Shown: in pieces, positions 1-64,000 of the stretch | Numbering within the stretch: the stretch's first letter is position 1 | How the letters are laid out: each line of letters starts with the position of its first letter | Assembly: GCA_024104275.1 (NCBI GenBank) | Contig: JAGGHK010000003.1 | Span: 124,001-188,000 of the forward strand | DNA length: 64,000 bases | DNA from: Bifidobacterium sp. | Lineage (GTDB): Bacteria > Actinomycetota > Actinomycetes > Actinomycetales > Bifidobacteriaceae | Direction: 5' to 3' | Notes under the pieces: generated by a model | What the model was told of the DNA's origin: nothing | What the model saw: only the letters and a program-made list of their open reading frames with translations | Database searches by the model: none | Program-made: the position numbers and the translations under genes

Positions 1-758
1 GGCCTTTGCGGCCCATTTTCGAGAACGGGATGTGGAATAGCAACGCCTGCAGGTTTTCGGGATTGGCCAAGCCCAGCTCCTGGGCCTTCTCCCAAAGTTC
101 CTCGAACATGCCGACGTAGACTTCTTCGGAGAACTTGCCACGTGCGAAAGCGACGGTCGAATAGTTTGGACGCCAGAAGTCGCCGGTGCTGCGGCTTTCG
201 TAAATGGATTCCGGCTCGATGACAAGGATTGCCGGGTCCCTGGTGACGAGCATCGCCACCGATCCAGCCCCTTGCGTCACTTCGCCGGGCGTATCGAGTC
301 CGTAGCGCGCGATATCGGAGGCGATGACCAGAGCCTTGCGTCCGGGATGGCTGCGCACGTAATCGCAGGCGAGCTGGATGCCGGCGGTCGCGCCGTAACA
401 GGCTTCCTTGATTTCGATGGCGCGGAGATTGCCAGTCAGCTTCAGCAGGTCTTGGACGAACAGCGCGGCGGCCTTGGATTGGTCAATGCCGCTTTCGGTA
501 GCGACCACCAAGAGGCCGATTTCCTGACGTTCACCGTCAGTCAGCATCGCTTCGGCGGCGTTGGCGGCCATGGCGACGATGTCCTGGTCCAACGCTGCGA
601 CCGACATTTTACTTTGCCCGATGCCAACCAGATATTTATTCGAATCCACCCCGCGGGCTTCGGCCAAGTCAATCAGGTCAAGATAGTGGTTGGGCGTATA
701 GAAATTGATTTTGTCGATGCCGACCTTAACGCTATCGGTTGGTTTGCTCTCCTGCATT
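1..758 (-). CDS. mvaS: Hydroxymethylglutaryl-CoA synthase (3' end outside window)
   Basis: Condenses acetyl-CoA with acetoacetyl-CoA to HMG-CoA in the upper mevalonate pathway. I translated the minus strand from the ATG at 756-758, which has an AGGAG ribosome site 7 nt upstream. The protein begins MQESKPTDSVKVGIDKINFY and has the family's KEACYGATAG segment, with the nucleophilic cysteine at about residue 120, and the ATESGIDQSKA stretch. About 252 residues are visible and the reading frame is open at the window edge; family members are usually near 390-460 residues. It is the last visible gene of a thiolase, HMG-CoA reductase, HMG-CoA synthase series, about 160 nt after the reductase gene. 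The identification is secure; only the C-terminus is missing. Confidence 0.93.
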
Positions 759-919
759 TTATTGCTCCTATCCTATTGCCCGATATATCGAATTCGTATG
801 CACCGGTTTCACCGTTATCAGCCTTACAACAGTGCCAGAAAACGGCAACTTAACCACCCTCACAGTCCGTTTACCAATAGCAAAGCGGGATGCCCGGCTA
901 AACATGGTCGTATAGCCCC

Positions 920-2194
920 TCAGCATGGTTGCGATCCGCGACGCAACCAACCCAGCAGCCGCCGGGCGGTTTCCAGATTGGCGTTGGCCGGATCGGCACG
1001 GAGCCCGGTAACCACTTGCGCCAGTTCCTCCGGCCCAGCTCCGGCAGACATCGCGAGGCTTTTGAACTGCAGGTTCATGTGGCCTTCCTGAATGCCGCGC
1101 GTCACCAGCGCCCGCACCGCGGCGAGGTTAGAGGCAAGACCGACACTGGCCACGATGGCCATCAGCCGCGAGGCGTCAGGGTTGTTCAGCAGTTTCAGGC
1201 TGAGCTTGGCCATCGGCAACGTTGACATGGCGCCACCGACACTGCCCAACGGCAACGGAATATCGATGCGACCGACCAGCTGGCGACGCTCTTCGTCGAT
1301 AGTCCATTTCGTCCACGTCCGGTGTTGCTCGTTGAAGTCGGCGTAGGCAGCGGCGTTGATATTCCTGGTATCGTTGCCAGTCGCCAGCACCACTGCGTTG
1401 ATGCCGTTCATGACGCCTTTGTTGTGAGTGGCCGAACGCAACGGCGAGATTTGCGCGAACCGGGCCGCCGCGACGATACGGCGCGCGACCTGTTCCCCCT
1501 CCATGTCACGGGTCGGCAGATTATCGAAATCGATACGCGCCTCGGCTTGCGCACGCTGGTTTTCGGTATTGTTGGAAAGTATCGCCATCAAAAGGTCAAG
1601 CCCGTCAAGCCGTTCGGCACAATACCTTGCAACCGCCTCGGCGATGGTATTGACCACATTCGCACCCATCGCGTCGCCCGGGTCAATCAGCAAGTCGATT
1701 TCCGAGAATCCTTCGTCACTTCGGGCGACACTGATGTTGCGCAGCCCTCCCCCGTGCCCCTGAAGACTCGGGTGCGACTCGTGCGCGACTTTGCGTATTT
1801 CCGCTTCATTGTCATGCACAAACGTTCGCAGAACCTCGAAATCCGATGAAACACCGGTAAATACGACCTGTGCTGTGATGCCGTCGCGGTGCACCGATGT
1901 GCGGAAGCCGCCCGCACGGGCGATACGATGTGCCGCGTTGCTGGCGGCGGCGATCACCGACGGCTCCTCGACGGCCATCGGTACCTGCAACGCCTCGCCA
2001 TCAATCAGGAAATGGTCGGCCAAACCGAGCGGTACCGGGAAATTACCGATCTGGTTCTCCACCATATTGGCGGCCACCGCGGTCGGCAACGCCGGCTCAT
2101 CGGTCAGGACCAGCAAGTCATCGTCATCAATCGCACCTTCGTGCCGCAATTGAGCAAGTCGCTCATCCGTGGAAAGTTCATAGAACTTCGTCAT
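920..2194 (-). CDS. mvaA: Hydroxymethylglutaryl-CoA reductase, class II (bacterial)
   Basis: Reduces HMG-CoA to mevalonate. The start is the ATG at 2192-2194, which has GGAGG placed 7 nt upstream. An in-frame start at 2221 would put that site inside the gene. Visible family features are ENQIGNFPVPLG (substrate binding), EEPSVIAAAS (catalytic Glu), HNKGVMNGI (catalytic Lys), LATGNDTRN (catalytic Asp), GDAMGAN (cofactor binding) and a late EGHMNLQ histidine. The length of 424 residues fits soluble class II enzymes; there is no membrane domain. It lies 65 nt after the thiolase gene and before mvaS, so the three genes supply mevalonate for isoprenoids. Whether NADH or NADPH is used cannot be read here. 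Confidence 0.94.
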   Translation of the reverse strand: MTKFYELSTDERLAQLRHEGAIDDDDLLVLTDEPALPTAVAANMVENQIGNFPVPLGLADHFLIDGEALQVPMAVEEPSVIAAASNAAHRIARAGGFRTSVHRDGITAQVVFTGVSSDFEVLRTFVHDNEAEIRKVAHESHPSLQGHGGGLRNISVARSDEGFSEIDLLIDPGDAMGANVVNTIAEAVARYCAERLDGLDLLMAILSNNTENQRAQAEARIDFDNLPTRDMEGEQVARRIVAAARFAQISPLRSATHNKGVMNGINAVVLATGNDTRNINAAAYADFNEQHRTWTKWTIDEERRQLVGRIDIPLPLGSVGGAMSTLPMAKLSLKLLNNPDASRLMAIVASVGLASNLAAVRALVTRGIQEGHMNLQFKSLAMSAGAGPEELAQVVTGLRADPANANLETARRLLGWLRRGSQPC

Positions 2195-2258
2195 CACAGA
2201 TCCTCCGTCCCCAGACGCCACACGCCACTGGCAAACCGAACCTCACCGCAGAACTTCG

Positions 2259-3440
2259 TCATCGTATGTTCTCCACCTCCATGGCCACGCCCTGCCCGCC
2301 ACCGACGCACAGCGCCGCGACGCCGAGGCTCTTGCCCGTGCGGCGCAGGTTATGGACCAGCGTAGTCAATATTCTCGCTCCCGACGCCCCCAGCGCGTGC
2401 CCGAGCGCGAGCGCCCCGCCAGAAATGTTGTAACGAGCCGGGTCGATGCCCAGCTGCTCGCGTGTCAGCCAGGCCTGGGTAGCAAACGCCTCGTTGACTT
2501 CGTACAAATCGATGTCGGCGACCTCCTGCCCGCAGCGTTCCAGTACCTTTTTGATGGCCGGAATCGTGGCGTACCCCATCTGGTCGGGCCGGTAGCCGAC
2601 CTCGGCATATCCACGAATCACCGCCTGAGCCTTAAGACCAAGCTCACGAGCCTTGCCGAACGTAGTAACCACCATGACGGCGGCACCGTCGCTCAGCGGC
2701 GATGTATTACCAGCGGTGACGATGCCTTCGGATTCAAAAACCGGCTTGAGTCTGGCCAGCCCCTCAATGCTTGTTCCCGATCGCATCGTTTCGTCACGCT
2801 CAAGCCCTCCGACCGGCAGCACCTCGTCGTCGAAGTACCCCGCGTCCCAAGCCGTGGCGGCCTTGCGCTGGGAAGCGAGCGCAAACTGGTCCAATGTCTC
2901 GCGCCGCACGCCGAAACGCCTGGCGAGGTTTTCGGCCGTGACCCCCATGGCATAGTCTCCGAATGCATCGTTGAGCGCGTCATAATGCAAGGTGTCGCAC
3001 CAATGGTCAAAATCGAATTCGTTCTTGCCGGTGCGACGCGCGAAGGCGGTCGCGTTCGACATGCTTTCCGTACCACCGGCCAAGACTACTTCAGCGTCAC
3101 CCATCGTGATCGCGCTTTGGGCCAGGCGAATGGCTTTGAGCCCGGAACCGCAGACCTGGTTGACTGTCATGGCGGTGCCGACAACGGGCATACCCGCGCC
3201 GAGCTGGACCTGCCGCGCAACGTTCTGTTTCGAGCCGGTACCGAGTATGTTGCCCAGAATCACCTGATCGAACATTTCGGCTCCGAGACCGGAATGTCGC
3301 AATCCGCGCTTGACCAGGTCGGTTGCCATATCCACCGCGCTCATGCCGCTCAATGCACCACGAAACCTGCCGGTGGCGGTGCGCCACGAAGCGGCGATGA
3401 CCACATCGTTGTCGTTCATCGGAGTTCGCGCCCCGCTCAT
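2259..3440 (-). CDS. Acetyl-CoA C-acetyltransferase (biosynthetic thiolase)
   Basis: Condenses two acetyl-CoA to acetoacetyl-CoA, the first step towards HMG-CoA. The 393-residue protein has the thiolase signatures: NQVCGSGLKAI with the acyl-accepting cysteine, the GGALALGHALGASGAR histidine segment, and CVGGGQG near the C-terminus with the second catalytic cysteine. The start at 3440 is preceded by GGAG 7 nt away; an ATG seven codons later is also possible. As first gene of a minus-strand mevalonate operon it is most likely the pathway thiolase, although the sequence alone cannot exclude a beta-oxidation role. No other fatty-acid genes are nearby. Confidence 0.93.
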   Translation of the reverse strand: MSGARTPMNDNDVVIAASWRTATGRFRGALSGMSAVDMATDLVKRGLRHSGLGAEMFDQVILGNILGTGSKQNVARQVQLGAGMPVVGTAMTVNQVCGSGLKAIRLAQSAITMGDAEVVLAGGTESMSNATAFARRTGKNEFDFDHWCDTLHYDALNDAFGDYAMGVTAENLARRFGVRRETLDQFALASQRKAATAWDAGYFDDEVLPVGGLERDETMRSGTSIEGLARLKPVFESEGIVTAGNTSPLSDGAAVMVVTTFGKARELGLKAQAVIRGYAEVGYRPDQMGYATIPAIKKVLERCGQEVADIDLYEVNEAFATQAWLTREQLGIDPARYNISGGALALGHALGASGARILTTLVHNLRRTGKSLGVAALCVGGGQGVAMEVENIR

Positions 3441-3562
3441 CGGGTGGCTCCGACGAATCCAAGGTTCGCGAAATCCGCGGGCCTCCCCAAGCTCAAATCC
3501 AACAAGCGCATAAGCACAATCCTCCTAGCGTCTGCCAGATTAAGCGAGGAACGCAGGGACAC

Positions 3563-3606
3563 AAAAGGGCTGTGACGCTATCTCCACCAGCGTTCACAGC
3601 CCCTTT
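3563..3606 (-). terminator. Rho-independent terminator after galK, upstream of the thiolase
   Basis: An inverted repeat (AAAGGGGCTGTGAACGC paired with GCGTCACAGCCCTTT, read on the minus strand) is followed by TTTTGTG. It lies 109 nt after the galK stop and 123 nt before the thiolase start. It most likely ends the deoR-galT-galK transcript, but a -10-like box lies upstream of it on the same strand, so attenuation of the mevalonate operon is also possible. Confidence 0.75.
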
Positions 3607-3619
3607 ACGGATATCGCAA

Positions 3620-3712
3620 GTTCATCACAACTTTGATGCGTTCATCACCAATATGTATGACATTATATACTTTGCGCTTGCAATATCATTACAAATTAGA
3701 TTCGTTCATCGC
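3620..3712 (-). promoter_or_regulatory. -10 box and three GATGAAC direct repeats in the galK/thiolase gap
   Basis: On the minus strand a consensus TATAAT lies at 3667-3662 without a convincing -35 hexamer. Three direct repeats of the type G(T/C)GATGAAC occupy 3704-3712, 3640-3648 and 3620-3628; the last two are exactly 20 bp apart. A short inverted repeat TTGC-GCTT-GCAA is at 3672-3683. Together they look like a promoter with operator repeats, but no regulator can be assigned. Confidence 0.4.
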
Positions 3713-3714
3713 AT

Positions 3715-4992
3715 TTATGCCTCACGACGAGCCGAATCGGAGGCGACGGCCGCCAACGCGCGCGGGGCGTGGAAACCACGATGTGCGAATTCGTCGGCGA
3801 TGGCCTGCGCCACCGGGCGGCCCTTGCCCTTGTCGACCAGCGCGATGATGGAACCGCCGAAGCCGCCACCGGTCATGCGGGCGCCATACGCACCGTGATG
3901 GCGTGCCACATCCACAGCCACATCAAGTTCGGGGACGGTGACCTCATAGTCGTGAGCCAGCGAATCATGCGAGGCGTTGAACAGACGCCCGGCCTCCTTG
4001 ACATCCCCCGCGGCGAACGCATGCACGAACTGAGGCACACGCCAGATTTCGGTGACGACATGACGCACACGCTTCTTCATCGTCTCGTCCGGGAGTTTGT
4101 CAAGCACATCGGAGAGCGATGCTTGGGCGGCATCGGCGTCGTCACCGGCGCTTTGGGAAATCCTGTCGGCAACGACACGCAGGTTTTCAACGCCCAGCGT
4201 CTTCGCGGCGTCTTCGCACATGCTGCGGCGCGCCTCGTACTGGCCGTCATTGAGCTGATGGCTGGCCTGGGTATCGACCACCAGCAACTCGAGCCCGAGC
4301 GAATCGAGATCGAATGGTTGCTGCGAGACGCTGTGCAGCGCGTCAAGCTCAGGGCGGCAATCCAGCAACAACGCATGGTTGGGGGTGCAGCGCATGGAAG
4401 CATTCTGGTCAAGACCGCCGGTCGAGGCACCGGCCATGTCGTTTTCGGCCTTCATCGCGGCCTCAATCAACTTGACACGGCCTTCGTCGCTGCCACCGAA
4501 ACCAAGCCCGTAAATATCGTCGAGCGCGAGCGCCGTGGAGCAGGTCATCGCGGCCGAAGAGCTCAACCCGCCGCCGACGGGAACGCAGGAAACGAACGCG
4601 GCATCGAAACCCTTCACCGTCTCGAATCCGGCCTGCCGCAGCGCCCAGGCCACACCAATCGGATAGGCGGCCCAGCCATCGACACCCCGCACCTTGAGGC
4701 CATCAAGGTCAACGGTCACGGGTTTGCGGTCGCCGAAACTGGAAACGACGCGCGCCACGCCGCTTTCCCTCGGCGCGACGGCGATGAAGGTACGATGCGG
4801 CAACGCGATGGGCAGGCACAGACCGGCGTTGTAGTCCGTGTGCTCGCCGATGAGGTTGACACGCCCCGGCGCGCTCCAGACGCCCTTAGGCGCGGCGCCA
4901 AACGTGTCCACGAACAATTCAGCGACCTTGCCGACGGCCTCTTTGGCATTCAATGGCTCAAGATATTGCACAGTTCTGCTATCACTCGTCAT
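3715..4992 (-). CDS. galK: Galactokinase
   Basis: Phosphorylates galactose to galactose-1-phosphate, the entry step of the Leloir pathway. The 425-residue protein has the GHMP-kinase signatures in order: GRVNLIGEHTDYNAG near residue 45, PVGGGLSSSAAM for ATP binding, and TGGGFGGSIIAL near the C-terminus. It starts 57 nt after the galT stop, and both follow a DeoR-type gene on the same strand, so the three genes probably form one transcript. The ribosome site (GAAAGAA) is weak. Confidence 0.96.
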   Translation of the reverse strand: MTSDSRTVQYLEPLNAKEAVGKVAELFVDTFGAAPKGVWSAPGRVNLIGEHTDYNAGLCLPIALPHRTFIAVAPRESGVARVVSSFGDRKPVTVDLDGLKVRGVDGWAAYPIGVAWALRQAGFETVKGFDAAFVSCVPVGGGLSSSAAMTCSTALALDDIYGLGFGGSDEGRVKLIEAAMKAENDMAGASTGGLDQNASMRCTPNHALLLDCRPELDALHSVSQQPFDLDSLGLELLVVDTQASHQLNDGQYEARRSMCEDAAKTLGVENLRVVADRISQSAGDDADAAQASLSDVLDKLPDETMKKRVRHVVTEIWRVPQFVHAFAAGDVKEAGRLFNASHDSLAHDYEVTVPELDVAVDVARHHGAYGARMTGGGFGGSIIALVDKGKGRPVAQAIADEFAHRGFHAPRALAAVASDSARREA

Positions 4993-5049
4993 GGTGAATT
5001 CTTTCTTTGAAATAATGGTTCGATATAAGGATCTGTAGAATATATCGGC

Positions 5050-6303
5050 TCAGTCGATGTCAATCGGACCGAGTTCGTGGAAACGGGCGGCGATACGTTC
5101 CGGCGTGGTGTCGGAAACCCATGCGGCCATACCCGATTCGGAGCCAGCCAAGTACTTGATCTTGTTGGCGGCACGGCGGAACGAGAAGAACTGCAGGTTG
5201 AGGCGGTAGTTCTCGTGGCGCTTGTCGTGAACCGGTGCCTGATGCCATGCCGAAATATACGGCAAATCCATGCCCTTGCCATCGCCCTTATCGAAGAAGG
5301 CGTTGCCACGGCGCAACAGATGCGAATACATCGAGGCCAAATCCCAGCGTTCCTGGTCGTTGAGCTGGTCGATGGTCAGCACGTCACGCACGGGAGCTAC
5401 CTGAACCTCCAAAGGCCAGCGCGCGGCGGCCGGAACATAGGCGACCCAGCTGGAATTGCGCATCACCACGCGCGTCCCGGCCTCAAGCTCGGCGTTCATG
5501 ATGTCGCGCAGCAGGTTGTCTCCGGTCTTCTCGTGGTAGGCCTGCGTGTGCTGCAACTCGGTTTCCATCTTCGGGGGAATGAACGGATAGCAATAGACCT
5601 GCCCGTGCGGGTGCGCCAGCGAGACGCCGATCTCTGCGCCGTGGTTTTCAAAGGGGAAGATCTGCTCGATGCCGTCGATATGAGAGATTTCGGCGGTACG
5701 GAAGGCCCAGGCCTCCACAACGGTACGCAGACGCGAAACCGGCAAGTCCGCAGGCAGGCCGTTTTCGTCGGGGTCGAAGCAGATGACCTCGCAGCGTCCG
5801 GCCGCAGGCCTCTGCCCCCAAAGCGGATTGCCGTCTACATTGGTGACCACATTCGGTACGCCGGGCACCTGCACCATCGAGGGGAAACGGTTCTCGAAAA
5901 TGACCACGTCATAATCAATGTCGGGCACCTCCCCGTCCTGATACGGGTCGCCGGGCTTACGGGCGGCGAGCGGGTTGCCCTTGGCCGTGGCCCCTGGGCC
6001 GGCGGTGATCGGCCGGTTCATGCGGGCCGCAGCCATCGGGATCCATTCGCCGGTCAGCGGGTCACGGCGCATGATCGGCTCGGCGTACGGCACTTCGTTG
6101 CCGTCGGCGTCACGATGCGGGGCGAACCGGTCGGCCAGCGGCCGCGGGTCAACCAACTCGCGGGTTTTGGCGCCGGAAACATACTCAGGGTCGTCGTCCA
6201 GATAGAAGAAATCACGCCCGTCCGCCAGTTTCGTCGGAGTGATACGGATATGCTCAGACGCATATTTCCCGGGATGATAATACTTGAATTCCTGCTGCTT
6301 CAT
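5050..6303 (-). CDS. galT: Galactose-1-phosphate uridylyltransferase
   Basis: Exchanges UMP between UDP-glucose and galactose-1-phosphate. The 417-residue protein carries ENHGAEIG followed by the active-site LAHPHGQVY histidine triad. The ATG at 6303 is preceded by GGAAG. It lies between the DeoR-type regulator (36-nt gap) and galK (57-nt gap). The partner epimerase galE is about 20 kb away at 26.3-27.4 kb, so the pathway is split. Confidence 0.95.
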   Translation of the reverse strand: MKQQEFKYYHPGKYASEHIRITPTKLADGRDFFYLDDDPEYVSGAKTRELVDPRPLADRFAPHRDADGNEVPYAEPIMRRDPLTGEWIPMAAARMNRPITAGPGATAKGNPLAARKPGDPYQDGEVPDIDYDVVIFENRFPSMVQVPGVPNVVTNVDGNPLWGQRPAAGRCEVICFDPDENGLPADLPVSRLRTVVEAWAFRTAEISHIDGIEQIFPFENHGAEIGVSLAHPHGQVYCYPFIPPKMETELQHTQAYHEKTGDNLLRDIMNAELEAGTRVVMRNSSWVAYVPAAARWPLEVQVAPVRDVLTIDQLNDQERWDLASMYSHLLRRGNAFFDKGDGKGMDLPYISAWHQAPVHDKRHENYRLNLQFFSFRRAANKIKYLAGSESGMAAWVSDTTPERIAARFHELGPIDID

Positions 6304-6339
6304 TGCGCTTCCTTTACTTAGGTTTTTGATTTTCGACGT

Positions 6340-7137
6340 TCAGTCTTCGACCTGCCCCGGCCCCTTGGTCAGAACCAGATGTTTGACTAACTTGCGCGTT
6401 TCCTCGGCCGAGGTCGGGTCGAGTCCGTCGTCAGTGATGAGGGTGTCGACCTGGTCAAAGCGTGCAAACAGGGAAAGCGAGGTGCAGCTCCACTTGGTGT
6501 GGTCGGTCAGGATGATGGTTCTGTCGGCGATGTCCATCATGGCCATGTCCGTGGCGGCCTCGAGCGAGTTCGGCATAAGGAAACCACGGGGTATCGAGAC
6601 GGAATGGGTTCCGAGGAATACGGTATTGACGCGCAGCGACTCGATGACCTTGTCGGAAATCGGACCGACCAGCGAGTTGGAACGAGTGATCACGCCGCCG
6701 GTGACGATGACCTCGACGTCCTTCGATTCCAGCGCCTGCACCAGTTCCGCCACGGGGATGGAGTTGGTGAGGATGGTGATATTGCTGGCACGCTGGCTTT
6801 CCAGAAGGTGCTGCGCAAAGATGTATGACGTTGTGCCGCCGCCGATGGCGATCACATCGCCGGGCGAGACGTATTTGACGGCTTCCTGCGCGATCGAATC
6901 CTTGAGTCCGATATCCATCTGCGATTTGACGGAGAACAGGGGCTCGCTTAAAAGCGTGCTAGTGGTCACGGCCCCGCCATGGACCCGCTTCAACAGGCCT
7001 TTGTCGGCCAGGTCCGCGATATCGCGACGCACCGTCATGGCCGAGACGCCGAGTTCTTTGGAAAGCGCCGTAATGCGCACCGCACCTCGGGTACGAAGTC
7101 TGCTTAAAATCAAATGCTGTCGTTGTGACGAAATCAT
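6340..7137 (-). CDS. DeoR/GlpR-family transcriptional repressor of the gal operon (predicted)
   Basis: The 265-residue protein begins MISSQRQHLILSRLRTRGAV with a DeoR helix-turn-helix (ITALSKELGVSAMTVRRDIADL). A C-terminal sugar-phosphate sensor domain includes GGGTTSYIFA and the VTGG turn. I chose the ATG at 7135-7137; an upstream TTG at 7155 is in frame but has no ribosome site. A GATAAT box ends 6 nt before this ATG, which suggests a leaderless mRNA. It heads the galT-galK operon and probably answers to a phosphorylated sugar. That target is inferred from position only. Confidence 0.85.
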   Translation of the reverse strand: MISSQRQHLILSRLRTRGAVRITALSKELGVSAMTVRRDIADLADKGLLKRVHGGAVTTSTLLSEPLFSVKSQMDIGLKDSIAQEAVKYVSPGDVIAIGGGTTSYIFAQHLLESQRASNITILTNSIPVAELVQALESKDVEVIVTGGVITRSNSLVGPISDKVIESLRVNTVFLGTHSVSIPRGFLMPNSLEAATDMAMMDIADRTIILTDHTKWSCTSLSLFARFDQVDTLITDDGLDPTSAEETRKLVKHLVLTKGPGQVED

Positions 7138-7143
7138 ATGAAC

Positions 7144-7172
7144 ATTATCGCACAAATATGAGCATCAAACAA
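7144..7172 (-). promoter_or_regulatory. Promoter of deoR-galT-galK, probably leaderless
   Basis: On the minus strand TTGTTT (7172-7167) is followed by a 17-nt spacer and GATAAT (7149-7144). The ATG of the regulator starts only 6 nt after the -10 box, so transcription would begin at or next to the start codon. No Shine-Dalgarno sequence is present. Confidence 0.5.
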
Positions 7173-7394
7173 ACCCACTTGAGCGTTTCACTTGGTAGGT
7201 TTACCAAAACCGAACATTTTGGCATCGATATATCTCAGCTTCAAGCAAATCGCGATAGAACCGCTCCAACCTGCAAGAACCAAGTCCTTACCGTTGCAAC
7301 CGATATTCAATCCCCGGCAGCAAATGCAGCAGGGTACATCAAAGATTGCCGCCGAGCACACTTGCCGAGTCGAATTTATCACCCGCCATAGGCG

Positions 7395-9683
7395 CTAATG
7401 CCGCTGCTCAGGCTGTGTGGCGTTGGGAGACTGCTGTTGTTGGACCTGAGGTTGCTGTTCGTAGCCCTGCCTGTCGGGAATGGCGTTGTTGCCCGTTGCG
7501 GGCTGGCTGTTGTTATTGGTGGAAGTGCCAGTGCCGCCCGTATACTTCGGGTCCGGGGCGCCATAGTTGTTGTCCGCCGGGGCCTGGATGTCGGCAAGAT
7601 ACCTGTTCATGAAATTCTTCCAAGCCGGCGTGGCGATGTACATGCCGTACCACTGGCCATAGGATTTGTGGTTGATGGTCTTGCCGTTGAAGGAAATCGG
7701 AACCTCGGCGTTGTTCACGGAGACGAACGAGGCGACCTGGTTGGGCGAGAAGCCGCCCGTGGTCATATACGTGTCCTCGTTGGTACCGGTTTTGGCGAAG
7801 GTCTTGCGTCCGCCGTCAAGCTGGGTGGTGGCCGCCTCGCCGCCGGGCTGGACCACACCTTGGTTCAACGCGTAGGCCACGGTCTGGGCGATGCCGGGCT
7901 CGATGGCCTGATGGCAGTTGGCCGAAGGCACCTTCATGGATTTGCCGGCCTTGTTGACAACCTTTTTCAAGGCGATCGGGGTGCATTCGACCCCGTTGGC
8001 TCCGAGGGTGCCGAAGACATTGGCCATCGTCAGCGGTGAGGCCGCCACCGAACCAATCGTCATCGATCCGTTGAAGCGTTCCAGAGATGTGCGAGTCGAG
8101 GGATCGGGGTCACCCGAGGCGTTGTGGTAGCCGACCGCCTTCGCGGCCTCGCCGATGGGGCAAAGTCCTATCTGCTGGGCCATGCCGGCCTGGGTGGTGT
8201 TGTGCGAGCGAATGAGGCCCTGAAGGGGGGACTCCACGCTGGCCGTTCCGCCTTCGGAGTTGTGTACGTTCCAGCCATAAGGCTGCCCGCCATAGTTGGC
8301 GCAGGCGAACGAACCCACCGGGTAGTAGCTGCTCAGGCGCAAGGGCTGGGTGATGGATTTGCCAGCCTGCATCCAGGCCACCAGGTTGATAGGCTTCCAC
8401 GTGGAGCCGACGCCCCAGCCGCCGCCACCGCCGTCTTTCTCGTCGACCGCGTAATTGACGGCCGTGCGGGTCGGGTCGTTCTTAGCGGCATCGGTCGGAT
8501 CGTAGGTGCGGTTGATGCCGAAACCGAGCACTTCGCCGGTGCCTGGCTTGATGGCCGCGATGGTCACTTCGAAACCGCTGGGATCGTCGACGGGAATGGT
8601 GTCGCGCGCGGCCTGCATGGCGTCGGCGTTGGCATGCACGTCCATCGTGGTGTAGATGTTGAGCCCGCCCTCGTTGAGAAGCTTGCTGCGTTCCTGGGCG
8701 GTCTTGCCGAATTCCTTGGAATTGAGGATCTGCTTGGTGGCGTAATCGCAGAAGAATCCTGCGTCGCCGGCGACCTGGCAGCCGATCTGCGTGGAATTGT
8801 CCTGCAGATTGAGCGTCTGCGCGATGGGCTCGGCGCGGAACTTGTCGTGGTCAGCCTGCGAGATGAAATGCTGCTGGAGCATCAGGTCGAGGACGATGTT
8901 GCGCTGTTTCTGCGCCTCGGGCTGGTTCTCCGGAACGGAAGGATCGTATTTCGCGGGGTTCTTGGTGATGGCCGCGATGGTGGCGGCCTGGCCGACATTG
9001 AGATCGGCGGCTGAAACATTGAAATAACGCTTGGCGGCGGTTTCCACACCGTAAAGGTTGTTGCGCCCGAACTGGGCGATATTGAGATAGCCCTGCAGGA
9101 TCTCGGCCTTGCTATACTGCTTTTCCATCTGCACGGCGATGAGCATCTCGCGTACCTTACGGGCGATGGTGTCTTCCGAGGCATGGTATTCGGCGATGGG
9201 ATCGTTCTTTTCCTTCGCCTCGATAAGCAGTACATTCTTGACGTACTGCTGCGTCAGCGACGAACCGCCCTGGGTGTCGCCGTGCCTGATGAACGTCTGA
9301 ACGAAGGCTCGAAGCACGCCCTGCATATCCACGCCGGCGTGCTCGAAGAATCGGCGGTCCTCACGGGCGACCACAGCCTGCTGCATGGGCTGGGAGACCT
9401 CGCGCAGCGGCACCACCGTTCGGTTCTGCGCATAGAAGGAAGCGATGACGGTTTTGCCGTCGGAAGCGTAAATGGTGGATTTCTGCGGCAGGCTGGTGAC
9501 GTCGAAATCGATGTTTTCGGTTTTCAGCGACGGTGCGACGGTGCGCGCCGCACCGTTGAGGCCAAGCACACCCGGGATGAAGAACATACCTCCGACGACG
9601 CCACCGGCGACGCAAAGGGTGACGTAGGTCAACAGCAGAGCGATCACACGTCGCGCAGTGAGGTTGTTCTTCATTTGAGGCAT
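7395..9683 (-). CDS. Class A penicillin-binding protein (glycosyltransferase and transpeptidase)
   Basis: Polymerises and cross-links peptidoglycan at the outer face of the membrane. One N-terminal membrane helix (about residues 11-35) is followed by a GT51 domain with VVAREDRRFFEHAGVD (catalytic Glu near 108) and SLTQQYVKN. The transpeptidase domain has STWK (nucleophile near 427), SHN near 496 and KTGTNED near 645. The last roughly 50 residues are a Gln/Asn/Pro-rich tail with no recognised domain. The length of 762 residues is normal for actinobacterial PonA-type enzymes. The start has no ribosome site, but TAGAAT lies 6 nt upstream, consistent with leaderless expression. Confidence 0.94.
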   Translation of the reverse strand: MPQMKNNLTARRVIALLLTYVTLCVAGGVVGGMFFIPGVLGLNGAARTVAPSLKTENIDFDVTSLPQKSTIYASDGKTVIASFYAQNRTVVPLREVSQPMQQAVVAREDRRFFEHAGVDMQGVLRAFVQTFIRHGDTQGGSSLTQQYVKNVLLIEAKEKNDPIAEYHASEDTIARKVREMLIAVQMEKQYSKAEILQGYLNIAQFGRNNLYGVETAAKRYFNVSAADLNVGQAATIAAITKNPAKYDPSVPENQPEAQKQRNIVLDLMLQQHFISQADHDKFRAEPIAQTLNLQDNSTQIGCQVAGDAGFFCDYATKQILNSKEFGKTAQERSKLLNEGGLNIYTTMDVHANADAMQAARDTIPVDDPSGFEVTIAAIKPGTGEVLGFGINRTYDPTDAAKNDPTRTAVNYAVDEKDGGGGGWGVGSTWKPINLVAWMQAGKSITQPLRLSSYYPVGSFACANYGGQPYGWNVHNSEGGTASVESPLQGLIRSHNTTQAGMAQQIGLCPIGEAAKAVGYHNASGDPDPSTRTSLERFNGSMTIGSVAASPLTMANVFGTLGANGVECTPIALKKVVNKAGKSMKVPSANCHQAIEPGIAQTVAYALNQGVVQPGGEAATTQLDGGRKTFAKTGTNEDTYMTTGGFSPNQVASFVSVNNAEVPISFNGKTINHKSYGQWYGMYIATPAWKNFMNRYLADIQAPADNNYGAPDPKYTGGTGTSTNNNSQPATGNNAIPDRQGYEQQPQVQQQQSPNATQPEQRH

Positions 9684-9886
9684 GGTGTCATTCTAGGATA
9701 TCGCCTCTACCGAAACGGCCAATTGCGTAGCCTTATCGCCGATTGCGTAGACCGCCTCGGAGAGTCTGGGAAGTTGCGGAAAGCAAGCCGAAGACTCCTT
9801 GATCGGCCAATACAAATTCGCGGCCCGTGGCCACAAGGCGACGAACCGCGAATATGATAAAAATCAGCGCGAAATACCAGCCCCGA

Positions 9887-10600
9887 TCAGTGACGGGAAC
9901 GACGAATCAACGCACCCGGCTGGTAGATGATGATGGAACGGCCTTCGCGCGCGATCCAGCCGCGGTTGGCGAAATCCATCAGCGCTTTGTTGACCGTCTC
10001 GCGGGAGGAACCCACGAGCTGGGCTATCTCCTCTTGCGTCAGGTCATGCGGCACCTTGACACCCGACTCCACCGGTTCTCCGAAACGGGAGGCCAGATCA
10101 AGCAGCGTCTTGGCCAGGCGTGCGGGAACATCCATGAAAACGAGGTCGGAGATCTGCTCGTTGTTGGCGCGCATACGGTTGGCCATCACCTGCAGCATGT
10201 CCACGGCAACCCTCGGATGCTTGTTGAGCCATGTGAAAAGGGTGTCGTGCTCGAGCCAGCCGACCTGTGTGCCGTTGTTCATCGCGATCGCGGAAGCCGT
10301 GCGTGGGCCGCCCGCCGGGTCGAAGACCGGGATCTCGCCCAGAATCTCACCCCGGGTATGGATGCTCAAAAGCTGTATGCGGTTGTCGTTCGCCTCTCTG
10401 GTGAGCTTGACTTTCCCGCTTTCCAGCAGATACATACGCTGGTCGGTGGAACCCTCATGAAAGATGTAGTCACCCTTCTCGAATTCGGCACGCTTCATGT
10501 AAGGCATGAGCTCCTCCGCATCCGCGTGGGAGACATGCTTGAACAATGCCGTCTGCAGAAGTTCATTGTCGGCTTCACCTGCCCCGTTCGGACTAGCCAC
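9887..10600 (-). CDS. Crp/Fnr-family regulator (GlxR/Crp-like)
   Basis: Predicted cyclic-nucleotide-binding DNA-binding regulator. It has an N-terminal cNMP domain with GEILGEIPVFDPAGGPRTAS (phosphate-binding cassette) and a C-terminal helix-turn-helix, LTQEEIAQLVGSSRETVNKAL. I place the start at the GTG at 10598-10600, which has a strong GGAGG 9 nt upstream; an ATG at 10627 would put this site inside the gene. The resulting 237 residues are close to the usual length for actinobacterial Crp/GlxR proteins. The gene stands alone, between the penicillin-binding protein and lipoate ligase genes. Whether it binds cAMP is inferred from the family. Confidence 0.9.
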   Translation of the reverse strand: MASPNGAGEADNELLQTALFKHVSHADAEELMPYMKRAEFEKGDYIFHEGSTDQRMYLLESGKVKLTREANDNRIQLLSIHTRGEILGEIPVFDPAGGPRTASAIAMNNGTQVGWLEHDTLFTWLNKHPRVAVDMLQVMANRMRANNEQISDLVFMDVPARLAKTLLDLASRFGEPVESGVKVPHDLTQEEIAQLVGSSRETVNKALMDFANRGWIAREGRSIIIYQPGALIRRSRH

Positions 10601-10680
10601 GAGATCGCACCTCCAAATACTCGCCATGTCGCCACCAGAAATTCATTTGCCCTGAAACTGGTTGACCTCAAAAACCTGAT

Positions 10681-11754
10681 TTAATTGTAGCTCAGCTTGG
10701 CATACTCTTCGAGGTAAGCGGAAAACACTTCAAATGTCATATCCGTTTGCCGTCTGATTGGCGCGACACGTTTGACGGCCGATTTGACGGATTTGTCACG
10801 CAACTTTTCGGGGGAGGTTTTCAGTATCCTTCCCATTTTTTCGCCATCGATATCGTAGGCAAGGGTGACATGATGCAATAACGCCCCCGGCCCGCCACCC
10901 ACCGGCGAGAAGAGACGTTGCGCCGCTCCCCCGATCTTGCCTTGAGCGCAGGCGATATCGTTGGTGCCGCTGAAAAATGCCGGAATTCCAAGGCTTTGCA
11001 ACGCCCCGAGAAGCCACTGGTCGCACAGGTGGAACGATTCGCCAACAGGCACGCCTTCGATGAAACCCTTGGGAGCGTAGAGGGAATAGGTGATCGTCTT
11101 GCCCGGTTCGATGAACATCGCCCCTCCGCCACTTGAGCGTCGGACCACGGCAAACCCCGCTTGTTTTGCGGCCTTCACGTTGACTTCCTGCCCGATGGAT
11201 TGGAACCTGCCCACCACCACGGCGGGGCCCGACCAGCTCCAAAAGCGCAGCGTTGCAGGCCTTTTGCCAGCTGCGACCTGCCTTGCCCACTGCTCGTCCG
11301 TCACCATCTGTTGGGCCGGGTCGCGTTCGACGTCATGCACCACCAACGGGCGCAATGACCTCCAACGCTTTTCATTGAGTTGATGAAAAGCGTCATTATT
11401 TGACGTCAATATGTCTGAACCATCATCAACGCCAACATTTGCACAAATTGAACGGCACTTTTCGCTTTCAGACCCGTATTTTTCTGTCCGCAAAGCCCGG
11501 CGATACGCGGTTGATATCGCAACGTCGTCAGCACCCACCAACCTCACCGACGGATACGATCGGAATATCGGAGCCAATGGCTTCTGCGCGACGAGGGCTG
11601 CCCCGAGATCTTTAAGCAGGGCACGCGCGGCGTCATCGTCGCCGAGAATGAAGAAATCCCCGTCAATCGTTGAGGAAACGGGCTTGCCGCCCTTGTCTAC
11701 AATGACATCGACACCGACCAGCTTGCCGCCGGGGGTCTTGTATTCGCCTCTCAT
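10681..11754 (-). CDS. Lipoate-protein ligase with N-terminal accessory domain
   Basis: Attaches lipoate, or scavenges it, for lipoyl-domain proteins. Residues about 1-80 (GEYKTPGGKLVGVDV, then a GDFF turn) match the small accessory domain that is C-terminal in E. coli LplA. Residues about 150-357 hold the catalytic BPL/LplA domain, with VVRRSSGGGAMF for ligand binding and GKIGGAAQR carrying the expected lysine. The domain order is therefore swapped relative to E. coli LplA. The only likely lipoyl acceptor in the window is the GcvH-like protein at 18.6-19.1 kb. The ribosome site is weak, so the start is less certain than the function. Confidence 0.85.
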   Translation of the reverse strand: MRGEYKTPGGKLVGVDVIVDKGGKPVSSTIDGDFFILGDDDAARALLKDLGAALVAQKPLAPIFRSYPSVRLVGADDVAISTAYRRALRTEKYGSESEKCRSICANVGVDDGSDILTSNNDAFHQLNEKRWRSLRPLVVHDVERDPAQQMVTDEQWARQVAAGKRPATLRFWSWSGPAVVVGRFQSIGQEVNVKAAKQAGFAVVRRSSGGGAMFIEPGKTITYSLYAPKGFIEGVPVGESFHLCDQWLLGALQSLGIPAFFSGTNDIACAQGKIGGAAQRLFSPVGGGPGALLHHVTLAYDIDGEKMGRILKTSPEKLRDKSVKSAVKRVAPIRRQTDMTFEVFSAYLEEYAKLSYN

Positions 11755-11886
11755 AACGCTTCAGCATACCAAAAGCGGTGAGGGGAACACCATAGCTCTT
11801 TTTCACCGCATCCCAAGAACAACTGCCAATCCCAAGTCGAGATGGCCGGAATCCGGCCCGTTCAAGCGCTCAAGGCCGAAAAGCCG

Positions 11887-12711
11887 CTATTCGCGCAGCT
11901 CGACGCCCTTGGCATCCCTGTGCCACGGCGAACCGTAGTCGGAACTCAAGATGAGCACGCCCTCGATGAATCCCCAAATAAAGGATGCCACCGCACCGAG
12001 CCCGAAAAATATCGAACCGATCAGTGTCAGCAACAGCTGGGCAACCGCCTTGCCATAGTGGCCGAGATAGAAATTGTGGACGCCGAGCCATCCCAAAAAG
12101 ATGCCCAAAAGTCCGGCGACCATCTTGTTCCTGGGCTGGTAGCCGTAAGGCAGAGGCTCCGGCCAACCGTATTGCGGCGCATAAGGCTGGCCGCCTTGCG
12201 GGTAGCCGTTCTGGTTCTGGTAACCATACTGCTGGCCGTAACCGCCGGAAGCATAACCGTAGCCTGATTGGGGCGAAGGGCCGGTTTGAAACTGGGAATA
12301 GCGGGTCTGGGCGTAATCGGACTGACCATAATCGGACTGGCTGTATTGTTGCTGACCATAATTCGGCTGCTGGGACTGGCCGTAATTAGGCTGCTGCTGG
12401 CTGTAATCGGATTGCGGACGATAATCAGCCTGGCCGCAACTCGGGTGCTGGTCGGGTTGCGGATTCGCCGACGTCGCACCGCCCTGAGCATAGTTGGGCT
12501 GAGCGTACTGCTGACCCTGCCCCTGATACCGCTCGTATAGCATACCATACTGATTCTGCCGACCCTGCGTCTGCCCGTGCTGACTCGGTTGGCTTTGCTG
12601 CCCGTGCTGACTCGGCTGACCCTGCGAAATATCGAAATTCTGCTGATTGCCGGAATCCTGCGGGGATTGCGCTTCGGGCTGCCCGCCCTGCGGATCTGGT
12701 GTATTGTTCAT
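11887..12711 (-). CDS. TM2-domain membrane protein with Gln/Tyr-rich N-terminus
   Basis: Function unknown. Residues about 1-190 are low complexity, dominated by Q, S, Y, G and P, with repeats such as YGQS and DYxQ. Residues about 195-255 form a TM2 domain: two hydrophobic helices separated by a short turn, with GIFLGWLGVHNFYLG (the typical Gly/His/Tyr pattern) and a second helix starting LLLTLIGSIFFGLG. The protein has no signal peptide. Similar proline- or glutamine-rich TM2 proteins occur in many actinobacteria without a known role. Its neighbours (lipoate ligase and leuB) do not suggest one. Confidence 0.85.
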   Translation of the reverse strand: MNNTPDPQGGQPEAQSPQDSGNQQNFDISQGQPSQHGQQSQPSQHGQTQGRQNQYGMLYERYQGQGQQYAQPNYAQGGATSANPQPDQHPSCGQADYRPQSDYSQQQPNYGQSQQPNYGQQQYSQSDYGQSDYAQTRYSQFQTGPSPQSGYGYASGGYGQQYGYQNQNGYPQGGQPYAPQYGWPEPLPYGYQPRNKMVAGLLGIFLGWLGVHNFYLGHYGKAVAQLLLTLIGSIFFGLGAVASFIWGFIEGVLILSSDYGSPWHRDAKGVELRE

Positions 12712-12915
12712 GTTTCCAGCCTAGTCCAAACGGTCGAGACCAATATGTGAGAATACTGGAAACTTGCTGTAAATCGGAACGACATTATTCTTTCGAGCAT
12801 AAAAATCGGGTGCCTCCCGTTGCGGAAAGCGCCCGAACCAAACCAATAACAATATGTTCGATCAGATTATTTTTTAATATCTAATACCATTTGTCATTGT
12901 TTCTATTTTCGAGTA

Positions 12916-13959
12916 TTACAGCCGCGCGAGAATATCCCGTCCGACCTCGGCCGTGGTGCGCTGTTTCTTCGCGTTTTCGGCGATGTCGTCCTCTACGACC
13001 TTCTCGATGCGAGCGGCCGGCTCATCCATGCCAAGGTGACGCAGCAGCATCGCGGTGGAAAGGATGGTGGCGGTCGGGTTGGCGATGCCCTTGCCCGCGA
13101 TATCGGGCGCGGAGCCGTGGATCGGCTCGAACATCGAGGGATATTCGTTGCTGGCGTTGATGCAGCCGGACGCGGAATAGCCGACGCCGCCCACCACGGC
13201 ACCCGCCTCGTCGGTGATGATGTCGCCGAAGAGGTTGTCGGTCAGGATCACGTCGAAACGGCTCGGGTCGGTGACCATGAAGATGGTGGTCGCGTCGATG
13301 TGCAGATAATCGTGGCTGACCTCGGGGTATTCCTCGCCCACCTTGTCGACGATGCGCTGCCACATGTCGCCGGCGTTGACCAGCACGTTCTTCTTGTGCA
13401 CCAGCGTGATGTGCTTCCTGCGCTTCATGGCCAGGTCGTAGGCGTAGCGCACCACGCGCTCGACGCCGTAGGCCGTGTTGGTGGAGACCTCGGTGGCCAC
13501 CTCCTGAGGGGTGCCCTTGCGGATCGCGCCGCCGACGCCGCAATACATGCCTTCGGTGCCCTCACGCACGACGACGAAATCGATGTCGCCCGGGTTCTTC
13601 AACGGCGATTCGACGCCCTTGTAAAGCTTGGAAGGGCGGAGGTTCACGTACTGATCGAGATCGAAACGCAGCTTCAAGAGCAGGCCACGCTCAAGCAAAC
13701 CGGCTGGTACGTCGAGCCGGGGGTCGCCGATGGCCCCCAACAGAATGGCGTCGGTCTTCTTGATACGCTCGAGATCCTCGTCGGGCAGCACCGCCCCATC
13801 ACGCACATAACGCTGGGATCCAAGATCGAATTCGTCGTATTCGAAGTCGGCCACACCTTGCGTCGCCTTTTCCATGACCGCTTGGGCCGGTGGGATGATT
13901 TCCTTGCCGATGCCGTCACCGGGGATGACCGCGATATGATATGTCTTTTCAGTGCTCAT
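12916..13959 (-). CDS. leuB: 3-isopropylmalate dehydrogenase
   Basis: Oxidatively decarboxylates 3-isopropylmalate in leucine biosynthesis. The protein begins [20 protein letters not shown], the canonical nucleotide-fold start. It has [29 protein letters not shown] for substrate binding, and the metal-binding [13 protein letters not shown] region. I chose the ATG at 13957-13959 because the family N-terminus begins there; the 44 extra in-frame codons upstream do not resemble the family. The length is 347 residues. There is no clear Shine-Dalgarno. No other leu gene is adjacent. Two 62-bp-spaced palindromes lie 94 and 156 bp upstream. Confidence 0.94.
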
Positions 13960-14052
13960 AGCCGTGACGATAGTCCCGAATTCGGCACTGTCCACTATTT
14001 GGTCCGGAAAATGGACACCCTTCCCGTCTCTATTCATACATTTACAGCCTTG

Positions 14053-14127
14053 TTGGCGCGCCAAGTGCCCCATTTTTGCAACAATTACCACTAAATTTCA
14101 TTATTTTGGGCAACTTGGCGCGCCAAG
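14053..14127. repeat. Palindromic repeat locus A: two TTGGCGCGCCAA sites 62 bp apart
   Basis: The perfect 12-bp palindrome TTGGCGCGCCAA occurs at 14053-14064 and 14115-14126; the second copy extends to 14 bp with flanking C and G. The centres are 62 bp apart. The DNA between them is AT-rich and also shows dyad character (GCCCC near one end, GGGC near the other). It lies between the S9 peptidase 3' end and the leuB 5' end. The same motif and spacing recur at about 50.95 kb and 61.3-61.5 kb. Confidence 0.9.
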
Positions 14128-14209
14128 AAGGCCAAATATCGACCTTTTAACACCAGAGTTTGCACTGAGAGCGGCAAAGCAGGACACTCAGCCACTTCCG
14201 AAGAACGAT

Positions 14210-17023
14210 TCAGCGGTCAATTCCCATCGCGTTGAGGCACCAGGCGTTTTCGTCGCTGACTTCCTGCCACTGCTTATAGCGGCCGGAAGTGCCTCCATGG
14301 CCGGCCTCGACCTCGATGCGGACGATGGCGTCCACGCCCTGCGATTGCAGACGGGCGATCCATTTGAGCGGTTCCACATAAAGCACGCGGGTATCGTTCA
14401 ATGACGTAGTGGCGAAAATCTTCGGATATCGCCAGGTGGCGTTCGGGCTATGTCGAACCGGTCGGTTCTCAGAATCGTCCGAGCCGCTATCCGCAGACGG
14501 CGCAACGGTTGCAAAATCAGCATCACGAATCACACCCGTTTTCATCACACTTGCATCACCGGAATACTCACGGCACGTTTCCCTCTTGCTCTTGGCATCT
14601 GCACCGCTTTCATCTTCTGCCGCAGCATCACCCTGCCAAGGTCCGAACGGCGCGTTTTCGTAAGGCGAGTATGACTTCATATAGTCGTAAACAGTCTTGT
14701 CGTGGAGCGGGTCGCCCCACTCGTCCCATTCGGTGACCGTCAGCGGCAACGACGGGTCGAGGATCGAAGTCAACGCGTCCACAAACGGCACATCGGCCTC
14801 GATGCCTGCGTAACATTCCGGAGCCATATTGGCCACGGCGCCCATCAAGAGCCCACCTGCGGAACCGCCGTTGGCAACGGTGCGTTTCGGGTCGGCAAGT
14901 CCGGCCTGCTGCAAGGCTGCTGTGGCATCCACGAAATCCATAAACGTATTACGTTTGTTAAGCCTTCGTCCCTGCTCGTACCAAGCCCGGCCCATCTCAC
15001 CGCCGCCGCGCACATGCACCACGGCATAGAGCACACCACGGTCGAGCATGCTCACGCGGGCCACGGAAAAACCGGGGTCGCTGTTGGATTCGTAGGCTCC
15101 GTAACCGGTGATGAACATCGGGCTGCCGGCACAAGGAAATCCATCATTGCCTTGTTGCGCAACGTTACCCGAAGTCGAGGCTGCCGCACCAGCAATCACA
15201 CCTGCACCGGTTGCGTCGCTGTTCGTAACGCGGTTCTGACCCGATCCATCGTTATCGGCCAAAACAGAATTATCTGACCTCGATCGGGGTATGGAATCAT
15301 CGGCGACATCCAGCAAATCGATACCGCTCAAATCGTCACCCAACGCCGCCATGGCCTTGCAACGATCGGGCCGCCAGACCAGCGAAACCGGCACCAGCTC
15401 GCCGTCGCGCACCCGCACCCAGACACGCCGTTCGCGGTAATTCGAGGCATCATAACCGCCACGAACTTTGGCGCGCTTGAGCAGTCCGCTTTCGCCGGTC
15501 GCCACGTCAAGCTCCCGCAGCTGGCCAGGTTGCGTATAGCTCGAAAACGAATAACGCATGCGCGGCACGTCGTAGGAAGGATTGCCGCCCGCCGCAATGG
15601 AGTACAGATGTTCGCCGCCGTTTTCCGCGTCCGGTTGCAGCTCGCGGAAGCGCCACGGACGGTGCGCCAGAAAGTCCTCCAACGCCTCATCTTTGGTCAT
15701 TACGGCGATGTGCGGCAGGCTGTCTTTGCGATAGCTCAGCACGACGAAGTTGCGATACATCGCGATGCCTTCGATACCCAACCCGCGAGCACCCTGCAAT
15801 ATCGGCGGGTTCACGATATTCCAATAAGGGGTGTTCACAGGCTTGCCGGAAGCCCCTGCCCCCACGAGGTCGCCGCGTTCGCAACCATACGGCGAGCCTT
15901 GGGCGACGATCACCCCTTCACCGAGTCGGTATGGGGGCTCATGCAACTTGAGATCGAGCACATCCACTTCGAAATTGGGGTTTCTTGCGTTGTGATAGAC
16001 CAAAGCCACCGGAACATCGCCACCGCCGACGCCACCGCCTTCGAACCGCGCGAAGCTCACGTCGTATTCGACGCCTTCCTGCCGCGGGATGAAGGCCCGG
16101 AACTCGCCTTCAGGATTGTCGATCGAAAGCATCAGCACCTCGCTGGTGGTCTTGGACGAGCAGCCGATGACCATATTGCGCTCGTCGAAGCTCAGCCCGA
16201 CACCGACCCAGAACCGTTCGTCGCTTTCCCGGAACACTTCCACGTCGTCATCGACACTCGTGCCGACCTGGTGCCGGCGGACCGCATACGGCCGCCACGA
16301 TTGGTCGAGCAAGGTATAGAACACCCACTTGCCGTCGGGCGTGAAACAGGCCTCCGCGATCCCCTTGAACACTTCGGGCAGTTCGTGACCGTCCTCAAGG
16401 CTGCGGATGCGGTAATCGTAACGTTCACTGCCGGCCGTATCGACACCGTAAAGCAGCCAGCGACCATCACGGGTCAGATCGAGCCCGCCCAAGCGGAAGA
16501 AATCGTGGCCTTTCGCCTCCACGTTCGGATCGAAAACGACCTGCTCCCCCGGCATTGAGCCCGGTGCGTCGCTCGCCTTGACTTGCGGTGGATCCCAGTC
16601 ATCCGGCCCGGCAATCGGCAGACGGCACTGCACGCCGTATTGCAGACCTTCCTGAGTCCGCACGAAATACCAATAATCATCCATTCGTGTCGGCACGGAC
16701 ATATCCGTCTCGTCGACACGCGATTTGAGTTCCTCGAAAAGCTTGTGCTTGAGCCCGTCGAAACCCGCCGTCTTCGCCTGGTAATAGTTGTTTTCCTCGT
16801 GAACATAGCGCTGCAATTCCGGCGAATTCTTGTCGCGCATCCACTCGTAAGGGTCGATGAACGTATCGCCGTGCACCGTGCGCACGTGCGGCTCACATTT
16901 TGCGTACGGAATGGGCAAAGCCTGCGAAGTAGGCGGAGTATCAGCGGATGGGACATCATCGGCTTGCGTCGACGGTGCCGTAGCGTTCGTTTCGTCTGTC
17001 ATAAACATCAAGCCTATACTCAT
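14210..17023 (-). CDS. S9 family oligopeptidase (protease II / oligopeptidase B type)
   Basis: Predicted cytoplasmic serine peptidase that cuts short peptides. An N-terminal beta-propeller region (PYEWMRDKNSPEL, a family hallmark) precedes an alpha/beta-hydrolase domain. The catalytic triad is visible: Ser in NGGSAGG (about 719), Asp in LNDTRV (about 877) and His in EAGHGG (about 909). At up to 937 residues it is longer than the roughly 700-residue norm. The excess is mainly two Ser/Asp/Ala-rich inserts near residues 585-645 and 795-855, which look like disordered loops. Start codons at 17023, 17008 and 17002 are all possible and none has a strong ribosome site. Confidence 0.9.
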   Translation of the reverse strand: MSIGLMFMTDETNATAPSTQADDVPSADTPPTSQALPIPYAKCEPHVRTVHGDTFIDPYEWMRDKNSPELQRYVHEENNYYQAKTAGFDGLKHKLFEELKSRVDETDMSVPTRMDDYWYFVRTQEGLQYGVQCRLPIAGPDDWDPPQVKASDAPGSMPGEQVVFDPNVEAKGHDFFRLGGLDLTRDGRWLLYGVDTAGSERYDYRIRSLEDGHELPEVFKGIAEACFTPDGKWVFYTLLDQSWRPYAVRRHQVGTSVDDDVEVFRESDERFWVGVGLSFDERNMVIGCSSKTTSEVLMLSIDNPEGEFRAFIPRQEGVEYDVSFARFEGGGVGGGDVPVALVYHNARNPNFEVDVLDLKLHEPPYRLGEGVIVAQGSPYGCERGDLVGAGASGKPVNTPYWNIVNPPILQGARGLGIEGIAMYRNFVVLSYRKDSLPHIAVMTKDEALEDFLAHRPWRFRELQPDAENGGEHLYSIAAGGNPSYDVPRMRYSFSSYTQPGQLRELDVATGESGLLKRAKVRGGYDASNYRERRVWVRVRDGELVPVSLVWRPDRCKAMAALGDDLSGIDLLDVADDSIPRSRSDNSVLADNDGSGQNRVTNSDATGAGVIAGAAASTSGNVAQQGNDGFPCAGSPMFITGYGAYESNSDPGFSVARVSMLDRGVLYAVVHVRGGGEMGRAWYEQGRRLNKRNTFMDFVDATAALQQAGLADPKRTVANGGSAGGLLMGAVANMAPECYAGIEADVPFVDALTSILDPSLPLTVTEWDEWGDPLHDKTVYDYMKSYSPYENAPFGPWQGDAAAEDESGADAKSKRETCREYSGDASVMKTGVIRDADFATVAPSADSGSDDSENRPVRHSPNATWRYPKIFATTSLNDTRVLYVEPLKWIARLQSQGVDAIVRIEVEAGHGGTSGRYKQWQEVSDENAWCLNAMGIDR

Positions 17024-17254
17024 CGAACGAACAACAAAGTGGCGCGAGAACCGCGTTAAATATCATAAAAGATTTGAACCACGGGAGTCACCGGGCAGCT
17101 ATCCGTTCACGGTTCAAGTTTATCGGACATCTGCCGCCAACCATCCGAGGTGCGCCGCTATTGTTGTGGCCTTCTATTTTCAACGTTCACCGGCCATTCG
17201 GCATCCGGCTTGATATCAACTATCCGCAATCGACTATCCACCGGTGCCAGAGAC

Positions 17255-18480
17255 CTATTGAATCCCCAACGTATTACGCAAGTACGGCAACATCGTCTTC
17301 ATGATGTTGGCCCCGGTGGTGCCGGTGAAAACGGGAACATCGGTGACCGGCATCGGCTGGGTGGCGGTAAGCCCCGCAACCTGGCCCAAAGCCGAGGATT
17401 CGCGCGGGCTCAGCTCGCGGATGGCGATGGCCAGCACACGTCCCGGGTAGCGCCGTGCGATGGTGGCGTAGGTCACCGGGTCCTTCTGCCCGTCGTCGCC
17501 GATGAGGATGAATTTCATATCCGGGAAATCCTCCATCAGCTGCTCGGCGAACTGGAGTTTGTGCTCGACCCCGGAGGGAACAAAAGTCTTTGGCCGCGGG
17601 TCGAGGTCGCGCAGCAGCAGCGGCCCTGAAGGATAGCCCTGCTCGGCGATGAAATTGCGTATCGAGCTTTCGACGTTCCACGGCGAGGTCGAAAGATAGA
17701 AGAACGGGGCGTCCGGCAGCATGTCGGCAAGCCGGGTGAAGAGAGCGCTCATCCCCGGTACGGTGCTGCGTTTCTTGGGGTTGAGCAGCAGGAGATTGTA
17801 GGCCGCTTTCACCGGGCTTGGCGCCTGGGTGACCATGATGGTGTCGTCGACGTCGGTGATGATGCCCACCTTGGCGCCGGATGGTACCACGAAGAGCTCC
17901 GAAGTGACTTTCCGGCGACCTGGTAGGAAACCACGTGGATGCCCGGTGTATTGCCGCGTTCGGCGACCAGGTCGAGGTACCCGGCTCTGTCGGAGACGGC
18001 GTAATCGGAACTCGTCTCACGCGAAGAATCGTAGCGGTCGTAGACCTCGGAAACCCCGACCTGCACCTGATTGACCGGCACGCCGTCGATCTCGATTTTG
18101 ACCTTCACACCCGCCGCCGGCACCGCGAGCATACCACGGATTCCGCGCATCAGTTCCCCGGAACGCGAGCCGCCGGGCGCCATCACCGTACGGCAGACGA
18201 GTCTGGCGTAACCGCCGGTGCCATAGCCGGCATAGGGCTCGACCTTCGGGTACCAGCCCCACTTGCGCACCAGTTTGGTCGAAAACCGCGTCCAAGCGCC
18301 GAACCCCTGGGCGATGGCCCTTCGGGTACTTTGAACCCAAGGCTCGCCGAATCGTCGGGAAGCACCGATGGCTTTCGGAGAATCGAACGAGGTGGAGGCG
18401 CGGTGCACCTCGATCGGCACCGTGGGCATCCGGTCGGTCCGCGCCGGACTGACGTGCTGCTTGACGGGTTTGCGTGCCAT
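17255..18480 (-). pseudogene. App1-type phosphatidate phosphatase (DUF2183), frameshifted
   Basis: Two reading frames together make one family protein. The first part (18480 to about 17910) gives a conserved N-terminal domain (VRKWGWYPKVEPYAGYG). The second part (about 17908 to 17255) gives the catalytic DUF2183 domain with TDVDDTIMVTQ (an HAD-like DxD motif), FFYLSTSPWN and FILIGDDGQKDP. The switch falls at GCCGGAAAGTCACTTC near 17909-17911. Adding one nucleotide there restores a continuous frame running into SELFVVPSGAKVG, so one base appears deleted. A GTG at 17888-17890 with GGAG 6 nt upstream could restart translation of the catalytic domain alone. A sequencing error cannot be excluded. 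Confidence 0.8.
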
Positions 18481-18628
18481 TGGTTTCCGTTCGTTTGGTC
18501 GTGGGTTTATTGGTGGGTTTTGCTTTATTGCTTGTGTGAGCGTTGGCTGACTATCGCTATCGAGTATTGGTCATCGCTTATTAATTTTCGATAATTGCTA
18601 CTCGATAAGTAGGTTATTGGGTTATCGA

Positions 18629-19129
18629 CTATTCGGCGCGCCTGACCATGGCGGCGTATTGGTCCGCATCCATCAGCTCGGGCTCGTCGTCGTCCATCTC
18701 GATCTTCAGAATCCAGCCTTCACCATACGGATCATTGTTGATAACCTGCGGGTCGTCGGAGACGGCCTGATTGACATATTTGACAGTGCCTTCGACCGGA
18801 GAGATGAGGTTCTGCACGGTCTTCGCGCTTTCCATCTCCACGATCTCGTCGCCCGCACGCACCGGGGTGTCAGGCTCGGGCAAATCGACGTAGACGATCT
18901 CCCCCATCTGGGAGGCCGCGTATTCGGTCAGTCCGATGACGGCCAGCCCGTCCTCGTCGTCGATCCACACATGGTCGGCGGAATACTGCAGATGGTCCGG
19001 AACGTCCAAAGAGACGGATTTGGAAGCTGCGCCGGCCATTGCGGAATCGGAAGTATCGGAGGAACCGGCATTGTCGGTTTCACCAATGCCGTCGGTCTCG
19101 TCAAAATCGTTGATATCGTTTTCGTTCAT
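18629..19129 (-). CDS. gcvH: Glycine cleavage H-like lipoyl protein
   Basis: Carries a lipoyl arm on a lysine. Residues about 40-165 match GcvH: SADHVWIDDEDGLAVIGLTEYAA, then EIVYVDLPEPDTPV, then EMESAKTV with the acceptor Lys at about 103, and a conserved NDDPYGEGWILKI-like end. Residues 1-38 are an acidic, Ser-rich extension without a counterpart in E. coli GcvH. No gcvT or gcvP lies in the window, while a lipoate ligase gene is 7 kb away on the same strand. The start has no Shine-Dalgarno, but TAATCT lies 6 nt before the ATG, a possible leaderless start. Its metabolic role here is open. Confidence 0.88.
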   Translation of the reverse strand: MNENDINDFDETDGIGETDNAGSSDTSDSAMAGAASKSVSLDVPDHLQYSADHVWIDDEDGLAVIGLTEYAASQMGEIVYVDLPEPDTPVRAGDEIVEMESAKTVQNLISPVEGTVKYVNQAVSDDPQVINNDPYGEGWILKIEMDDDEPELMDADQYAAMVRRAE

Positions 19130-19346
19130 ACTGCCAGATTACAGCATGGCCCACTTGTCCGTTTTGCATGTCGCGAAACAAGCGTTTTTCGCTTTTCCTA
19201 TCTTTCTTATCGCCTCTGACTTCCTATCGAACGATGCGGATTTCGCTTCGACGGCAACAATGCCAAAACGCAATCAGACGCCCTGCCTGCCAAAAGCAAA
19301 CAGAACGCCTGAAAAAAAGAAAATCGCGTACGGAACGAACCTGCGC

Positions 19347-20879
19347 TTAGCGCACCGCGCCGGCAGGCTGGTCACCCACGACCTGCACCAGCGTACCCTG
19401 CGGGCAGTTGTCGTAGATCCATTGGGCGTCGCCGACGTTCATATTGACGCAACCGTGCGAGCCATACTCGGACGGGTTGCCGGTGGCGATACCGACCGGA
19501 TTCCAATCCGCGGTATGGAAGCCCTCACCGCCGTTGAAATAGCTGACCCAGCGTACATTCGGAGAAACGTAACCGGGGCCACGCATGGTCTGCACCGCGT
19601 AACGCAGATAGATGACGTAGTTGCCCAGATTGGTCTCGTCGCCGCCCGGCTTGCCCGTACAAACCAGGAAGGTCTTCACCAGCTGGTCGTTTTTGTAGAC
19701 CGTCGCGGTCTGTGAGGCACGGTCAACGACGATGCGCATCTCGGACTTCGTCTGTTTGACATCGAATTTGGTGATGTCCGCTGCCGCCTGGATGGTGGCC
19801 GACTGACCGTTGGTCATGGCAGAGTAGACCTGATTGACCACGGCATCGCCGTCTTTGACCTTGACGCCATTAACGCCCTTGGTCATCGTGAGCATCACCT
19901 TGCCGTTGCCGTCGACGATGTCCTGCTGGCTGACCATATCCTGGTTGAGTTGCTTGGGCATTTCGCTGTTGATGTAGCCCACAATGGCGTTCTTGTCAAT
20001 GCTCAGATTGATCCGCCCTTTTGCAAGATCCGTATTGGGTTTGATCCATGAGGCCAATTGCACGACCGGCACCTCGAACTGGCTGGCGTCGCCGTTATTG
20101 ATGACGATTTTGTTGGTCAGAAGCTTGTTCGCCGCGTCGACCGCCGTTTGTGCAGCGTTTTGAGAGACGGGAGTATCGATGGTCTTATAAGAGACCTTGA
20201 CGGACTTGGTTTCCCCCGGATCCGCAATCAGGGTATTGACCGAATTCTTGACACCGCTCATTTCAGGGGCACGCCCGCCATGGCCAGCAGCAGCCACGAA
20301 TGTGTTGGAATTACCGTCGAAAGCCACGCTTGAAGGAACGGCCTTATCGCCGTCCTTAACGAACGTGTTGGTCAGATAGATGTTGATCGGCAGGTCGGTG
20401 ACGTCCGCCACAAGCTTGACGTCATCCCTCTGGAAAGGAACAATGCGACCCACACCGTCCCCCTTGGCGGCCAAAAGATTCTGAACGGTCTTGCCGGTAT
20501 CGACCTTCACACCCAGATCCTTGAAATCGGCGGTCGCCTTCTTGCCCTGCCCGTCGGAAATGATGACTTTCGAATTGCGGACCTCGTGGTCGACGGTCTG
20601 TTTCAATTGAGCGGCATTCTGCCCGGCCACGGCCACATCGCCCAGATGGACCCCCGGAGCGGCCTTATCTTTGTAATACCAACGTGCACCAAAGAACGAG
20701 GCCACCAACGCGACGACAAGCACCGCAAAAACCACAGCGGCGATGATGATCGGCAGACGATGCTTGCCCTGCTTCTTGGGCATCGCATGAGCCCCGACGC
20801 CAAGCGCTGCGATATCGGCTTGGCTGAGTTCACTCGTCAGCGCCTCAGGCTCGTTGCCGCCATTGATCACGTTGTCCAT
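19347..20879 (-). CDS. L,D-transpeptidase (YkuD) with peptidoglycan-binding region
   Basis: Predicted to make 3-3 cross-links or attach proteins in the cell wall. A cytoplasmic head of about 50 residues leads to one membrane helix (LPIIIAAVVFAVLVVALVASF). A long extracellular region follows that resembles the peptidoglycan-binding repeats found before YkuD domains. The catalytic domain has HGCVNMNVGDA, with His near 475 and Cys near 477. I chose the ATG at 20877-20879 because GGAGG lies 5 nt upstream; a longer in-frame extension to 20981 has no such site. The length is 510 residues. Confidence 0.93.
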   Translation of the reverse strand: MDNVINGGNEPEALTSELSQADIAALGVGAHAMPKKQGKHRLPIIIAAVVFAVLVVALVASFFGARWYYKDKAAPGVHLGDVAVAGQNAAQLKQTVDHEVRNSKVIISDGQGKKATADFKDLGVKVDTGKTVQNLLAAKGDGVGRIVPFQRDDVKLVADVTDLPINIYLTNTFVKDGDKAVPSSVAFDGNSNTFVAAAGHGGRAPEMSGVKNSVNTLIADPGETKSVKVSYKTIDTPVSQNAAQTAVDAANKLLTNKIVINNGDASQFEVPVVQLASWIKPNTDLAKGRINLSIDKNAIVGYINSEMPKQLNQDMVSQQDIVDGNGKVMLTMTKGVNGVKVKDGDAVVNQVYSAMTNGQSATIQAAADITKFDVKQTKSEMRIVVDRASQTATVYKNDQLVKTFLVCTGKPGGDETNLGNYVIYLRYAVQTMRGPGYVSPNVRWVSYFNGGEGFHTADWNPVGIATGNPSEYGSHGCVNMNVGDAQWIYDNCPQGTLVQVVGDQPAGAVR

Positions 20880-21061
20880 TACTTCCTCCAGATACCCTTC
20901 CCAGCGTACTGAGATACAAGAATACCGCAGAGATATGACGTGACAGTAGTCCTGAAAGCGATAAACGAAGCCGTTCGCCACATAGCGAAAAGAGAAACGC
21001 CCAAACAGATAATCCGGAGATATCTAAATATTTTATCCGGCAGATATCAATAATTTCTGCA

Positions 21062-22246
21062 TTACAGTTTCTGCCCGTACCACTCTTCGATCATGTAACG
21101 CGCGACGGTCGCCTTGCCGGGCTGCTTGATTCGACCAGCGGTCAGCGCCTCGGCGAATTCGTCTCTGGTGAAGAAACGGGCATCGAGCGTTTCAAGGCCA
21201 TCCACCTTGACATCGGTGCCAAGTGCGCGGGCTTTGAACGCAACCATCAACGACGCCGGGAACGGCCAGGGCTGGGAGCCCAGATATTTCACCTCGCCGA
21301 GCGTCAGTCCCGTCTCTTCCTGGGCTTCGCGCCTTACGGCATGTTCGAGATTTTCTCCGGCCTCGACGAATCCCGCGCACACCGAATAGAAAGCCGGATC
21401 GCTCCATTTCTTATTGTGCTGCAGAAGCAGCCTGCCCTGCCCGTCGACAATCGAGGTGATGACCGCCGGTTCGATACGCGGGAACAGCAGCGAACGGTGG
21501 GCTTCGCAGTTTTCGTTTCCGCACTGCTGGGCCCATCCGGACATGGCCGGACGAACCCGGGAGCCGCAACGCGGGCAACACTTCTGGTTGTTGTGCCAGT
21601 TGCTCAGCGCGACCGCCGTAGTGGCCTGCCCCGCCTCACGGGCCGAGGCGTGCGGAGCGAAGCCCGAAAGCGAGACCCAGTCGAAACGCTCAAGGGCACG
21701 CTCAAGCACTTGGGCTTGAGCGGGCTGGCTGCCGCTGCCTGCCTCTGCAATCTTGGCGAATCCGGAAACGTCAAGAGCCACGACCGCCTGAGCATGTTCG
21801 CCGCCCACACCGTAGCTGCCGAGGAAGATGGGGATAAGCCCGAGCTCGTTTGCGGCTTGGTTTATAGCGTTGCGGCCAGCTGGGTCATTCTCTGGCGCCG
21901 GAGCCGCATTTAGCGGAACCTCTTTTGCCGACGCCGCGTTCGCCGACGCTTTCGATTCGTCTGAATCCTTATCTGATTGCCCGGCAAACGCACGCAAAAC
22001 ATACTCTCCGGGCACCCCAGCCAAGCGTATCTTCGCGGTTTCGTAATCGACCCGCGCCGCCTGTCCGTCGGGCACTGCCACCAGCCCGTCGCGCACGAAA
22101 ACGACCGTCGTCTTCGGTTGCGCCAGGACTTTCGCAATGAGATCGGGGTCGCCTCTACGCTCGGTCTGGTAGTCGATGTCGCCCTGCGCGAGCGGCAGGA
22201 ACGGCAGCACCTGAGTCAATGCCAGCGATGAAAACGAAGCAGTCAT
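21062..22246 (-). CDS. nudC: NudC-like Nudix hydrolase (NAD(H) pyrophosphatase family)
   Basis: Predicted to hydrolyse NADH, or NAD caps on RNA. A variable N-terminal domain of about 200 residues is followed by a zinc ribbon (CCPRCGSRV and a second CGNENC pair). The Nudix box then follows: GFVEAGENLEHAVRREAQEETG, with all catalytic glutamates present. The downstream SQPWPFPASLM is the NADH-pyrophosphatase SQPWPFPxS signature. It starts with ATG after AGAGG. The length of 394 residues exceeds E. coli NudC (257) because of an Ala/Ser-rich N-terminal insertion. Confidence 0.93.
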   Translation of the reverse strand: MTASFSSLALTQVLPFLPLAQGDIDYQTERRGDPDLIAKVLAQPKTTVVFVRDGLVAVPDGQAARVDYETAKIRLAGVPGEYVLRAFAGQSDKDSDESKASANAASAKEVPLNAAPAPENDPAGRNAINQAANELGLIPIFLGSYGVGGEHAQAVVALDVSGFAKIAEAGSGSQPAQAQVLERALERFDWVSLSGFAPHASAREAGQATTAVALSNWHNNQKCCPRCGSRVRPAMSGWAQQCGNENCEAHRSLLFPRIEPAVITSIVDGQGRLLLQHNKKWSDPAFYSVCAGFVEAGENLEHAVRREAQEETGLTLGEVKYLGSQPWPFPASLMVAFKARALGTDVKVDGLETLDARFFTRDEFAEALTAGRIKQPGKATVARYMIEEWYGQKL

Positions 22247-22363
22247 GTCAACCTCTTTAGACTTTCAGACGCGTCTATCCCCGTGAATCACTTGCGTCAT
22301 TATATGAAATGCTATAACCGATTAGCCATTATCGCACGGCAACAACCTGCTTGCTCTCTAAAG

Positions 22364-22571
22364 CACACTTTTCAGACGCCACCGTCAGATACGTGCATAT
22401 CTCAGCCCGACCAATTCGCACCTTTCCGACGCCACCGTCAGAAACATGCACTTTGGCAACCGAAAAAACACACTTTCCCGACGCCAGCTTCAGATACGTG
22501 CACCTTGGCAACCGCAAAACGCACTTTCCCGACGCCAGCTTCAGAAACGTGCACCTTTCAGATAGGTGCAC
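22364..22571. repeat. Intergenic tandem repeat, four units of about 52 bp
   Basis: The core GACGCCA(C/G)C followed by a G/T TCAG(A)A(T/A)AC(G/A)TGCAC stretch starts at 22375, 22428, 22480 and 22531, at intervals of 53, 52 and 51 bp. The last two units are nearly identical and the first two have drifted. The array fills most of the gap between nudC and the alpha/beta-hydrolase gene. An 80-codon frame crosses it on the minus strand and gives a repeated LKLASGKCV-like peptide, which I regard as a by-product of the DNA repeat. Confidence 0.85.
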
Positions 22572-22595
22572 CTTATGGATCAGACGAATACTGGG

Positions 22596-23450
22596 CTATA
22601 CGCGTTCGACCAAGGCCAGCAGCGCGTTTGCGACGGTGTCAGGGTGCTCGACGGCGCTGAAATGGCCGCAATCGGGAATTGCGGTGAAGGCGACGGACGT
22701 GGAAGTCATGGCATTGGCGAGCGGCCGCATCTTGGCGGGCGGACTGGAAGGGTCGTTCTCCCCGCAGATAACCGCCACAGGAGCAGTGACACGCGCCAGC
22801 TGGTCGGTGGTGTCCACGCGACCGGCGGCCATGCGCTCGCGCCAGGCAAGCCCTTCCGGACGCTGATCGCAAATCCAGTCGGTCAGTAAATCTTGGAATT
22901 GCTGACTCTGCTTCACGGTCGAGTCCCCCGCCTGCGGACGCGCGAAATGCATCACCGGTTCGACGGTGTTGCCGCTTTCGCAGGTTTTGGCGATATTGAG
23001 CCGGTTCGCACGGGCATGAGGGCTATCCGCAATCGTAGTGGTGTCGCACAACGCAAGCCCGGCAACGGTTTCCGGGAACAGACGCTGAATGTCCATCGCG
23101 ATATAGCCACCCATCGAAAGGCCCACCCAGATGGCCTTTTCGTGCCCGGTGATATGCAGCATCGAAACGTAGGCTTCAGCCACCTTGTCCATCGCCTCGG
23201 CGTAAGCGCCGTCATCGGCGACCGCGCCGGTGGCATGCGCATCGGGTATCGAAGCGTCGCCGGCACCCGGCGTGTCCGGTGCCCAAATCGGGAACGGCGC
23301 TAAACCATGTTCGTCACCAAGTCCAATCAGACTTTTCGCGCAATCATCCCACATCCGAGCATCCACAGGGAAGGCATGCAACAGAACCAGCGGTACGCCT
23401 TTGCCGGAACGATAGACCTTGTTATTAACACGAATATTCATTTCTTCCAT
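22596..23450 (-). CDS. Alpha/beta-fold hydrolase, substrate unknown
   Basis: The 284-residue protein has the alpha/beta-hydrolase layout: an LVLLHAFPVDARMW oxyanion loop near residues 20-33, the nucleophile elbow GLSMGG, an Asp in CGENDP and a late His in DCGHFSAVE. It resembles the 3-oxoadipate enol-lactonase and esterase branches, but the substrate cannot be told from sequence. I chose the ATG at 23450, which lies 4 nt after the stop of the upstream gene; a second ATG three codons later is equally plausible. The tight spacing implies translational coupling with the Nudix-like gene. Confidence 0.85.
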   Translation of the reverse strand: MEEMNIRVNNKVYRSGKGVPLVLLHAFPVDARMWDDCAKSLIGLGDEHGLAPFPIWAPDTPGAGDASIPDAHATGAVADDGAYAEAMDKVAEAYVSMLHITGHEKAIWVGLSMGGYIAMDIQRLFPETVAGLALCDTTTIADSPHARANRLNIAKTCESGNTVEPVMHFARPQAGDSTVKQSQQFQDLLTDWICDQRPEGLAWRERMAAGRVDTTDQLARVTAPVAVICGENDPSSPPAKMRPLANAMTSTSVAFTAIPDCGHFSAVEHPDTVANALLALVERV

Positions 23451-23454
23451 TCCG

Positions 23455-24087
23455 TTATTCGCCGACTCCGGCCCACGAAAGCGCACGACGCACGATCTGG
23501 CCGTGCCCGCCGGACATCTGGGCGATGAACGTGTCAAGCTTTTTGCTGTCCACATCGCACCATTCCACGTCGAGCGCCGGGTCGAGCGGCTTGCAGTCTC
23601 CGGAGATCTGGACCACATAGCACAACGCGATGGCATGCTGGCGCGAGTCGTAGAACTCCGAGATGCCAGGGGTCGGGAAGAACTCGGCGACCGTGAAGGG
23701 CTGGAGGCTCGCGGGCAGAATCGGCAAGGCGAGGTCGCCCAGGTCCTTGGCGATGTTGCGCGCGATGGCCTCACGAATGGTCTCGTGGAAAAGAATGCGA
23801 CCGGTGATCAGCGTGCGTTCCACGGAACCGCTGTCGCGCACACGCAGAAGCGAGCCGACAGCGCTGACGCGGCCCATGTCGTCGGTGCGCACCGGAACCA
23901 CTTCAGCATAGACGATGGGAAGTTTGGCGCGCGCCTCGTCGATGTCGTGCGGCGTCAGCCAGCCGGGAGGGTTGCCGTTGCTGCCGCCGCGCACGAAGTC
24001 CTCGGGCGTGATGCCATCGAATTCGCCGCGATGCCGCCCCGCATCGAAATCGCCCTCGTCGGGCACTTCATCATTCAAGACTGCCAT
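23455..24087 (-). CDS. DUF4916-like protein with degenerate Nudix box
   Basis: Function unknown. The 210-residue protein fits the DUF4916/Nudix-related group of actinobacteria: GWLTPHDIDEARAKLPIVYAEVVPV, then RVRDSGSVERTLITGR. The segment GRILFHETIREAIARNIAKDLG aligns with the Nudix pattern G-x5-E-x7-R-E-U-x-E-E-x-G, but the later catalytic glutamates are replaced by N, K and D, so hydrolysis is doubtful. The gene is coupled to the downstream hydrolase. GATAAT lies 6 nt before the ATG, with GGAGG only 1 nt away from it, so a leaderless start is likely. Confidence 0.75.
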   Translation of the reverse strand: MAVLNDEVPDEGDFDAGRHRGEFDGITPEDFVRGGSNGNPPGWLTPHDIDEARAKLPIVYAEVVPVRTDDMGRVSAVGSLLRVRDSGSVERTLITGRILFHETIREAIARNIAKDLGDLALPILPASLQPFTVAEFFPTPGISEFYDSRQHAIALCYVVQISGDCKPLDPALDVEWCDVDSKKLDTFIAQMSGGHGQIVRRALSWAGVGE

Positions 24088-24248
24088 GCCTCCATTATCC
24101 GCGGGATGGCTGACGAATGCGCGAGACGAACGGCCTTTTCGTCACTGGCTTAGCAATGTTGGGGTTTGCTGAGAGACTGAATATTACATCGTTCGCGAGG
24201 TAAAAGCCCACGAAATGGTGCAACGCACAAGCGGAAGGAGCCATAATC

Positions 24249-24599
24249 ATGGCAACGCAGACTTTGACGGCAAAAAACTTTGAAGAGACCATCACCAACA
24301 ACGACCTCGTGTTCGTTGATTTCTGGGCCACTTGGTGCGGCCCGTGCAAAGCGTTCGGCCCGGTCTACGAGAAGGCCAGCGAGGCCAACCCCGACATCGT
24401 CTTCGGCAAGGTCGACATCGACCAGAACCAGGAGCTTGCCACCGCGGCCGAGATCCAGGCCGTCCCCACGCTGATGATCGCCAAGAAGGGCCAGATCGTC
24501 TTCAAGCAGGCCGGCGCACTGCGCGCCTCCGACCTTGACGAGGTCATCAAGCAGGCCCGCGCCCTTGACGTCAATGCCAAGGAAGACGCCAACGCCTGA
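24249..24599 (+). CDS. trxA: Thioredoxin
   Basis: Reduces disulfides in cytosolic proteins, fed by thioredoxin reductase (not in this window). The 116-residue protein has the active site FWATWCGPCK with cysteines at 30 and 33, and the cis-proline turn AVPTLMI. The ATG is preceded by AAGGAG at 8 nt. It is the only gene of its transcript; a strong terminator follows 85 nt after the stop. It is divergent from the DUF4916-like gene. Confidence 0.95.
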   Translation: MATQTLTAKNFEETITNNDLVFVDFWATWCGPCKAFGPVYEKASEANPDIVFGKVDIDQNQELATAAEIQAVPTLMIAKKGQIVFKQAGALRASDLDEVIKQARALDVNAKEDANA

Positions 24600-24683
24600 A
24601 ACATCTGAAACGTCGGGACGAAAGAACATTTGAGCCAGTAGATTCAGGCCCAAACATATTCCCGACAGCGTTCACGTAAAGCG

Positions 24684-24723
24684 ATATGCCGATAGCCATC
24701 AACTGTTTTGGCTATCGGCATAT
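24684..24723 (+). terminator. Strong Rho-independent terminator after trxA
   Basis: A perfect 14-bp inverted repeat (ATATGCCGATAGCC with its complement) encloses a 12-nt loop and is followed by TTGTT. Confidence 0.85.
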
Positions 24724-24835
24724 TTGTTACCGAAGCGACAGAATAACAGCGTTCCAAAGCGTAATACGTAATTCTTTCTATTGATTCGCATTATATTTTG
24801 CTCGTTTATACACAAGATTTTTCGCGCCACTGCGT

Positions 24836-24841
24836 TATAAT
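24836..24841 (+). promoter_or_regulatory. Consensus -10 box upstream of the Rpf-like gene
   Basis: A perfect TATAAT stands about 170 nt before the Rpf-like start; no good -35 hexamer is placed 16-18 nt upstream. The implied leader of about 160 nt contains CCGCCGAGGCGG (24870-24881) and two CGTACG palindromes 13 bp apart (24908 and 24921). I could not match the leader to a known riboswitch class. Confidence 0.35.
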
Positions 24842-25010
24842 TATGTTTGTTTTGTGATGTAGTGATGTACCCGCCGAGGCGGATTGAAAAGTTGCGGCGT
24901 TGCATCCCGTACGTAAGAGACGTACGAAAGAGATATGAGATGAGAAGAACGGTGCGTCCGTTATTTGACGTATCAGAAGCTGTAGGACTACCTAGGAGCA
25001 TTAAAGGCAT

Positions 25011-26006
25011 ATGGCTAACCACCGTAAGCAAACCAAGACCTTGAGGTCGCTGAGCAAACGCCAGTGGACGAAGATCGCGGCCGGCGTAGTAGCGGTTGTG
25101 GCATTGGTGGGCGGCAGTGCAATCGCCGTTCACGCGCATAATGCACGTCAGGATTCCGTCAATCGTGTCACTTCGTATTCGGCCACCGACGCCAACGCGC
25201 TCGGCGTCTCCCGCGGTACCGACCGTGAGGACCTTCGCGGCGGCAAGGCCGGTGACACCTACGTCACCGTCAAGATCAACGGCAAGAACCGTGCCGTGGT
25301 CGGCTCCCACTTCACCGACGTCAAGTCCGTGCTCGACCAAGGCAACATCACCCTCGAAACCGGCGACACTGTCAATCCAAGCCTCAAGACCAAGGTCAAC
25401 GAATCCACGGTCATCAGCATCGAGCGCGCCGATGCGAATCTCGAGACTTCCGACGCTCCCATCGGTTTCAACACGGTGACCAAGGAGACTTCGGACCTTC
25501 CCAAGGGTCAGCAGAAGGTTGAATCCGAAGGTCAGGAAGGCGTGATGGAAACCACCAGCCTCGTTACCAAGGCCGGTAAGAAGACCATCTCCTCCAACGT
25601 TTTCACTTCATTCGTGAAGCAGGCTCCCGTCGACAAAGTCATCCTCGTGGGCACTGGCTCCAGCTCCTCCGTTTCCAGCGATGCGGCCAATATCGGCTCC
25701 ACCGTTCCGGTCGGCGAGATGCAGCAATGGGCGCATGACTACCTGCTTTCCACCGGCGGCTCCGAAGCCGACTTCACCGCCACCGTCTTCATCATCAGCC
25801 ACGAATCCGGCTGGCGCGTCAATGCGCAGAATCCTTCAGGCGCCTACGGCCTGCCTCAAGCACTGCCCGGCAGCAAGATGGCGAGCGCCGGCGCGGACTG
25901 GGCGACGAACTACCAGACCCAGCTCAAGTGGTTCTGGGGCTACTGCGCACGCTACGGCGGCGTACAGGGTGCCTACGCCCACTGGCAGGTTGCCCACAGC
26001 TACTGA
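25011..26006 (+). CDS. Rpf/RpfB-like secreted cell-wall hydrolase (G5 domain and transglycosylase-like domain)
   Basis: Predicted extracellular peptidoglycan-cleaving protein of the resuscitation-promoting type. A membrane/signal helix (about residues 20-42) is followed by a DUF348-like segment (YVTVKINGKNRAVVG). A G5-like domain follows (about 130-215), then a Ser-rich linker and a C-terminal lysozyme-like domain (about 245-331) with a FIISHESGW catalytic glutamate and NPSGAYGLPQALPG. The ATG at 25011 has AAGG 4 nt upstream and AGGAG further back. The gene is monocistronic, with a terminator 27 nt after the stop. Confidence 0.9.
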   Translation: MANHRKQTKTLRSLSKRQWTKIAAGVVAVVALVGGSAIAVHAHNARQDSVNRVTSYSATDANALGVSRGTDREDLRGGKAGDTYVTVKINGKNRAVVGSHFTDVKSVLDQGNITLETGDTVNPSLKTKVNESTVISIERADANLETSDAPIGFNTVTKETSDLPKGQQKVESEGQEGVMETTSLVTKAGKKTISSNVFTSFVKQAPVDKVILVGTGSSSSVSSDAANIGSTVPVGEMQQWAHDYLLSTGGSEADFTATVFIISHESGWRVNAQNPSGAYGLPQALPGSKMASAGADWATNYQTQLKWFWGYCARYGGVQGAYAHWQVAHSY

Positions 26007-26032
26007 GTTTCTAACGTAGCGTAAATCTTGAG

Positions 26033-26066
26033 ATTGAGGCTCCCGGTACATTCCGGAAGCCTCAAT
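26033..26066 (+). terminator. Terminator after the Rpf-like gene
   Basis: The arms ATTGAGGCTCCCGG and CCGGAAGCCTCAAT pair with one mismatch around a 6-nt loop; the T-run after it is poor. Confidence 0.65.
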
Positions 26067-26105
26067 TGGTATCTGGATGAACCTTTTACTTTACACAGCC
26101 GTTTG

Positions 26106-26149
26106 TTTACGATCGTAAATAAATATCATTGTTTATGTTCATAAACAAT
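26106..26149. repeat. Two AT-rich palindromes between the Rpf-like gene and galE
   Basis: A perfect 14-bp palindrome TTTACGATCGTAAA (26106-26119) is followed by the inverted repeat ATTGTTTAT-GTTC-ATAAACAAT (26128-26149). A short GACTTCAAC tandem repeat begins near 26168. The gap lies between two converging terminators, so ordinary promoter use is unlikely. These may be binding sites; nothing identifies a ligand. Confidence 0.6.
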
Positions 26150-26266
26150 CTGAGCCGATTCAATGATTTCAATGACTTCAACGACTTCAACTCCAATGAA
26201 ACAGAGGTAAGTAACCGCAACAATCCATATTGATCCACTCACAACAACTCACAATCGTTCACAAAC

Positions 26267-26311
26267 AAGAAAGGCTGTTGCCTTGTGCAAAGCACAGCAA
26301 CAGCCTTTCTT
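26267..26311 (-). terminator. Terminator after galE
   Basis: A perfect 15-bp stem (AAGAAAGGCTGTTGC with its complement) and a 15-nt loop lie 20 nt beyond the galE stop. The stem begins with A's and ends with T's, so it can act on both strands. Confidence 0.85.
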
Positions 26312-26330
26312 CAATCAGCCTAAAGAAGCA

Positions 26331-27350
26331 TCAGTCCTTGCGGAAGCCCTTCGGATTCTTGGTCTGCCAGTTGAGGGACGAAGCGGCCATCTCGTCGATG
26401 CCCAGCTCGGCCTTCCAACCCAGCTCGCGCTCGGCCTTGGAGGAATCCGCGTAGCAAGCCGCGATGTCGCCGGGGCGACGGGGCTTGATGACGTAGGGGA
26501 TCTTGTGACCGGCGGCTTTCTCGTAGGCCTTGATGACCTCGAGAACGGAGTAGCCGTGGCCGGTGCCGAGGTTGTAGGTGTAGACGCCCGGATTGTCGAT
26601 TTTGTCGATTACCGCGACGTGGCCCTTGGCGAGGTCGACGACGTGGATGTAGTCGCGTACGCCGGTGCCGTCCGGGGTCGGGTAATCGTTGCCGTAGACC
26701 TGGACTTCCTTGAGCTCGCCCAGCGCCACCTTGGCGATGTAGGGGGTGAGGTTGGCGGGAATACCCTTCGGATCCTCGCCGAGCAAGCCGGAGGAATGGG
26801 CGCCGACCGGGTTGAAGTAGCGCAGCAGCACGATGGTCCAGGAATCGTCGGCGACGTAGACGTCGCGCAGGATCTGCTCCTGGAAGAGCTTGGAGGTGCC
26901 ATACGGGTTGGTGGTGCCGCCGATGGGGCTCTCTTCGGTCAGCGGCAGGTGTTCGGCCGCGCCGTAGACGGTGGCGGACGAGGAGAAGATGATCTTCTTG
27001 ACGTCGTGATCGCGCATCGCCTTCAAGAGCACCATGGTGCCGGTGAGGTTGTTGTCGTAGTACTCGATCGGCTTGGCGACGGACTCGCCCACAGCCTTGA
27101 GGCCGGCGAAGTGGATGACCCAGTCGACGTCGTTCTCCTCGAAGATGCGGTTCATCAGCTTTTCGTCGCGTACGTCACCGTCATAACGTTTGACTTCCTT
27201 GCCGGTAATCGTCTTGACGCGCTCGAGCGCCTCCGGTGACGAATTGCCATAGTTGTCGATGCTGATGACGTCATAGCCCTTGTTCAGCAGCTCCACGTCG
27301 GTGTGCGTGCCGATATATCCGGCTCCCCCGGTAACCAACACAGTTGTCAT
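26331..27350 (-). CDS. galE: UDP-glucose 4-epimerase
   Basis: Interconverts UDP-glucose and UDP-galactose, closing the Leloir pathway and supplying UDP-galactose for surface sugars. The 339-residue protein begins MTTVLVTGGAGYIGTHT, a classic NAD-binding start. It has SSSATVYG and the YGTSK catalytic Tyr/Lys pair. The start at 27348-27350 is fixed by AGGAG 5 nt upstream; 16 further in-frame codons upstream have no ribosome site. It is monocistronic and close to the EPS locus, which may use its product. Confidence 0.95.
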   Translation of the reverse strand: MTTVLVTGGAGYIGTHTDVELLNKGYDVISIDNYGNSSPEALERVKTITGKEVKRYDGDVRDEKLMNRIFEENDVDWVIHFAGLKAVGESVAKPIEYYDNNLTGTMVLLKAMRDHDVKKIIFSSSATVYGAAEHLPLTEESPIGGTTNPYGTSKLFQEQILRDVYVADDSWTIVLLRYFNPVGAHSSGLLGEDPKGIPANLTPYIAKVALGELKEVQVYGNDYPTPDGTGVRDYIHVVDLAKGHVAVIDKIDNPGVYTYNLGTGHGYSVLEVIKAYEKAAGHKIPYVIKPRRPGDIAACYADSSKAERELGWKAELGIDEMAASSLNWQTKNPKGFRKD

Positions 27351-27599
27351 TTCTGCTCCTTCATTGTGTCGTAACCTAACAAAACATAACATTAGCACAC
27401 ATTAGCTACCAAAATGCGGATATCTGAAGAGAATCGCCGTGCTTCAGTCTGTATCGGTTCCGTCCAATAGCACTTTACAAACTGCCGAGATTCCGACCCG
27501 TTACCCTTGACTATATTAATTCATTCACCAAACACGGCATTCAGAAGGATGGCTTGTCGATAACCGCAGAACTATATCGTAAACCCACTTGCTCGGATT

Positions 27600-28227
27600 T
27601 CACCGACTCTTTCGAGAACACACAGCGCCGATATCCTCAATGAGATTCCAGACTCCCGAAGAAGGACAATTGTCAGGAAACTTCCGTCCATCGTGCTCAT
27701 GTATCTCATCGGCATGCTTTGCACGCTCAAGTGCTTCCTGCTTATGTTTCAGCAAATCCTCCCAATCGTTTTTCGACAGCCCCTTCGCATATCCGTACCA
27801 GTGATGCTCCAATTCCTTCAACGCCTGCGCCTGAGTAAAGTTCGTACGCATGCAATCCTCAAAATGCCAGATCAGCCAAATCTCGAAGGCCGGGTTTGAA
27901 ACGGCTATATGAAGTTTCTTGTCAGCACAGTCGATCAGACTTCGTAACCCCTTGCGCTGATCAAAATCGAAAACCGCCCATACCTCGTCATCGCCTTCCG
28001 CAGGTTCTATTCCGGCACGTGAATCACCGTTCAGATATTTTTCCGCGAGATCGAGAATCTCCTTGGGTTCCGGCTTGTCTCGCCGAGCCAAAATCTTCAC
28101 CGGCTCAGCCCGCAGTTCCCTGTTAAGGAAATTGAAGTAATCCTCCTCTGTCTGCCCCTTCGCACACCACGATAAACCGCGTCTTGGCAGATCTCAGCGA
28201 TCTTCTGACCTTCTTTTTGCCACTCAT
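27600..28227 (-). pseudogene. RloB-like protein, frameshifted (defence pair partner)
   Basis: The ATG at 28225-28227 has GGAGG 7 nt upstream and gives MSGKKKVRRSLRSAKTRF, then IVVCEG, the usual RloB beginning. After CEG the frame reads into a stop within about 12 codons. Removing one G from the GGGG run (plus strand C's at 28155-28158) gives CEGQTEEDYFNFLNRELRAEPVKI, which joins the downstream frame carrying VWAVFDFD and NPAFEIWLIWHFED. So a single extra base inactivates an otherwise complete gene of about 208 codons. It starts 30 nt after the RloA-like gene. Confidence 0.8.
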
Positions 28228-28256
28228 CGATCCACCTCCCTGTGAAATTCGCCGAA

Positions 28257-29588
28257 TCAGTTCAGCGTTTGCGGCCCGTTACCCAGCAACGGCGTCGCGC
28301 CCAACTTACCTTGAAGATACATCTTCTCGATATTTCTACCTTCGAGAGAACCGAAGTCGGCCAACGAATACAAATCGGTAGCTCCGTCATTCCCTTTTTC
28401 AGTAAAATAGACCTGGTCGGCATCCAACAGGTAGCCCATGCCTCCCCAATTGCCTAGCAGTACGATGTCGTGCGAGGTGAATAGCAATTGCGCACCATTA
28501 GGATTGGTCTTTTTCGATTGGAAAATCTCGATGATCTTTCGCAGCAGCATCGGATGCAGCGCCACGAATTCATCAACAGCGTGTACCAGCCCCTCACTCA
28601 AAGACTCATACAAAGCTGCCGCATAATTCCATAATTGTGTAGTACCAAGCGATTCAGCATTCCATGAAAACGGCACGGCTCTGTTATCCGCAGATTCGTG
28701 ATACAACATGGGTTGTCGAATCATGCCAAATTCTTTCTTGAACTCCTCGGCCGCCTTCGCTCCTTCACTTTGCGTAATCGATTCCAACATTTGTCCGGGA
28801 ATTTCTCGCACGACGCTTTTTACTTCAACTTTGGACACTCCCAAATCAGAAGATTCCAGCAAATTAGTCACCCAGGAGCGAAAACCTGCGTCCTCATCGA
28901 ACAAGGCCATGGCGTCTGCAAAATGATCCTCTATGCTCTTGGATGGCACAAACCAACGATACACCCCCATAAGCGGCTCGAAATTCTCCTTCGCCGCTTT
29001 TGAAAGGAACAGCACGTTGTTACGAGTGGCTTCCCGAATGGCCTTCTTAGCACCAGGTAGATACGACGAAACCCGGATATCGGGCTTTGCACCAACCGAA
29101 AATCGTTCACCTTCACCTGACGGTTCGACTAGGTTACGCGAGAACAGGGTTCTGGTAGAGTCACGTTGCCGACCCTTACCAGCCCTATCACGATGAATTA
29201 TCTCGCAAAGCTTTTCCGACAGTACATTGCCATTCTGAATTGCAATGGAATATTCGTACTCTTTCAAATCCTTCGTGGAAAAATGGACATAGTATTCCGT
29301 CGGCTCATTTTCGGATGCCCCATCAAGTTTGAACGCCCTATTAGGCAATGGCTTGTCGACCGGCCTATCGGCCGACCCGCTCACTAAACGCTGAACATAT
29401 CTCAATGCCTCTATAACATTGGATTTTCCTGACGCATTTGCACCAAAAATCACCTCGACAGGCGAATATTGGCCACACGCCAATTCTTCACTGTCATCAG
29501 GCAACCTTGTCTGTCCTGCTCTCTTGAAACTGAGCGTCTGCTCATCACGAATGGACCTGTAGTTCTTTACACGAAATGAGAATAACAT
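28257..29588 (-). CDS. RloA-like AAA ATPase (AbiL-type abortive infection pair)
   Basis: The 443-residue protein is an OLD/SMC-like AAA_21 ATPase: FRVKNYRSIRDEQTLSF at the N-terminus, Walker A GANASGKSN near residue 51, a Walker B-like VDEFVALHP near 340 and a LLFTSHD switch motif near 374. ATPases of this type paired with RloB form the AbiL/Rlo group of phage-defence candidates. The ATG has AAGGA 5 nt upstream. Here the partner gene is broken, so the pair may be inactive. The pair sits between galE and the EPS locus, a typical place for exchangeable genes. Confidence 0.82.
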   Translation of the reverse strand: MLFSFRVKNYRSIRDEQTLSFKRAGQTRLPDDSEELACGQYSPVEVIFGANASGKSNVIEALRYVQRLVSGSADRPVDKPLPNRAFKLDGASENEPTEYYVHFSTKDLKEYEYSIAIQNGNVLSEKLCEIIHRDRAGKGRQRDSTRTLFSRNLVEPSGEGERFSVGAKPDIRVSSYLPGAKKAIREATRNNVLFLSKAAKENFEPLMGVYRWFVPSKSIEDHFADAMALFDEDAGFRSWVTNLLESSDLGVSKVEVKSVVREIPGQMLESITQSEGAKAAEEFKKEFGMIRQPMLYHESADNRAVPFSWNAESLGTTQLWNYAAALYESLSEGLVHAVDEFVALHPMLLRKIIEIFQSKKTNPNGAQLLFTSHDIVLLGNWGGMGYLLDADQVYFTEKGNDGATDLYSLADFGSLEGRNIEKMYLQGKLGATPLLGNGPQTLN

Positions 29589-29860
29589 AGTAATCCTTTC
29601 GTTTTCTTTTTAAAATAATAGCATATCTAACGAATTTTATGATAATTTCTTCGCTATTCAGATTTTATATTCCCCATAGTCTTATACTCTAAACATCTGT
29701 ATAACTTGATCGAGTGCGGTGAGAGCGAAAACGATGTCTATGCACAGATTAAAGGACCCCAGTCTATGATTCTGGAAATTCCTACAACCTTCCGAAAGTG
29801 TGGGCAGAAAGCTGAAAACGCTTTTCAATCGTTCCCCTGAAACTCAAAACACAATACAGT

Positions 29861-30433
29861 TCAATTGAAATATATTCCAAACACATTGGAAGGCATATAT
29901 TGCAAGCTCAATTCCATGCTGCGCTCGCTTTGCTCCAGCGTGATCGGCCAGTCGATGCCGAGGTCAGGATCCGCGAGGTTCACGAACGTGTACGTCTTCT
30001 TCTGCTCCAACGACCAGTGCGCGTTCACCAGATACGTATAGACCGTACCGTCCTCAAGCGCCTGGAAACTGTTGCCCACGCCACGCGGCACATAGATCGC
30101 CCGAGACGGGTCCAGGCGGGTCGTGTACACCTGCCCGAAGCTCTCGCCGGGCCGCAGGTCCACCCACGCGCCGAAGATCTCCCCGGCCGCGATCGAGATG
30201 TACTTGTCCCACGGCTCGGCGTGGATGCCGCGCGTCACGCCCTTCTTGTCGTTGTAGCTGATGTTGTTCTGCACCGGCCCGAAATCAGGCAGGCCGAGCG
30301 CCGTCATCTTCGCGCGCTGCCAGTTCTCCTTGAACCAGCCACGGCTGTCGCCGTGCACCGGCAGATCGAACACCAACAGCCCCGGAATGTTCGTCCTCGT
30401 GACCTTCAGTTCCTTCTCAAAATCAAATGCCAT
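29861..30433 (-). CDS. rmlC: dTDP-4-dehydrorhamnose 3,5-epimerase (short, probably cut down)
   Basis: Makes dTDP-4-keto-L-rhamnose for rhamnose-containing polysaccharide. The cupin fold has GDSRGWFKENW, then GVTRGIHAEPWDKYI with the catalytic His, and IYVPRGVGNSFQ. Many bifidobacterial versions are, to my knowledge, RmlC-RmlD fusions continuing after the WPITLEQSERS region. Here the family match ends there and 18 unrelated residues precede the stop, so the reductase half seems lost. I chose the ATG at 30431-30433 over an upstream in-frame codon at 30505. No rmlA, rmlB or rmlD is in the window. Confidence 0.82.
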   Translation of the reverse strand: MAFDFEKELKVTRTNIPGLLVFDLPVHGDSRGWFKENWQRAKMTALGLPDFGPVQNNISYNDKKGVTRGIHAEPWDKYISIAAGEIFGAWVDLRPGESFGQVYTTRLDPSRAIYVPRGVGNSFQALEDGTVYTYLVNAHWSLEQKKTYTFVNLADPDLGIDWPITLEQSERSMELSLQYMPSNVFGIYFN

Positions 30434-30527
30434 ATTTGCTTTACCTGCGCTTGAAGGCAAATAAGGCAGGCAATAACCGTTACACCCTTTAAAATCGAAA
30501 TCCAATATACCGTTAAAATTCGGCAGA

Positions 30528-30587
30528 GAGGTGCAGACGCTTTCCTGGACTGGTTATGCGGCCAATCCAGGAAAACGTCCGCACCTC
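30528..30587 (-). repeat. 26-bp hairpin upstream of rmlC
   Basis: The arms 30528-30553 and 30562-30587 match in 23 of 26 positions around an 8-nt loop. Each of the three mismatches becomes a G:U pair if the minus strand is transcribed and an A:C mismatch if the plus strand is. This argues for an RNA hairpin in the rmlC leader, 95 nt before its start. No T-run follows on either strand, so a simple terminator is unlikely. Confidence 0.7.
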
Positions 30588-30710
30588 CTCATCAACAGTT
30601 ATGATCAATAAGCTTATTGGCCTTGTTTCTTGTACTTGGCATCGGTCACAGCCTTTCCATCAATCCTTGCTGTCCACATACCACTAAATCGTCTGCTTCG
30701 AACCAGAAAC

Positions 30711-30920
30711 GAAATCCGCAACGAGCAGATCCGCCGTTACTCGCCCAAGGGCACAGACTTCTCCGACTTCGACCAACAGGACATCGACGCGATCCGCAAC
30801 GAGATCAACGACCGGCTCATGAAGGTGCTCGGCGGCCTCAGCCCCGCCCAGGCCTTCGGCCTCGAACTCGACAGGATGCAGTCAGACCAACAGTGTTGCA
30901 CTTCTAAATTGAACCCGGGA
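30711..30920 (+). mobile_element. IS30-family transposase remnant with one terminal repeat
   Basis: The plus strand encodes NEQIRRYSPKGTDFSDFDQQ and then an LMKVLGGLSPAQAF segment, the C-terminal end of IS30-type transposases. Upstream of it the family match stops, so the DDE catalytic core is missing. At 30892-30920 the sequence GTGTTGCACTTCTAAATTG resembles an IS30 terminal repeat. It marks an old insertion or a deletion end at the border of the AT-rich EPS genes. Confidence 0.75.
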
Positions 30921-30990
30921 AACGATAATCAAACCAGTCAATGATATATACTATTGATATGCAGCCAAGCAACAAAACGGGGAAGGCCAG

Positions 30991-31896
30991 ATGTCAATAG
31001 GAATATGCGCGGGCATTGTCACTTATAACCCTTTTCTTCCAGAACTCCGAAAGAACCTCCAAGCTGTATCTATTCAGGTACCTGTAGTTGTCATTATTGA
31101 TAATGGATCATCTAATATCCGTGAAATTCGTAATCTCATCAGAGATTTCCCTCACATCAAACTCATCACAAACACCGTGAACAAAGGCTTAGGATTCGCG
31201 TTAAACCAAGCGATGCAATATGGTTATGATCATAGCTACCCCTATGTGCTTCTTCTCGATCAAGACAGTCTTGTCTCGACTAATCTGATTTCAGAGTATT
31301 TACGTTTCATCAATCCTACTTGTTCCATTATTTCACCTCAAATCATCGATAAAAACAAATCTCGATACAAGCCCGCTCAAAGGCAGGACTACGAGTATAC
31401 AAAACGGCCAATTACATCTGGATCTCTGATCAGCACCTCCATTTGGCATAAATTGGGAGGATTCGATACTTCTCTATTTATCGAATTCATCGATTACGAA
31501 TATGATGAACGTAGTCTGCAAGCAGGATATAAGCTTATACAGGTGAATACAGCGCATCTTCTCCAAGAAGGTGGACATGCACAACGATTACCCTTAATTT
31601 CAGGTTTTGGCGATGATGGCCATGGGAAAATCCACCTGCAACATCCTTATCGATATAACTATCCCCCTTCTCGTTATTACTATCGTTTTCGCAACAACTT
31701 AATCTTCATAAGAAGATATATGCACCGTCCAGTGCCTAAAATCAAAGAGAGTCTGATACTAGCTAAACGATTGATTCATGATAGTCTACTTGAAAAAAAT
31801 CGCATAGAAAATTGGCGGCAAATCTACCATGGCCTAAAGGACGGTTTCTGCAGCCCCTTATACGCAAGACCGAATTGGACAAATCAAAATGACTAG
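30991..31896 (+). CDS. Family 2 glycosyltransferase (rhamnosyltransferase-like)
   Basis: Predicted to add a sugar to the growing EPS repeat unit on the inner membrane face. The 301-residue protein has a GT-A fold: AGIVTYNPFLPELRKNL, VVVIIDNGSSN and LLLDQDS (the metal-binding DxD-type position), then PITSGSLIS and a FIEFIDYEYDERS acceptor motif. Such proteins are usually annotated as rhamnosyltransferases. AAGG lies 4 nt before the ATG. Its stop overlaps the start of the next gene by 8 nt. The AT-rich codon use differs from the flanking core genes. Confidence 0.85.
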   Translation: MSIGICAGIVTYNPFLPELRKNLQAVSIQVPVVVIIDNGSSNIREIRNLIRDFPHIKLITNTVNKGLGFALNQAMQYGYDHSYPYVLLLDQDSLVSTNLISEYLRFINPTCSIISPQIIDKNKSRYKPAQRQDYEYTKRPITSGSLISTSIWHKLGGFDTSLFIEFIDYEYDERSLQAGYKLIQVNTAHLLQEGGHAQRLPLISGFGDDGHGKIHLQHPYRYNYPPSRYYYRFRNNLIFIRRYMHRPVPKIKESLILAKRLIHDSLLEKNRIENWRQIYHGLKDGFCSPLYARPNWTNQND

Positions 31897-33235
31897 TCTT
31901 CTTGTACTTGATGTTTTACTTTTAATTTCGCTGATTATCTCGTGTTATCTTACTAGAGACATCTTGGCACCTAGCGTCGTCACCACCGCCAGCTTCTTTT
32001 TTTCTTCCATCTGCTGCACCATAGGTTACGGTCATTGGCACAATATTACGTTGTCCACATTTACTATAATCCTTATAGTCGGTAGTGTGTATCTTTTCTG
32101 CGCATTTTCAATTCCTATAACCCATATATATAAAAACAAGCATATAAAGGCAAAAACAGAAAATAATTCTATCCTCTACACCGCACCTCCAACGAAAAAT
32201 TGGAAAGTCATTCTCCTGCTCATCTTTATCATTGTGGTTTCAACACTCTATCTGAATCAAATCATTACACTTATCAACGCACAAGGCCACCAGAATTATA
32301 CCGTTATAGAAAAATTAAAAGCATATAGGGGCTCATACATCCTCAATGCGAAAAATGATGGAGCAGGAATTAACGTCGTTATAGGACAATTGAGAAATCT
32401 TATCGACGCCATCGTTCCGATGCTGTTCTTTGAATTTTTTCGAGAAAAAAAACTGTTAGGTAAGTTTAATTATTGGCTTTTGATTACTCTTGTAACAGGT
32501 TTATTTTCGAGTTTTGTATCATCAGGACGAACCCTCTTCTTCACATATATTTTGTCAGGACTAGTTTTATATGTCTATTTCTTCCGTTTCCAGAACAAAA
32601 AAGTCACTTCAAAAACCGTCACAATATTCTGTGCTTTTATTCTCGGGATGTTGTTCCTTGTATTCGCGCTTAATGCTCTGTTAAAACGCGATGTAGCTTT
32701 ATCCTTCATCGATTACATATCTTTTTATTTTGGTTCTTCGATAACAAATCTAAATGCTTTCCTGGCAAAGCCATATCTAGGTGAGGGGGAAACTCTCAAC
32801 GGTATTTCCAAAATTATTCATACTCTTGGCTTTACTGATGCCTATATACCTCCAAAAAACGATTGGATAGAGTATGGTAATTCCGACATTTACAGTAATA
32901 TTTATACAGCTCTTAAAGCTTATTATACAGATGCAGGTGTCGTCAGCGTCATTTTCTACGTATTTATATTCAGTTTGGCGGTGTCATTCCTTTATAAAAA
33001 AGCCGAAGGTTTAAGACATCCTTTATTAGCAGTATTTTATTCAATCATCTTTGACACACTTGTGGATCAGGCCAGGCGCGAAGCTTTCTTCGCATATTTT
33101 CTCCGTATCAGTCTGCCAATCACTCTTGTTGCATTATGGTTATTGTACAAATTCCTTCTTTCTCAACCGATACTCAAAATATCACACGAAAAGACAACAA
33201 GAGGATGCACAAACAAAAAACCTCTTGAGCAATGA
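31889..33235 (+). CDS. O-antigen/EPS repeat-unit polymerase (Wzy-like)
   Basis: The 448-residue protein has about ten hydrophobic segments and no soluble domain, typical of oligosaccharide repeat-unit polymerases, which are poorly conserved in sequence. A long loop in the second half and a late LVDQARREAFFAYFLR segment are consistent with the family. It overlaps the upstream glycosyltransferase gene and sits near a Wzx-like flippase gene. The role is inferred from topology and neighbourhood. Confidence 0.7.
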   Translation: MTSLLVLDVLLLISLIISCYLTRDILAPSVVTTASFFFSSICCTIGYGHWHNITLSTFTIILIVGSVYLFCAFSIPITHIYKNKHIKAKTENNSILYTAPPTKNWKVILLLIFIIVVSTLYLNQIITLINAQGHQNYTVIEKLKAYRGSYILNAKNDGAGINVVIGQLRNLIDAIVPMLFFEFFREKKLLGKFNYWLLITLVTGLFSSFVSSGRTLFFTYILSGLVLYVYFFRFQNKKVTSKTVTIFCAFILGMLFLVFALNALLKRDVALSFIDYISFYFGSSITNLNAFLAKPYLGEGETLNGISKIIHTLGFTDAYIPPKNDWIEYGNSDIYSNIYTALKAYYTDAGVVSVIFYVFIFSLAVSFLYKKAEGLRHPLLAVFYSIIFDTLVDQARREAFFAYFLRISLPITLVALWLLYKFLLSQPILKISHEKTTRGCTNKKPLEQ

Positions 33236-33381
33236 GAGTGCACGCTCTCTTTGTTCTGACAATGAGAACGCGCACCGATAAATTCCCATGAATCTACTGT
33301 GTACATATTCATGGGAGTTATGCAGCTGGGCAAAGAAACCCAGTATGATGAAAGTATTGATTTTTACAGAAAGGATATTTC

Positions 33382-34236
33382 TTGTCACTTAGTGGTATAA
33401 CGACATATAACCCCGATATCCTTAGACTACGGAACAATCTCAATAGCATTGTGACCCAAGTCGATAAAATCATCATTTTCGACAATCACTCATCGAATCT
33501 TAATGAGATACAGAATCTAACGAACCATTATAGTGGCAGAGTCTCTCTATATTCCAGCTCCACTAATGTTGGAGTCGCAGCCGCGCTAAACGCTATGTTA
33601 GCTGTTGCCCAAAACCAACACGAACCATGGATTTTGTTTTTAGATCAGGACAGCAAGCCGGAATTAAACCTGTACAGAAAACTATCAGCACACGTTGAAC
33701 CGAATACAGCGATTTTGTCACCCCTCGTTGAAGACATCAACCGTAAACATCAAGATGCAAATAAGCATGAAATTGAGCCATTCATGTGGCCCATTACATC
33801 CGGATCTCTCGTGAACGTCGATGTCTGCAAAAAACTCGGAAGCTTCAACGAAAGGCTTTTTATCGATTTTGTGGATGATGACTACTCAATACGCGTCTTC
33901 CTTTCCGGCTATAAAAGCTATCGTGTCAACGATGCCATACTGACCCATGAAATCGGCCGACTTACGCCCTCTGGTATCCCGTTCCCACATATCGAAGGAG
34001 GGAGAATCGTCTGGCGACGGGCATTCAACAGCGGTCATTCGCCATCGCGCCATTACTATCAAGTCAGAAATCTCTGTTATCTACGCCAACGATATGGCAA
34101 ATCGCTAGCAAAGAGAGACGTAAAACTGCCGTCGGTTCTGAAGTTCTACCTGCATTCGATTATCTTCGAAAATAATCGAATAGCTAATATCAAGGCCATG
34201 AACAAGGGATTCGCCGACTATGGCAACCTCCTCTGA
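33382..34236 (+). CDS. Family 2 glycosyltransferase (rhamnosyltransferase-like), TTG start
   Basis: A paralogue of the glycosyltransferase at 30991: GITTYNPDILRLRNNL, IIIFDNHSSN, LFLDQDS, then WPITSGSLV and FIDFVDDDYSIRV. The family-conserved N-terminus begins immediately after the TTG at 33382-33384, which has AAAGGA 6 nt upstream. No ATG is available earlier in frame, so TTG is the likely start. The length is 284 residues. A short inverted repeat (GAGAGTGCACGCTCTC) lies at about 33236 in the 147-nt gap before it. The next gene begins 14 nt after its stop. Confidence 0.83.
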   Translation: MSLSGITTYNPDILRLRNNLNSIVTQVDKIIIFDNHSSNLNEIQNLTNHYSGRVSLYSSSTNVGVAAALNAMLAVAQNQHEPWILFLDQDSKPELNLYRKLSAHVEPNTAILSPLVEDINRKHQDANKHEIEPFMWPITSGSLVNVDVCKKLGSFNERLFIDFVDDDYSIRVFLSGYKSYRVNDAILTHEIGRLTPSGIPFPHIEGGRIVWRRAFNSGHSPSRHYYQVRNLCYLRQRYGKSLAKRDVKLPSVLKFYLHSIIFENNRIANIKAMNKGFADYGNLL

Positions 34237-34249
34237 AGAGGTCATTTGA

Positions 34250-35674
34250 ATGTCCTTAAATTATCGTAACTTGGCGAGTAACGCCTCTATTGCTTTTATC
34301 TCTCAAGGCATCAGTATGACCCTCAGCGCTGTGACTGCGCTGATCGTACCGAAAGTGCTCGGCGTCGAAGAGTTTGGATATTGGCAATTGTTCATGTTCT
34401 ATTCCACGTACGTCGGTTTCTTTCATCTAGGTCTTAATGACGGTATCTACCTCATCAACGGCGGAATTCCACGAGAACGGTTGGATAAAAAGAGTATCAA
34501 TTCGCAGTTCTGGTTTTCTCTTCTTTTCCAGTCGGTTTTTGCTTTGGCAATAGCCATCATCGCCTTCTTTGGGCCTTTCAACGAAAATCGACAATTCGTC
34601 ATCCTTTTTACAGCACTGTTCCTTCTTCTTAATAATCTCTCCAATTTTTTGGGATTCCTTTTCCAAGCCATGAATGAAACAAAGCTCTATTCGTTTTCTA
34701 TTATGGTCGACCGGCTCATATTCCTTATTCCACTTTCGGCTTTTCTTATATTCCGCTGCCAAAGCTTCAAATTGTATATCGTCGCGTATGCATTTTCCAA
34801 AACTTGTTGTCTCATATATTGCTGTTATAACGCCCGTGACATACTCACCTCCGGTTTGACCAACGCAAAAACCACTGTACAAAACTCAATTGCAGCTATA
34901 CGTGTCGGATTCAAACTTACGATCGCCAATATCGCCAGCATGCTGATACTGGGAATAGCACGTCTCCTCATTGACGCAAATTGGGGTATCAAAGTCTTCG
35001 GCGAAGTTTCTTTTTCTCTATCAATCGTCACGTTTTTCCTTACCTTTGTCTCACAGGCGAGCCTTGTGTTATTCCCCGCTCTGCGGCAAATCGATACAGT
35101 CGAACTACAGGGATTCTTCACTAATATTCGAAACTTCATGAGTCTCGTATTCCCACTCCTCTATCTCGTCTACTACCCCATAATCTGGCTCATTAGACTA
35201 TGGCTTCCCCAGTATTCAGATACACTGTATTATTTCGCTTTTTTGCTCCCTATTTGCATATTCGATAGCCGAATGGATATATGCTGTACAACATATCTGA
35301 AAGTCCTACGCAAAGAGACACTGTTGCTCTGGATCAACATTTGCACGGTCATTGTCAGCGCAATCGGTGCTTTAATAGGCACCTATTACTTACATTCAAT
35401 CGAGATAATCCTTATTTGCGCAGTATTCGCCATTTTTCTGCGTAGTTTTGTGTCGGAAATTATACTGTGCCGTCTCATGAAAGTTCCGTACAGCCCACTG
35501 TTCCTTGAAGAGTTGGCAATAACTATTGTATTCATTGCTCTGGCGGCAATGAGTAAAAACAATCTGAGAAATTTCACGATAACCGTCATCTCGCTTCTGA
35601 TATATTACATCTGCAACCGTAGTATTGCTCACCGGTTGTATATCAATATAAAGCTGCAAGTGCTCCATAGGTGA
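34250..35674 (+). CDS. EPS repeat-unit flippase (Wzx-like, MATE/PST fold)
   Basis: Moves lipid-linked sugar units across the membrane. The 474-residue protein starts MSLNYRNLASNASIAFISQG and has about 12-14 predicted membrane helices. Features include VLGVEEFGYWQLFMFYSTYVG, which is typical of polysaccharide transporters of this group. It is the last gene of the plus-strand EPS series; 210 nt follow before convergent minus-strand genes. Confidence 0.85.
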   Translation: MSLNYRNLASNASIAFISQGISMTLSAVTALIVPKVLGVEEFGYWQLFMFYSTYVGFFHLGLNDGIYLINGGIPRERLDKKSINSQFWFSLLFQSVFALAIAIIAFFGPFNENRQFVILFTALFLLLNNLSNFLGFLFQAMNETKLYSFSIMVDRLIFLIPLSAFLIFRCQSFKLYIVAYAFSKTCCLIYCCYNARDILTSGLTNAKTTVQNSIAAIRVGFKLTIANIASMLILGIARLLIDANWGIKVFGEVSFSLSIVTFFLTFVSQASLVLFPALRQIDTVELQGFFTNIRNFMSLVFPLLYLVYYPIIWLIRLWLPQYSDTLYYFAFLLPICIFDSRMDICCTTYLKVLRKETLLLWINICTVIVSAIGALIGTYYLHSIEIILICAVFAIFLRSFVSEIILCRLMKVPYSPLFLEELAITIVFIALAAMSKNNLRNFTITVISLLIYYICNRSIAHRLYINIKLQVLHR

Positions 35675-35883
35675 TATTAATCTACGGCCTTTGATATATC
35701 TCCGGATTCTGCACAAATCTGTTTGGAATAGGGACCGATGACACTCTTGTCTCTTATACGATTTTCTCTGGTTAGGAGCGCAAACGTCAAATATGTCTGA
35801 CCACCACATCAAGCATCTTTGTACATCTACGGATTTCAGCCAGCATGATATAGCCAGCAAATATCTCTATTGCGGGGATTCGC

Positions 35884-37064
35884 CTAATTACTCGAAAATC
35901 TAGAGCTCATATTCGAAGAGGAGGTATATTCTCTAAATAATCTCTTGAACTTCGTAACAACTCTGCTTCCAATCAATTGGTGCAACCATTTATCCTTATG
36001 CCGATCAATTGTAATGCTGAAAAATGCTCTTCTAACAAAATCGACCACTAAAAATAGGGTAAACAGTCCAACGACCACGCCACAGGACGCCAAGAACGGA
36101 TGAGGCTTATTCAGAATCCGCATCGGAGTAAAAATCCTTTGCCACAGTAATACATTAATCGTTGGATATTGGTGGAGCAAGTATACGGCAAACGTCGATG
36201 GAGAGATGAAATTAATCAATCTACTGAAAAAATGACGACGCTCGAAGAGAAGAAAGAGTCCAAAAGCTACCAAAAGTTGAGGTAATTGCGTATTCATGAA
36301 AATGAATTGCTGATGATGCCTTAACCATGGAACGCACAAAGAACCAGTCCAAAATATCAGATAAATTATTTCTCCGCCTATTACCATGAGACAGCATATT
36401 TCACTGCTCAGAGGGCGCGTATACCACTTGTAATATGAAATCAAAACAAACCAGAAGATGAACGTAAACACTGATAATCTTGGAAAATCAAAAGTAACAA
36501 GTGGGAATAAGGTAGCTACACCCCAAAGCCCAAAAGTAACGAGTGCAATTATAGCGTGATTTCGCTGCCCTATCAGTCTTAACGCCGAAACAAGCATAGG
36601 AGAAAAAATCAAAAACAAAGTATAGCTTGTGATATACCACCACATTGAAGTCGAAATCGGCAACAGTGATCTGATCAACAACGTTTTCCAAGTGAACCCC
36701 TGTGGGAGCAGATCAATACCATGCGTCTTCGCGAGTACCGACAGAACGAACAGTATGATGCTCCAAAAGAGCACTTCTCGTTCAAAATTCCAGATCCGCG
36801 TCAAATTTTTCCCTAACGAGGGCGATTCACCAGCTATGAACCACGCTGAGATAGTGAAAAAAAGAATATCTCCAATCCAGCCATCTTGTAAAAAGACATT
36901 TGGAAAAGAAACCGAGTCGCATTATCCGCAGAGGTTTCTACACTGCACCCAATTCCATTCATATATAAATGGTGTCCAACAATCATCAACATTGCAATGA
37001 TTCGCAATAGCTCAATACTTGAATTACGCTGAGAAACTGTGTGACGATCTTTTTTTAAAAGCAT
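35884..37064 (-). pseudogene. Acyltransferase family 3 membrane protein, frameshifted
   Basis: Predicted to acetylate surface sugars if intact. The N-terminal part (ATG at 37064, GAGG upstream) gives SIELLRIIAMLMIVGHH, the hallmark of this family. After about 50 residues the frame fails; the family sequence resumes one frame over as NVFLQDGWIGDILFFTISAWF and continues through about nine membrane helices to 35884. The shift lies near 36910-36950 and corresponds to a 1-nt deletion. It is the first of two damaged paralogues in a row. Confidence 0.8.
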
Positions 37065-37175
37065 TACAATTCCTCTTTACTTGAATTTCTGCCAATTGCA
37101 CATAGCTTTATTGACCCAACTTAACAAGATGAACAGACCGAAACACATCCGATTTTTTGTTAAGAATTTCCGAAT

Positions 37176-38288
37176 TTAAGCGTTCATGCTATCGTCCATA
37201 ACCAACAGCCGTAGAGCGGTTTCCCGCACTTTTGGATAAAGAATATCGAACCAATGTCCCCTATTTCTATCTATGGTAACGTTAAATACCAGTTGTCTTA
37301 CGCAATCCAAAACAATGCAGCAACAGTACACCATCATCACAACAACCAATCCATATAATATAGCCCAATACGTGTTGATCAATGGTTGAAAAGGAAACAA
37401 CTCCTGCCAAAGCAATGGTCGAATAGGCGCAAAATCACTAATCAGATAAATCGCAAAAGTATGTGAGCTTAAATAATTCACCAAACGACTGGAAAAATGC
37501 CAATTATAAAAAATTATGAACCACCCTGCTGACTCAAACAATAAAGCCGGATTGAGATAAGAAGGAGTGACATTGTAGTCCAACAGCACAGACCCAAAAT
37601 CCACGCATACCCGATAGCAAGGCAGATTACACCTACCTTACGGGTTATAATCAATTTTGGCATGTACCATCGTACATAAGCGACACAGACAAACAGCGCA
37701 AGAAAACCGACATTGATGAAACCAGAATCAAGAAATGCCGGCAATTTGAAAATCGGCAACTGTATAACGATGCATGTAAATAGGGATATCAGGCTCAACG
37801 CCAAATGCCATTTCTGAGGCAATGCATTCAAGCCTTTAATTAGGAAGGGAGAAAGAAATAGAAAGCCCATGTAACTCGTGGCAAACCACCAGCAATTTGA
37901 GAAAGTGGGCATGCACGCGACAAGCCAATACTTAGCAACGGCCTTAATCGGTTGACCTTGTAGCTTTACACCGCCGCTTACGACCTCATACAAGGACAAT
38001 ATGAGAGACCAGAAAAGCAACATCCGTTCAAGAATCCATGCTTTTCTGACACTTTTATGGATGCTGGGCGTCGATTCGCAAATGAAAAAAGCACTGATCA
38101 TGAAGAAGAGATCAACACCGACCCTTCCCTGGGTCAAAAACAGCATTTCCAATATGATTTTTCAGACTGAATGGATAAGTCTGTAATTTCACAGACTGAT
38201 GAACACAAAAATGATGCCCGACAATCATGAACATCGCCAATAACCGTAATGCCTCAAGATTGGACTGCCGTTTCGAATGTTCTCTCAT
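37176..38288 (-). pseudogene. Second acyltransferase family 3 gene, two frameshifts
   Basis: A paralogue of the neighbouring acyltransferase. The start is the ATG at 38286-38288 with GAGAG upstream, giving MREHSKRQSNLEALRLLAMF. The first break is near 38145 (one extra base in GGAAATG) before MLFLTQGRVGVDLFFMISAF. The second is near 37580-37610 (one base missing) before YLNPALLFESAGWFI. Two compensating but distant shifts leave the middle in a third frame, so no functional protein is expected without error correction. Confidence 0.78.
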
Positions 38289-38369
38289 CTTTTCTCTCAA
38301 TCGTATATTCACGAAAATATGGCATCACTACCTGTCTACCGGTTATACGAATCTTCCAGAACTCACGAT

Positions 38370-39578
38370 CTATCCTATACAACTCCGATAAACTGCAAGA
38401 AGCTCGTTCAAATATGATTCCTGAGTCTGATAATGGTTATGATATCTTTCGATGAGTATTGTCTCTTGCAAAGATTGGATGAGCGCATCATCTTCTGATT
38501 TGCGAAGTTGTAACTTTAAAGAATCAATATCCCCAGTCTTAAAAAGAAGACCATCCACACCATCTTTAATGTTTTCAATAACAGAAGTCCGGTCTGATCC
38601 AATTACAGGAATACCCCAACCAAGCATAATCTCTTTAACTGTAAGACCATCGGTTTCATACCATAGAGACGGAAATACACAACAACGTACATCCTGCATA
38701 TATTCAGAAAGATGCCGTTTGGACAGCCAACCCACAAACTCAATATTCGGATATTTCCGCGAAAGCTGGTCTATCTGATCACCTGTGCCAATAACTCTGC
38801 CAGATAATCCTAACTGTGAAACGGCCTCACAGAAAAGTCCTACATCCTTTTCCTGATCGACTCGGCCAAAATAAGCATATACATGATTTGAAGAGCAGTC
38901 CACCTTTGTTATATGCTTACAATCTACAGGGTTGCGAATAACAGTTCCGTATGCTTGTGGTTTGTCTCTGACAATAATATTACGCGCAAATTCAGAAACA
39001 TGTATAACATACGGGAATTTTTTTGAAAATATAAAATTCTGAATTGCTGTACGAATCAGACGATAAATCTTTTGGGCATAACTTCTTCTATCACAATTGC
39101 TTGCTAGACATGCCACTGACATAGGTTTTAATAAGCAAATCTTGCAAGTCTTATAATTAAAAAATCCACCATTCGGACAACATAGAAAATAATCATGAGC
39201 AGTAAGGACTGTCGGTATGTTTATCATTCTCAGTGCGGAGAAGATCGAAGATGACAAAGCCTTTGTCCATGAATGGATATGAGCAATCTGGATATCGGGA
39301 TTGTCCCTGATGCATTCAAGCAACATCTTCTTTGCATACCAGTTATACAAACCCATCGCAGCACCCTTAATCCGACTTGGATTATCAAAGAAAAGAGGCT
39401 GTTTGGTGAGCACAAGATGGATATTCCGATTGCTCAAAAGCGACTCATCAGCCTTACTGCCAGCTGCAAAAAAAATGACCTCATGCCCAGCATCAGCAAG
39501 AATCCTGGCAGTCATAATAGCAACAGATGCAGCACCGCCAATTATTGTCGCCGTATCATTAACAATCAGTATTTTCAT
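38370..39578 (-). CDS. Family 4 glycosyltransferase
   Basis: Predicted EPS glycosyltransferase with a GT-B fold. The 402-residue protein starts MKILIVNDTATIIGGAASVA (acceptor side). It has TAHDYFLCCPNGG, then YFGRVDQEKDVGLF and the late EVDG/GYDP-like LTVKEIMLGWGIPVIGSD nucleotide-sugar-binding stretch. The cysteine-rich KTCKICLLKP insert resembles that of other family 4 enzymes. It lies 81 nt after the family 2 glycosyltransferase gene on the same strand. Confidence 0.85.
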   Translation of the reverse strand: MKILIVNDTATIIGGAASVAIMTARILADAGHEVIFFAAGSKADESLLSNRNIHLVLTKQPLFFDNPSRIKGAAMGLYNWYAKKMLLECIRDNPDIQIAHIHSWTKALSSSIFSALRMINIPTVLTAHDYFLCCPNGGFFNYKTCKICLLKPMSVACLASNCDRRSYAQKIYRLIRTAIQNFIFSKKFPYVIHVSEFARNIIVRDKPQAYGTVIRNPVDCKHITKVDCSSNHVYAYFGRVDQEKDVGLFCEAVSQLGLSGRVIGTGDQIDQLSRKYPNIEFVGWLSKRHLSEYMQDVRCCVFPSLWYETDGLTVKEIMLGWGIPVIGSDRTSVIENIKDGVDGLLFKTGDIDSLKLQLRKSEDDALIQSLQETILIERYHNHYQTQESYLNELLAVYRSCIG

Positions 39579-39659
39579 TCCCCATCCCGAATTTCTGACA
39601 CCATCATCCTATCCAACACAAAATCAAGACAGCAAGTTATATCGACAACACTGCTAAAT

Positions 39660-40550
39660 TCATTTTAGCCTGTGTACCGATTGGATTCTCCCAATTCGAT
39701 TACCCAGAAGCCGTGCCATACAGTCGAACCCAAACCGCAGAATCTCTGTATATTCTCTTTCCTTTAGGAGATGACTGACGACGAAGCTCAACATCCTTTT
39801 GCCTTCGCCTAATTCGGAGGCATATCCCAACACCTTTTGATTGTGCTGCAAGAAACGACCGATCTCCTTATTGCGATGAAACTGCTGACGCAAGGAAAAA
39901 TTATGCGAATGGTACACTTTCGCGTCTGCTACATATGCAACACCATAACCGTTGTTGATACATTTCGCTGCCAGTAGCATATCCTCATTCGTATTGCATC
40001 TTCCAAAACCTCCAAGTCGTAGATAAATATCCCTTCGATATGCACTGCATACGTCAGAATTGAAGTAGGTCTTAATTCCTAAGCGGTCTATGTCGGACTT
40101 AGTACGGACAAAAGATGTTGCTGAGTAATTGAATTCCCTCACTAACTGCTCACTGCGCCGCGCATCCGACTTGGGAATCTGGCGGCCTGAAGCTATCGCA
40201 ATATTCGAATCATGAATCAATGGAGCCGTGATTTTTTCGATGTAAGCGTTATCCACCGGAAGTGCATCTTGAGTCAAGAACAGCACATAATCAAAAGGCA
40301 ATTCAAGCACAGCTTTGTGCCTAGTTAATCCGTGGTTGAATTCCTTTCGAGGAATCACACGCACCGTCGCCCCGTACATTTTAGCCTTGACTACAGTATC
40401 GTCATCGGAACTCGAATCAACAACTAGCACTTCATCTGGTTTTATGGACTGACTATTGAGCGATTTGAGTAAATCCACAATCGACGAAGCTGCATTCAGC
40501 GTAGGTATGACAACACCAACTGAAATACAGTGTGTCTTTGCATCGTGCAT
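39660..40550 (-). CDS. Family 2 glycosyltransferase (rhamnosyltransferase type)
   Basis: The 296-residue protein has VGVVIPTLNAASSIVDLL, VLVVDSSSDDDTV and LFLTQDALP (DxD-like position), followed by SGRQIPKSDA and GFGRCNTNEDMLL. I chose the ATG at 40548-40550, which has GAGGA 5 nt upstream; the upstream in-frame TTG at 40568 would overlap that site. It resembles rhamnosyltransferases that add L-rhamnose, fitting the rmlC gene at the other end of the locus. Confidence 0.85.
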   Translation of the reverse strand: MHDAKTHCISVGVVIPTLNAASSIVDLLKSLNSQSIKPDEVLVVDSSSDDDTVVKAKMYGATVRVIPRKEFNHGLTRHKAVLELPFDYVLFLTQDALPVDNAYIEKITAPLIHDSNIAIASGRQIPKSDARRSEQLVREFNYSATSFVRTKSDIDRLGIKTYFNSDVCSAYRRDIYLRLGGFGRCNTNEDMLLAAKCINNGYGVAYVADAKVYHSHNFSLRQQFHRNKEIGRFLQHNQKVLGYASELGEGKRMLSFVVSHLLKEREYTEILRFGFDCMARLLGNRIGRIQSVHRLK

Positions 40551-40612
40551 GTCAGTCCTCAACTTCAAACCTATCGATTTCCTTCAATCATCAACGATAT
40601 TCTATCCTGCCG

Positions 40613-42442
40613 TCAGTAATTGACTCGAGTAATGCCAGGATCCTCCCAGCCCATTGGCGACTGATCAAGAGCAAGACCTGTCGCTGCCTTGGAAGAAGTC
40701 GTGACATCAAATGAAAAGGTCACTGTATCCCCTGGCGCAATCTGCACTACATTGGCATATAAAGAGACACCATTCAAGGTATTATTGGGCTTTCTGGAAT
40801 CTTTACCATTCACAGATACCTCACCGAGTGAACCTCCCGCCGGAGCATAGATAAGCACCTTTTCAATTGGCATTCCCTTCGGAGGGATACCACCTCTGAC
40901 ATAGTCAGGAGTCGAGGCAAGTTCCTGGTTCGTCATTGTATTGGTCATGGAATAATCAACATGATAAGTTTGCGTACCGTTGGTACCACCGCCGGTTTTG
41001 GTAATCTTTGAAGTCCTATGAACATACCAGTCTAATTTCGACGCCACTTGTTCATTGACATATAGCCCAACTGTTGGTTTCTCCTCATCATTAGGAGTAT
41101 GCGCAGCCACACCAGATTCTTCAAATTGTTGCTCAACTTGACCATCGAAAGCATAAGCAGATACATGGCGCTGCTGGCCCATACTCGACGTTAGCTGAAC
41201 AAGTGCAATCATCTTGTTGACATTCAAATTCGAGAAAATGCTCGATACACTTTGTTCGGCGACAGTACCAAAAACAACATCCTGAACCATAGGATTACTA
41301 TACTGTTTGTAAATCCCATTAAGTAAAAACTCTGCAGTGTTGTTTCCATCAAGCTCCTGTCCACTAGGTAGTTTCACATTATTACCACTGGTTCTAATGA
41401 GTGCTTGAAGGAACACAGGATCCATGGTGATGACACCATCAATTGGTTGTTTTTTGCCCCATGGCGTCTTAGTCCAAATCTTCTGCGTCATCTGGGCTAT
41501 ACGCGCAGTGTCCGGAGAAGCACTGATATCACGTATATCCATTGACATCGGTTCCGGTCCCCAATCGGTAAACGTTGCTTTTTCATCCGGGGTTGGCCCG
41601 CCTTGGCCGTAAGGTATATATTCCGCATTCGATTTAAAGTCACCGATATTGATTTTGCCCTGATCAGTTTTCATTACTCCAATAGAACCAATCAATCCAC
41701 CTGATGAACGCGCCTCAGAGGTGGTCATTGATAATACCAAATAGTTTTGTGGTTTATCAGCTCCCAAAAATTGTGGAAGAATCTGTATCGTTCCGGAAAT
41801 CTGATCAACTTTCTGAGCCAAACCAGACAATTTGGCATCTGTCTGAGTGTAAGCCTTCGAGACTTGGCTGATTTTAGCCTTATCCGCAGGTAATTTCTGG
41901 AAAGCGGCAACCTGAGATTTCAATGACTCATCTGCAGCCTTCATTTGTGGTTGCGCCTGAAGAATCGGCTGCAGGTTTATCTGGCCATTACCTTCGCTGA
42001 GCTGAGCACCTTTGAGATTGTTGACCACATTAAGAAACTGCGGAACCGAATCATGCGTGATTCCATCGACGGCTGAAGTCATGCCCTGCACCGTCTTGAT
42101 GTCGTTGCCGATATATGGGGCTTTGGCAGCCAGGTTCCAGAGCTTGCCGTGTGCAATGTCATTGGCCCGCTGGGTTTCGCTTTGCACTTGCGGTATTTTC
42201 TGCGAAACCTGATCAAGAGAGTTGAGATCATTAGTGCCCGAGAAACCACTGAGCATGGTTACGGCGTTCTGCTCGTGCGCCTTTACCTCTTTGGCCTGAC
42301 CATACATGGTCTTGGCTGCGTACGCCCCGACCCCTGCCATCGCAAGCAACAGCACGAATATGACCAGCAGCACCCATGGCCAGACGTGACGCCGACGCAT
42401 AGGCCTCGTGGCCGCCAGATGCCTACCTTGTGGTTGACGCAT
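40613..42442 (-). CDS. DUF4012 membrane-anchored extracellular protein
   Basis: Function unknown. An arginine-rich cytoplasmic start (MRQPQGRHLAATRPMRRRH) leads to one membrane helix (about residues 21-45). About 560 extracellular residues follow, with the DUF4012 core (YLVLSMTTSEARSSGGLIGSIG, then DGVITMDPVFLQALI). DUF4012 genes often sit in actinobacterial EPS loci, as here next to the priming transferase, with which it is divergent. It may act in export, chain handling or wall attachment; this is inference from context. Confidence 0.82.
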   Translation of the reverse strand: MRQPQGRHLAATRPMRRRHVWPWVLLVIFVLLLAMAGVGAYAAKTMYGQAKEVKAHEQNAVTMLSGFSGTNDLNSLDQVSQKIPQVQSETQRANDIAHGKLWNLAAKAPYIGNDIKTVQGMTSAVDGITHDSVPQFLNVVNNLKGAQLSEGNGQINLQPILQAQPQMKAADESLKSQVAAFQKLPADKAKISQVSKAYTQTDAKLSGLAQKVDQISGTIQILPQFLGADKPQNYLVLSMTTSEARSSGGLIGSIGVMKTDQGKINIGDFKSNAEYIPYGQGGPTPDEKATFTDWGPEPMSMDIRDISASPDTARIAQMTQKIWTKTPWGKKQPIDGVITMDPVFLQALIRTSGNNVKLPSGQELDGNNTAEFLLNGIYKQYSNPMVQDVVFGTVAEQSVSSIFSNLNVNKMIALVQLTSSMGQQRHVSAYAFDGQVEQQFEESGVAAHTPNDEEKPTVGLYVNEQVASKLDWYVHRTSKITKTGGGTNGTQTYHVDYSMTNTMTNQELASTPDYVRGGIPPKGMPIEKVLIYAPAGGSLGEVSVNGKDSRKPNNTLNGVSLYANVVQIAPGDTVTFSFDVTTSSKAATGLALDQSPMGWEDPGITRVNY

Positions 42443-42695
42443 GAAACTTCCCTTCGCCGATATAACAATGAACCATTATGCACTACCACCGTGGATTTCA
42501 CGGCTTTCGCGCAAATTCTGCACAGATTCGGTATAAGTAGAAGGCAATGGCAAAGATGTTAAATATCAAAATAATAGGATAGTTATGCAATATAACTCGA
42601 CAAACACACGCCGAAGAGAAGCACAGAACAGGCTTCTTTGCCTATGCGTTATGTATTATTGTGTGAGGGTTTTATACGACAGAAGAGGTTACATC

Positions 42696-44435
42696 GTGGC
42701 ACAGAGAGTTGAGTCAGGTCAGATTCTACAGACCCCTGACGCCACTCATCTTGACGATAAAACCCTAAAAATTGATCAAGATTCACAGCCACTCTTCTCA
42801 GATACACACAAGAAACGCACTGCTTCCTCACGCCCTCATCGCGGAGACGAATCCATAGGCAACAGTTTCTTCGACGGTTCCTATTTTCTTTCGGACAGCA
42901 AAGGCAAATTCCACTCCAAAGCCACCGAATCCAACCATCAGCTGCTGAGCTATTCCATCCCCAAGTGGAGTCTCGTCTTCAACGCAACTCTTATCGTACT
43001 CGACGTCGTTGTAACACTTTTGGCGACGGCTATCGTGCTGTTCTTTGATACAGATGCCTACGCGAATTTGCAAGGCTACGGGCCCAGCCCGAAACGCCTC
43101 AACGAATTCCTCATCCTTATCTGCATCGCATGGCTGGTGAGCCTCGCCTCTCAGCACATCTACCACCGCCACGCCATGGGCGAAGGTTATGAGCTTTATA
43201 GCAAGATTCTCAACGCGACGCTGGTCGATTTCGTCATTATCTGCATGTTCAGCTATATCTTCAAGCTCGACATCCCGCGTTCTCTGACCATTTTCATACC
43301 GCTGTGTTCGTGCGTTCTGGAATTGCTGGAACGCTGGATCATGCGTCGTTCGTTGCACCGGCACCGCCGCAATGACACCTATATGTATGGCACCGTGATC
43401 GTCGGCTCCCCCGAAGGAATCCACAAGGTCATCGCACAGCTCAGGGAAAATCCCGGCATGGGTTACCAGCCTACCGCCGTCTGCCCCGTGGTCTCGGTCT
43501 CCGAAAGCGTCGGAAACCAGAATTCACCCGATGCCCAGCAGCTCGTTTCGGTGCCGTTCAGCGCCACCTGCCCCGAGGAAAAGAACCTGCGCATATTGCC
43601 GATGGACTCCCACCTACCGCAAAAGGCAAAGGAGCTCGGCTCCCAAGCCATTCTTATCGCCGACGTAATGTCACGCTATTCCGAGACCATGCGCACCTTC
43701 TCCTTGGCCGTCGAATCCATGGGCATCGAGCTCGCGTTCATGGCCAACGTCGCCGACATCGCATCCTCGCAACTTCATCTGCGCAGCAACCCCTCGATGC
43801 CGATGCTCACTGCTCGTCTTCCCCAGTATTCGACATTGACCAGGGTACTCAAACGCGCGTTCGACATCGTCGGTTCCACCATCGCCATCATCCTTTCCTC
43901 GCCCGTTATGGCGTTTGTCGCCATCCGCGTTAAGGCTCAGGACGGTGGCCCGGTCATGTATTCCCAGCAACGCATCGGCCTTTACGGCAAGCCGTTCACG
44001 CTCTACAAATTCCGTTCGATGCGCGTAAACGCAGACAAATACGACGAAGAAGTGGCCGAGGAAACCGGCAACGCGCACGGTATTCTTTTCAAAGCCGAAG
44101 ACGACCCACGCATCACCAAGTTCGGCCATTTCATCCGCAAGACCTCACTTGACGAATTCCCGCAGTTCTTCAACGTGTTCAAAGGCGATATGAGTCTCGT
44201 CGGCCCCCGTCCGCAGCAGCAGTACGAGGTGGACCAATACGGCTCGCTTTATTCCGCACGTCTGCTGGTCAAGCCGGGCATCACCGGCCCTTGGCAAATT
44301 TCCGGGCGCAACGCACTGAGCCAGGAGGAAAGCGAACAGCTCGACATCTTGTACGTCGAGAACTGGTCCTTCACCGGCGATATCGCCATTCTGCTCAAAA
44401 CCGTGATGGCCGTTTTCCACGGCACCGGCGTGTGA
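42696..44435 (+). CDS. EPS priming polyprenyl-phosphate sugar-1-phosphate transferase
   Basis: Loads the first sugar phosphate onto undecaprenyl phosphate to start EPS synthesis. An N-terminal domain has four or five membrane helices (about residues 80-200). A CoA-binding-like middle domain follows, then the catalytic bacterial sugar transferase domain (about residues 385-579) with [42 protein letters not shown] and GPRPQ. I chose the GTG at 42696, which has GAGG 7 nt upstream; codons up to 42585 are open but have no such site. It transcribes away from the DUF4012 gene. Confidence 0.9.
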
Positions 44436-44787
44436 CACTCGCTGCTCGCAGTTTTCTTGATCAGATGCTTTCGATAATATGACAATCACTGCCATAAGCG
44501 TGAAGCACTTCCCTTCCTCCCAAGTCTCATATTTTTCTGCCCGCGACGCGTAATACTTACACGCGCCTTGCGATGCAACGCTGCTTGCGTCCGATGTACG
44601 ACACCGGCGTTTCCAACCATCCGGCTGATGGTGTAATCTGTACCGAGTTGATAAGCGGTAAGCAGCGGCAAAATGAAGCTCTTTTCCCTGGAGTCATAAT
44701 TGAATGCTTTGAATTTTGGATATAGTGGAATACGTATGCGGGTAGTAATAATGAAATTTCAGCGCAGCAAAGAAGGAGTGACCGATC
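44436..44787 (+). promoter_or_regulatory. Non-coding gap before the MFS gene with a weak promoter
   Basis: In this 352-nt gap I see no convincing gene. TTGAAT (44700-44705) and TATAGT (44721-44726) could be promoter elements for the MFS gene, but the 15-nt spacer is short. Confidence 0.3.
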
Positions 44788-46566
44788 GTGACTGATCCGG
44801 CGCAAGCACCAGCAAAATCTCCCTCCAAGCCATCCCTGTCGAAAGCCCTCACCAAAGAGGAATCGTACGTCGACGGTCACCTGAGCCACGCGGCCTTCGT
44901 TTCCATCGCCATCCTCACCTTCATCACCTTCATCGGCAACTTCACCCAGCTGCAGCTGAGCGCCGCGCTGCCGACCATCGTCCACGAGTTCAACATCAAC
45001 GTGACCACCGGCCAGTGGCTCACCTCGGTCATCCAGCTCGTTCAGGGCGTCATGGTGCCACTCACCGCCTACCTCACCCGCCGCTTCTCCACCCGCCAGA
45101 TCGTCATCACTTCCATGACCATCTTCACGCTGGGCTCGGTGCTGGCCTGGTTCGGCCCCACCTTCATCCTCGTGCTCGCCGGGCGTACGCTCGAAGCCAT
45201 CGGCTCCGGCGTAATGTGGCCGGTGCTGCAGATCATCGTCTTCTCGGTCTACCCGATGTCCAAGCGCGGCATGGCCATGGGCACCGTGGGCGTGGCCATG
45301 AGCGTCGCCCCCGCCATCGGCCCGACCTTCGGCGGCTGGCAGACCGATGCCAAAGGCTGGCGTTCCATTTTTGTCTCGTTGACCATCGTCGGTGCGATTG
45401 CGCTGGTGCTGGCCATCTTCTTCCTTCATAACTTCGGCGAGCGCGACAGCGAGGTCAAAGCGGACTTCTTCTCGGTGTGCCTCTCCGTCATCGGTTTCGG
45501 CGGATTGCTCTTCGGTTTCACCAACATCGAGGCCTACGCGTTCACGGCTCCGGTGGTCTGGCTGCCGATGGCCGTCGGTCTGGTCGGCATCGTCTGGTTC
45601 GTCACCCGCCAGCTCAAGGGCGCCAAGCGCTACAAGGCCCAGCTCAGGGAACTTCTTGCCGGTCTTGAAGAAAACGAGCATCTGCAGGAAGAAGCGAACC
45701 GCCCTCAGAACGTGGCCGAGCTTCGTGCCGCCATCAAGCGTCTGCGCGCCGACCCCGATGCCGCCGCCAAGCTTGAGGAACATTTCAAGACACCCAAGGT
45801 GCGCGAGCAGATCGAGAAGATTCGCAGACTGCAGCCGCCGCTGCTTGATCTCACCGTGCTCAAGAACAAGAACTTCCGTGTCGGCACCATCACCGCCGCC
45901 ATGAGCTTCTTCGCCTTCAGCTCCATCACCGTCATCATTCCGCTCTTCATCCAGAACGACCGCGGCTATTCCGCCACGATTTCCGGCCTCGTGATGCTTC
46001 CCGGCGCGCTCGGTCAGTGCATCTCGCAGTTCGGAGGCGGACGTCTGCTTGACCGGTTCGGTGCGCGTCCGGTGGCGTTGCTCGGCTCCTTCACTTTGAT
46101 GACGGGCACCATCATGATGAGCTTCATCGGGATGGGTGTGCCGATCTGGTGGGTCTCGATCTGCCAGTTCATCCGCCAGATTGGCATGGGTTTCGTCCTG
46201 ATGCCGATTACGACGTGGTCGCTTAACTGCCTTACTCCCGGAAGCGTTTCCGCAGGTTCCGCCGTCACCAACACGGTCCGTCAGATATCCGGAGCCATCG
46301 GCGCGCCGGTTCTGGTCATCCTGATGGAGGAATTCACCAAGGTGTTCAGGCCTTTGATGGGTTCCCGTCATAATGCCGCCATCCTCGCCAACGTCTGGGG
46401 CATCAGGATGTCGCTGATCATCAGCTCAGTCATCGCCCTCGGCATGGTCCTGCTCGTCCTGTTCGGCGTGCGCGGCCAAGGCGCCGGATCCGCCCGCGAC
46501 CTCGCCAACCGCACCCTGCGTCACGTCCGCGTCCCCCGCTTCCATGCACACAAGCAGGCAGAATAG
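44788..46566 (+). CDS. MFS multidrug exporter (DHA2/EmrB-QacA type) with long cytoplasmic loop
   Basis: Predicted proton-driven drug or solute exporter with about 14 membrane helices. Family features include LSAALPTIVHEFN, TGQWLTSVIQLVQGVMVPLTAYL and GAGVMWP-type and AIGPTFGG segments. A charged insert (about residues 270-355, Glu/Lys/Arg-rich with LRAAIKRLRAD and REQIEKIRRL) interrupts the helices and looks like a coiled coil. It starts with GTG at 44788, preceded by AAGGAG 9 nt away. The gene is monocistronic, with a terminator after it. The substrate is unknown. Confidence 0.88.
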   Translation: MTDPAQAPAKSPSKPSLSKALTKEESYVDGHLSHAAFVSIAILTFITFIGNFTQLQLSAALPTIVHEFNINVTTGQWLTSVIQLVQGVMVPLTAYLTRRFSTRQIVITSMTIFTLGSVLAWFGPTFILVLAGRTLEAIGSGVMWPVLQIIVFSVYPMSKRGMAMGTVGVAMSVAPAIGPTFGGWQTDAKGWRSIFVSLTIVGAIALVLAIFFLHNFGERDSEVKADFFSVCLSVIGFGGLLFGFTNIEAYAFTAPVVWLPMAVGLVGIVWFVTRQLKGAKRYKAQLRELLAGLEENEHLQEEANRPQNVAELRAAIKRLRADPDAAAKLEEHFKTPKVREQIEKIRRLQPPLLDLTVLKNKNFRVGTITAAMSFFAFSSITVIIPLFIQNDRGYSATISGLVMLPGALGQCISQFGGGRLLDRFGARPVALLGSFTLMTGTIMMSFIGMGVPIWWVSICQFIRQIGMGFVLMPITTWSLNCLTPGSVSAGSAVTNTVRQISGAIGAPVLVILMEEFTKVFRPLMGSRHNAAILANVWGIRMSLIISSVIALGMVLLVLFGVRGQGAGSARDLANRTLRHVRVPRFHAHKQAE

Positions 46567-46592
46567 CGGCAGCTTTATTTTGCGATTTTGCC

Positions 46593-46639
46593 AAAGCGCC
46601 GATGCACGTCTTGAATTCGGAGATGAGCATCGGCGCTTT
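46593..46639 (+). terminator. Terminator-like hairpin after the MFS gene
   Basis: A perfect 13-bp stem (AAAGCGCCGATGC with its complement) and a 21-nt loop lie 26 nt after the stop. The T-run is short. Confidence 0.6.
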
Positions 46640-46825
46640 CGTATCCTTAAGTGTCATATAGCCTTAAGTAAGAACAACTAGCGCTATCGGCATCCAAATT
46701 TTTCCCTTAGCCCAGAACGATTCAAACTATCCTCAGCACTATCTTTCCCCCGCATCGATCCGCCTCAAGCACTTCTCGTAGGTTGCGGCTCATACCAAAA
46801 TTCATGAAAATAATTGACATTGGTG

Positions 46826-47641
46826 TCACTGCTTCGGGATCTGCTGGGCAGGACAGGTTCGCAGGACCTTGGAGATGGCCTGCTTTTCGGGGGTGGTTAC
46901 GGTGAGGTTGTATTTTCGTTTGACACCGACCTGACGGGCAACGTAGGCACAGCGAAACTTGCGATTGGCCGGGAGCCAATAGGCGGCGGAGGCGGAACCC
47001 TTCTGCTGGTTGGCGGGGCCATCAACGGCCAGCAGGTTGTAGGCATCATTGCCATATTGCTGTTTGGTTGTCGCATCCCACTTGCTCGCACCCGACTGCC
47101 ATGCGTTCTCAAGCGCAACCACATGGTCGATCTGCACCGCCGCGCTCGTCTGCTTGCCGCGCACGAAACGGATGGATTTGCCGGTATACGGCTCCTTCAA
47201 AGCGCCGGCCTTGACCTGGCAGCCGCTTGGAGCTTTGTATCTGATGGCCGTCATATCGCGCTTCAAGATATCATCGCGGATGGTGCAGCCGTCGCCATCG
47301 TCGTCGGTGGTGTTGTAGCCGAACGAATCACGGTCGTAGCCACGTGTGCTCGGATGGTCGTCGACGGGAAGCGTCGCCAATGCCTGCGCCACAGGGCCAG
47401 TCGCCACATACTGTCCGGTCATCTGAGCGAGCGGTCTGCTTACCTTCGGCAAGACCAAACCGGTTGCGACCCCAATAAGGCACGCCGCCACCAGCAAAAT
47501 CAGGAATCTTGTGAGCAGACTGTCAAAGTTAATCCACCGCCGCCGAAAATGGGCCCTGCTACCCCGTCTGCCGTCTCTAATAGCCCAATGGTCGTAGTTA
47601 TTGGGCCGCTGCCGAATCGTCTCTCTAGTGTGCCAAATCAT
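46826..47641 (-). CDS. Membrane-anchored HNH (DUF1524-type) nuclease
   Basis: An N-terminal Arg-rich stretch and one membrane helix (FLILLVAACLIGVATGLVL, about residues 44-62) precede an extracellular domain. VQIDHVVALENAWQSGA, then NDAYNLLAVDGPANQQKG and a conserved AYWLPANRKFRCAYVARQ segment, match the HNH/DUF1524 nucleases secreted by many actinobacteria. It probably cuts extracellular DNA. The ATG at 47639-47641 has AGGAG 7 nt upstream. The gene stands alone. Confidence 0.85.
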   Translation of the reverse strand: MIWHTRETIRQRPNNYDHWAIRDGRRGSRAHFRRRWINFDSLLTRFLILLVAACLIGVATGLVLPKVSRPLAQMTGQYVATGPVAQALATLPVDDHPSTRGYDRDSFGYNTTDDDGDGCTIRDDILKRDMTAIRYKAPSGCQVKAGALKEPYTGKSIRFVRGKQTSAAVQIDHVVALENAWQSGASKWDATTKQQYGNDAYNLLAVDGPANQQKGSASAAYWLPANRKFRCAYVARQVGVKRKYNLTVTTPEKQAISKVLRTCPAQQIPKQ

Positions 47642-47858
47642 CACGTTTCTCCTGTACTATTTTCTGATATCTTCTATTGCATAAAATATGCAACGGAGCT
47701 ATCGTGCTACCGGTGATTTAAGGAATATAAAAAACCAAAGGGAAAAGCAAACGCAAGAGGCCAATTCAAGGAAAAATCAAGATTTCTTGATATTGCGTTT
47801 TAGGGAATTATGTCAATAAATAAAAATCAAGATAGGCAAAGCCTGCCTCGCAAAACAA

Positions 47859-47897
47859 AAGTTGCTCGGTACCTCTTTGCAAGGTACCGGGCAACTT
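47859..47897 (-). terminator. Terminator of the rplK-rplA operon
   Basis: The 15-bp stem (AAGTTGCCCGGTACC on the minus strand) has one imperfect pair, a 9-nt loop and a TTTTGTTTT tail. It lies 44 nt after rplA. Confidence 0.85.
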
Positions 47898-47940
47898 GTT
47901 GAATCAACTACGCTTTACGCAGTTAGACGCTTCACACGCT

Positions 47941-48636
47941 TCAGGAAAGCGGGGCGAGGTCCAGCGGAACGCCGGGGCCCATCGTCGAGGTGAGCGTCGC
48001 CTTGGAGATGTAGCGGCCCTTCACAGTGGAAGGACGCAGACGCTTAATCTCCGCAGCCACGGCCTGGAAGTTCTCTTCCAGAGCCTTCTGATCGAAGGAC
48101 TTCTTGCCGATGATGAACGACAGGTTGCCGTTCTTGTCGACGCGGAACTCGATCTTGCCTCCCTTGATGTCCTTGACCGCCTTGGCCACGTCCATGGTCA
48201 CGGTGCCGGTCTTCGGGTTCGGCATGAGGCCACGGGGGCCGAGCACGCGGCCCAAACGACCGACCTTGCCCATCATGTCGGGAGTGGCGACCACGGCATC
48301 GAAGTCGAGGAAGCCGCCCTGCACCTTGGCGACCATGTCGTCATCACCGACCAAATCGGCGCCGGCTTCAGCGGCCTCAGTAGCCTTCGGACCACGTGCG
48401 AACACGAGGACCGTTGCGGTCTTACCGGTGCCGTTGGGCAGGTTGACCACGCCACGGACCAGCTGGTCCGCCTTGCGCGGGTCGACACCCAAGCGGTAGG
48501 TGGCTTCGATGGTCTCATCGAAACCGCGCTCGGGCATGCTCTTCAGCAGTGCGATAGCCTCGGAAGCGGTGTACAGATTGCTGCCGTCGACCTTTTCGGC
48601 CGATTCACGATATTTCTTAGAATGCTTGTTAGCCAT
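47941..48636 (-). CDS. rplA: Ribosomal protein L1 (50S)
   Basis: Binds 23S rRNA at the L1 stalk and, in many bacteria, represses its own operon. The 231-residue protein has the family signature [22 protein letters not shown] and [18 protein letters not shown]. It starts 14 nt after the rplK stop, in the order L11-L1 that is conserved across bacteria. Confidence 0.97.
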
Positions 48637-48650
48637 CTGTCTATCCTCCC

Positions 48651-49079
48651 TCAGCCTTCGACCGTGATGCCCATCGAACGGGCGGTGCCCGCGATGATCT
48701 TCATTCCGGCCTCGACGTCACGAGCGGACAGATCGGCCATCTTGGTCTCGGCGATCTCACGGACCTGTGCCGAAGTCACGGTTCCGACCTTGTGGGTCAG
48801 CGGGTTGTCGGTGCCCTTCTTGATGCCTGCGGCCTTGAGCAGAAGCGCTGCGGCCGGCGGGGTCTTAAGGATGTAATCGAAGGAACGATCCTCATAGACG
48901 GTGATTTCGACAGGAATAACCTGTCCCATCTTGTCTTTCGTCGCTTCGTTGTAGGACTTGCAGAAGTCCATGATGTTGACGCCGTGCGAACCGAGGGCAG
49001 GACCGAGCGGCGGGGCAGGATTGGCCTTGCCGGCCTCGATCTGCAGCTTGATCAGCGCAGTGACCTTTTTCTTAGCCAT
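48651..49079 (-). CDS. rplK: Ribosomal protein L11 (50S)
   Basis: Forms the GTPase-associated centre with 23S rRNA. The 142-residue protein has [25 protein letters not shown] and the C-terminal [13 protein letters not shown]. The ATG is preceded by AAGGAG. A long leader (about 390 nt to nusG) precedes it. Confidence 0.97.
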
Positions 49080-49472
49080 GGAAATGGCTCCTTTTCATTG
49101 TCCGTGCGGTAATGACGGTCGCCCACGACACCTTGCGATATATCAGGTTCCAGTCTTTCCAGTAAGTTGTCATCTTGCAACGACCAACAAACCTAACTGT
49201 TTATAAAACCGGAACCGACATCTGCCAGTCTCGGTAAAACCGTTGGTATATCTAGTGTCACGGGTCTCCTCCCGCAACTGATATTGCTGTGCTGTGCTAG
49301 CGGGTCTCCCCTCCAGACACAAGCCTTTCCATTATTCCAACTATGCGAGACAATAATCGGGCTGATTCAAGAACCGTTATTGCCCGAATCGGTAACAATG
49401 CCTCTGATACGAATGACGCCGCAGACCTTGCGACCTGCGGCATCATCATACAAAATCTAAACGAAACGGGAC
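49080..49472 (-). promoter_or_regulatory. nusG-rplK gap with terminator-like hairpin and rplK leader
   Basis: The gap is 393 nt. At 49418-49441 the minus strand forms a 10-bp hairpin (GCCGCAGGTC with GGTCTGCGGC, two G:U pairs) about 30 nt after the nusG stop, without a clear T-run. Closer to rplK, two GGAG(A)CCCG boxes occur near 49260-49310 inside a structured stretch. A leader of this length before L11-L1 could hold an L1-binding site as in other bacteria; that is inference. Confidence 0.4.
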
Positions 49473-50384
49473 TCAGACAATCTTCTCGACCTGGCTGAAA
49501 CCAAGCTCGACCGGGGTATCGCGACCGAAGATGGAGACCAGGACAGTGAGCTTCTGCGTGGTGGGCTCGACGTCGGAAACCGCACCGGCCATCGTGGCGA
49601 ATGGGCCGTCGATGACGGTGACCTGATCGCCGACCTTATAGGAGGCCTCGACAGTGCGCTTCTTGGCGGCTGCAGGCTTGTCGCCCGCTTCCTTCAGCGC
49701 CTGGGAAGCAATCATCGGAGCCATCATCTTGACGACATCCTTACGGCTCAGCGGTGCGGGCTCCTTGGTGGGGCCTACGAAGCCGGTGACGCCTTCCGTC
49801 TCGCGGACGATACGACGGGCGTTTTCGTCGGGCCACATGCGGATGAGCACGTAACCAGGCACACGCACGCGGGTGACAACCTTCTTGCCCTTGTCGGTAT
49901 GCTTCTCGACCTCTTCCATCGGCACTTCGATCTGAAAGATCTGGTCTTCGAGACCATAGCTTTGGATACGGGACTCGACGTTGGCCTTCACGCGCTTCTC
50001 ATAGCCGGAATAGGTGTGGAGCACATACCACTTGCCATCCAGACCGCGCAGGCTCTTGGAGAATTCCTTGACGGCCTTGGCACCGACATCATCAGCGTCT
50101 TCACCTTCGGAGCTCGTCGTGCCATCAGAGGTTGATTCAGTAGTGGTATCGGCCGTGTCGGAAGTGTTTTCAGACGCATTGCCAGTTGCTGAGGAGTCTT
50201 CGGCGGAGGTAGTATCCGCAGAATCGTCGGAAGCCTTTTCGACAGCGCCCGTGTTCTCGATACCCGCAACGGCATTGACCGCCGCACTGTCGACATTTTG
50301 ATCTGCGGCAGCAGCTGCAGTCTGATCGTCGTTCGGCAAATCGGGCAATGAGTCCAAGCCTTCGAGTTTTACTTCATTATCCAT
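49473..50384 (-). CDS. nusG: Transcription elongation/antitermination factor NusG with acidic N-terminal extension
   Basis: Modulates RNA polymerase pausing and couples it to the ribosome. Residues about 1-115 are acidic and Ser/Thr/Ala-rich, an extension common in actinobacterial NusG. The NGN domain follows ([21 protein letters not shown]), and the KOW domain is at the C-terminus ([19 protein letters not shown]). I prefer the ATG at 50382-50384; the GTG four codons upstream overlaps the AAAGG. It lies 31 nt after secE. Confidence 0.95.
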
Positions 50385-50414
50385 GCTGTTAGTCACCTTT
50401 AAAATCGTTTACGC

Positions 50415-50642
50415 TCAGCCAAAGATCCAGAGAGTCAGCTTGCCGAGACCGAAATCCATACCCGAAACAAGTGCCATCAGAATGACCACGAAAAGAAACA
50501 CGGCAACCGACCAACCGGCCAGTTCCTTGGCACTCGGCGTGACGACCTTACGCAATTCGTCGATAACCTGCTTGATGAACAAGCCGATACGCATAAAAAT
50601 GTTCGGCTTGACGCTCTCTTCAGACTCGTGTGCCTTCGCCAT
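50415..50642 (-). CDS. secE: Preprotein translocase subunit SecE
   Basis: Clamps the SecY channel. The 75-residue protein has the short actinobacterial form: a cytoplasmic amphipathic helix (FIKQVIDELRKVVTPSAKEL) followed by one membrane helix (AVFLFVVILMALVSGMDFG). AAGGA precedes the ATG. It lies 30 nt downstream of the tRNA-Trp 3' end and before nusG, the conserved order. Confidence 0.95.
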   Translation of the reverse strand: MAKAHESEESVKPNIFMRIGLFIKQVIDELRKVVTPSAKELAGWSVAVFLFVVILMALVSGMDFGLGKLTLWIFG

Positions 50643-50671
50643 ATCCGTCCTTCGTTTGGCTTGTGATTACT

Positions 50672-50747
50672 TGGCAGGGAAGGCGGGACTCGAACCCACA
50701 ACCTACGGTTTTGGAGACCGTTGCGCTACCAATTGCGCCACTTCCCT
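50672..50747 (-). tRNA. trnW: tRNA-Trp (anticodon CCA)
   Basis: The minus strand folds into a full cloverleaf of 76 nt. The acceptor AGGGAAG pairs with CTTCCCT, the anticodon loop CTCCAAA has CCA at 50714-50712, the T-arm contains GGTTCGAGTCC, and CCA is encoded at the 3' end. A tRNA-Trp before secE is a common actinobacterial arrangement. Confidence 0.97.
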
Positions 50748-50950
50748 AGGTGAACTCTGTCCACGATACTCGAAGCACGAGACCATACGACATAAACCGC
50801 CGAAGGAATAGTCTAGCCGCTTTTCACAGTTTCGTCCACTCCACGTGTCGCGGTGACATCGGCTGCAATGGAGTAAAAGCAACGATTTAATTCATCGTTT
50901 TGCCGTGGTTGTCGGAAAACGTCACGATCAAATCTGCCAAAATCGGGGGT

Positions 50951-51026
50951 CTTGGCGCACCAAGTGACTCAAAAATAGAAGAATCACCACCAATTCCCAC
51001 AAAAACAAACCACTCGGCGCACCAAG
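50951..51026. repeat. Palindromic repeat locus B: two sites 62 bp apart
   Basis: CTTGGCGCACCAAG (50951-50964) and CTCGGCGCACCAAG (51013-51026) are one- and two-base variants of the palindrome seen at 14.05 kb and 61.3 kb, again exactly 62 bp apart. Between them the DNA begins GACTCAAAAATAGAAGAAT, like the units at 61.3 kb. The locus lies in the 422-nt gap between aspC (3' end) and tRNA-Trp (5' end), which holds no gene. Confidence 0.85.
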
Positions 51027-51169
51027 ACCATGGGAATATGACGAGTTTCATGCCGGAATCATCGGAAACGGAAAGACCAAGCAGATTGAGTTCCGGCCGG
51101 AATCACCAACAGCGCAAAAGAAGCTCAGTCTCTCCGCTTCCCAAACATCTTGTTCTAAATCGATGCGAT

Positions 51170-52375
51170 TCAGCCGACCCATTCCTTGAAGCGGCGCATG
51201 CCCTCTGCCAGGTCGTCGTCGGCGAGCGCGTACGAGAAACGCAGGAAGCCAGGGGCGCCGAAGCCCTCTCCGGGAACGGCCGCGACGTGGGCTTCCTCGA
51301 GCAGGAGCTCGGCCAGTTCGGAGGAAGTCTTGGCAACTGTTCCGTTTTTGCCGAGCGGACGGTTCAGCAGCGCGGTGACATCGGGAAGAGCATAGAACGC
51401 TCCTTTGGGCGTGCGGCAGGTGACGCCATTGACGGCGTTGAGACCGGCGACGATGGCCTTGCGACGCTTGTCGAACGCCTTGCGCATCATCGCCACTGCA
51501 TCAAGTGAGCCAGAGACAGCCGTGAATGCCGCTTGCTGACAAACGTCGGCGACGTTGGAGGTCATATGGCCTTGCAGTTTGGCAGCGGCCTTGGCGACCG
51601 GAACGGAACCAATCAGCCAGCCGACACGCCAGCCGGTCATCGCGTAGGTCTTGGCCACGCCGTTCATGACGATGAGTTGGTCGCGGACTTCCGGCACCAC
51701 CGCGCCGATATACGCGGTTTTCTCGCCGTCATAGGTCAAGTGTTCGTAAATTTCATCGCTCAGGACCCAGACGTGATGCTCAACGGCCCACTCGCCTATG
51801 GCGCGCACCGTCTCTTCGCTCCACACCGCGCCGGTAGGGTTGGAGGGCGTGTTGACGAAAATGGCTTTGGTACGCGGCGTGCGCACGGCTTCAAGCGCCT
51901 CGACGGTGGGCTCGAAACCGTTCTCTGCGCCGCTGAAAACCGTGACGGGTTTGCCGCCGGCCAACTTTACAGCCTCGGGATACGTCGTCCAATACGGGGC
52001 CGGAATGATAACCTCGTCTCCGGGATTAATCAGAATCTGCAGGGCCTCGTAGACGGCCTGTTTGCCGCCGTTGGTCACCACGACCTGATCGGGCGAAATC
52101 TCGTAACCGGAATCGCGTAGCGTCTTTTCGGCAACGGCCTTGCGAAGCTGCGGCAGGCCAGGGGTCGGGGTGTATCGATGGTTCTTCGGGTCGTGGCACG
52201 CAGCGGCAGCCGCGTCAATGATATAATCGGGGGTCGGGAAATTAGGCTCGCCGGCACCGAAACCGATGACGTCGATACCACTGGCTTTCATCGCCTTCGC
52301 CTTGGAATCCACGGCCAGCGTGGCACTCGGAGCCACACAATTGATACGGTCACTCAACGTCCGCCACTCTGCCAT
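51170..52375 (-). CDS. aspC: Aspartate aminotransferase family (PLP class I)
   Basis: Transfers the amino group between aspartate and 2-oxoglutarate (predicted substrate). The 401-residue protein has [41 protein letters not shown] and the PLP-lysine motif [15 protein letters not shown], all typical of the subgroup Ib aspartate/prephenate aminotransferases. GGGAG precedes the ATG. It follows proB on the same strand after 267 nt, an actinobacterial arrangement. Confidence 0.92.
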
Positions 52376-52520
52376 TTTTATCTCCCGCGCTCTTGAGTGT
52401 CATTACCAACTCAAGACTAGACCGCCGTGGCGAATTGGCAGGACGAATGCGCATATAACGAAATATCGGATATCAACGGCAAATGCCATCCCCAGCCAAG
52501 GTGCGTTCATGCGGTTGCGA

Positions 52521-52598
52521 CAGATTCAAGCCACTGAGGCCATACCAACGGCTCATTTCTAGCGCAACGCCATAATTCCGCCAGATTCAAGCCACTGA
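52521..52598. repeat. 17-bp direct repeat between aspC and proB
   Basis: CAGATTCAAGCCACTGA occurs twice without mismatch, at 52521-52537 and 52582-52598, 61 bp apart. The DNA between is not obviously repeated. It lies after the proB stop and before aspC. Confidence 0.75.
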
Positions 52599-52641
52599 CA
52601 TCGCCTCAGCGGCCTGTATATGGCGCTATTTCTCTACAGAT

Positions 52642-53775
52642 TTACAGGAGGACCAGATTATCGCGGTGGACGAGCGGATGGGCGTACTCCTCGCCGAGCA
52701 GGCGCTTGAGCTGGGAGGTGTCGCGGCCTAAAGTGTGCGGAATTTCATCGGAATCGAAACTCGAGAGGCCTTTGGCAATGTGATTGCCGTCTTCGTCGTC
52801 AATCCAAACAGGGTCACCAGCGGAAAAATCGCCGTGGACTTCGAGCACGCCAGCGGCCAACAGACTTGCCTTGCCGCCGAGCACCGCCTTGATCGCGCCT
52901 TTGTCACCGACCAATGAACCGCGCGGGTTCGCGGCGAAACCGATCCACAGGCGACGCGAGGAATCGCGATGGGCTGTGGGCGCGAAGGCCGTGCCCGTTG
53001 GCTTGCCGTCCAACGCATTTGCAATGTTGCTGGCACTGGTAAGCACGACGGGAATGCCGGAATTGACTGCTATACGCGCAGCTTCCAGCTTGGTGACCAT
53101 ACCGCCGCTGCCGACACCGGACGAACTGCCGCCCACCGAAACCTCGTTCAGAATTTCGTCTACGTCCGGTACAAAACCAACTCGCTTGGCGTTTGGTTTG
53201 GAGGGCGGAGCGGTATAAAGGCCGTCAATGTCAGTGAGCAGAACCAACGCATCCGCACGTACCAGATTGGCGACCAGAGTGGAAAGATGATCGTTGTCGC
53301 CGAAGCGGATTTCATTGGTCGCCAACGCGTCGTTTTCGTTGACAATCGGCACCACATTGAGGTCAAGCAGCCTACGCAACGTACGCTGGGCATTACGGTA
53401 GCGCGAGGCGTGCATCGTATCGTCAGCGGTCAGGAGAATCTGGCCGACACGCACGCCGTAACGTGCGAAACCGGTCTCATAATGCTGCATCAAGACACCT
53501 TGACCAACCGAAGCCGCGGCTTGCTGCGTCGAGACATCGGCCGGTCTCGCGTCGAAACCGAGCGGGCCGAAACCTGCGGCGATGGCACCAGACGAGACCA
53601 GCACCATGCGGGTGCCGTTCTTGGCGGCTTGGGCCAAAACCTCAACCAGGGCGCCGACCTTATCCGTATCCAAATGTCCGGAAGGCTTGGTCAGCGAGCT
53701 GGAACCGACCTTCACGACGACGGTTTGCGCGTCCGCCACCAATTGACGAACCTGCGACTCACTTGCTGCGTTCAT
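52642..53775 (-). CDS. proB: Glutamate 5-kinase
   Basis: Phosphorylates glutamate in proline synthesis. The 377-residue protein has the kinase domain (VVKVGSSSLTKPSGHLD at the N-terminus, PIVNENDALATNEIRFGDND, LLTDIDGLYTAPP and GGMVTKLEAARIA). A C-terminal PUA domain starts about residue 280 (ALLGGKASLLAAGV-like). AGGTGG precedes the ATG. It follows obgE, as in many actinobacteria. Confidence 0.96.
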   Translation of the reverse strand: MNAASESQVRQLVADAQTVVVKVGSSSLTKPSGHLDTDKVGALVEVLAQAAKNGTRMVLVSSGAIAAGFGPLGFDARPADVSTQQAAASVGQGVLMQHYETGFARYGVRVGQILLTADDTMHASRYRNAQRTLRRLLDLNVVPIVNENDALATNEIRFGDNDHLSTLVANLVRADALVLLTDIDGLYTAPPSKPNAKRVGFVPDVDEILNEVSVGGSSSGVGSGGMVTKLEAARIAVNSGIPVVLTSASNIANALDGKPTGTAFAPTAHRDSSRRLWIGFAANPRGSLVGDKGAIKAVLGGKASLLAAGVLEVHGDFSAGDPVWIDDEDGNHIAKGLSSFDSDEIPHTLGRDTSQLKRLLGEEYAHPLVHRDNLVLL

Positions 53776-54030
53776 GAACTGCCACCTGTTTTACGTTTTT
53801 CACCGTCTGCCGCCTTCGTAGAAGACGAAGCGCTTCTCGTTCCATCCCAAATTATATATGTACAACCATGAATGGCATCTATGAAGCCAACCTATGCCTT
53901 CACCTGTCGCTGCGAAACATTTGGTGCCAAATTGTTTCAGACGACATTGCCGAATCACAAGCCTCATTATTCAGGCAGAATGAACCGGGGCGAGCCTAGC
54001 AAATTCAAAGTCCACCCCGGCGATTCCGCA

Positions 54031-55734
54031 TCAGTTAGTGCCGGACCCGTTCTCGATGTCATCGTCGTGGCCGCCGAGAATCGCGTGCTCGTCGTGACGG
54101 TCGTCGTCGACACTCGGGTCGGCCCAGTGGCCGGCGGTGCGTTCCTGGCGCATGGCCTCACGTACGGCGGTTTTGGCATCCATCATTTCGTGATATTGAC
54201 GGCGGCGTTCGGCGTTGGTACGGCGACGGACGCGGTTGCCGTCGCCACCGTCATCCAGACGCAAATCTTTGCCACGGGCACCCAGTTGGGCGCCATCGAG
54301 CATTTCCGCTCCGGCGGCGATGGTCGGGTCCCAATCGAAAGCAACCGCGTTCTCGCCCTTGCCGATACGCACTTCGTCGCCGGGCTTGGCACCGTGGCGA
54401 CGCAACTCGTCCTCAACACCCAAACCAGCCAACCGGTCTGCGAGATAGCCCACGGCCTCGTCGTTGTCGAAATTGGTCTGGCGAACCCATCGTTCCGGCT
54501 TCGCGCCAGTGACGGTGAACCACACGGCTCCCCTGCGGTTACTTTCGCGTTCGACATGGAAATCGAGCGATGTGCCACGTTCGTCATCGGCTCGGCGACG
54601 CCTACGCGCCGGCTGCTCCAACGGTTTGATGATCACGCGTTCTTCATCGCGTTCGGCTTCTTCCTCAGCCAATTTCGCGCGCAATTCGGTGACCATCTTG
54701 CCCAAGGCGAAGCCGAGTTCCTTCAAGCCCCCATGCGAAGCCGTGGAAACGATGAAAGTCTTGAGCCCCATCTTCTCGAACTCCGGACGCACGAATTCCG
54801 CCAATTCCTTGGCTTCGGGCACGTCGGCCTTGTTGAGGATGATGACGCGCGGGCGCTCGGGAATCGGAATGACGCCGAGAGGCAATTTGAGCTGTGCGGC
54901 ATATTTCGCCAGCTCGTCTTCCAGCGCGTGGTAATCGGAAATCGGGTCACGATCCGGTTCCAGCGTCGCGCAATCAATGACGTGCGCGATGATTTCGGTG
55001 CGTTCGATATGGCGCAGGAACTCAAGGCCGAGCCCCTTGCCTTCCGAAGCCCCGGGGATGAGCCCCGGCACGTCGGCAATCGTATAGCGGTATTCTTCAA
55101 GTTTGACCACACCGAGGTTCGGGACCAAGGTGGTGAACGGATAATCGGCGATTTTCGGCTTCGCGGCGCTCATTGCGGCAATCAGGCTCGACTTGCCGGC
55201 CGACGGGAATCCTACCAACGCCACGTCGGCAATGGATTTGAGCTCAAGTATTACGTCTCGTTCCTCGCCCGGTTCGCCAAGCAACGCGAATCCGGGGGCA
55301 CGGCGTGTCTTGTTGGCCAACGCGGCGTTGCCCAAGCCGCCCATACCGCCTGCGGCTGCGACGAACTTGTCCCCCGCGTGGCGCAAATCAGCCAGCTCAC
55401 GGCCTGGGTGCTTGGCCTTGCCTTGCGCGCCCTTGGCCTCGAAAATCACCGTCCCCGGCGGAACGGGAAGCACCACGTCGGCGCCTTTCGAGCCGTCCTT
55501 GGTATCGCCCAGGCCCATCGTGCCGCTTTCGGCCTTGCGGTGCGGGACGAAACGATAGTCCAAAAGATTGTTGGCGTTCGCGTCGGCCACGAAGATGACG
55601 GAACCGCCATCACCGCCGTTACCGCCGTTCGGGCCGGCCAACGGCTTGTATTTCTCGCGCTTGACGCCTGCGGACCCGTTGCCGCCATCCCCGCCCTTGA
55701 CGTGGACGGTCACTCTATCTACAAAGTCTGTCAT
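54031..55734 (-). CDS. obgE: Obg-family GTPase (ribosome assembly)
   Basis: Essential GTPase linked to the large ribosomal subunit. It has the glycine-rich Obg domain ([23 protein letters not shown]), then the G domain with [10 protein letters not shown] (G1), [14 protein letters not shown] (G3) and NKADVP (G4). A C-terminal OCT domain follows, and the protein ends in an Arg-rich and then a His/Asp-rich tail. The length of 567 residues is typical for actinobacterial Obg. AAGGA lies 3 nt before the ATG. The context rplU-rpmA-obgE is conserved, though a small accessory module separates rpmA from obgE here. Confidence 0.96.
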
Positions 55735-55967
55735 AGTTCCTTACCTTACCGGTGGGTATTCATCTTCCCATACCCCCACCGACGAGCCAGGCGATTATCG
55801 TTTTGGGCAAAAGCGTTATGTTGACTGAAAGACAAACGACCGTTATCCATGAGCCACACATTAAGACATAACATATTACAAAAATTTAAAAACTGATATT
55901 CGCGCAAAAGACGGATTCCATTTACTTGAGATAAAACTTCAAAAACCACGAATTAAAAATTAAATGG

Positions 55968-56186
55968 TTACAGACGGACAGACTCAGCTATCTGCTTCTT
56001 GGTATCTTGAGCATCCCAGCATGCCCATACTCTATCGATAGCATCCTGTATTTCAGGAGTGATTGGCCTTAATCGAATACTTAAATCAGAACCACCTGCC
56101 CATTCATCATTTTCAGCTTCATTGGCCCATTCATCCATTTGCTCAGCGGTTATACCAAATCTTTCAAAGATCTCACTGTCATTCAT
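55968..56186 (-). CDS. Small protein, second of a tandem antitoxin-like pair
   Basis: Function unknown. The 72-residue protein begins MNDSEIFERFGITAEQMDEW, closely similar to the neighbouring upstream protein (E-I-x-E-R-F-x-I-T-x-E-Q/E-M, then EAEND, then a SIRLRPIT segment). The start ATG is preceded by GAGGTGACA, the same ribosome-site context as its neighbour, so the two genes look like a tandem duplication. AT-rich non-coding DNA separates it from obgE. Confidence 0.6.
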   Translation of the reverse strand: MNDSEIFERFGITAEQMDEWANEAENDEWAGGSDLSIRLRPITPEIQDAIDRVWACWDAQDTKKQIAESVRL

Positions 56187-56221
56187 TGTCACCTCATTGT
56201 GCCCTTTACGAATATCAAAAA

Positions 56222-56446
56222 CTACGCAACTGCCCGAGCGACCTGCTTCTTTTCTCGCTTGGCTTCCTGCCGCCTATACATATCACACAGTCGATCAAGG
56301 CTCCGCTGCTCTTGAGCAGTAAGTGGCCTTAATTGAATAGACGAACCTGGCTCCAAAGGAAAAGCATCGTTCTCGGCTTCTTCAGTCAGCCGACCCATTT
56401 CCTGTTCAGTGATGTGGAACCGTTCACAGATTTCTTTTTCGTTCAT
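56222..56446 (-). CDS. Small protein, first of a tandem antitoxin-like pair
   Basis: The 74-residue protein begins MNEKEICERFHITEQEMGRLTEEAEND and ends in a Lys/Arg-rich helix. The start at 56444-56446 is fixed by GGAGG 5 nt upstream; that ribosome site overlaps the stop of the upstream gene, so translation is coupled. Small size, coupling to a basic compact protein and duplication suggest an antitoxin role, but no family was recognised with certainty. Confidence 0.6.
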   Translation of the reverse strand: MNEKEICERFHITEQEMGRLTEEAENDAFPLEPGSSIQLRPLTAQEQRSLDRLCDMYRRQEAKREKKQVARAVA

Positions 56447-56448
56447 AG

Positions 56449-56718
56449 TCACCTCCATAATATTCCAAGTTCTATCAGTATACCTTTTGTGACCGGGGCC
56501 TGAGCATGGAAAATCAACCAGCGGCCATGATCATCATGCGTTGCAACCATCTCCAGCCATCGACCATTACCATCAAGACCAATAGCAACCCAACGGTCTG
56601 ATTCTCCTCTTCTAAGGCTTGCATGTATTCGGAAGCGCCACGCAGCCCTGACGTCGTCATCGGTGATGTCAGGATGACGGCGATGGATGCGCGGGTGGAT
56701 GATCGGGTCTTCGTTCAT
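56449..56718 (-). CDS. Small basic protein, toxin-like, coupled to antitoxin-like genes
   Basis: The 89-residue protein begins MNEDPIIHPRIHRRHPDITDDDVRAAW and contains WVAIGLDGNGRWLEMVATHDD, then WLIFHAQAPVTKG. The compact alpha-then-beta-strand pattern resembles RelE/BrnT-like toxins, without a confident assignment. GGAA lies just before the ATG. It is first in a three-gene minus-strand set, the toxin-first order seen in several systems. The upstream 400 nt contain DnaA-box-like sites. Confidence 0.55.
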   Translation of the reverse strand: MNEDPIIHPRIHRRHPDITDDDVRAAWRFRIHASLRRGESDRWVAIGLDGNGRWLEMVATHDDHGRWLIFHAQAPVTKGILIELGILWR

Positions 56719-56786
56719 GGTTCCATTGAACAGGAAATTGGACGAATTCCGCGGGAAAATCGGGTGATGTGGTCGGATGATAGGGG

Positions 56787-57023
56787 TTATCCACATTTGA
56801 GGCGTGTCGCGGCGCCGGGCGCTGAGCTATCCACCGGATTTTGGAGGTAATCCGCAGATCGTCCACTGGATTTTTTGGAGGCATTTCAGTGGCTTCTATC
56901 ATGTTATCAATATAAATGAAAAATTATCTAATTCAATATCTCAGATAAACCAAATTATCCACTAAACTAATGAAACCAAGAAATCTGTCCACAATTCTGC
57001 ATCAGCGCAAGAAATTATCGACA
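56787..57023 (+). promoter_or_regulatory. Array of DnaA-box-like sites in an AT-rich gap
   Basis: The 434-nt gap between rpmA and the small gene set has no gene. Same-orientation 9-mers close to the DnaA box are TTATCCACA (56787, exact), CTATCCACC (56827), TTATCCACT (56955), CTGTCCACA (56985) and TTATCGACA (57015). The last three are spaced exactly 30 bp apart. A direct repeat TCCAC(C/T)GGATTTT overlaps the 56830-56875 part. There is no dnaA or dnaN here, so this is not the usual origin. Confidence 0.5.
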
Positions 57024-57092
57024 ACACTGAACGTGCACTTTGGTAAGTAAAACCGTGACTTTACCGGCTGTGTACAAAACTGTTCATAAAAT

Positions 57093-57125
57093 AAAAAGGT
57101 CGTACCCAGTGGGTGCGGCCTTTTT
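57093..57125 (-). terminator. Terminator after rpmA
   Basis: AAAAAGG and CCTTTTT arms enclose an ACCC/GGGT inner stem, 28 nt after the rpmA stop; T-runs occur on both strands, so it can act both ways. Confidence 0.8.
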
Positions 57126-57152
57126 ATTAAAAGCTAATTAAGCTCGACTATC

Positions 57153-57404
57153 TCACTCGGAGACCACGTCGACGACCTTACGGTCGCGACGGACGCCGAA
57201 CTTCACGTTGCCGTCGGACAGCGCGAACAAGGTGTGATCCTTGCCGGTGCCGACGTTCTCGCCGGCGTGGAACTTGGTGCCACGCTGACGCACGATGATG
57301 TTGCCGGCGACGACAGGCTCGCCACCGAACTTCTTCACGCCGAGGTATTGTGCGCTTGAATCGCGACCGTTGCGGGAAGCGGATGCGCCCTTCTTATGTG
57401 CCAT
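57153..57404 (-). CDS. rpmA: Ribosomal protein L27 (50S)
   Basis: Sits at the peptidyl-transferase centre. The 83-residue protein begins [28 protein letters not shown] and contains [19 protein letters not shown], both standard for L27. It lies 38 nt after rplU. Confidence 0.97.
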
Positions 57405-57442
57405 TGTCTGTTCCTTTCAGTCTTTATTAACCGTGACCCGAA

Positions 57443-57751
57443 TCAGGCGATTGCCGTAATCTTGATGACGGAAAGCGGCTGACGATGACCCTTGCGACGG
57501 GCGACACCAGTCTTGTTCTTGAACTTCTGAATGTTGATCTTCGGACCCTTGGCCTCATCGTCAACGACTTCAGCCTTGACGGAAACCTTGGCAAGATCCT
57601 TGGCGGCGAGCGTCACCTTGGCGCCGTCGACCACGAGCGCGACCGGGAACTCCACGGTATCGCCCTTCTTCGCATTGAGACGGTTGACCAGGATGACGTC
57701 ACCGACCTCGACCTTTTCCTGATGGCCACCGGCCTTCACAATCGCGTACAT
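57443..57751 (-). CDS. rplU: Ribosomal protein L21 (50S)
   Basis: Binds 23S rRNA. The 102-residue protein begins [20 protein letters not shown]; the end [21 protein letters not shown] is the L21 signature. The ATG at 57749-57751 has AAGGA 7 nt upstream; the longer in-frame extension to 57856 does not resemble L21. Confidence 0.97.
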
Positions 57752-57904
57752 ATCTCGTTCCTTGCTATTTCGAAAGCTAAACTGCCCAGCACGTCTTCGA
57801 CTTCCACGGCCAGACACCAGTCTTTTAGAGTACACCGACCCACGTACTAACGTCAACCAATCTTAACGGCATGTCGGTACGTTGTGGACGGCCTGGGGTG
57901 TTGT

Positions 57905-57948
57905 GTTCCCGATTTCACAAAAGAACAGGCGAAAACGGAATCGGGAAC
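57905..57948 (-). terminator. Hairpin after rne
   Basis: A 10-bp perfect stem (GTTCCCGATT with its complement) and a 24-nt loop lie 24 nt after the rne stop; no T-run follows, so termination is uncertain. Confidence 0.4.
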
Positions 57949-57971
57949 GTCGGTTTTATTCCCCTGTTATT

Positions 57972-60900
57972 TCAGTCCTTATCGGCCGAGGGCTCAGAAG
58001 ATGAATCCGAATCGGACGCCTCTTCCTTTTCCTCGTCGTTGGCCGCCACCGCAGCCGCGGCAATCTGCGCCAACTTGGCCTTGACCGCAGGGCTGGAACC
58101 CTTCGGCGCCTGCACCTCAGGAGCGCTGCCGTGGCCGTGCTTGTTGGTGTGGACGAACGGATCGCCGCCCTTCATCGCGTAGGGATCGGCGTAATCGGCG
58201 GAGATCGTGGGTTCGTCGTGGAGAATGAAGCCGCGGCCCTTGCAGGTCGGGCATTCCTCGGAGAACGCTTCCACCAGGCCCTGACCGATGCGCTTGCGGG
58301 TCATCTGCACGAGACCCAGCGAGGTGACCTCGGCCACTTGGTGCTTGGTGCGGTCGCGCGCGAGGCATTCGACCAGGCGCCGCAGCACAAGGTCACGGTT
58401 GGCGGGCATCACCATGTCGACGTAATCGATCATGATCATGCCGCCGATGTCGCGCAGACGCAGCTGGCGGGCAATCTCTTCGCTCGCCTCGAGGTTGCAA
58501 CGGGTGACCGTCTCCTCGAGCGACTTGCCCTTGCCGATGAACCGGCCGGTGTTGACGTCGATGGTGGTCATGGCCTCGGTGCGGTCGATGACGATCGAGC
58601 CGCCGCTGGGCAAATAGACCTGACGTTCCATGCCCTTGCGCAGCTGGGAATCGATCTGCCAACTATCGAAGACGTCCTTGCCCTGATGCTCCTCCGGGTC
58701 CCACTTTTCGAGGCGGTCCTTCAAGTCGGGAGCCATGGTGTCGAGGTATTCCTCGATGCGCTCGTAGACCTTGTCGCCCTCGACGATGAGCTTGGAGAAG
58801 TCGTCGTTGAAGATGTCGCGCACCACGCGGATGGCGACGTCGGGCTCGCCCTGCAGAAGCTTTGCCCGCTTGCCGTTGTGATACAGCTTGCGCTTGTCCT
58901 CGATCTTGCTCCACTGACGCTTGAGGTTTTCGAGGTCCTTCTTCAGCGCATCCTCGCTGGCGCCGTCGGCTGCCGTGCGGATGATGACGCCCATATCCTT
59001 CGGGGCGATCTTGGAGACGATGGACTTGAGCCTGCCGCGTTCGCGCTCGGACAGCTTACGGCTGACGCCGGTCATGCCGCCGGAGGGGACGAGTACGAGG
59101 AAACGACCCGCGAGCGTCACCTGCGAGGTCAGACGGGCACCCTTGTGGCCGATCGGATCCTTGGTGACCTGCACCAGCACCGGATCGCCGGACTTGAACG
59201 CGAGTTCGATGCGGCGCGGCTGGCCTTCGAGGCGCGTGGCGTCCCAGTTGACTTCGCCGGCGTAAAGCACGCCGTTGCGCGGCTGGCCGATGTCGACGAA
59301 CGCGGCCTCCATGCTGGGCAGCACGTTCTGCACGCGGCCCAGGTAGATGTTGCCGACGGTGGCGACCTCCTGAATGTCGGAAACATAATGCTCGACGAGC
59401 ACGTTGTCTTCGATCACGGAAATCTGGGTATGCTGGCCTTTTTCGCGCACGACCATCAGGCGGTCGACGTTCTCGCGACGGGCAAGGAAATCCTGCTCGA
59501 TCAGTTGGTTCTGGCGGCTGCGTTCGCGGCGATTGTCGCGACGGCGCTGTTTCTTGGCCTCGAGACGCGTGGAGCCCTCGATGTCGGTGATTTCGTCGAT
59601 ATACTGCTGCTTGCGCGAGCGACGCGAAGTGGAACGGGACGAGTCACGGCCACTATCGTTTTCATCACCCTTGGAACCGCGATGACGGCGACGGCGACGG
59701 GTCAGCGGCTGATCGTCGTTGTCCTCGTCGGATTCACGCCTGCGACGCCGACGGGTTTCGCTACGACTTTCCTCATCGCGCTCGTTACGATCGCTGCCGC
59801 TCTTGCGTCTGCTGCGAGAACCGCGCTCTTCGCCTTCATCCTCGAGCTCGTCATCGGCTTGCTCGGCACGCGAGGAACCGCGGCTGCCACGAGTACGACG
59901 TGACGTCCGCTCGCTCGACGAACGTTCGCTACCACGCCCTCGGCGTGTCCGCGTTCCGGATTGTTCGGCTTCCACGTCATCAATGGGACGATAGGTGATG
60001 TCGTCGTCTTCAAGGTCTTCTTCGATCTGTTCGATCTCATCGGCCGCATGGCGTTCTTCGGCGTTGAGCCTGCGGCGGCGATGGCCGCGACGCTCGGTGC
60101 GTTCAGCCGCTTCCTCATCATAAATATCATCGTCGCTTGAACGACGTGAGCGACGGGCCACACGAGAGGAGTTTTCGTTGTCATCCTCGTAATCGCGGTC
60201 GCGGTCATTGCCCCTGCCACGTCTAGAACCTGACCTGCCTCGGCGCTCGTCCTGCTCTTCGTCCAACCGGTCATCGTCGCGTTCGGAACCTCGACGCGAA
60301 CGGCTGCCACGCGCGGAACGACGCGATTCATTTTCCTCGCCCTCGTCGCCTTCGGCCGCACGGGAACGGGAACGTCGCCGAGTCGGCTTAGGCACTTCGC
60401 CCTCATCATCTGCGCCCTCACCCGGAAGCACAGGTTCCTGGAACAGCAACGACGTCATCGGACGCGGAGTGTGATGGCTTTCGTGGCCTTTGGGAAGGCC
60501 TTCAACAGCATCGATAACGCGCTCCTCGGCGGTTTCGATATTGGATTCCACCTTGGCTTCACTCGCGGATACAGAATCGGCAGACCTGCTGCGGGACCTT
60601 GCGGAGCTGGTACGGCGGCTGCGGCTTGCAGCAGAGGATTCGTTCGCGTCTTCGTCGGATTTGGCGCTTCTTACGCTCCGGCGACGCGTTTGGGGCTCGT
60701 CATCTGAGCCTTCGTCACTGCGAACACGGCTACGCGTACGAGTTCTCCTTGTCGTGCTGGATGAGGAAGCACCAGAACCACGCGAGGAGGAAGAAGTTGC
60801 TCTGCTGCTTCTCGTACCTTCGGCTTTTGAATCCGCGCCGGCTCCGCTTTCGTCGGATTTTTCTTCATTTCTCGCGGATTTGGCGCTTTCGCGCTCCTCG

Positions 60901-61073
60901 ACTTTCAACGCGACGTCGGCACCGGCGGCACCAGCACCACGCACTACACGACGACGAACGGTACGGCGGCGTGTGGCAGGTTCGTTATCCGAAGATGATG
61001 AAGAAGGTAAATTAGTATCGTTTTGTTTGGCGTCGTCGACTTGACCGACCCCGCCTCGGGTTACTCTGGGCAC
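57972..61073 (-). CDS. rne: Ribonuclease E/G with long charged N-terminal region
   Basis: Endoribonuclease that processes and degrades RNA. The first about 520 residues are low complexity and rich in Arg, Ser, Glu and Asp (RRxRR and EDED runs), probably disordered and interaction-prone, as in other actinobacterial RNase E. The S1 domain follows (IYLGRVQNVLPSMEAAFVDIG), then the RNase H/DNase I-like core with TIDVNTGRFIGKG and MIMIDYVDM (metal-binding Asp) and the CPTCKGRG zinc link. The start is uncertain: the GTG at 61073 has AGGAG 4 nt upstream, and an ATG at 61091 and a GTG at 61133 are in frame. Confidence 0.92.
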   Translation of the reverse strand: MPRVTRGGVGQVDDAKQNDTNLPSSSSSDNEPATRRRTVRRRVVRGAGAAGADVALKVEERESAKSARNEEKSDESGAGADSKAEGTRSSRATSSSSRGSGASSSSTTRRTRTRSRVRSDEGSDDEPQTRRRSVRSAKSDEDANESSAASRSRRTSSARSRSRSADSVSASEAKVESNIETAEERVIDAVEGLPKGHESHHTPRPMTSLLFQEPVLPGEGADDEGEVPKPTRRRSRSRAAEGDEGEENESRRSARGSRSRRGSERDDDRLDEEQDERRGRSGSRRGRGNDRDRDYEDDNENSSRVARRSRRSSDDDIYDEEAAERTERRGHRRRRLNAEERHAADEIEQIEEDLEDDDITYRPIDDVEAEQSGTRTRRGRGSERSSSERTSRRTRGSRGSSRAEQADDELEDEGEERGSRSRRKSGSDRNERDEESRSETRRRRRRESDEDNDDQPLTRRRRRHRGSKGDENDSGRDSSRSTSRRSRKQQYIDEITDIEGSTRLEAKKQRRRDNRRERSRQNQLIEQDFLARRENVDRLMVVREKGQHTQISVIEDNVLVEHYVSDIQEVATVGNIYLGRVQNVLPSMEAAFVDIGQPRNGVLYAGEVNWDATRLEGQPRRIELAFKSGDPVLVQVTKDPIGHKGARLTSQVTLAGRFLVLVPSGGMTGVSRKLSERERGRLKSIVSKIAPKDMGVIIRTAADGASEDALKKDLENLKRQWSKIEDKRKLYHNGKRAKLLQGEPDVAIRVVRDIFNDDFSKLIVEGDKVYERIEEYLDTMAPDLKDRLEKWDPEEHQGKDVFDSWQIDSQLRKGMERQVYLPSGGSIVIDRTEAMTTIDVNTGRFIGKGKSLEETVTRCNLEASEEIARQLRLRDIGGMIMIDYVDMVMPANRDLVLRRLVECLARDRTKHQVAEVTSLGLVQMTRKRIGQGLVEAFSEECPTCKGRGFILHDEPTISADYADPYAMKGGDPFVHTNKHGHGSAPEVQAPKGSSPAVKAKLAQIAAAAVAANDEEKEEASDSDSSSEPSADKD

Positions 61074-61327
61074 AATGCTCCTCGTCGACATGCTGCAATC
61101 ATGTCGACTTATCTGGCCGTCTACGGCTCTCACACCGCGCTCTCACCGCGGCCACGCAACACTTGCGCTCGTAGCCGGCAATCTAAAAGTCTACGTTCGT
61201 CACGGCGGACACCGACACTCGCGGATTAGCACACGAAGGGATCAACGCCATCGGAATTTGGCAACTTGCAGAATCACCATGTTTTATTATACGTCAACGT
61301 ATGCAAAAAAGAAGCCAAACCGACGTT

Positions 61328-61527
61328 CTTGGCGCACCAAGAAACCCAAAAATTGAAGAATGGGCATTATTTCTTTAAATTTTGAGGGTCTTGGCGCGCC
61401 AAGAAAGCCCAAAAACGAAGAATGTGGGCCATATCTTCAAATTTCGGGGAACTTGGCGCGCCAACATACCCAAAAAATGAAGAATTGATGCCCGTTTTCT
61501 TATTTTCGAGCATCTTGGCGCGCCAAC
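61328..61527. repeat. Palindromic repeat locus C: four sites at strict 62-bp spacing
   Basis: CTTGGCGC(A/G)CCAA(G/C) occurs at 61328, 61390, 61452 and 61514, each 62 bp apart. The spacers share a CCCAAAAA-x-GAAGAAT start and a TTTTCGxGG-like end but differ in the middle. The locus fills most of the 511-nt gap between dapE and rne, which holds no gene. Loci A (14.05 kb) and B (50.95 kb) have the same motif and spacing. Confidence 0.95.
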
Positions 61528-61584
61528 ATAGACTAAAACAGCGGTTTGACGGGGAGCGGAATCGTGAGAGATGGGACTTTGCCC

Positions 61585-62775
61585 CTATGAGAGCCAATTT
61601 TCAAGGATGTCGGCAAGCAAAGTGAGTTGGCTTTCGGGAATTTGTTCGTCGGCTTTGTGCGCCAAAAGCGGGGAACCCGCGCCGAGATTGACGGCGGGGA
61701 CGCCGATGGACGAAAAGCGGGCGACATCGGTCCAGCCGAGCTTGGCCTGAGGTTTCAACCCGGTTTTCTCCTCGACCAACTTGGCCAAGGAAACCGCAAG
61801 CGGAGCATCCATACCAGGGCGAGCTGAAGGCGATTCGTCCTTCATCTCGATATCGAAGCCCTCGAACATGCCGCCGCTGGCCTTGTGCTCGCCGTTGCCC
61901 ATTTCGGCACCGGCGTCGGCACCCATCATCAAGGCTTTGGCGGCAGGCAGATCCTTGTCCGGCGCAAAACGATAGTTGATGTGGATGCGGCATTCGTCGG
62001 GGATGACGTTGGTGCCCTTGCCGCCGGAAATGAGGGTGGCATTGACGCCTTCGCGGTAGGTCAGGCCGTCCACCTCAATATCCTGCGGAACGTAGGCGGC
62101 AAGCCGATCGAGGACCGGCGCGGCCTTATGAATGGCGTTTTCACCCATCCAGGCGCGGGCGGAATGGGCGGCGACACCGTGGGTGACGACGTCGAAACGC
62201 ATCGTGCCGTTGCAGCCGCCTTCGATGCCGCAATCGGTCGGCTCGCCGATGATGGCGAAATCGCCCTGTATCCAATCGGGATGGGCCTTCGCCACCTTGC
62301 CGAGGCCGTTCTTTTCGGCCACGACCTCCTCGTGGTCGTAGAAAACGTAGGTAAGGTCGTATTTCGGGTTCGTCATCGTCGCTGCAAGATAGAACATCAC
62401 GGCGTCGCTGGCCTTCATATCGGTCGCGCCCCTGCCAAACATCACGCGCTCGTTTGGGTCCGCCTTCACCGCCACGTCATCGCGGATACGCTCGTCGCCC
62501 GGCTCAAGCCAGACCGGGGGGAAATTGTCGATAACCGGAACCGTGTCAAGGTGACCGGCGAGCACAACCCGCTGCGCGCGCCTGAGCAAGGTCGAAGCGA
62601 CCACCGTGTCGCCCATGCGATGCACCGTCAGATGCGGCTGGTCACGCAGAAACGCCTCCACGTCATCGGCGAGCGCCGTCTCGTCGTCGGAGACGGAATA
62701 CGACTTCATCAATGTTTCGAATAATTCGTTTAGCGCGGCCTTGCGCGTGGTTCCCTGCTCGATAGTCAAACTCAT
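61585..62775 (-). CDS. dapE: Succinyl-diaminopimelate desuccinylase
   Basis: Releases LL-diaminopimelate in lysine and peptidoglycan-precursor synthesis. The 396-residue protein is an M20 metallopeptidase relative: LAGHLDTVPV (zinc His/Asp), RGATDMKASDAVM, VFYDHEEVVAEKNG (catalytic Glu) and EPTDCGIEGGCNG. AGGA lies 7 nt before the ATG at 62775. It is monocistronic. The assignment over other M20 enzymes rests on overall similarity to actinobacterial DapE. Confidence 0.92.
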   Translation of the reverse strand: MSLTIEQGTTRKAALNELFETLMKSYSVSDDETALADDVEAFLRDQPHLTVHRMGDTVVASTLLRRAQRVVLAGHLDTVPVIDNFPPVWLEPGDERIRDDVAVKADPNERVMFGRGATDMKASDAVMFYLAATMTNPKYDLTYVFYDHEEVVAEKNGLGKVAKAHPDWIQGDFAIIGEPTDCGIEGGCNGTMRFDVVTHGVAAHSARAWMGENAIHKAAPVLDRLAAYVPQDIEVDGLTYREGVNATLISGGKGTNVIPDECRIHINYRFAPDKDLPAAKALMMGADAGAEMGNGEHKASGGMFEGFDIEMKDESPSARPGMDAPLAVSLAKLVEEKTGLKPQAKLGWTDVARFSSIGVPAVNLGAGSPLLAHKADEQIPESQLTLLADILENWLS

Positions 62776-62890
62776 TCTTTCATCCTAGCGAACCGACACC
62801 CTTATTCCGGGCCCGCGTCCAATTTCCATGATTTACTTCAGCGAGACAAACCCGATTACCGGCCCGACGCACGATTTTCACATTATGTCA

Positions 62891-62978
62891 TGCCACAAAC
62901 CGGTCACTAATGCCTCTGGACGTAGGTTTTCAGCTCAAAAAATCAACGGGAAGGGGCACTAGTGACCGGTTTGTGGCA
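62891..62978. repeat. 88-bp element with 26-bp inverted ends
   Basis: The arms 62891-62916 and 62953-62978 match in 24 of 26 positions; the outer 19 bp (TGCCACAAACCGGTCACTA and its complement) are perfect. The centre is 36 bp and codes for nothing. It lies between dapE and the AEC permease gene and looks like a small MITE or a large operator. No second copy was seen in the window. Confidence 0.85.
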
Positions 62979-63098
62979 GTTAGGTTGTCGCGCACGCTGA
63001 AATCCGCAGGAACCCGATGCCAAACACACACAACGAGACCTTCCCGCGCCGGTACAGCAACAAATACAAAATGCTAGACATACAGTATGAGACGCCTC

Positions 63099-63128
63099 TT
63101 CACAAATTAAGGATACGAGCACTATATT
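63099..63128 (+). promoter_or_regulatory. Promoter of the AEC permease gene
   Basis: TTCACA (63099-63104), an 18-nt spacer and TATATT (63123-63128) match five of six bases at each hexamer and place the transcript start near 63135, about 40 nt before the ATG. Confidence 0.65.
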
Positions 63129-63172
63129 ATGGTAGGCATGGTTTATGTAAACCTCGGCCAAGGGAGAGATTC

Positions 63173-64000
63173 ATGGGTTTGCTGAGCGCGATGCAGGGGT
63201 TTGTGGTCATCGCCGTCATCATCGGAACCGGCTACGTGGCCGCACGTTTCAACATCGGCGGCCCGACCGCGCAGATGGTCCTGAACCGTTATGCTTTCTT
63301 CGTCACCAATCCGTTTCTGATGTTCGCCATCCTCTCCAAAGAGCCGATCCTGGAGATTTTTCACCCTTCGATCATTGTCGCGTTCTTCTCCGCGCTGGCC
63401 GTGGGCGTGCTTTTTCTGATTCTCAATAAGATCTTCTACCATATGGGGCCTGCGGACGCGACGGTCGGCGCGCTCAACTCGCTTTACCTCAATTCCAACA
63501 ATATTGGTCTGCCGATTGCCACCTATATTCTCGGCAACCCTGCTTTGGTCGCGCCGATTCTGGTGATGCAGCAAGCGATTTTCACACCTATCGCGCTGAC
63601 GGTTCTGGACTACACGACCACCGGCAAGATGTCGGTGAAAAAAGCACTGATGCAGCCGTTGCACCAGCCGCTTCTGATCGGCTCACTCGGAGGGATTCTG
63701 GTTTCGGCCATAACCGCTTGGGTTGGTTTCTATCCGATCCCGAAGTTCATTTACGACCCGGTCAACATGATCGGGCAGGCGGCGGTGCCGATGATCCTGA
63801 TGGCGTTCGGCATGTCGCTGCACGGCACTCGGCCGATGCAGAACAAGAGCTCACGTTCCGCCGTCATCGGAGTGACGATTCTGAAGAACGTCGTGATGCC
63901 GATTATCGCCTTTTTGATTGCGTTCTTCATCATGGGCTTCCGCGGCAAGGTGCTCTACGCCTGCGTCGTGCTCGCGGCGCTGCCTGCCGGCCAGAACGTC
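63173..64000 (+). CDS. AEC-family permease (auxin efflux carrier type), 3' end outside window
   Basis: Predicted transporter of organic acids or similar small molecules. Translation from the ATG at 63173 (GGGAG 6 nt upstream) gives MGLLSAMQGFVVIAVIIGTG and about eight visible hydrophobic helices. NSLYLNSNNIGLPIATYILG contains the conserved Asn/Gly stretch of the family, and the frame is still open at the window end after 276 residues. The neighbouring dapE gene is divergent; the substrate cannot be inferred. Confidence 0.9.
   Translation, partial: MGLLSAMQGFVVIAVIIGTGYVAARFNIGGPTAQMVLNRYAFFVTNPFLMFAILSKEPILEIFHPSIIVAFFSALAVGVLFLILNKIFYHMGPADATVGALNSLYLNSNNIGLPIATYILGNPALVAPILVMQQAIFTPIALTVLDYTTTGKMSVKKALMQPLHQPLLIGSLGGILVSAITAWVGFYPIPKFIYDPVNMIGQAAVPMILMAFGMSLHGTRPMQNKSSRSAVIGVTILKNVVMPIIAFLIAFFIMGFRGKVLYACVVLAALPAGQNV

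Follow-up and report, generated by a model that had tools for sequence, protein, structure and literature searches.

Several kinds of repeated or periodic DNA signal in bacterial chromosomes are relevant here. The sites of Noc and SlmA are palindromic in form and sparse near the terminus. The macrodomain sites of the matS/MatP system are also palindromic, occur singly, and mark a chromosome region at the terminus. DNA-gyrase wrap sites and phased A-tract signals present AT-rich minor grooves every ∼10.3–10.5 bp, an arrangement suited to wrapping. Extragenic palindromes of another kind are the REP sequences, which are defined (PMC2817692) by a GT(A/G)G head beside a palindrome, and the BIMEs, some of which bind gyrase and IHF.

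Here we analyze arrays of a palindrome repeated at a 62-bp period, found in a 64-kb stretch of Bifidobacterium DNA (hereafter, the window). Like BIME/REP elements and their RAYT genes (PMC2817692), the arrays consist of extragenic palindromes in regularly spaced clusters, scattered in the chromosomes of one clade, and they include a nuclease-type gene with repeats on both sides. In contrast to BIME/REP, they have one exact period and two-fold symmetric units, with no alternating REP orientations, and the bracketed gene is unlike an IS200-type tyrosine transposase, showing instead a weak likeness to MTES_1575/DUF559. No conserved tetranucleotide corresponding to the GT(A/G)G head is present in the unit profiles of the 62-bp arrays, and no match to an IS200/IS605-like tyrosine transposase was found for the bracketed gene or among 45 of the 46 array-flanking proteins of the window's genome. 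Because the head is absent and no tyrosine transposase occurs among the flanking genes examined, we consider these arrays a variant of extragenic palindromic arrays, not REPs.

The arrays recall the Noc and SlmA sites in being a few dozen palindromic sites for a (here putative) protein scattered over the chromosome, and they share the sparseness around the terminus in three, non-independent, chromosomes. Unlike those sites, they are tandem, with a fixed period and phased AT blocks, and are restricted to a few species of the genus. They resemble matS as palindromic sites marking a chromosome region, but are distributed oppositely (outside the terminus) and form arrays instead of single sites. 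Gyrase wrap sites and A-tract signals differ from them in that each unit here has a strict palindromic core and the period between units is exact. A search of open PMC, judged mainly on titles and the beginnings of abstracts, returned no description of such arrays.

Results

Three arrays in the window

The initial annotation reported eight palindromes in three loci of the window, separated without exception by 62 bp, and on both counts it was correct: 12-mers start at 14053 and 14115; at 50952 and 51014; and at 61329, 61391, 61453 and 61515, with all five neighbour distances equal to 62 bp. The 14-mer that it named is less general, with exact copies at just 14115 and 61391. Five of the eight palindromes match the 12-mer TTGGCGCGCCAA exactly; the variant TTGGCGCACCAA occupies 50952 and 61329, and TCGGCGCACCAA is found at 51014.

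Array 1 (14053..14126; like the others, without strand) has two units, 14053–14064 and 14115–14126, with centres 62 bp apart. It lies between leuB, encoding 3-isopropylmalate dehydrogenase (12916..13995, minus strand; NCBIfam NF002898, above cut-off), and a gene for a prolyl oligopeptidase of the oligopeptidase B type (14210..16885, minus strand; below the curated cut-off). Array 2 (50952..51025) also has two units 62 bp apart, 50952–50963 (TTGGCGCACCAA) and 51014–51025 (TCGGCGCACCAA). On one side are secE (50415..50642, minus strand; TIGR00964, above cut-off) and, between secE and the array, a tRNA gene identified by Rfam search (50675–50747); on the other is a gene for a PLP-dependent aspartate-type aminotransferase (51170..52336, minus strand; below curated cut-offs). 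Array 3 (61329..61526), with four units and three 62-bp steps, separates the gene of an RNase E/G family ribonuclease (57972..60551, minus strand; its start is uncertain and the open frame extends to 61133) from dapE, encoding succinyl-diaminopimelate desuccinylase (61585..62775, minus strand; TIGR01900, above cut-off). One full 62-bp unit, for example 61366..61427, has the palindromic core at its centre, and its AT blocks lie some 16 and 25.5 bp to either side of the dyad. Considering just the window, the core is mildly overrepresented, with 12 matches at up to two mismatches versus a shuffle mean of 5.7; one of 100 shuffles reached 12. Window matches at 10164, 10758, 25811 and 61654, and all those with three mismatches, are omitted from the array counts.

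A separate feature of this region is the 5′ leader of the RNase E gene (61030–61275, minus strand), which is ∼250 nt long and highly conserved (mean column identity 85% in an alignment of nine species). At least one compensatory change occurs in 13 of its 72 predicted pairs, and with a covariation term of −2.8 this signal is modest. The leader has no Rfam match even at E 1 and is possibly an autoregulatory RNA.

Abundance and exact period of the core

The window belongs to a genome of 2.16 Mb in 19 contigs (G000). Allowing up to one mismatch, the core pattern gave 81 forward matches in this genome versus 17 for the reversed control pattern, and the core-pair pattern gave 22 versus 0. Genome-wide, the core is far more abundant than expected by chance. 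Among the matches listed, TTGGCGCRCCAA occurs exactly at 55 distinct places, all in 23 arrays of two to four units and none isolated; counted from these matches, the array total is at least 23. In one array (L026, G000:C12:107400–112400) the middle unit is unreadable because of a run of N.

For the six-genome comparison we used 88 arrays: 23 from G000, 23 from G054, 22 from G140, 14 from G139, 1 from G138 and, in all sequence counts, 5 of the 15 from G029. Neighbour distances within 60–63 bp are exactly 62 bp in 156 of 171 cases; nine further distances, of 66–129 bp, involve weak, distant or missing units. Arrays have two to five sites, five being rare, and 32 of the 45 arrays in G054 and G140 have three. 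The initial annotation had pointed to random genome-wide distances and to free copies inside genes as observations that would speak against its reading. Neither was seen: the distances are not random, and the 55 exact places among the matches listed all lie in arrays.

A symmetric unit with helically phased AT blocks

Profiles were built from 63 units of G000 and from 153 exact-62-bp spacers of the six genomes. The unit is 62 bp long and two-fold symmetric, with the core TCTTGGYGCRCCAAGA flanked on either side by four-base A/T tracts at ∼16 bp and by A-W-T at ∼25.5 bp. Along the unit, the AT fraction alternates between ∼1.0 and 0.0–0.4, forming six blocks (62/6 = 10.33 bp). In the 153 spacers it is at least 0.94 at 4.5–5.5, 7.5, 14.5–17.5, 24.5–26.5, 35.5–37.5, 44.5–47.5, 54.5 and 56.5–57.5 bp from the palindrome centre. 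AT power at 10–10.33 bp is ∼1.5 in the spacers, compared to 0.23 after shuffling and 0.37 in 400 flanking intergenic pieces. The view that the spacers share only short edge motifs is therefore wrong, as helically phased AT blocks are common to them; the proposal that the sites lie about six turns apart is supported by the ∼10.3-bp phasing of these blocks.

In the 153 spacers, the four-base tracts commonly contain both A and T, as does the middle position of the three-base tracts, and the four-base tracts accept AAAA as well as TTTT. In the same spacers, there is no total excess of compensatory base-pair changes across either dyad, and total complementarity is below the shuffled expectation at both the core dyad (z −2.7) and the spacer dyad (z −5.7). 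Tolerance of A–T exchange and the lack of pairing between the sides speak against RNA hairpins and in favour of DNA shape being recognized on one face. A symmetric protein that reads major-groove half-sites together with AT-rich minor grooves on one face would leave such a constraint. The deficit in complementarity may also reflect avoidance of long perfect palindromes.

One column pair of the core, Y/R at ±1.5, does co-vary when the genomes are pooled (z 5.2). This reflects lineages, because the two halves vary independently inside G054 and G140. The core reads CGCG in G000 and TGCA in G139 and G029 and is mixed in G054 and G140, a shift that amounts to two symmetric CpG transitions. CG/CG accounts for 47 of 60 in G000 and TG/CA for 50 of 52 in G139 and G029, while in G054 and G140 the half-site combinations number 52, 47, 25 and 16, indicative of independent variation. 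Given this independence, we make no claim of co-evolution between core and binder; the lineage difference might stem from methylation-driven mutation or from a shift of the putative binder.

Spacing is conserved while sequence drifts

In orthologous arrays, the unit/spacer length was kept in 113 of 120 comparisons, and the gap between array and neighbouring gene in only 19 of 125. Spacing is thus under selection while the letters drift, as the initial annotation had suspected. Within the spacers, 9.9% of cells differ in the AT-block columns, and A–T swaps account for 127 of the 157 changes (81%); elsewhere in these spacers, in the free columns, 30% of cells differ and A–T swaps account for 100 of 1085 changes (9%). 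These rates come from orthologous pairs with at least 62% spacer identity, and the comparisons share species and hence are not independent events, but the two kinds of column are contrasted inside the same spacers.

At least one orthologous flanking protein (60–100% identity) is common to an array in another species for 84 of the 88 arrays. In G000, G140 and G054, median spacer likeness (of 62) is 39–40 within arrays and 37–38 between arrays. Between-array spacers are no more alike than independent draws, the exceptions being the gene-bracketing arrays described below and one 48/62 pair each in G000 and G140. Because spacers of different arrays resemble independent draws, there is no sign of recent spread. 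Some neighbouring spacers are near-identical, with up to 62 (G029), 59 (G139) and 57 (G054) of 62 positions alike, which shows that units can duplicate.

Arrays are intergenic and sparse around the terminus

Gene calls that we made from codon usage place the 62-bp runs of each of the 88 fetched arrays between genes; the three orthologous loci L177, L203 and L207 each have an extra core-like site, 129 bp away, on or in a gene. The placement of the loci between minus-strand genes, proposed initially, is accurate for the window and does not extend to the wider set, in which 67 of the 88 arrays have tandem, 14 divergent and 7 convergent neighbours. Tandem arrays follow the upstream stop codon by a median of 72 bp and precede the downstream start codon by a median of 136 bp, and given the latter distance they may have a role in transcription. 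Neighbours in G000 are diverse and include leuA, leuB, leuD/murA, hisD/dnaE, metK, trmD, tig, purA, radA and dapE/RNase E, among others. No shared regulon was evident among 45 of the 46 flanking proteins of G000 (40 searched against NCBIfam and 10 against Pfam, five of them overlapping). A CRISPR array was also considered and rejected, as the spacers share a phased profile and descent and these 45 proteins include no cas gene product.

We mapped array positions on the three single-contig chromosomes, G054, G139 and G029; the contigs of G000 (19) and G140 (7) are unordered, and these genomes were left out. The terminal third of the chromosome contains 1 of 23 arrays in G054, 1 of 14 in G139 and 1 of 15 in G029. 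The largest array-free arcs span 734 of 2388 kb, 901 of 2416 kb and 882 of 2251 kb, respectively, and are centred 47, 182 and 105 kb from the antipode of dnaA. For the array-free gap alone, P values are 0.007, 0.032 and 0.014, although the three chromosomes are not independent, because arrays are shared by descent. Gene content, too, differs near the terminus. For a control, we located promoter-like sites in G054, and 45 of the 100 listed (of 115), counted manually, fell inside the array-free stretch. As the reversed control gave 67, this control mostly measures AT-rich DNA; it shows that AT-rich sites are not missing from the terminus stretch, and nothing more.

Arrays occur in a few closely related species

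We scanned 112 genomes of the genus with the unit profile, counting both strands and taking at most 48 candidates per genome under stricter filters. There were 68–100 matches in each of G000, G139, G029, G054 and G140, nine in G138, four in G002, and one marginal match each in G103 and G144; the other 103 genomes had no profile match. Five of 112 congeners carry arrays in number, and two have relics.

By DapE identity, carriers and non-carriers fall in one tight group of 11 genomes (91–100%), with G053, G025 and G034 at 84–87%. G057 and G048, whose DapE is ∼94% identical, are without arrays, and because such close species live without them, the function of the arrays is dispensable in the group. 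A ten-gene tree rejects the five carriers as a single clade (AU P = 3.7e-5), the tree itself being poorly resolved, with bootstrap values of 44–78 on the deciding branches and 6 of 14 rows having under half the columns. Gaps at orthologous sites are shorter in array-less species. For example, the spacer between the ACT-domain and PRK05313 genes is 254–255 bp with the array (G000, G054) versus 18–20 bp in G057, G002 and G138. Three histories would account for this distribution: a single gain followed by several clean losses, more than one gain, or exchange between species.

Outside the genus, 38 genomes of the same order gave no match to the core-pair pattern. In a collection of 84,980 genomes searched for the strict core pair, none of the 111 stretches listed had good cores 59–65 bp apart; near misses were pairs at 57 bp in two stretches and at 67 bp in one. 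Twelve viral-contig stretches contained no arrays. Separately, TTGGCGCGCCAA is found with TTGGCGC at one constant distance, in 78-bp matches, in many unrelated genomes from Clostridia and others (e.g. L058, L070, L076 and L087); these matches have the look of a conserved gene and not of an array.

A nuclease-like gene bracketed by array units

A gene adjoining dapB, with a product of 340–348 aa, is enclosed by two arrays in G054 and in G140. Orthologs in G139 and G029 (55% identity) have good core units on both sides, with a single unit on one side (loci L275–L278 for the four genomes). In these two genomes the reported stop ends a 325-codon open frame counted from ATG, and from this reading of the frame we take the gene to be intact. 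Orthologs (≥55% identity) are thus present in four of the five carriers, while the other 107 of the 112 genomes have none and nothing above 37% identity at E ≤ 1e-20. Because the gene was found through its position between two arrays, this co-occurrence is a post hoc test. Six relatives that are array-less at this place (G004, G138, G015, G002, G053 and G025) have neither gene nor arrays, and a transporter-like gene, judged by eye and presumably MFS, precedes dapB. G057, G048, G034 and G000 have other open frames there; the one upstream of dapB in G000 (L284, contig C12) we take, also by eye, to encode a HipA-type protein. The two bracketing arrays of G140 are 52/62 alike, versus a maximum of 47 for simulated independent spacers.

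The protein scores below the Pfam gathering thresholds for MTES_1575/DUF559 (24.1 versus 38.2 bits, and 15.5 versus 20.6), families that we take to be PD-(D/E)XK-like. An alignment of eight sequences shows an invariant D208 and E219-Y-x-G, in the form E-Y-D/Q-G, and the AlphaFold2 model is confident only over residues ∼160–300. A PDB sequence search, PADLOC and NCBIfam returned nothing for it. We inspected 24 paralog loci of the family; a palindrome pair is nearby in just two, each time a single GC-rich pair that looks like chance, and is absent from the other 22. The paralog neighbourhoods thus lack comparable arrays and give no support to a link between gene and array across the family.

A second family with a 53-bp period

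Seven small-genome congeners carry arrays of CTCCAAA-N20-TTTGGAG (e.g. loci L327–L346 and L046–L048), in which all 24 neighbour steps of 50–56 bp are 53 bp. Matches number 13 in G113, 36 in G046, 16 in G044, 6 in G031, 12 in G022, 12 in G148 and 11 in G060, with none in each control. The pattern matches 12 of the 112 genomes in all, and G138, G048, G015, G025 and G057 have a single A-rich site each. These loci were drawn from the matches themselves, and the 20-bp inner gap is set by the search pattern. In the 23 loci examined, no clearly coding frame extends across the arrays (best score 5.1; gene-call threshold 12). A step of 53 bp corresponds to five turns at 10.6 bp, and AT-richer blocks lie about one turn apart (near 0, ±11.5 and ±20.5), more loosely than in the 62-bp family. 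Dyad complementarity is again below expectation (695 versus 791, sd 12). The two families differ in core and spacing, and no genome has both in number.

Discussion

We favour, with a probability of about 0.55, the view that the arrays are cooperative docking strips for a putative symmetric protein that bends or wraps DNA, with a natural history like that of REP/BIME elements. On this view, an array would offer a row of docking sites, two to four and rarely five in number, to a DNA-binding protein with two-fold symmetry. A dimer would read TTGGYG on each half of the palindrome and would touch, or bend DNA toward, the minor groove at the AT blocks of each turn, as far as the limits of the 62 bp that it occupies. 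With a unit of exactly six turns, neighbouring dimers would sit on the same face and abut in one curved or wrapped nucleoprotein complex. Such arrays may have originated in one species group as a repeat-element family with a REP/BIME-like layout, with selection now keeping them as binding strips in the carriers. Placed between transcription units, the complexes could serve as insulators or fixed nodes and would mark the chromosome away from the terminus region. The initial annotation offered two readings: that a protein binds several sites together, or that the palindromes are a family of repeat elements. The first fits the selection on spacing, the six-turn phasing and a signal at the DNA level, from which we infer the dimeric binder, the bending or wrapping, the cooperativity and the chromosomal function; a nucleoid, partition or regulatory role stays likewise conjectural. 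The second fits as well, given the patchiness among close species and the single lineage-specific gene that is bracketed. A structural or insulating role is favoured over a regulon by the housekeeping genes nearby, the inheritance of array positions and the sparseness around the terminus, and an element-like origin by the patchy distribution and the bracketed gene. As with BIMEs, these two views are compatible. It is also conceivable, on a more tentative footing, that the arrays are a bacterial nucleosome-like signal in which the core sets the register and phased AT blocks wrap DNA, with one protein unit per whole number of turns. Such a signal would have arisen on two or more occasions within a single genus, each time with its own core and turn number (six for 62 bp, five for 53 bp), and would form nodes outside the terminus.

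A selfish origin is possible, though we consider it doubtful. The arrays would then be REP/BIME-like elements, the nuclease-like gene their autonomous copy and the remaining arrays non-autonomous derivatives spread or maintained by it, with host function secondary or absent. Wherever the gene occurs it is indeed bracketed by core units, its distribution covers four of five carriers and none of 107 other genomes, and the G140 bracketing arrays are more alike (52/62) than any simulated pair (47). The rejection of a single carrier clade (AU P = 3.7e-5) and the presence or absence of an array in the ACT-domain/PRK05313 spacer (254–255 versus 18–20 bp) point the same way. However, G000 keeps 23 arrays without the gene (its assembly is 94.85% complete), 22 of 24 paralog loci are without a nearby palindrome pair, array positions are old and common to several species, the spacers give no sign of recent spread, and geometry and AT blocks are conserved. 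Duplication of units, seen in the near-identical neighbouring spacers of G029, G139 and G054, brings up ordinary tandem duplication or an assembly artefact without function. In its simple form this is excluded, as arrays occur in three single-contig genomes, spacers within an array of G000, G140 or G054 are typically as different as those between arrays, and length and AT blocks are conserved between species.

Operators for a transcription factor that regulates the adjacent genes would explain the position of the 67 tandem arrays (medians of 72 bp after the preceding stop and 136 bp before the next start) and the several amino-acid biosynthesis neighbours (leuA, leuB, leuD, hisD, dapE and metK). 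This explanation is improbable in view of the 7 of 88 arrays between convergent genes, the unrelated remaining neighbours (trmD, murA, dnaE, purA, radA and RNase E), the arrays on the 3′ side of dapE, metK, leuD and the aminotransferase gene, and the same genes standing without arrays in close species. Still less can be said for an element acting in RNA, such as a terminator, processing hairpin or small RNA, which we regard as very improbable. A short hairpin can be drawn from the core and the Y/R pair at ±1.5 co-varies (z 5.2), albeit in a lineage-driven manner, but neither dyad has a total excess of complementary pairs, A–T exchange is tolerated with the partner unchanged, 14 of 88 arrays lie between divergent genes, and Rfam identifies only tRNA in the window and nothing at six array loci.

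If a protein does read these docking strips, they would constitute a natural ruler whose core, period and AT-block phase can each be altered independently in vitro; such a ruler would bear on the means by which a bacterial protein counts turns of the helix and assembles a curved complex. The five-turn family suggests that spacing palindromes by whole turns is a recurrent solution. The patchy presence of arrays beside the same neighbour genes amounts to a natural deletion experiment, bearing on insulation, chromosome folding and the spread of elements.
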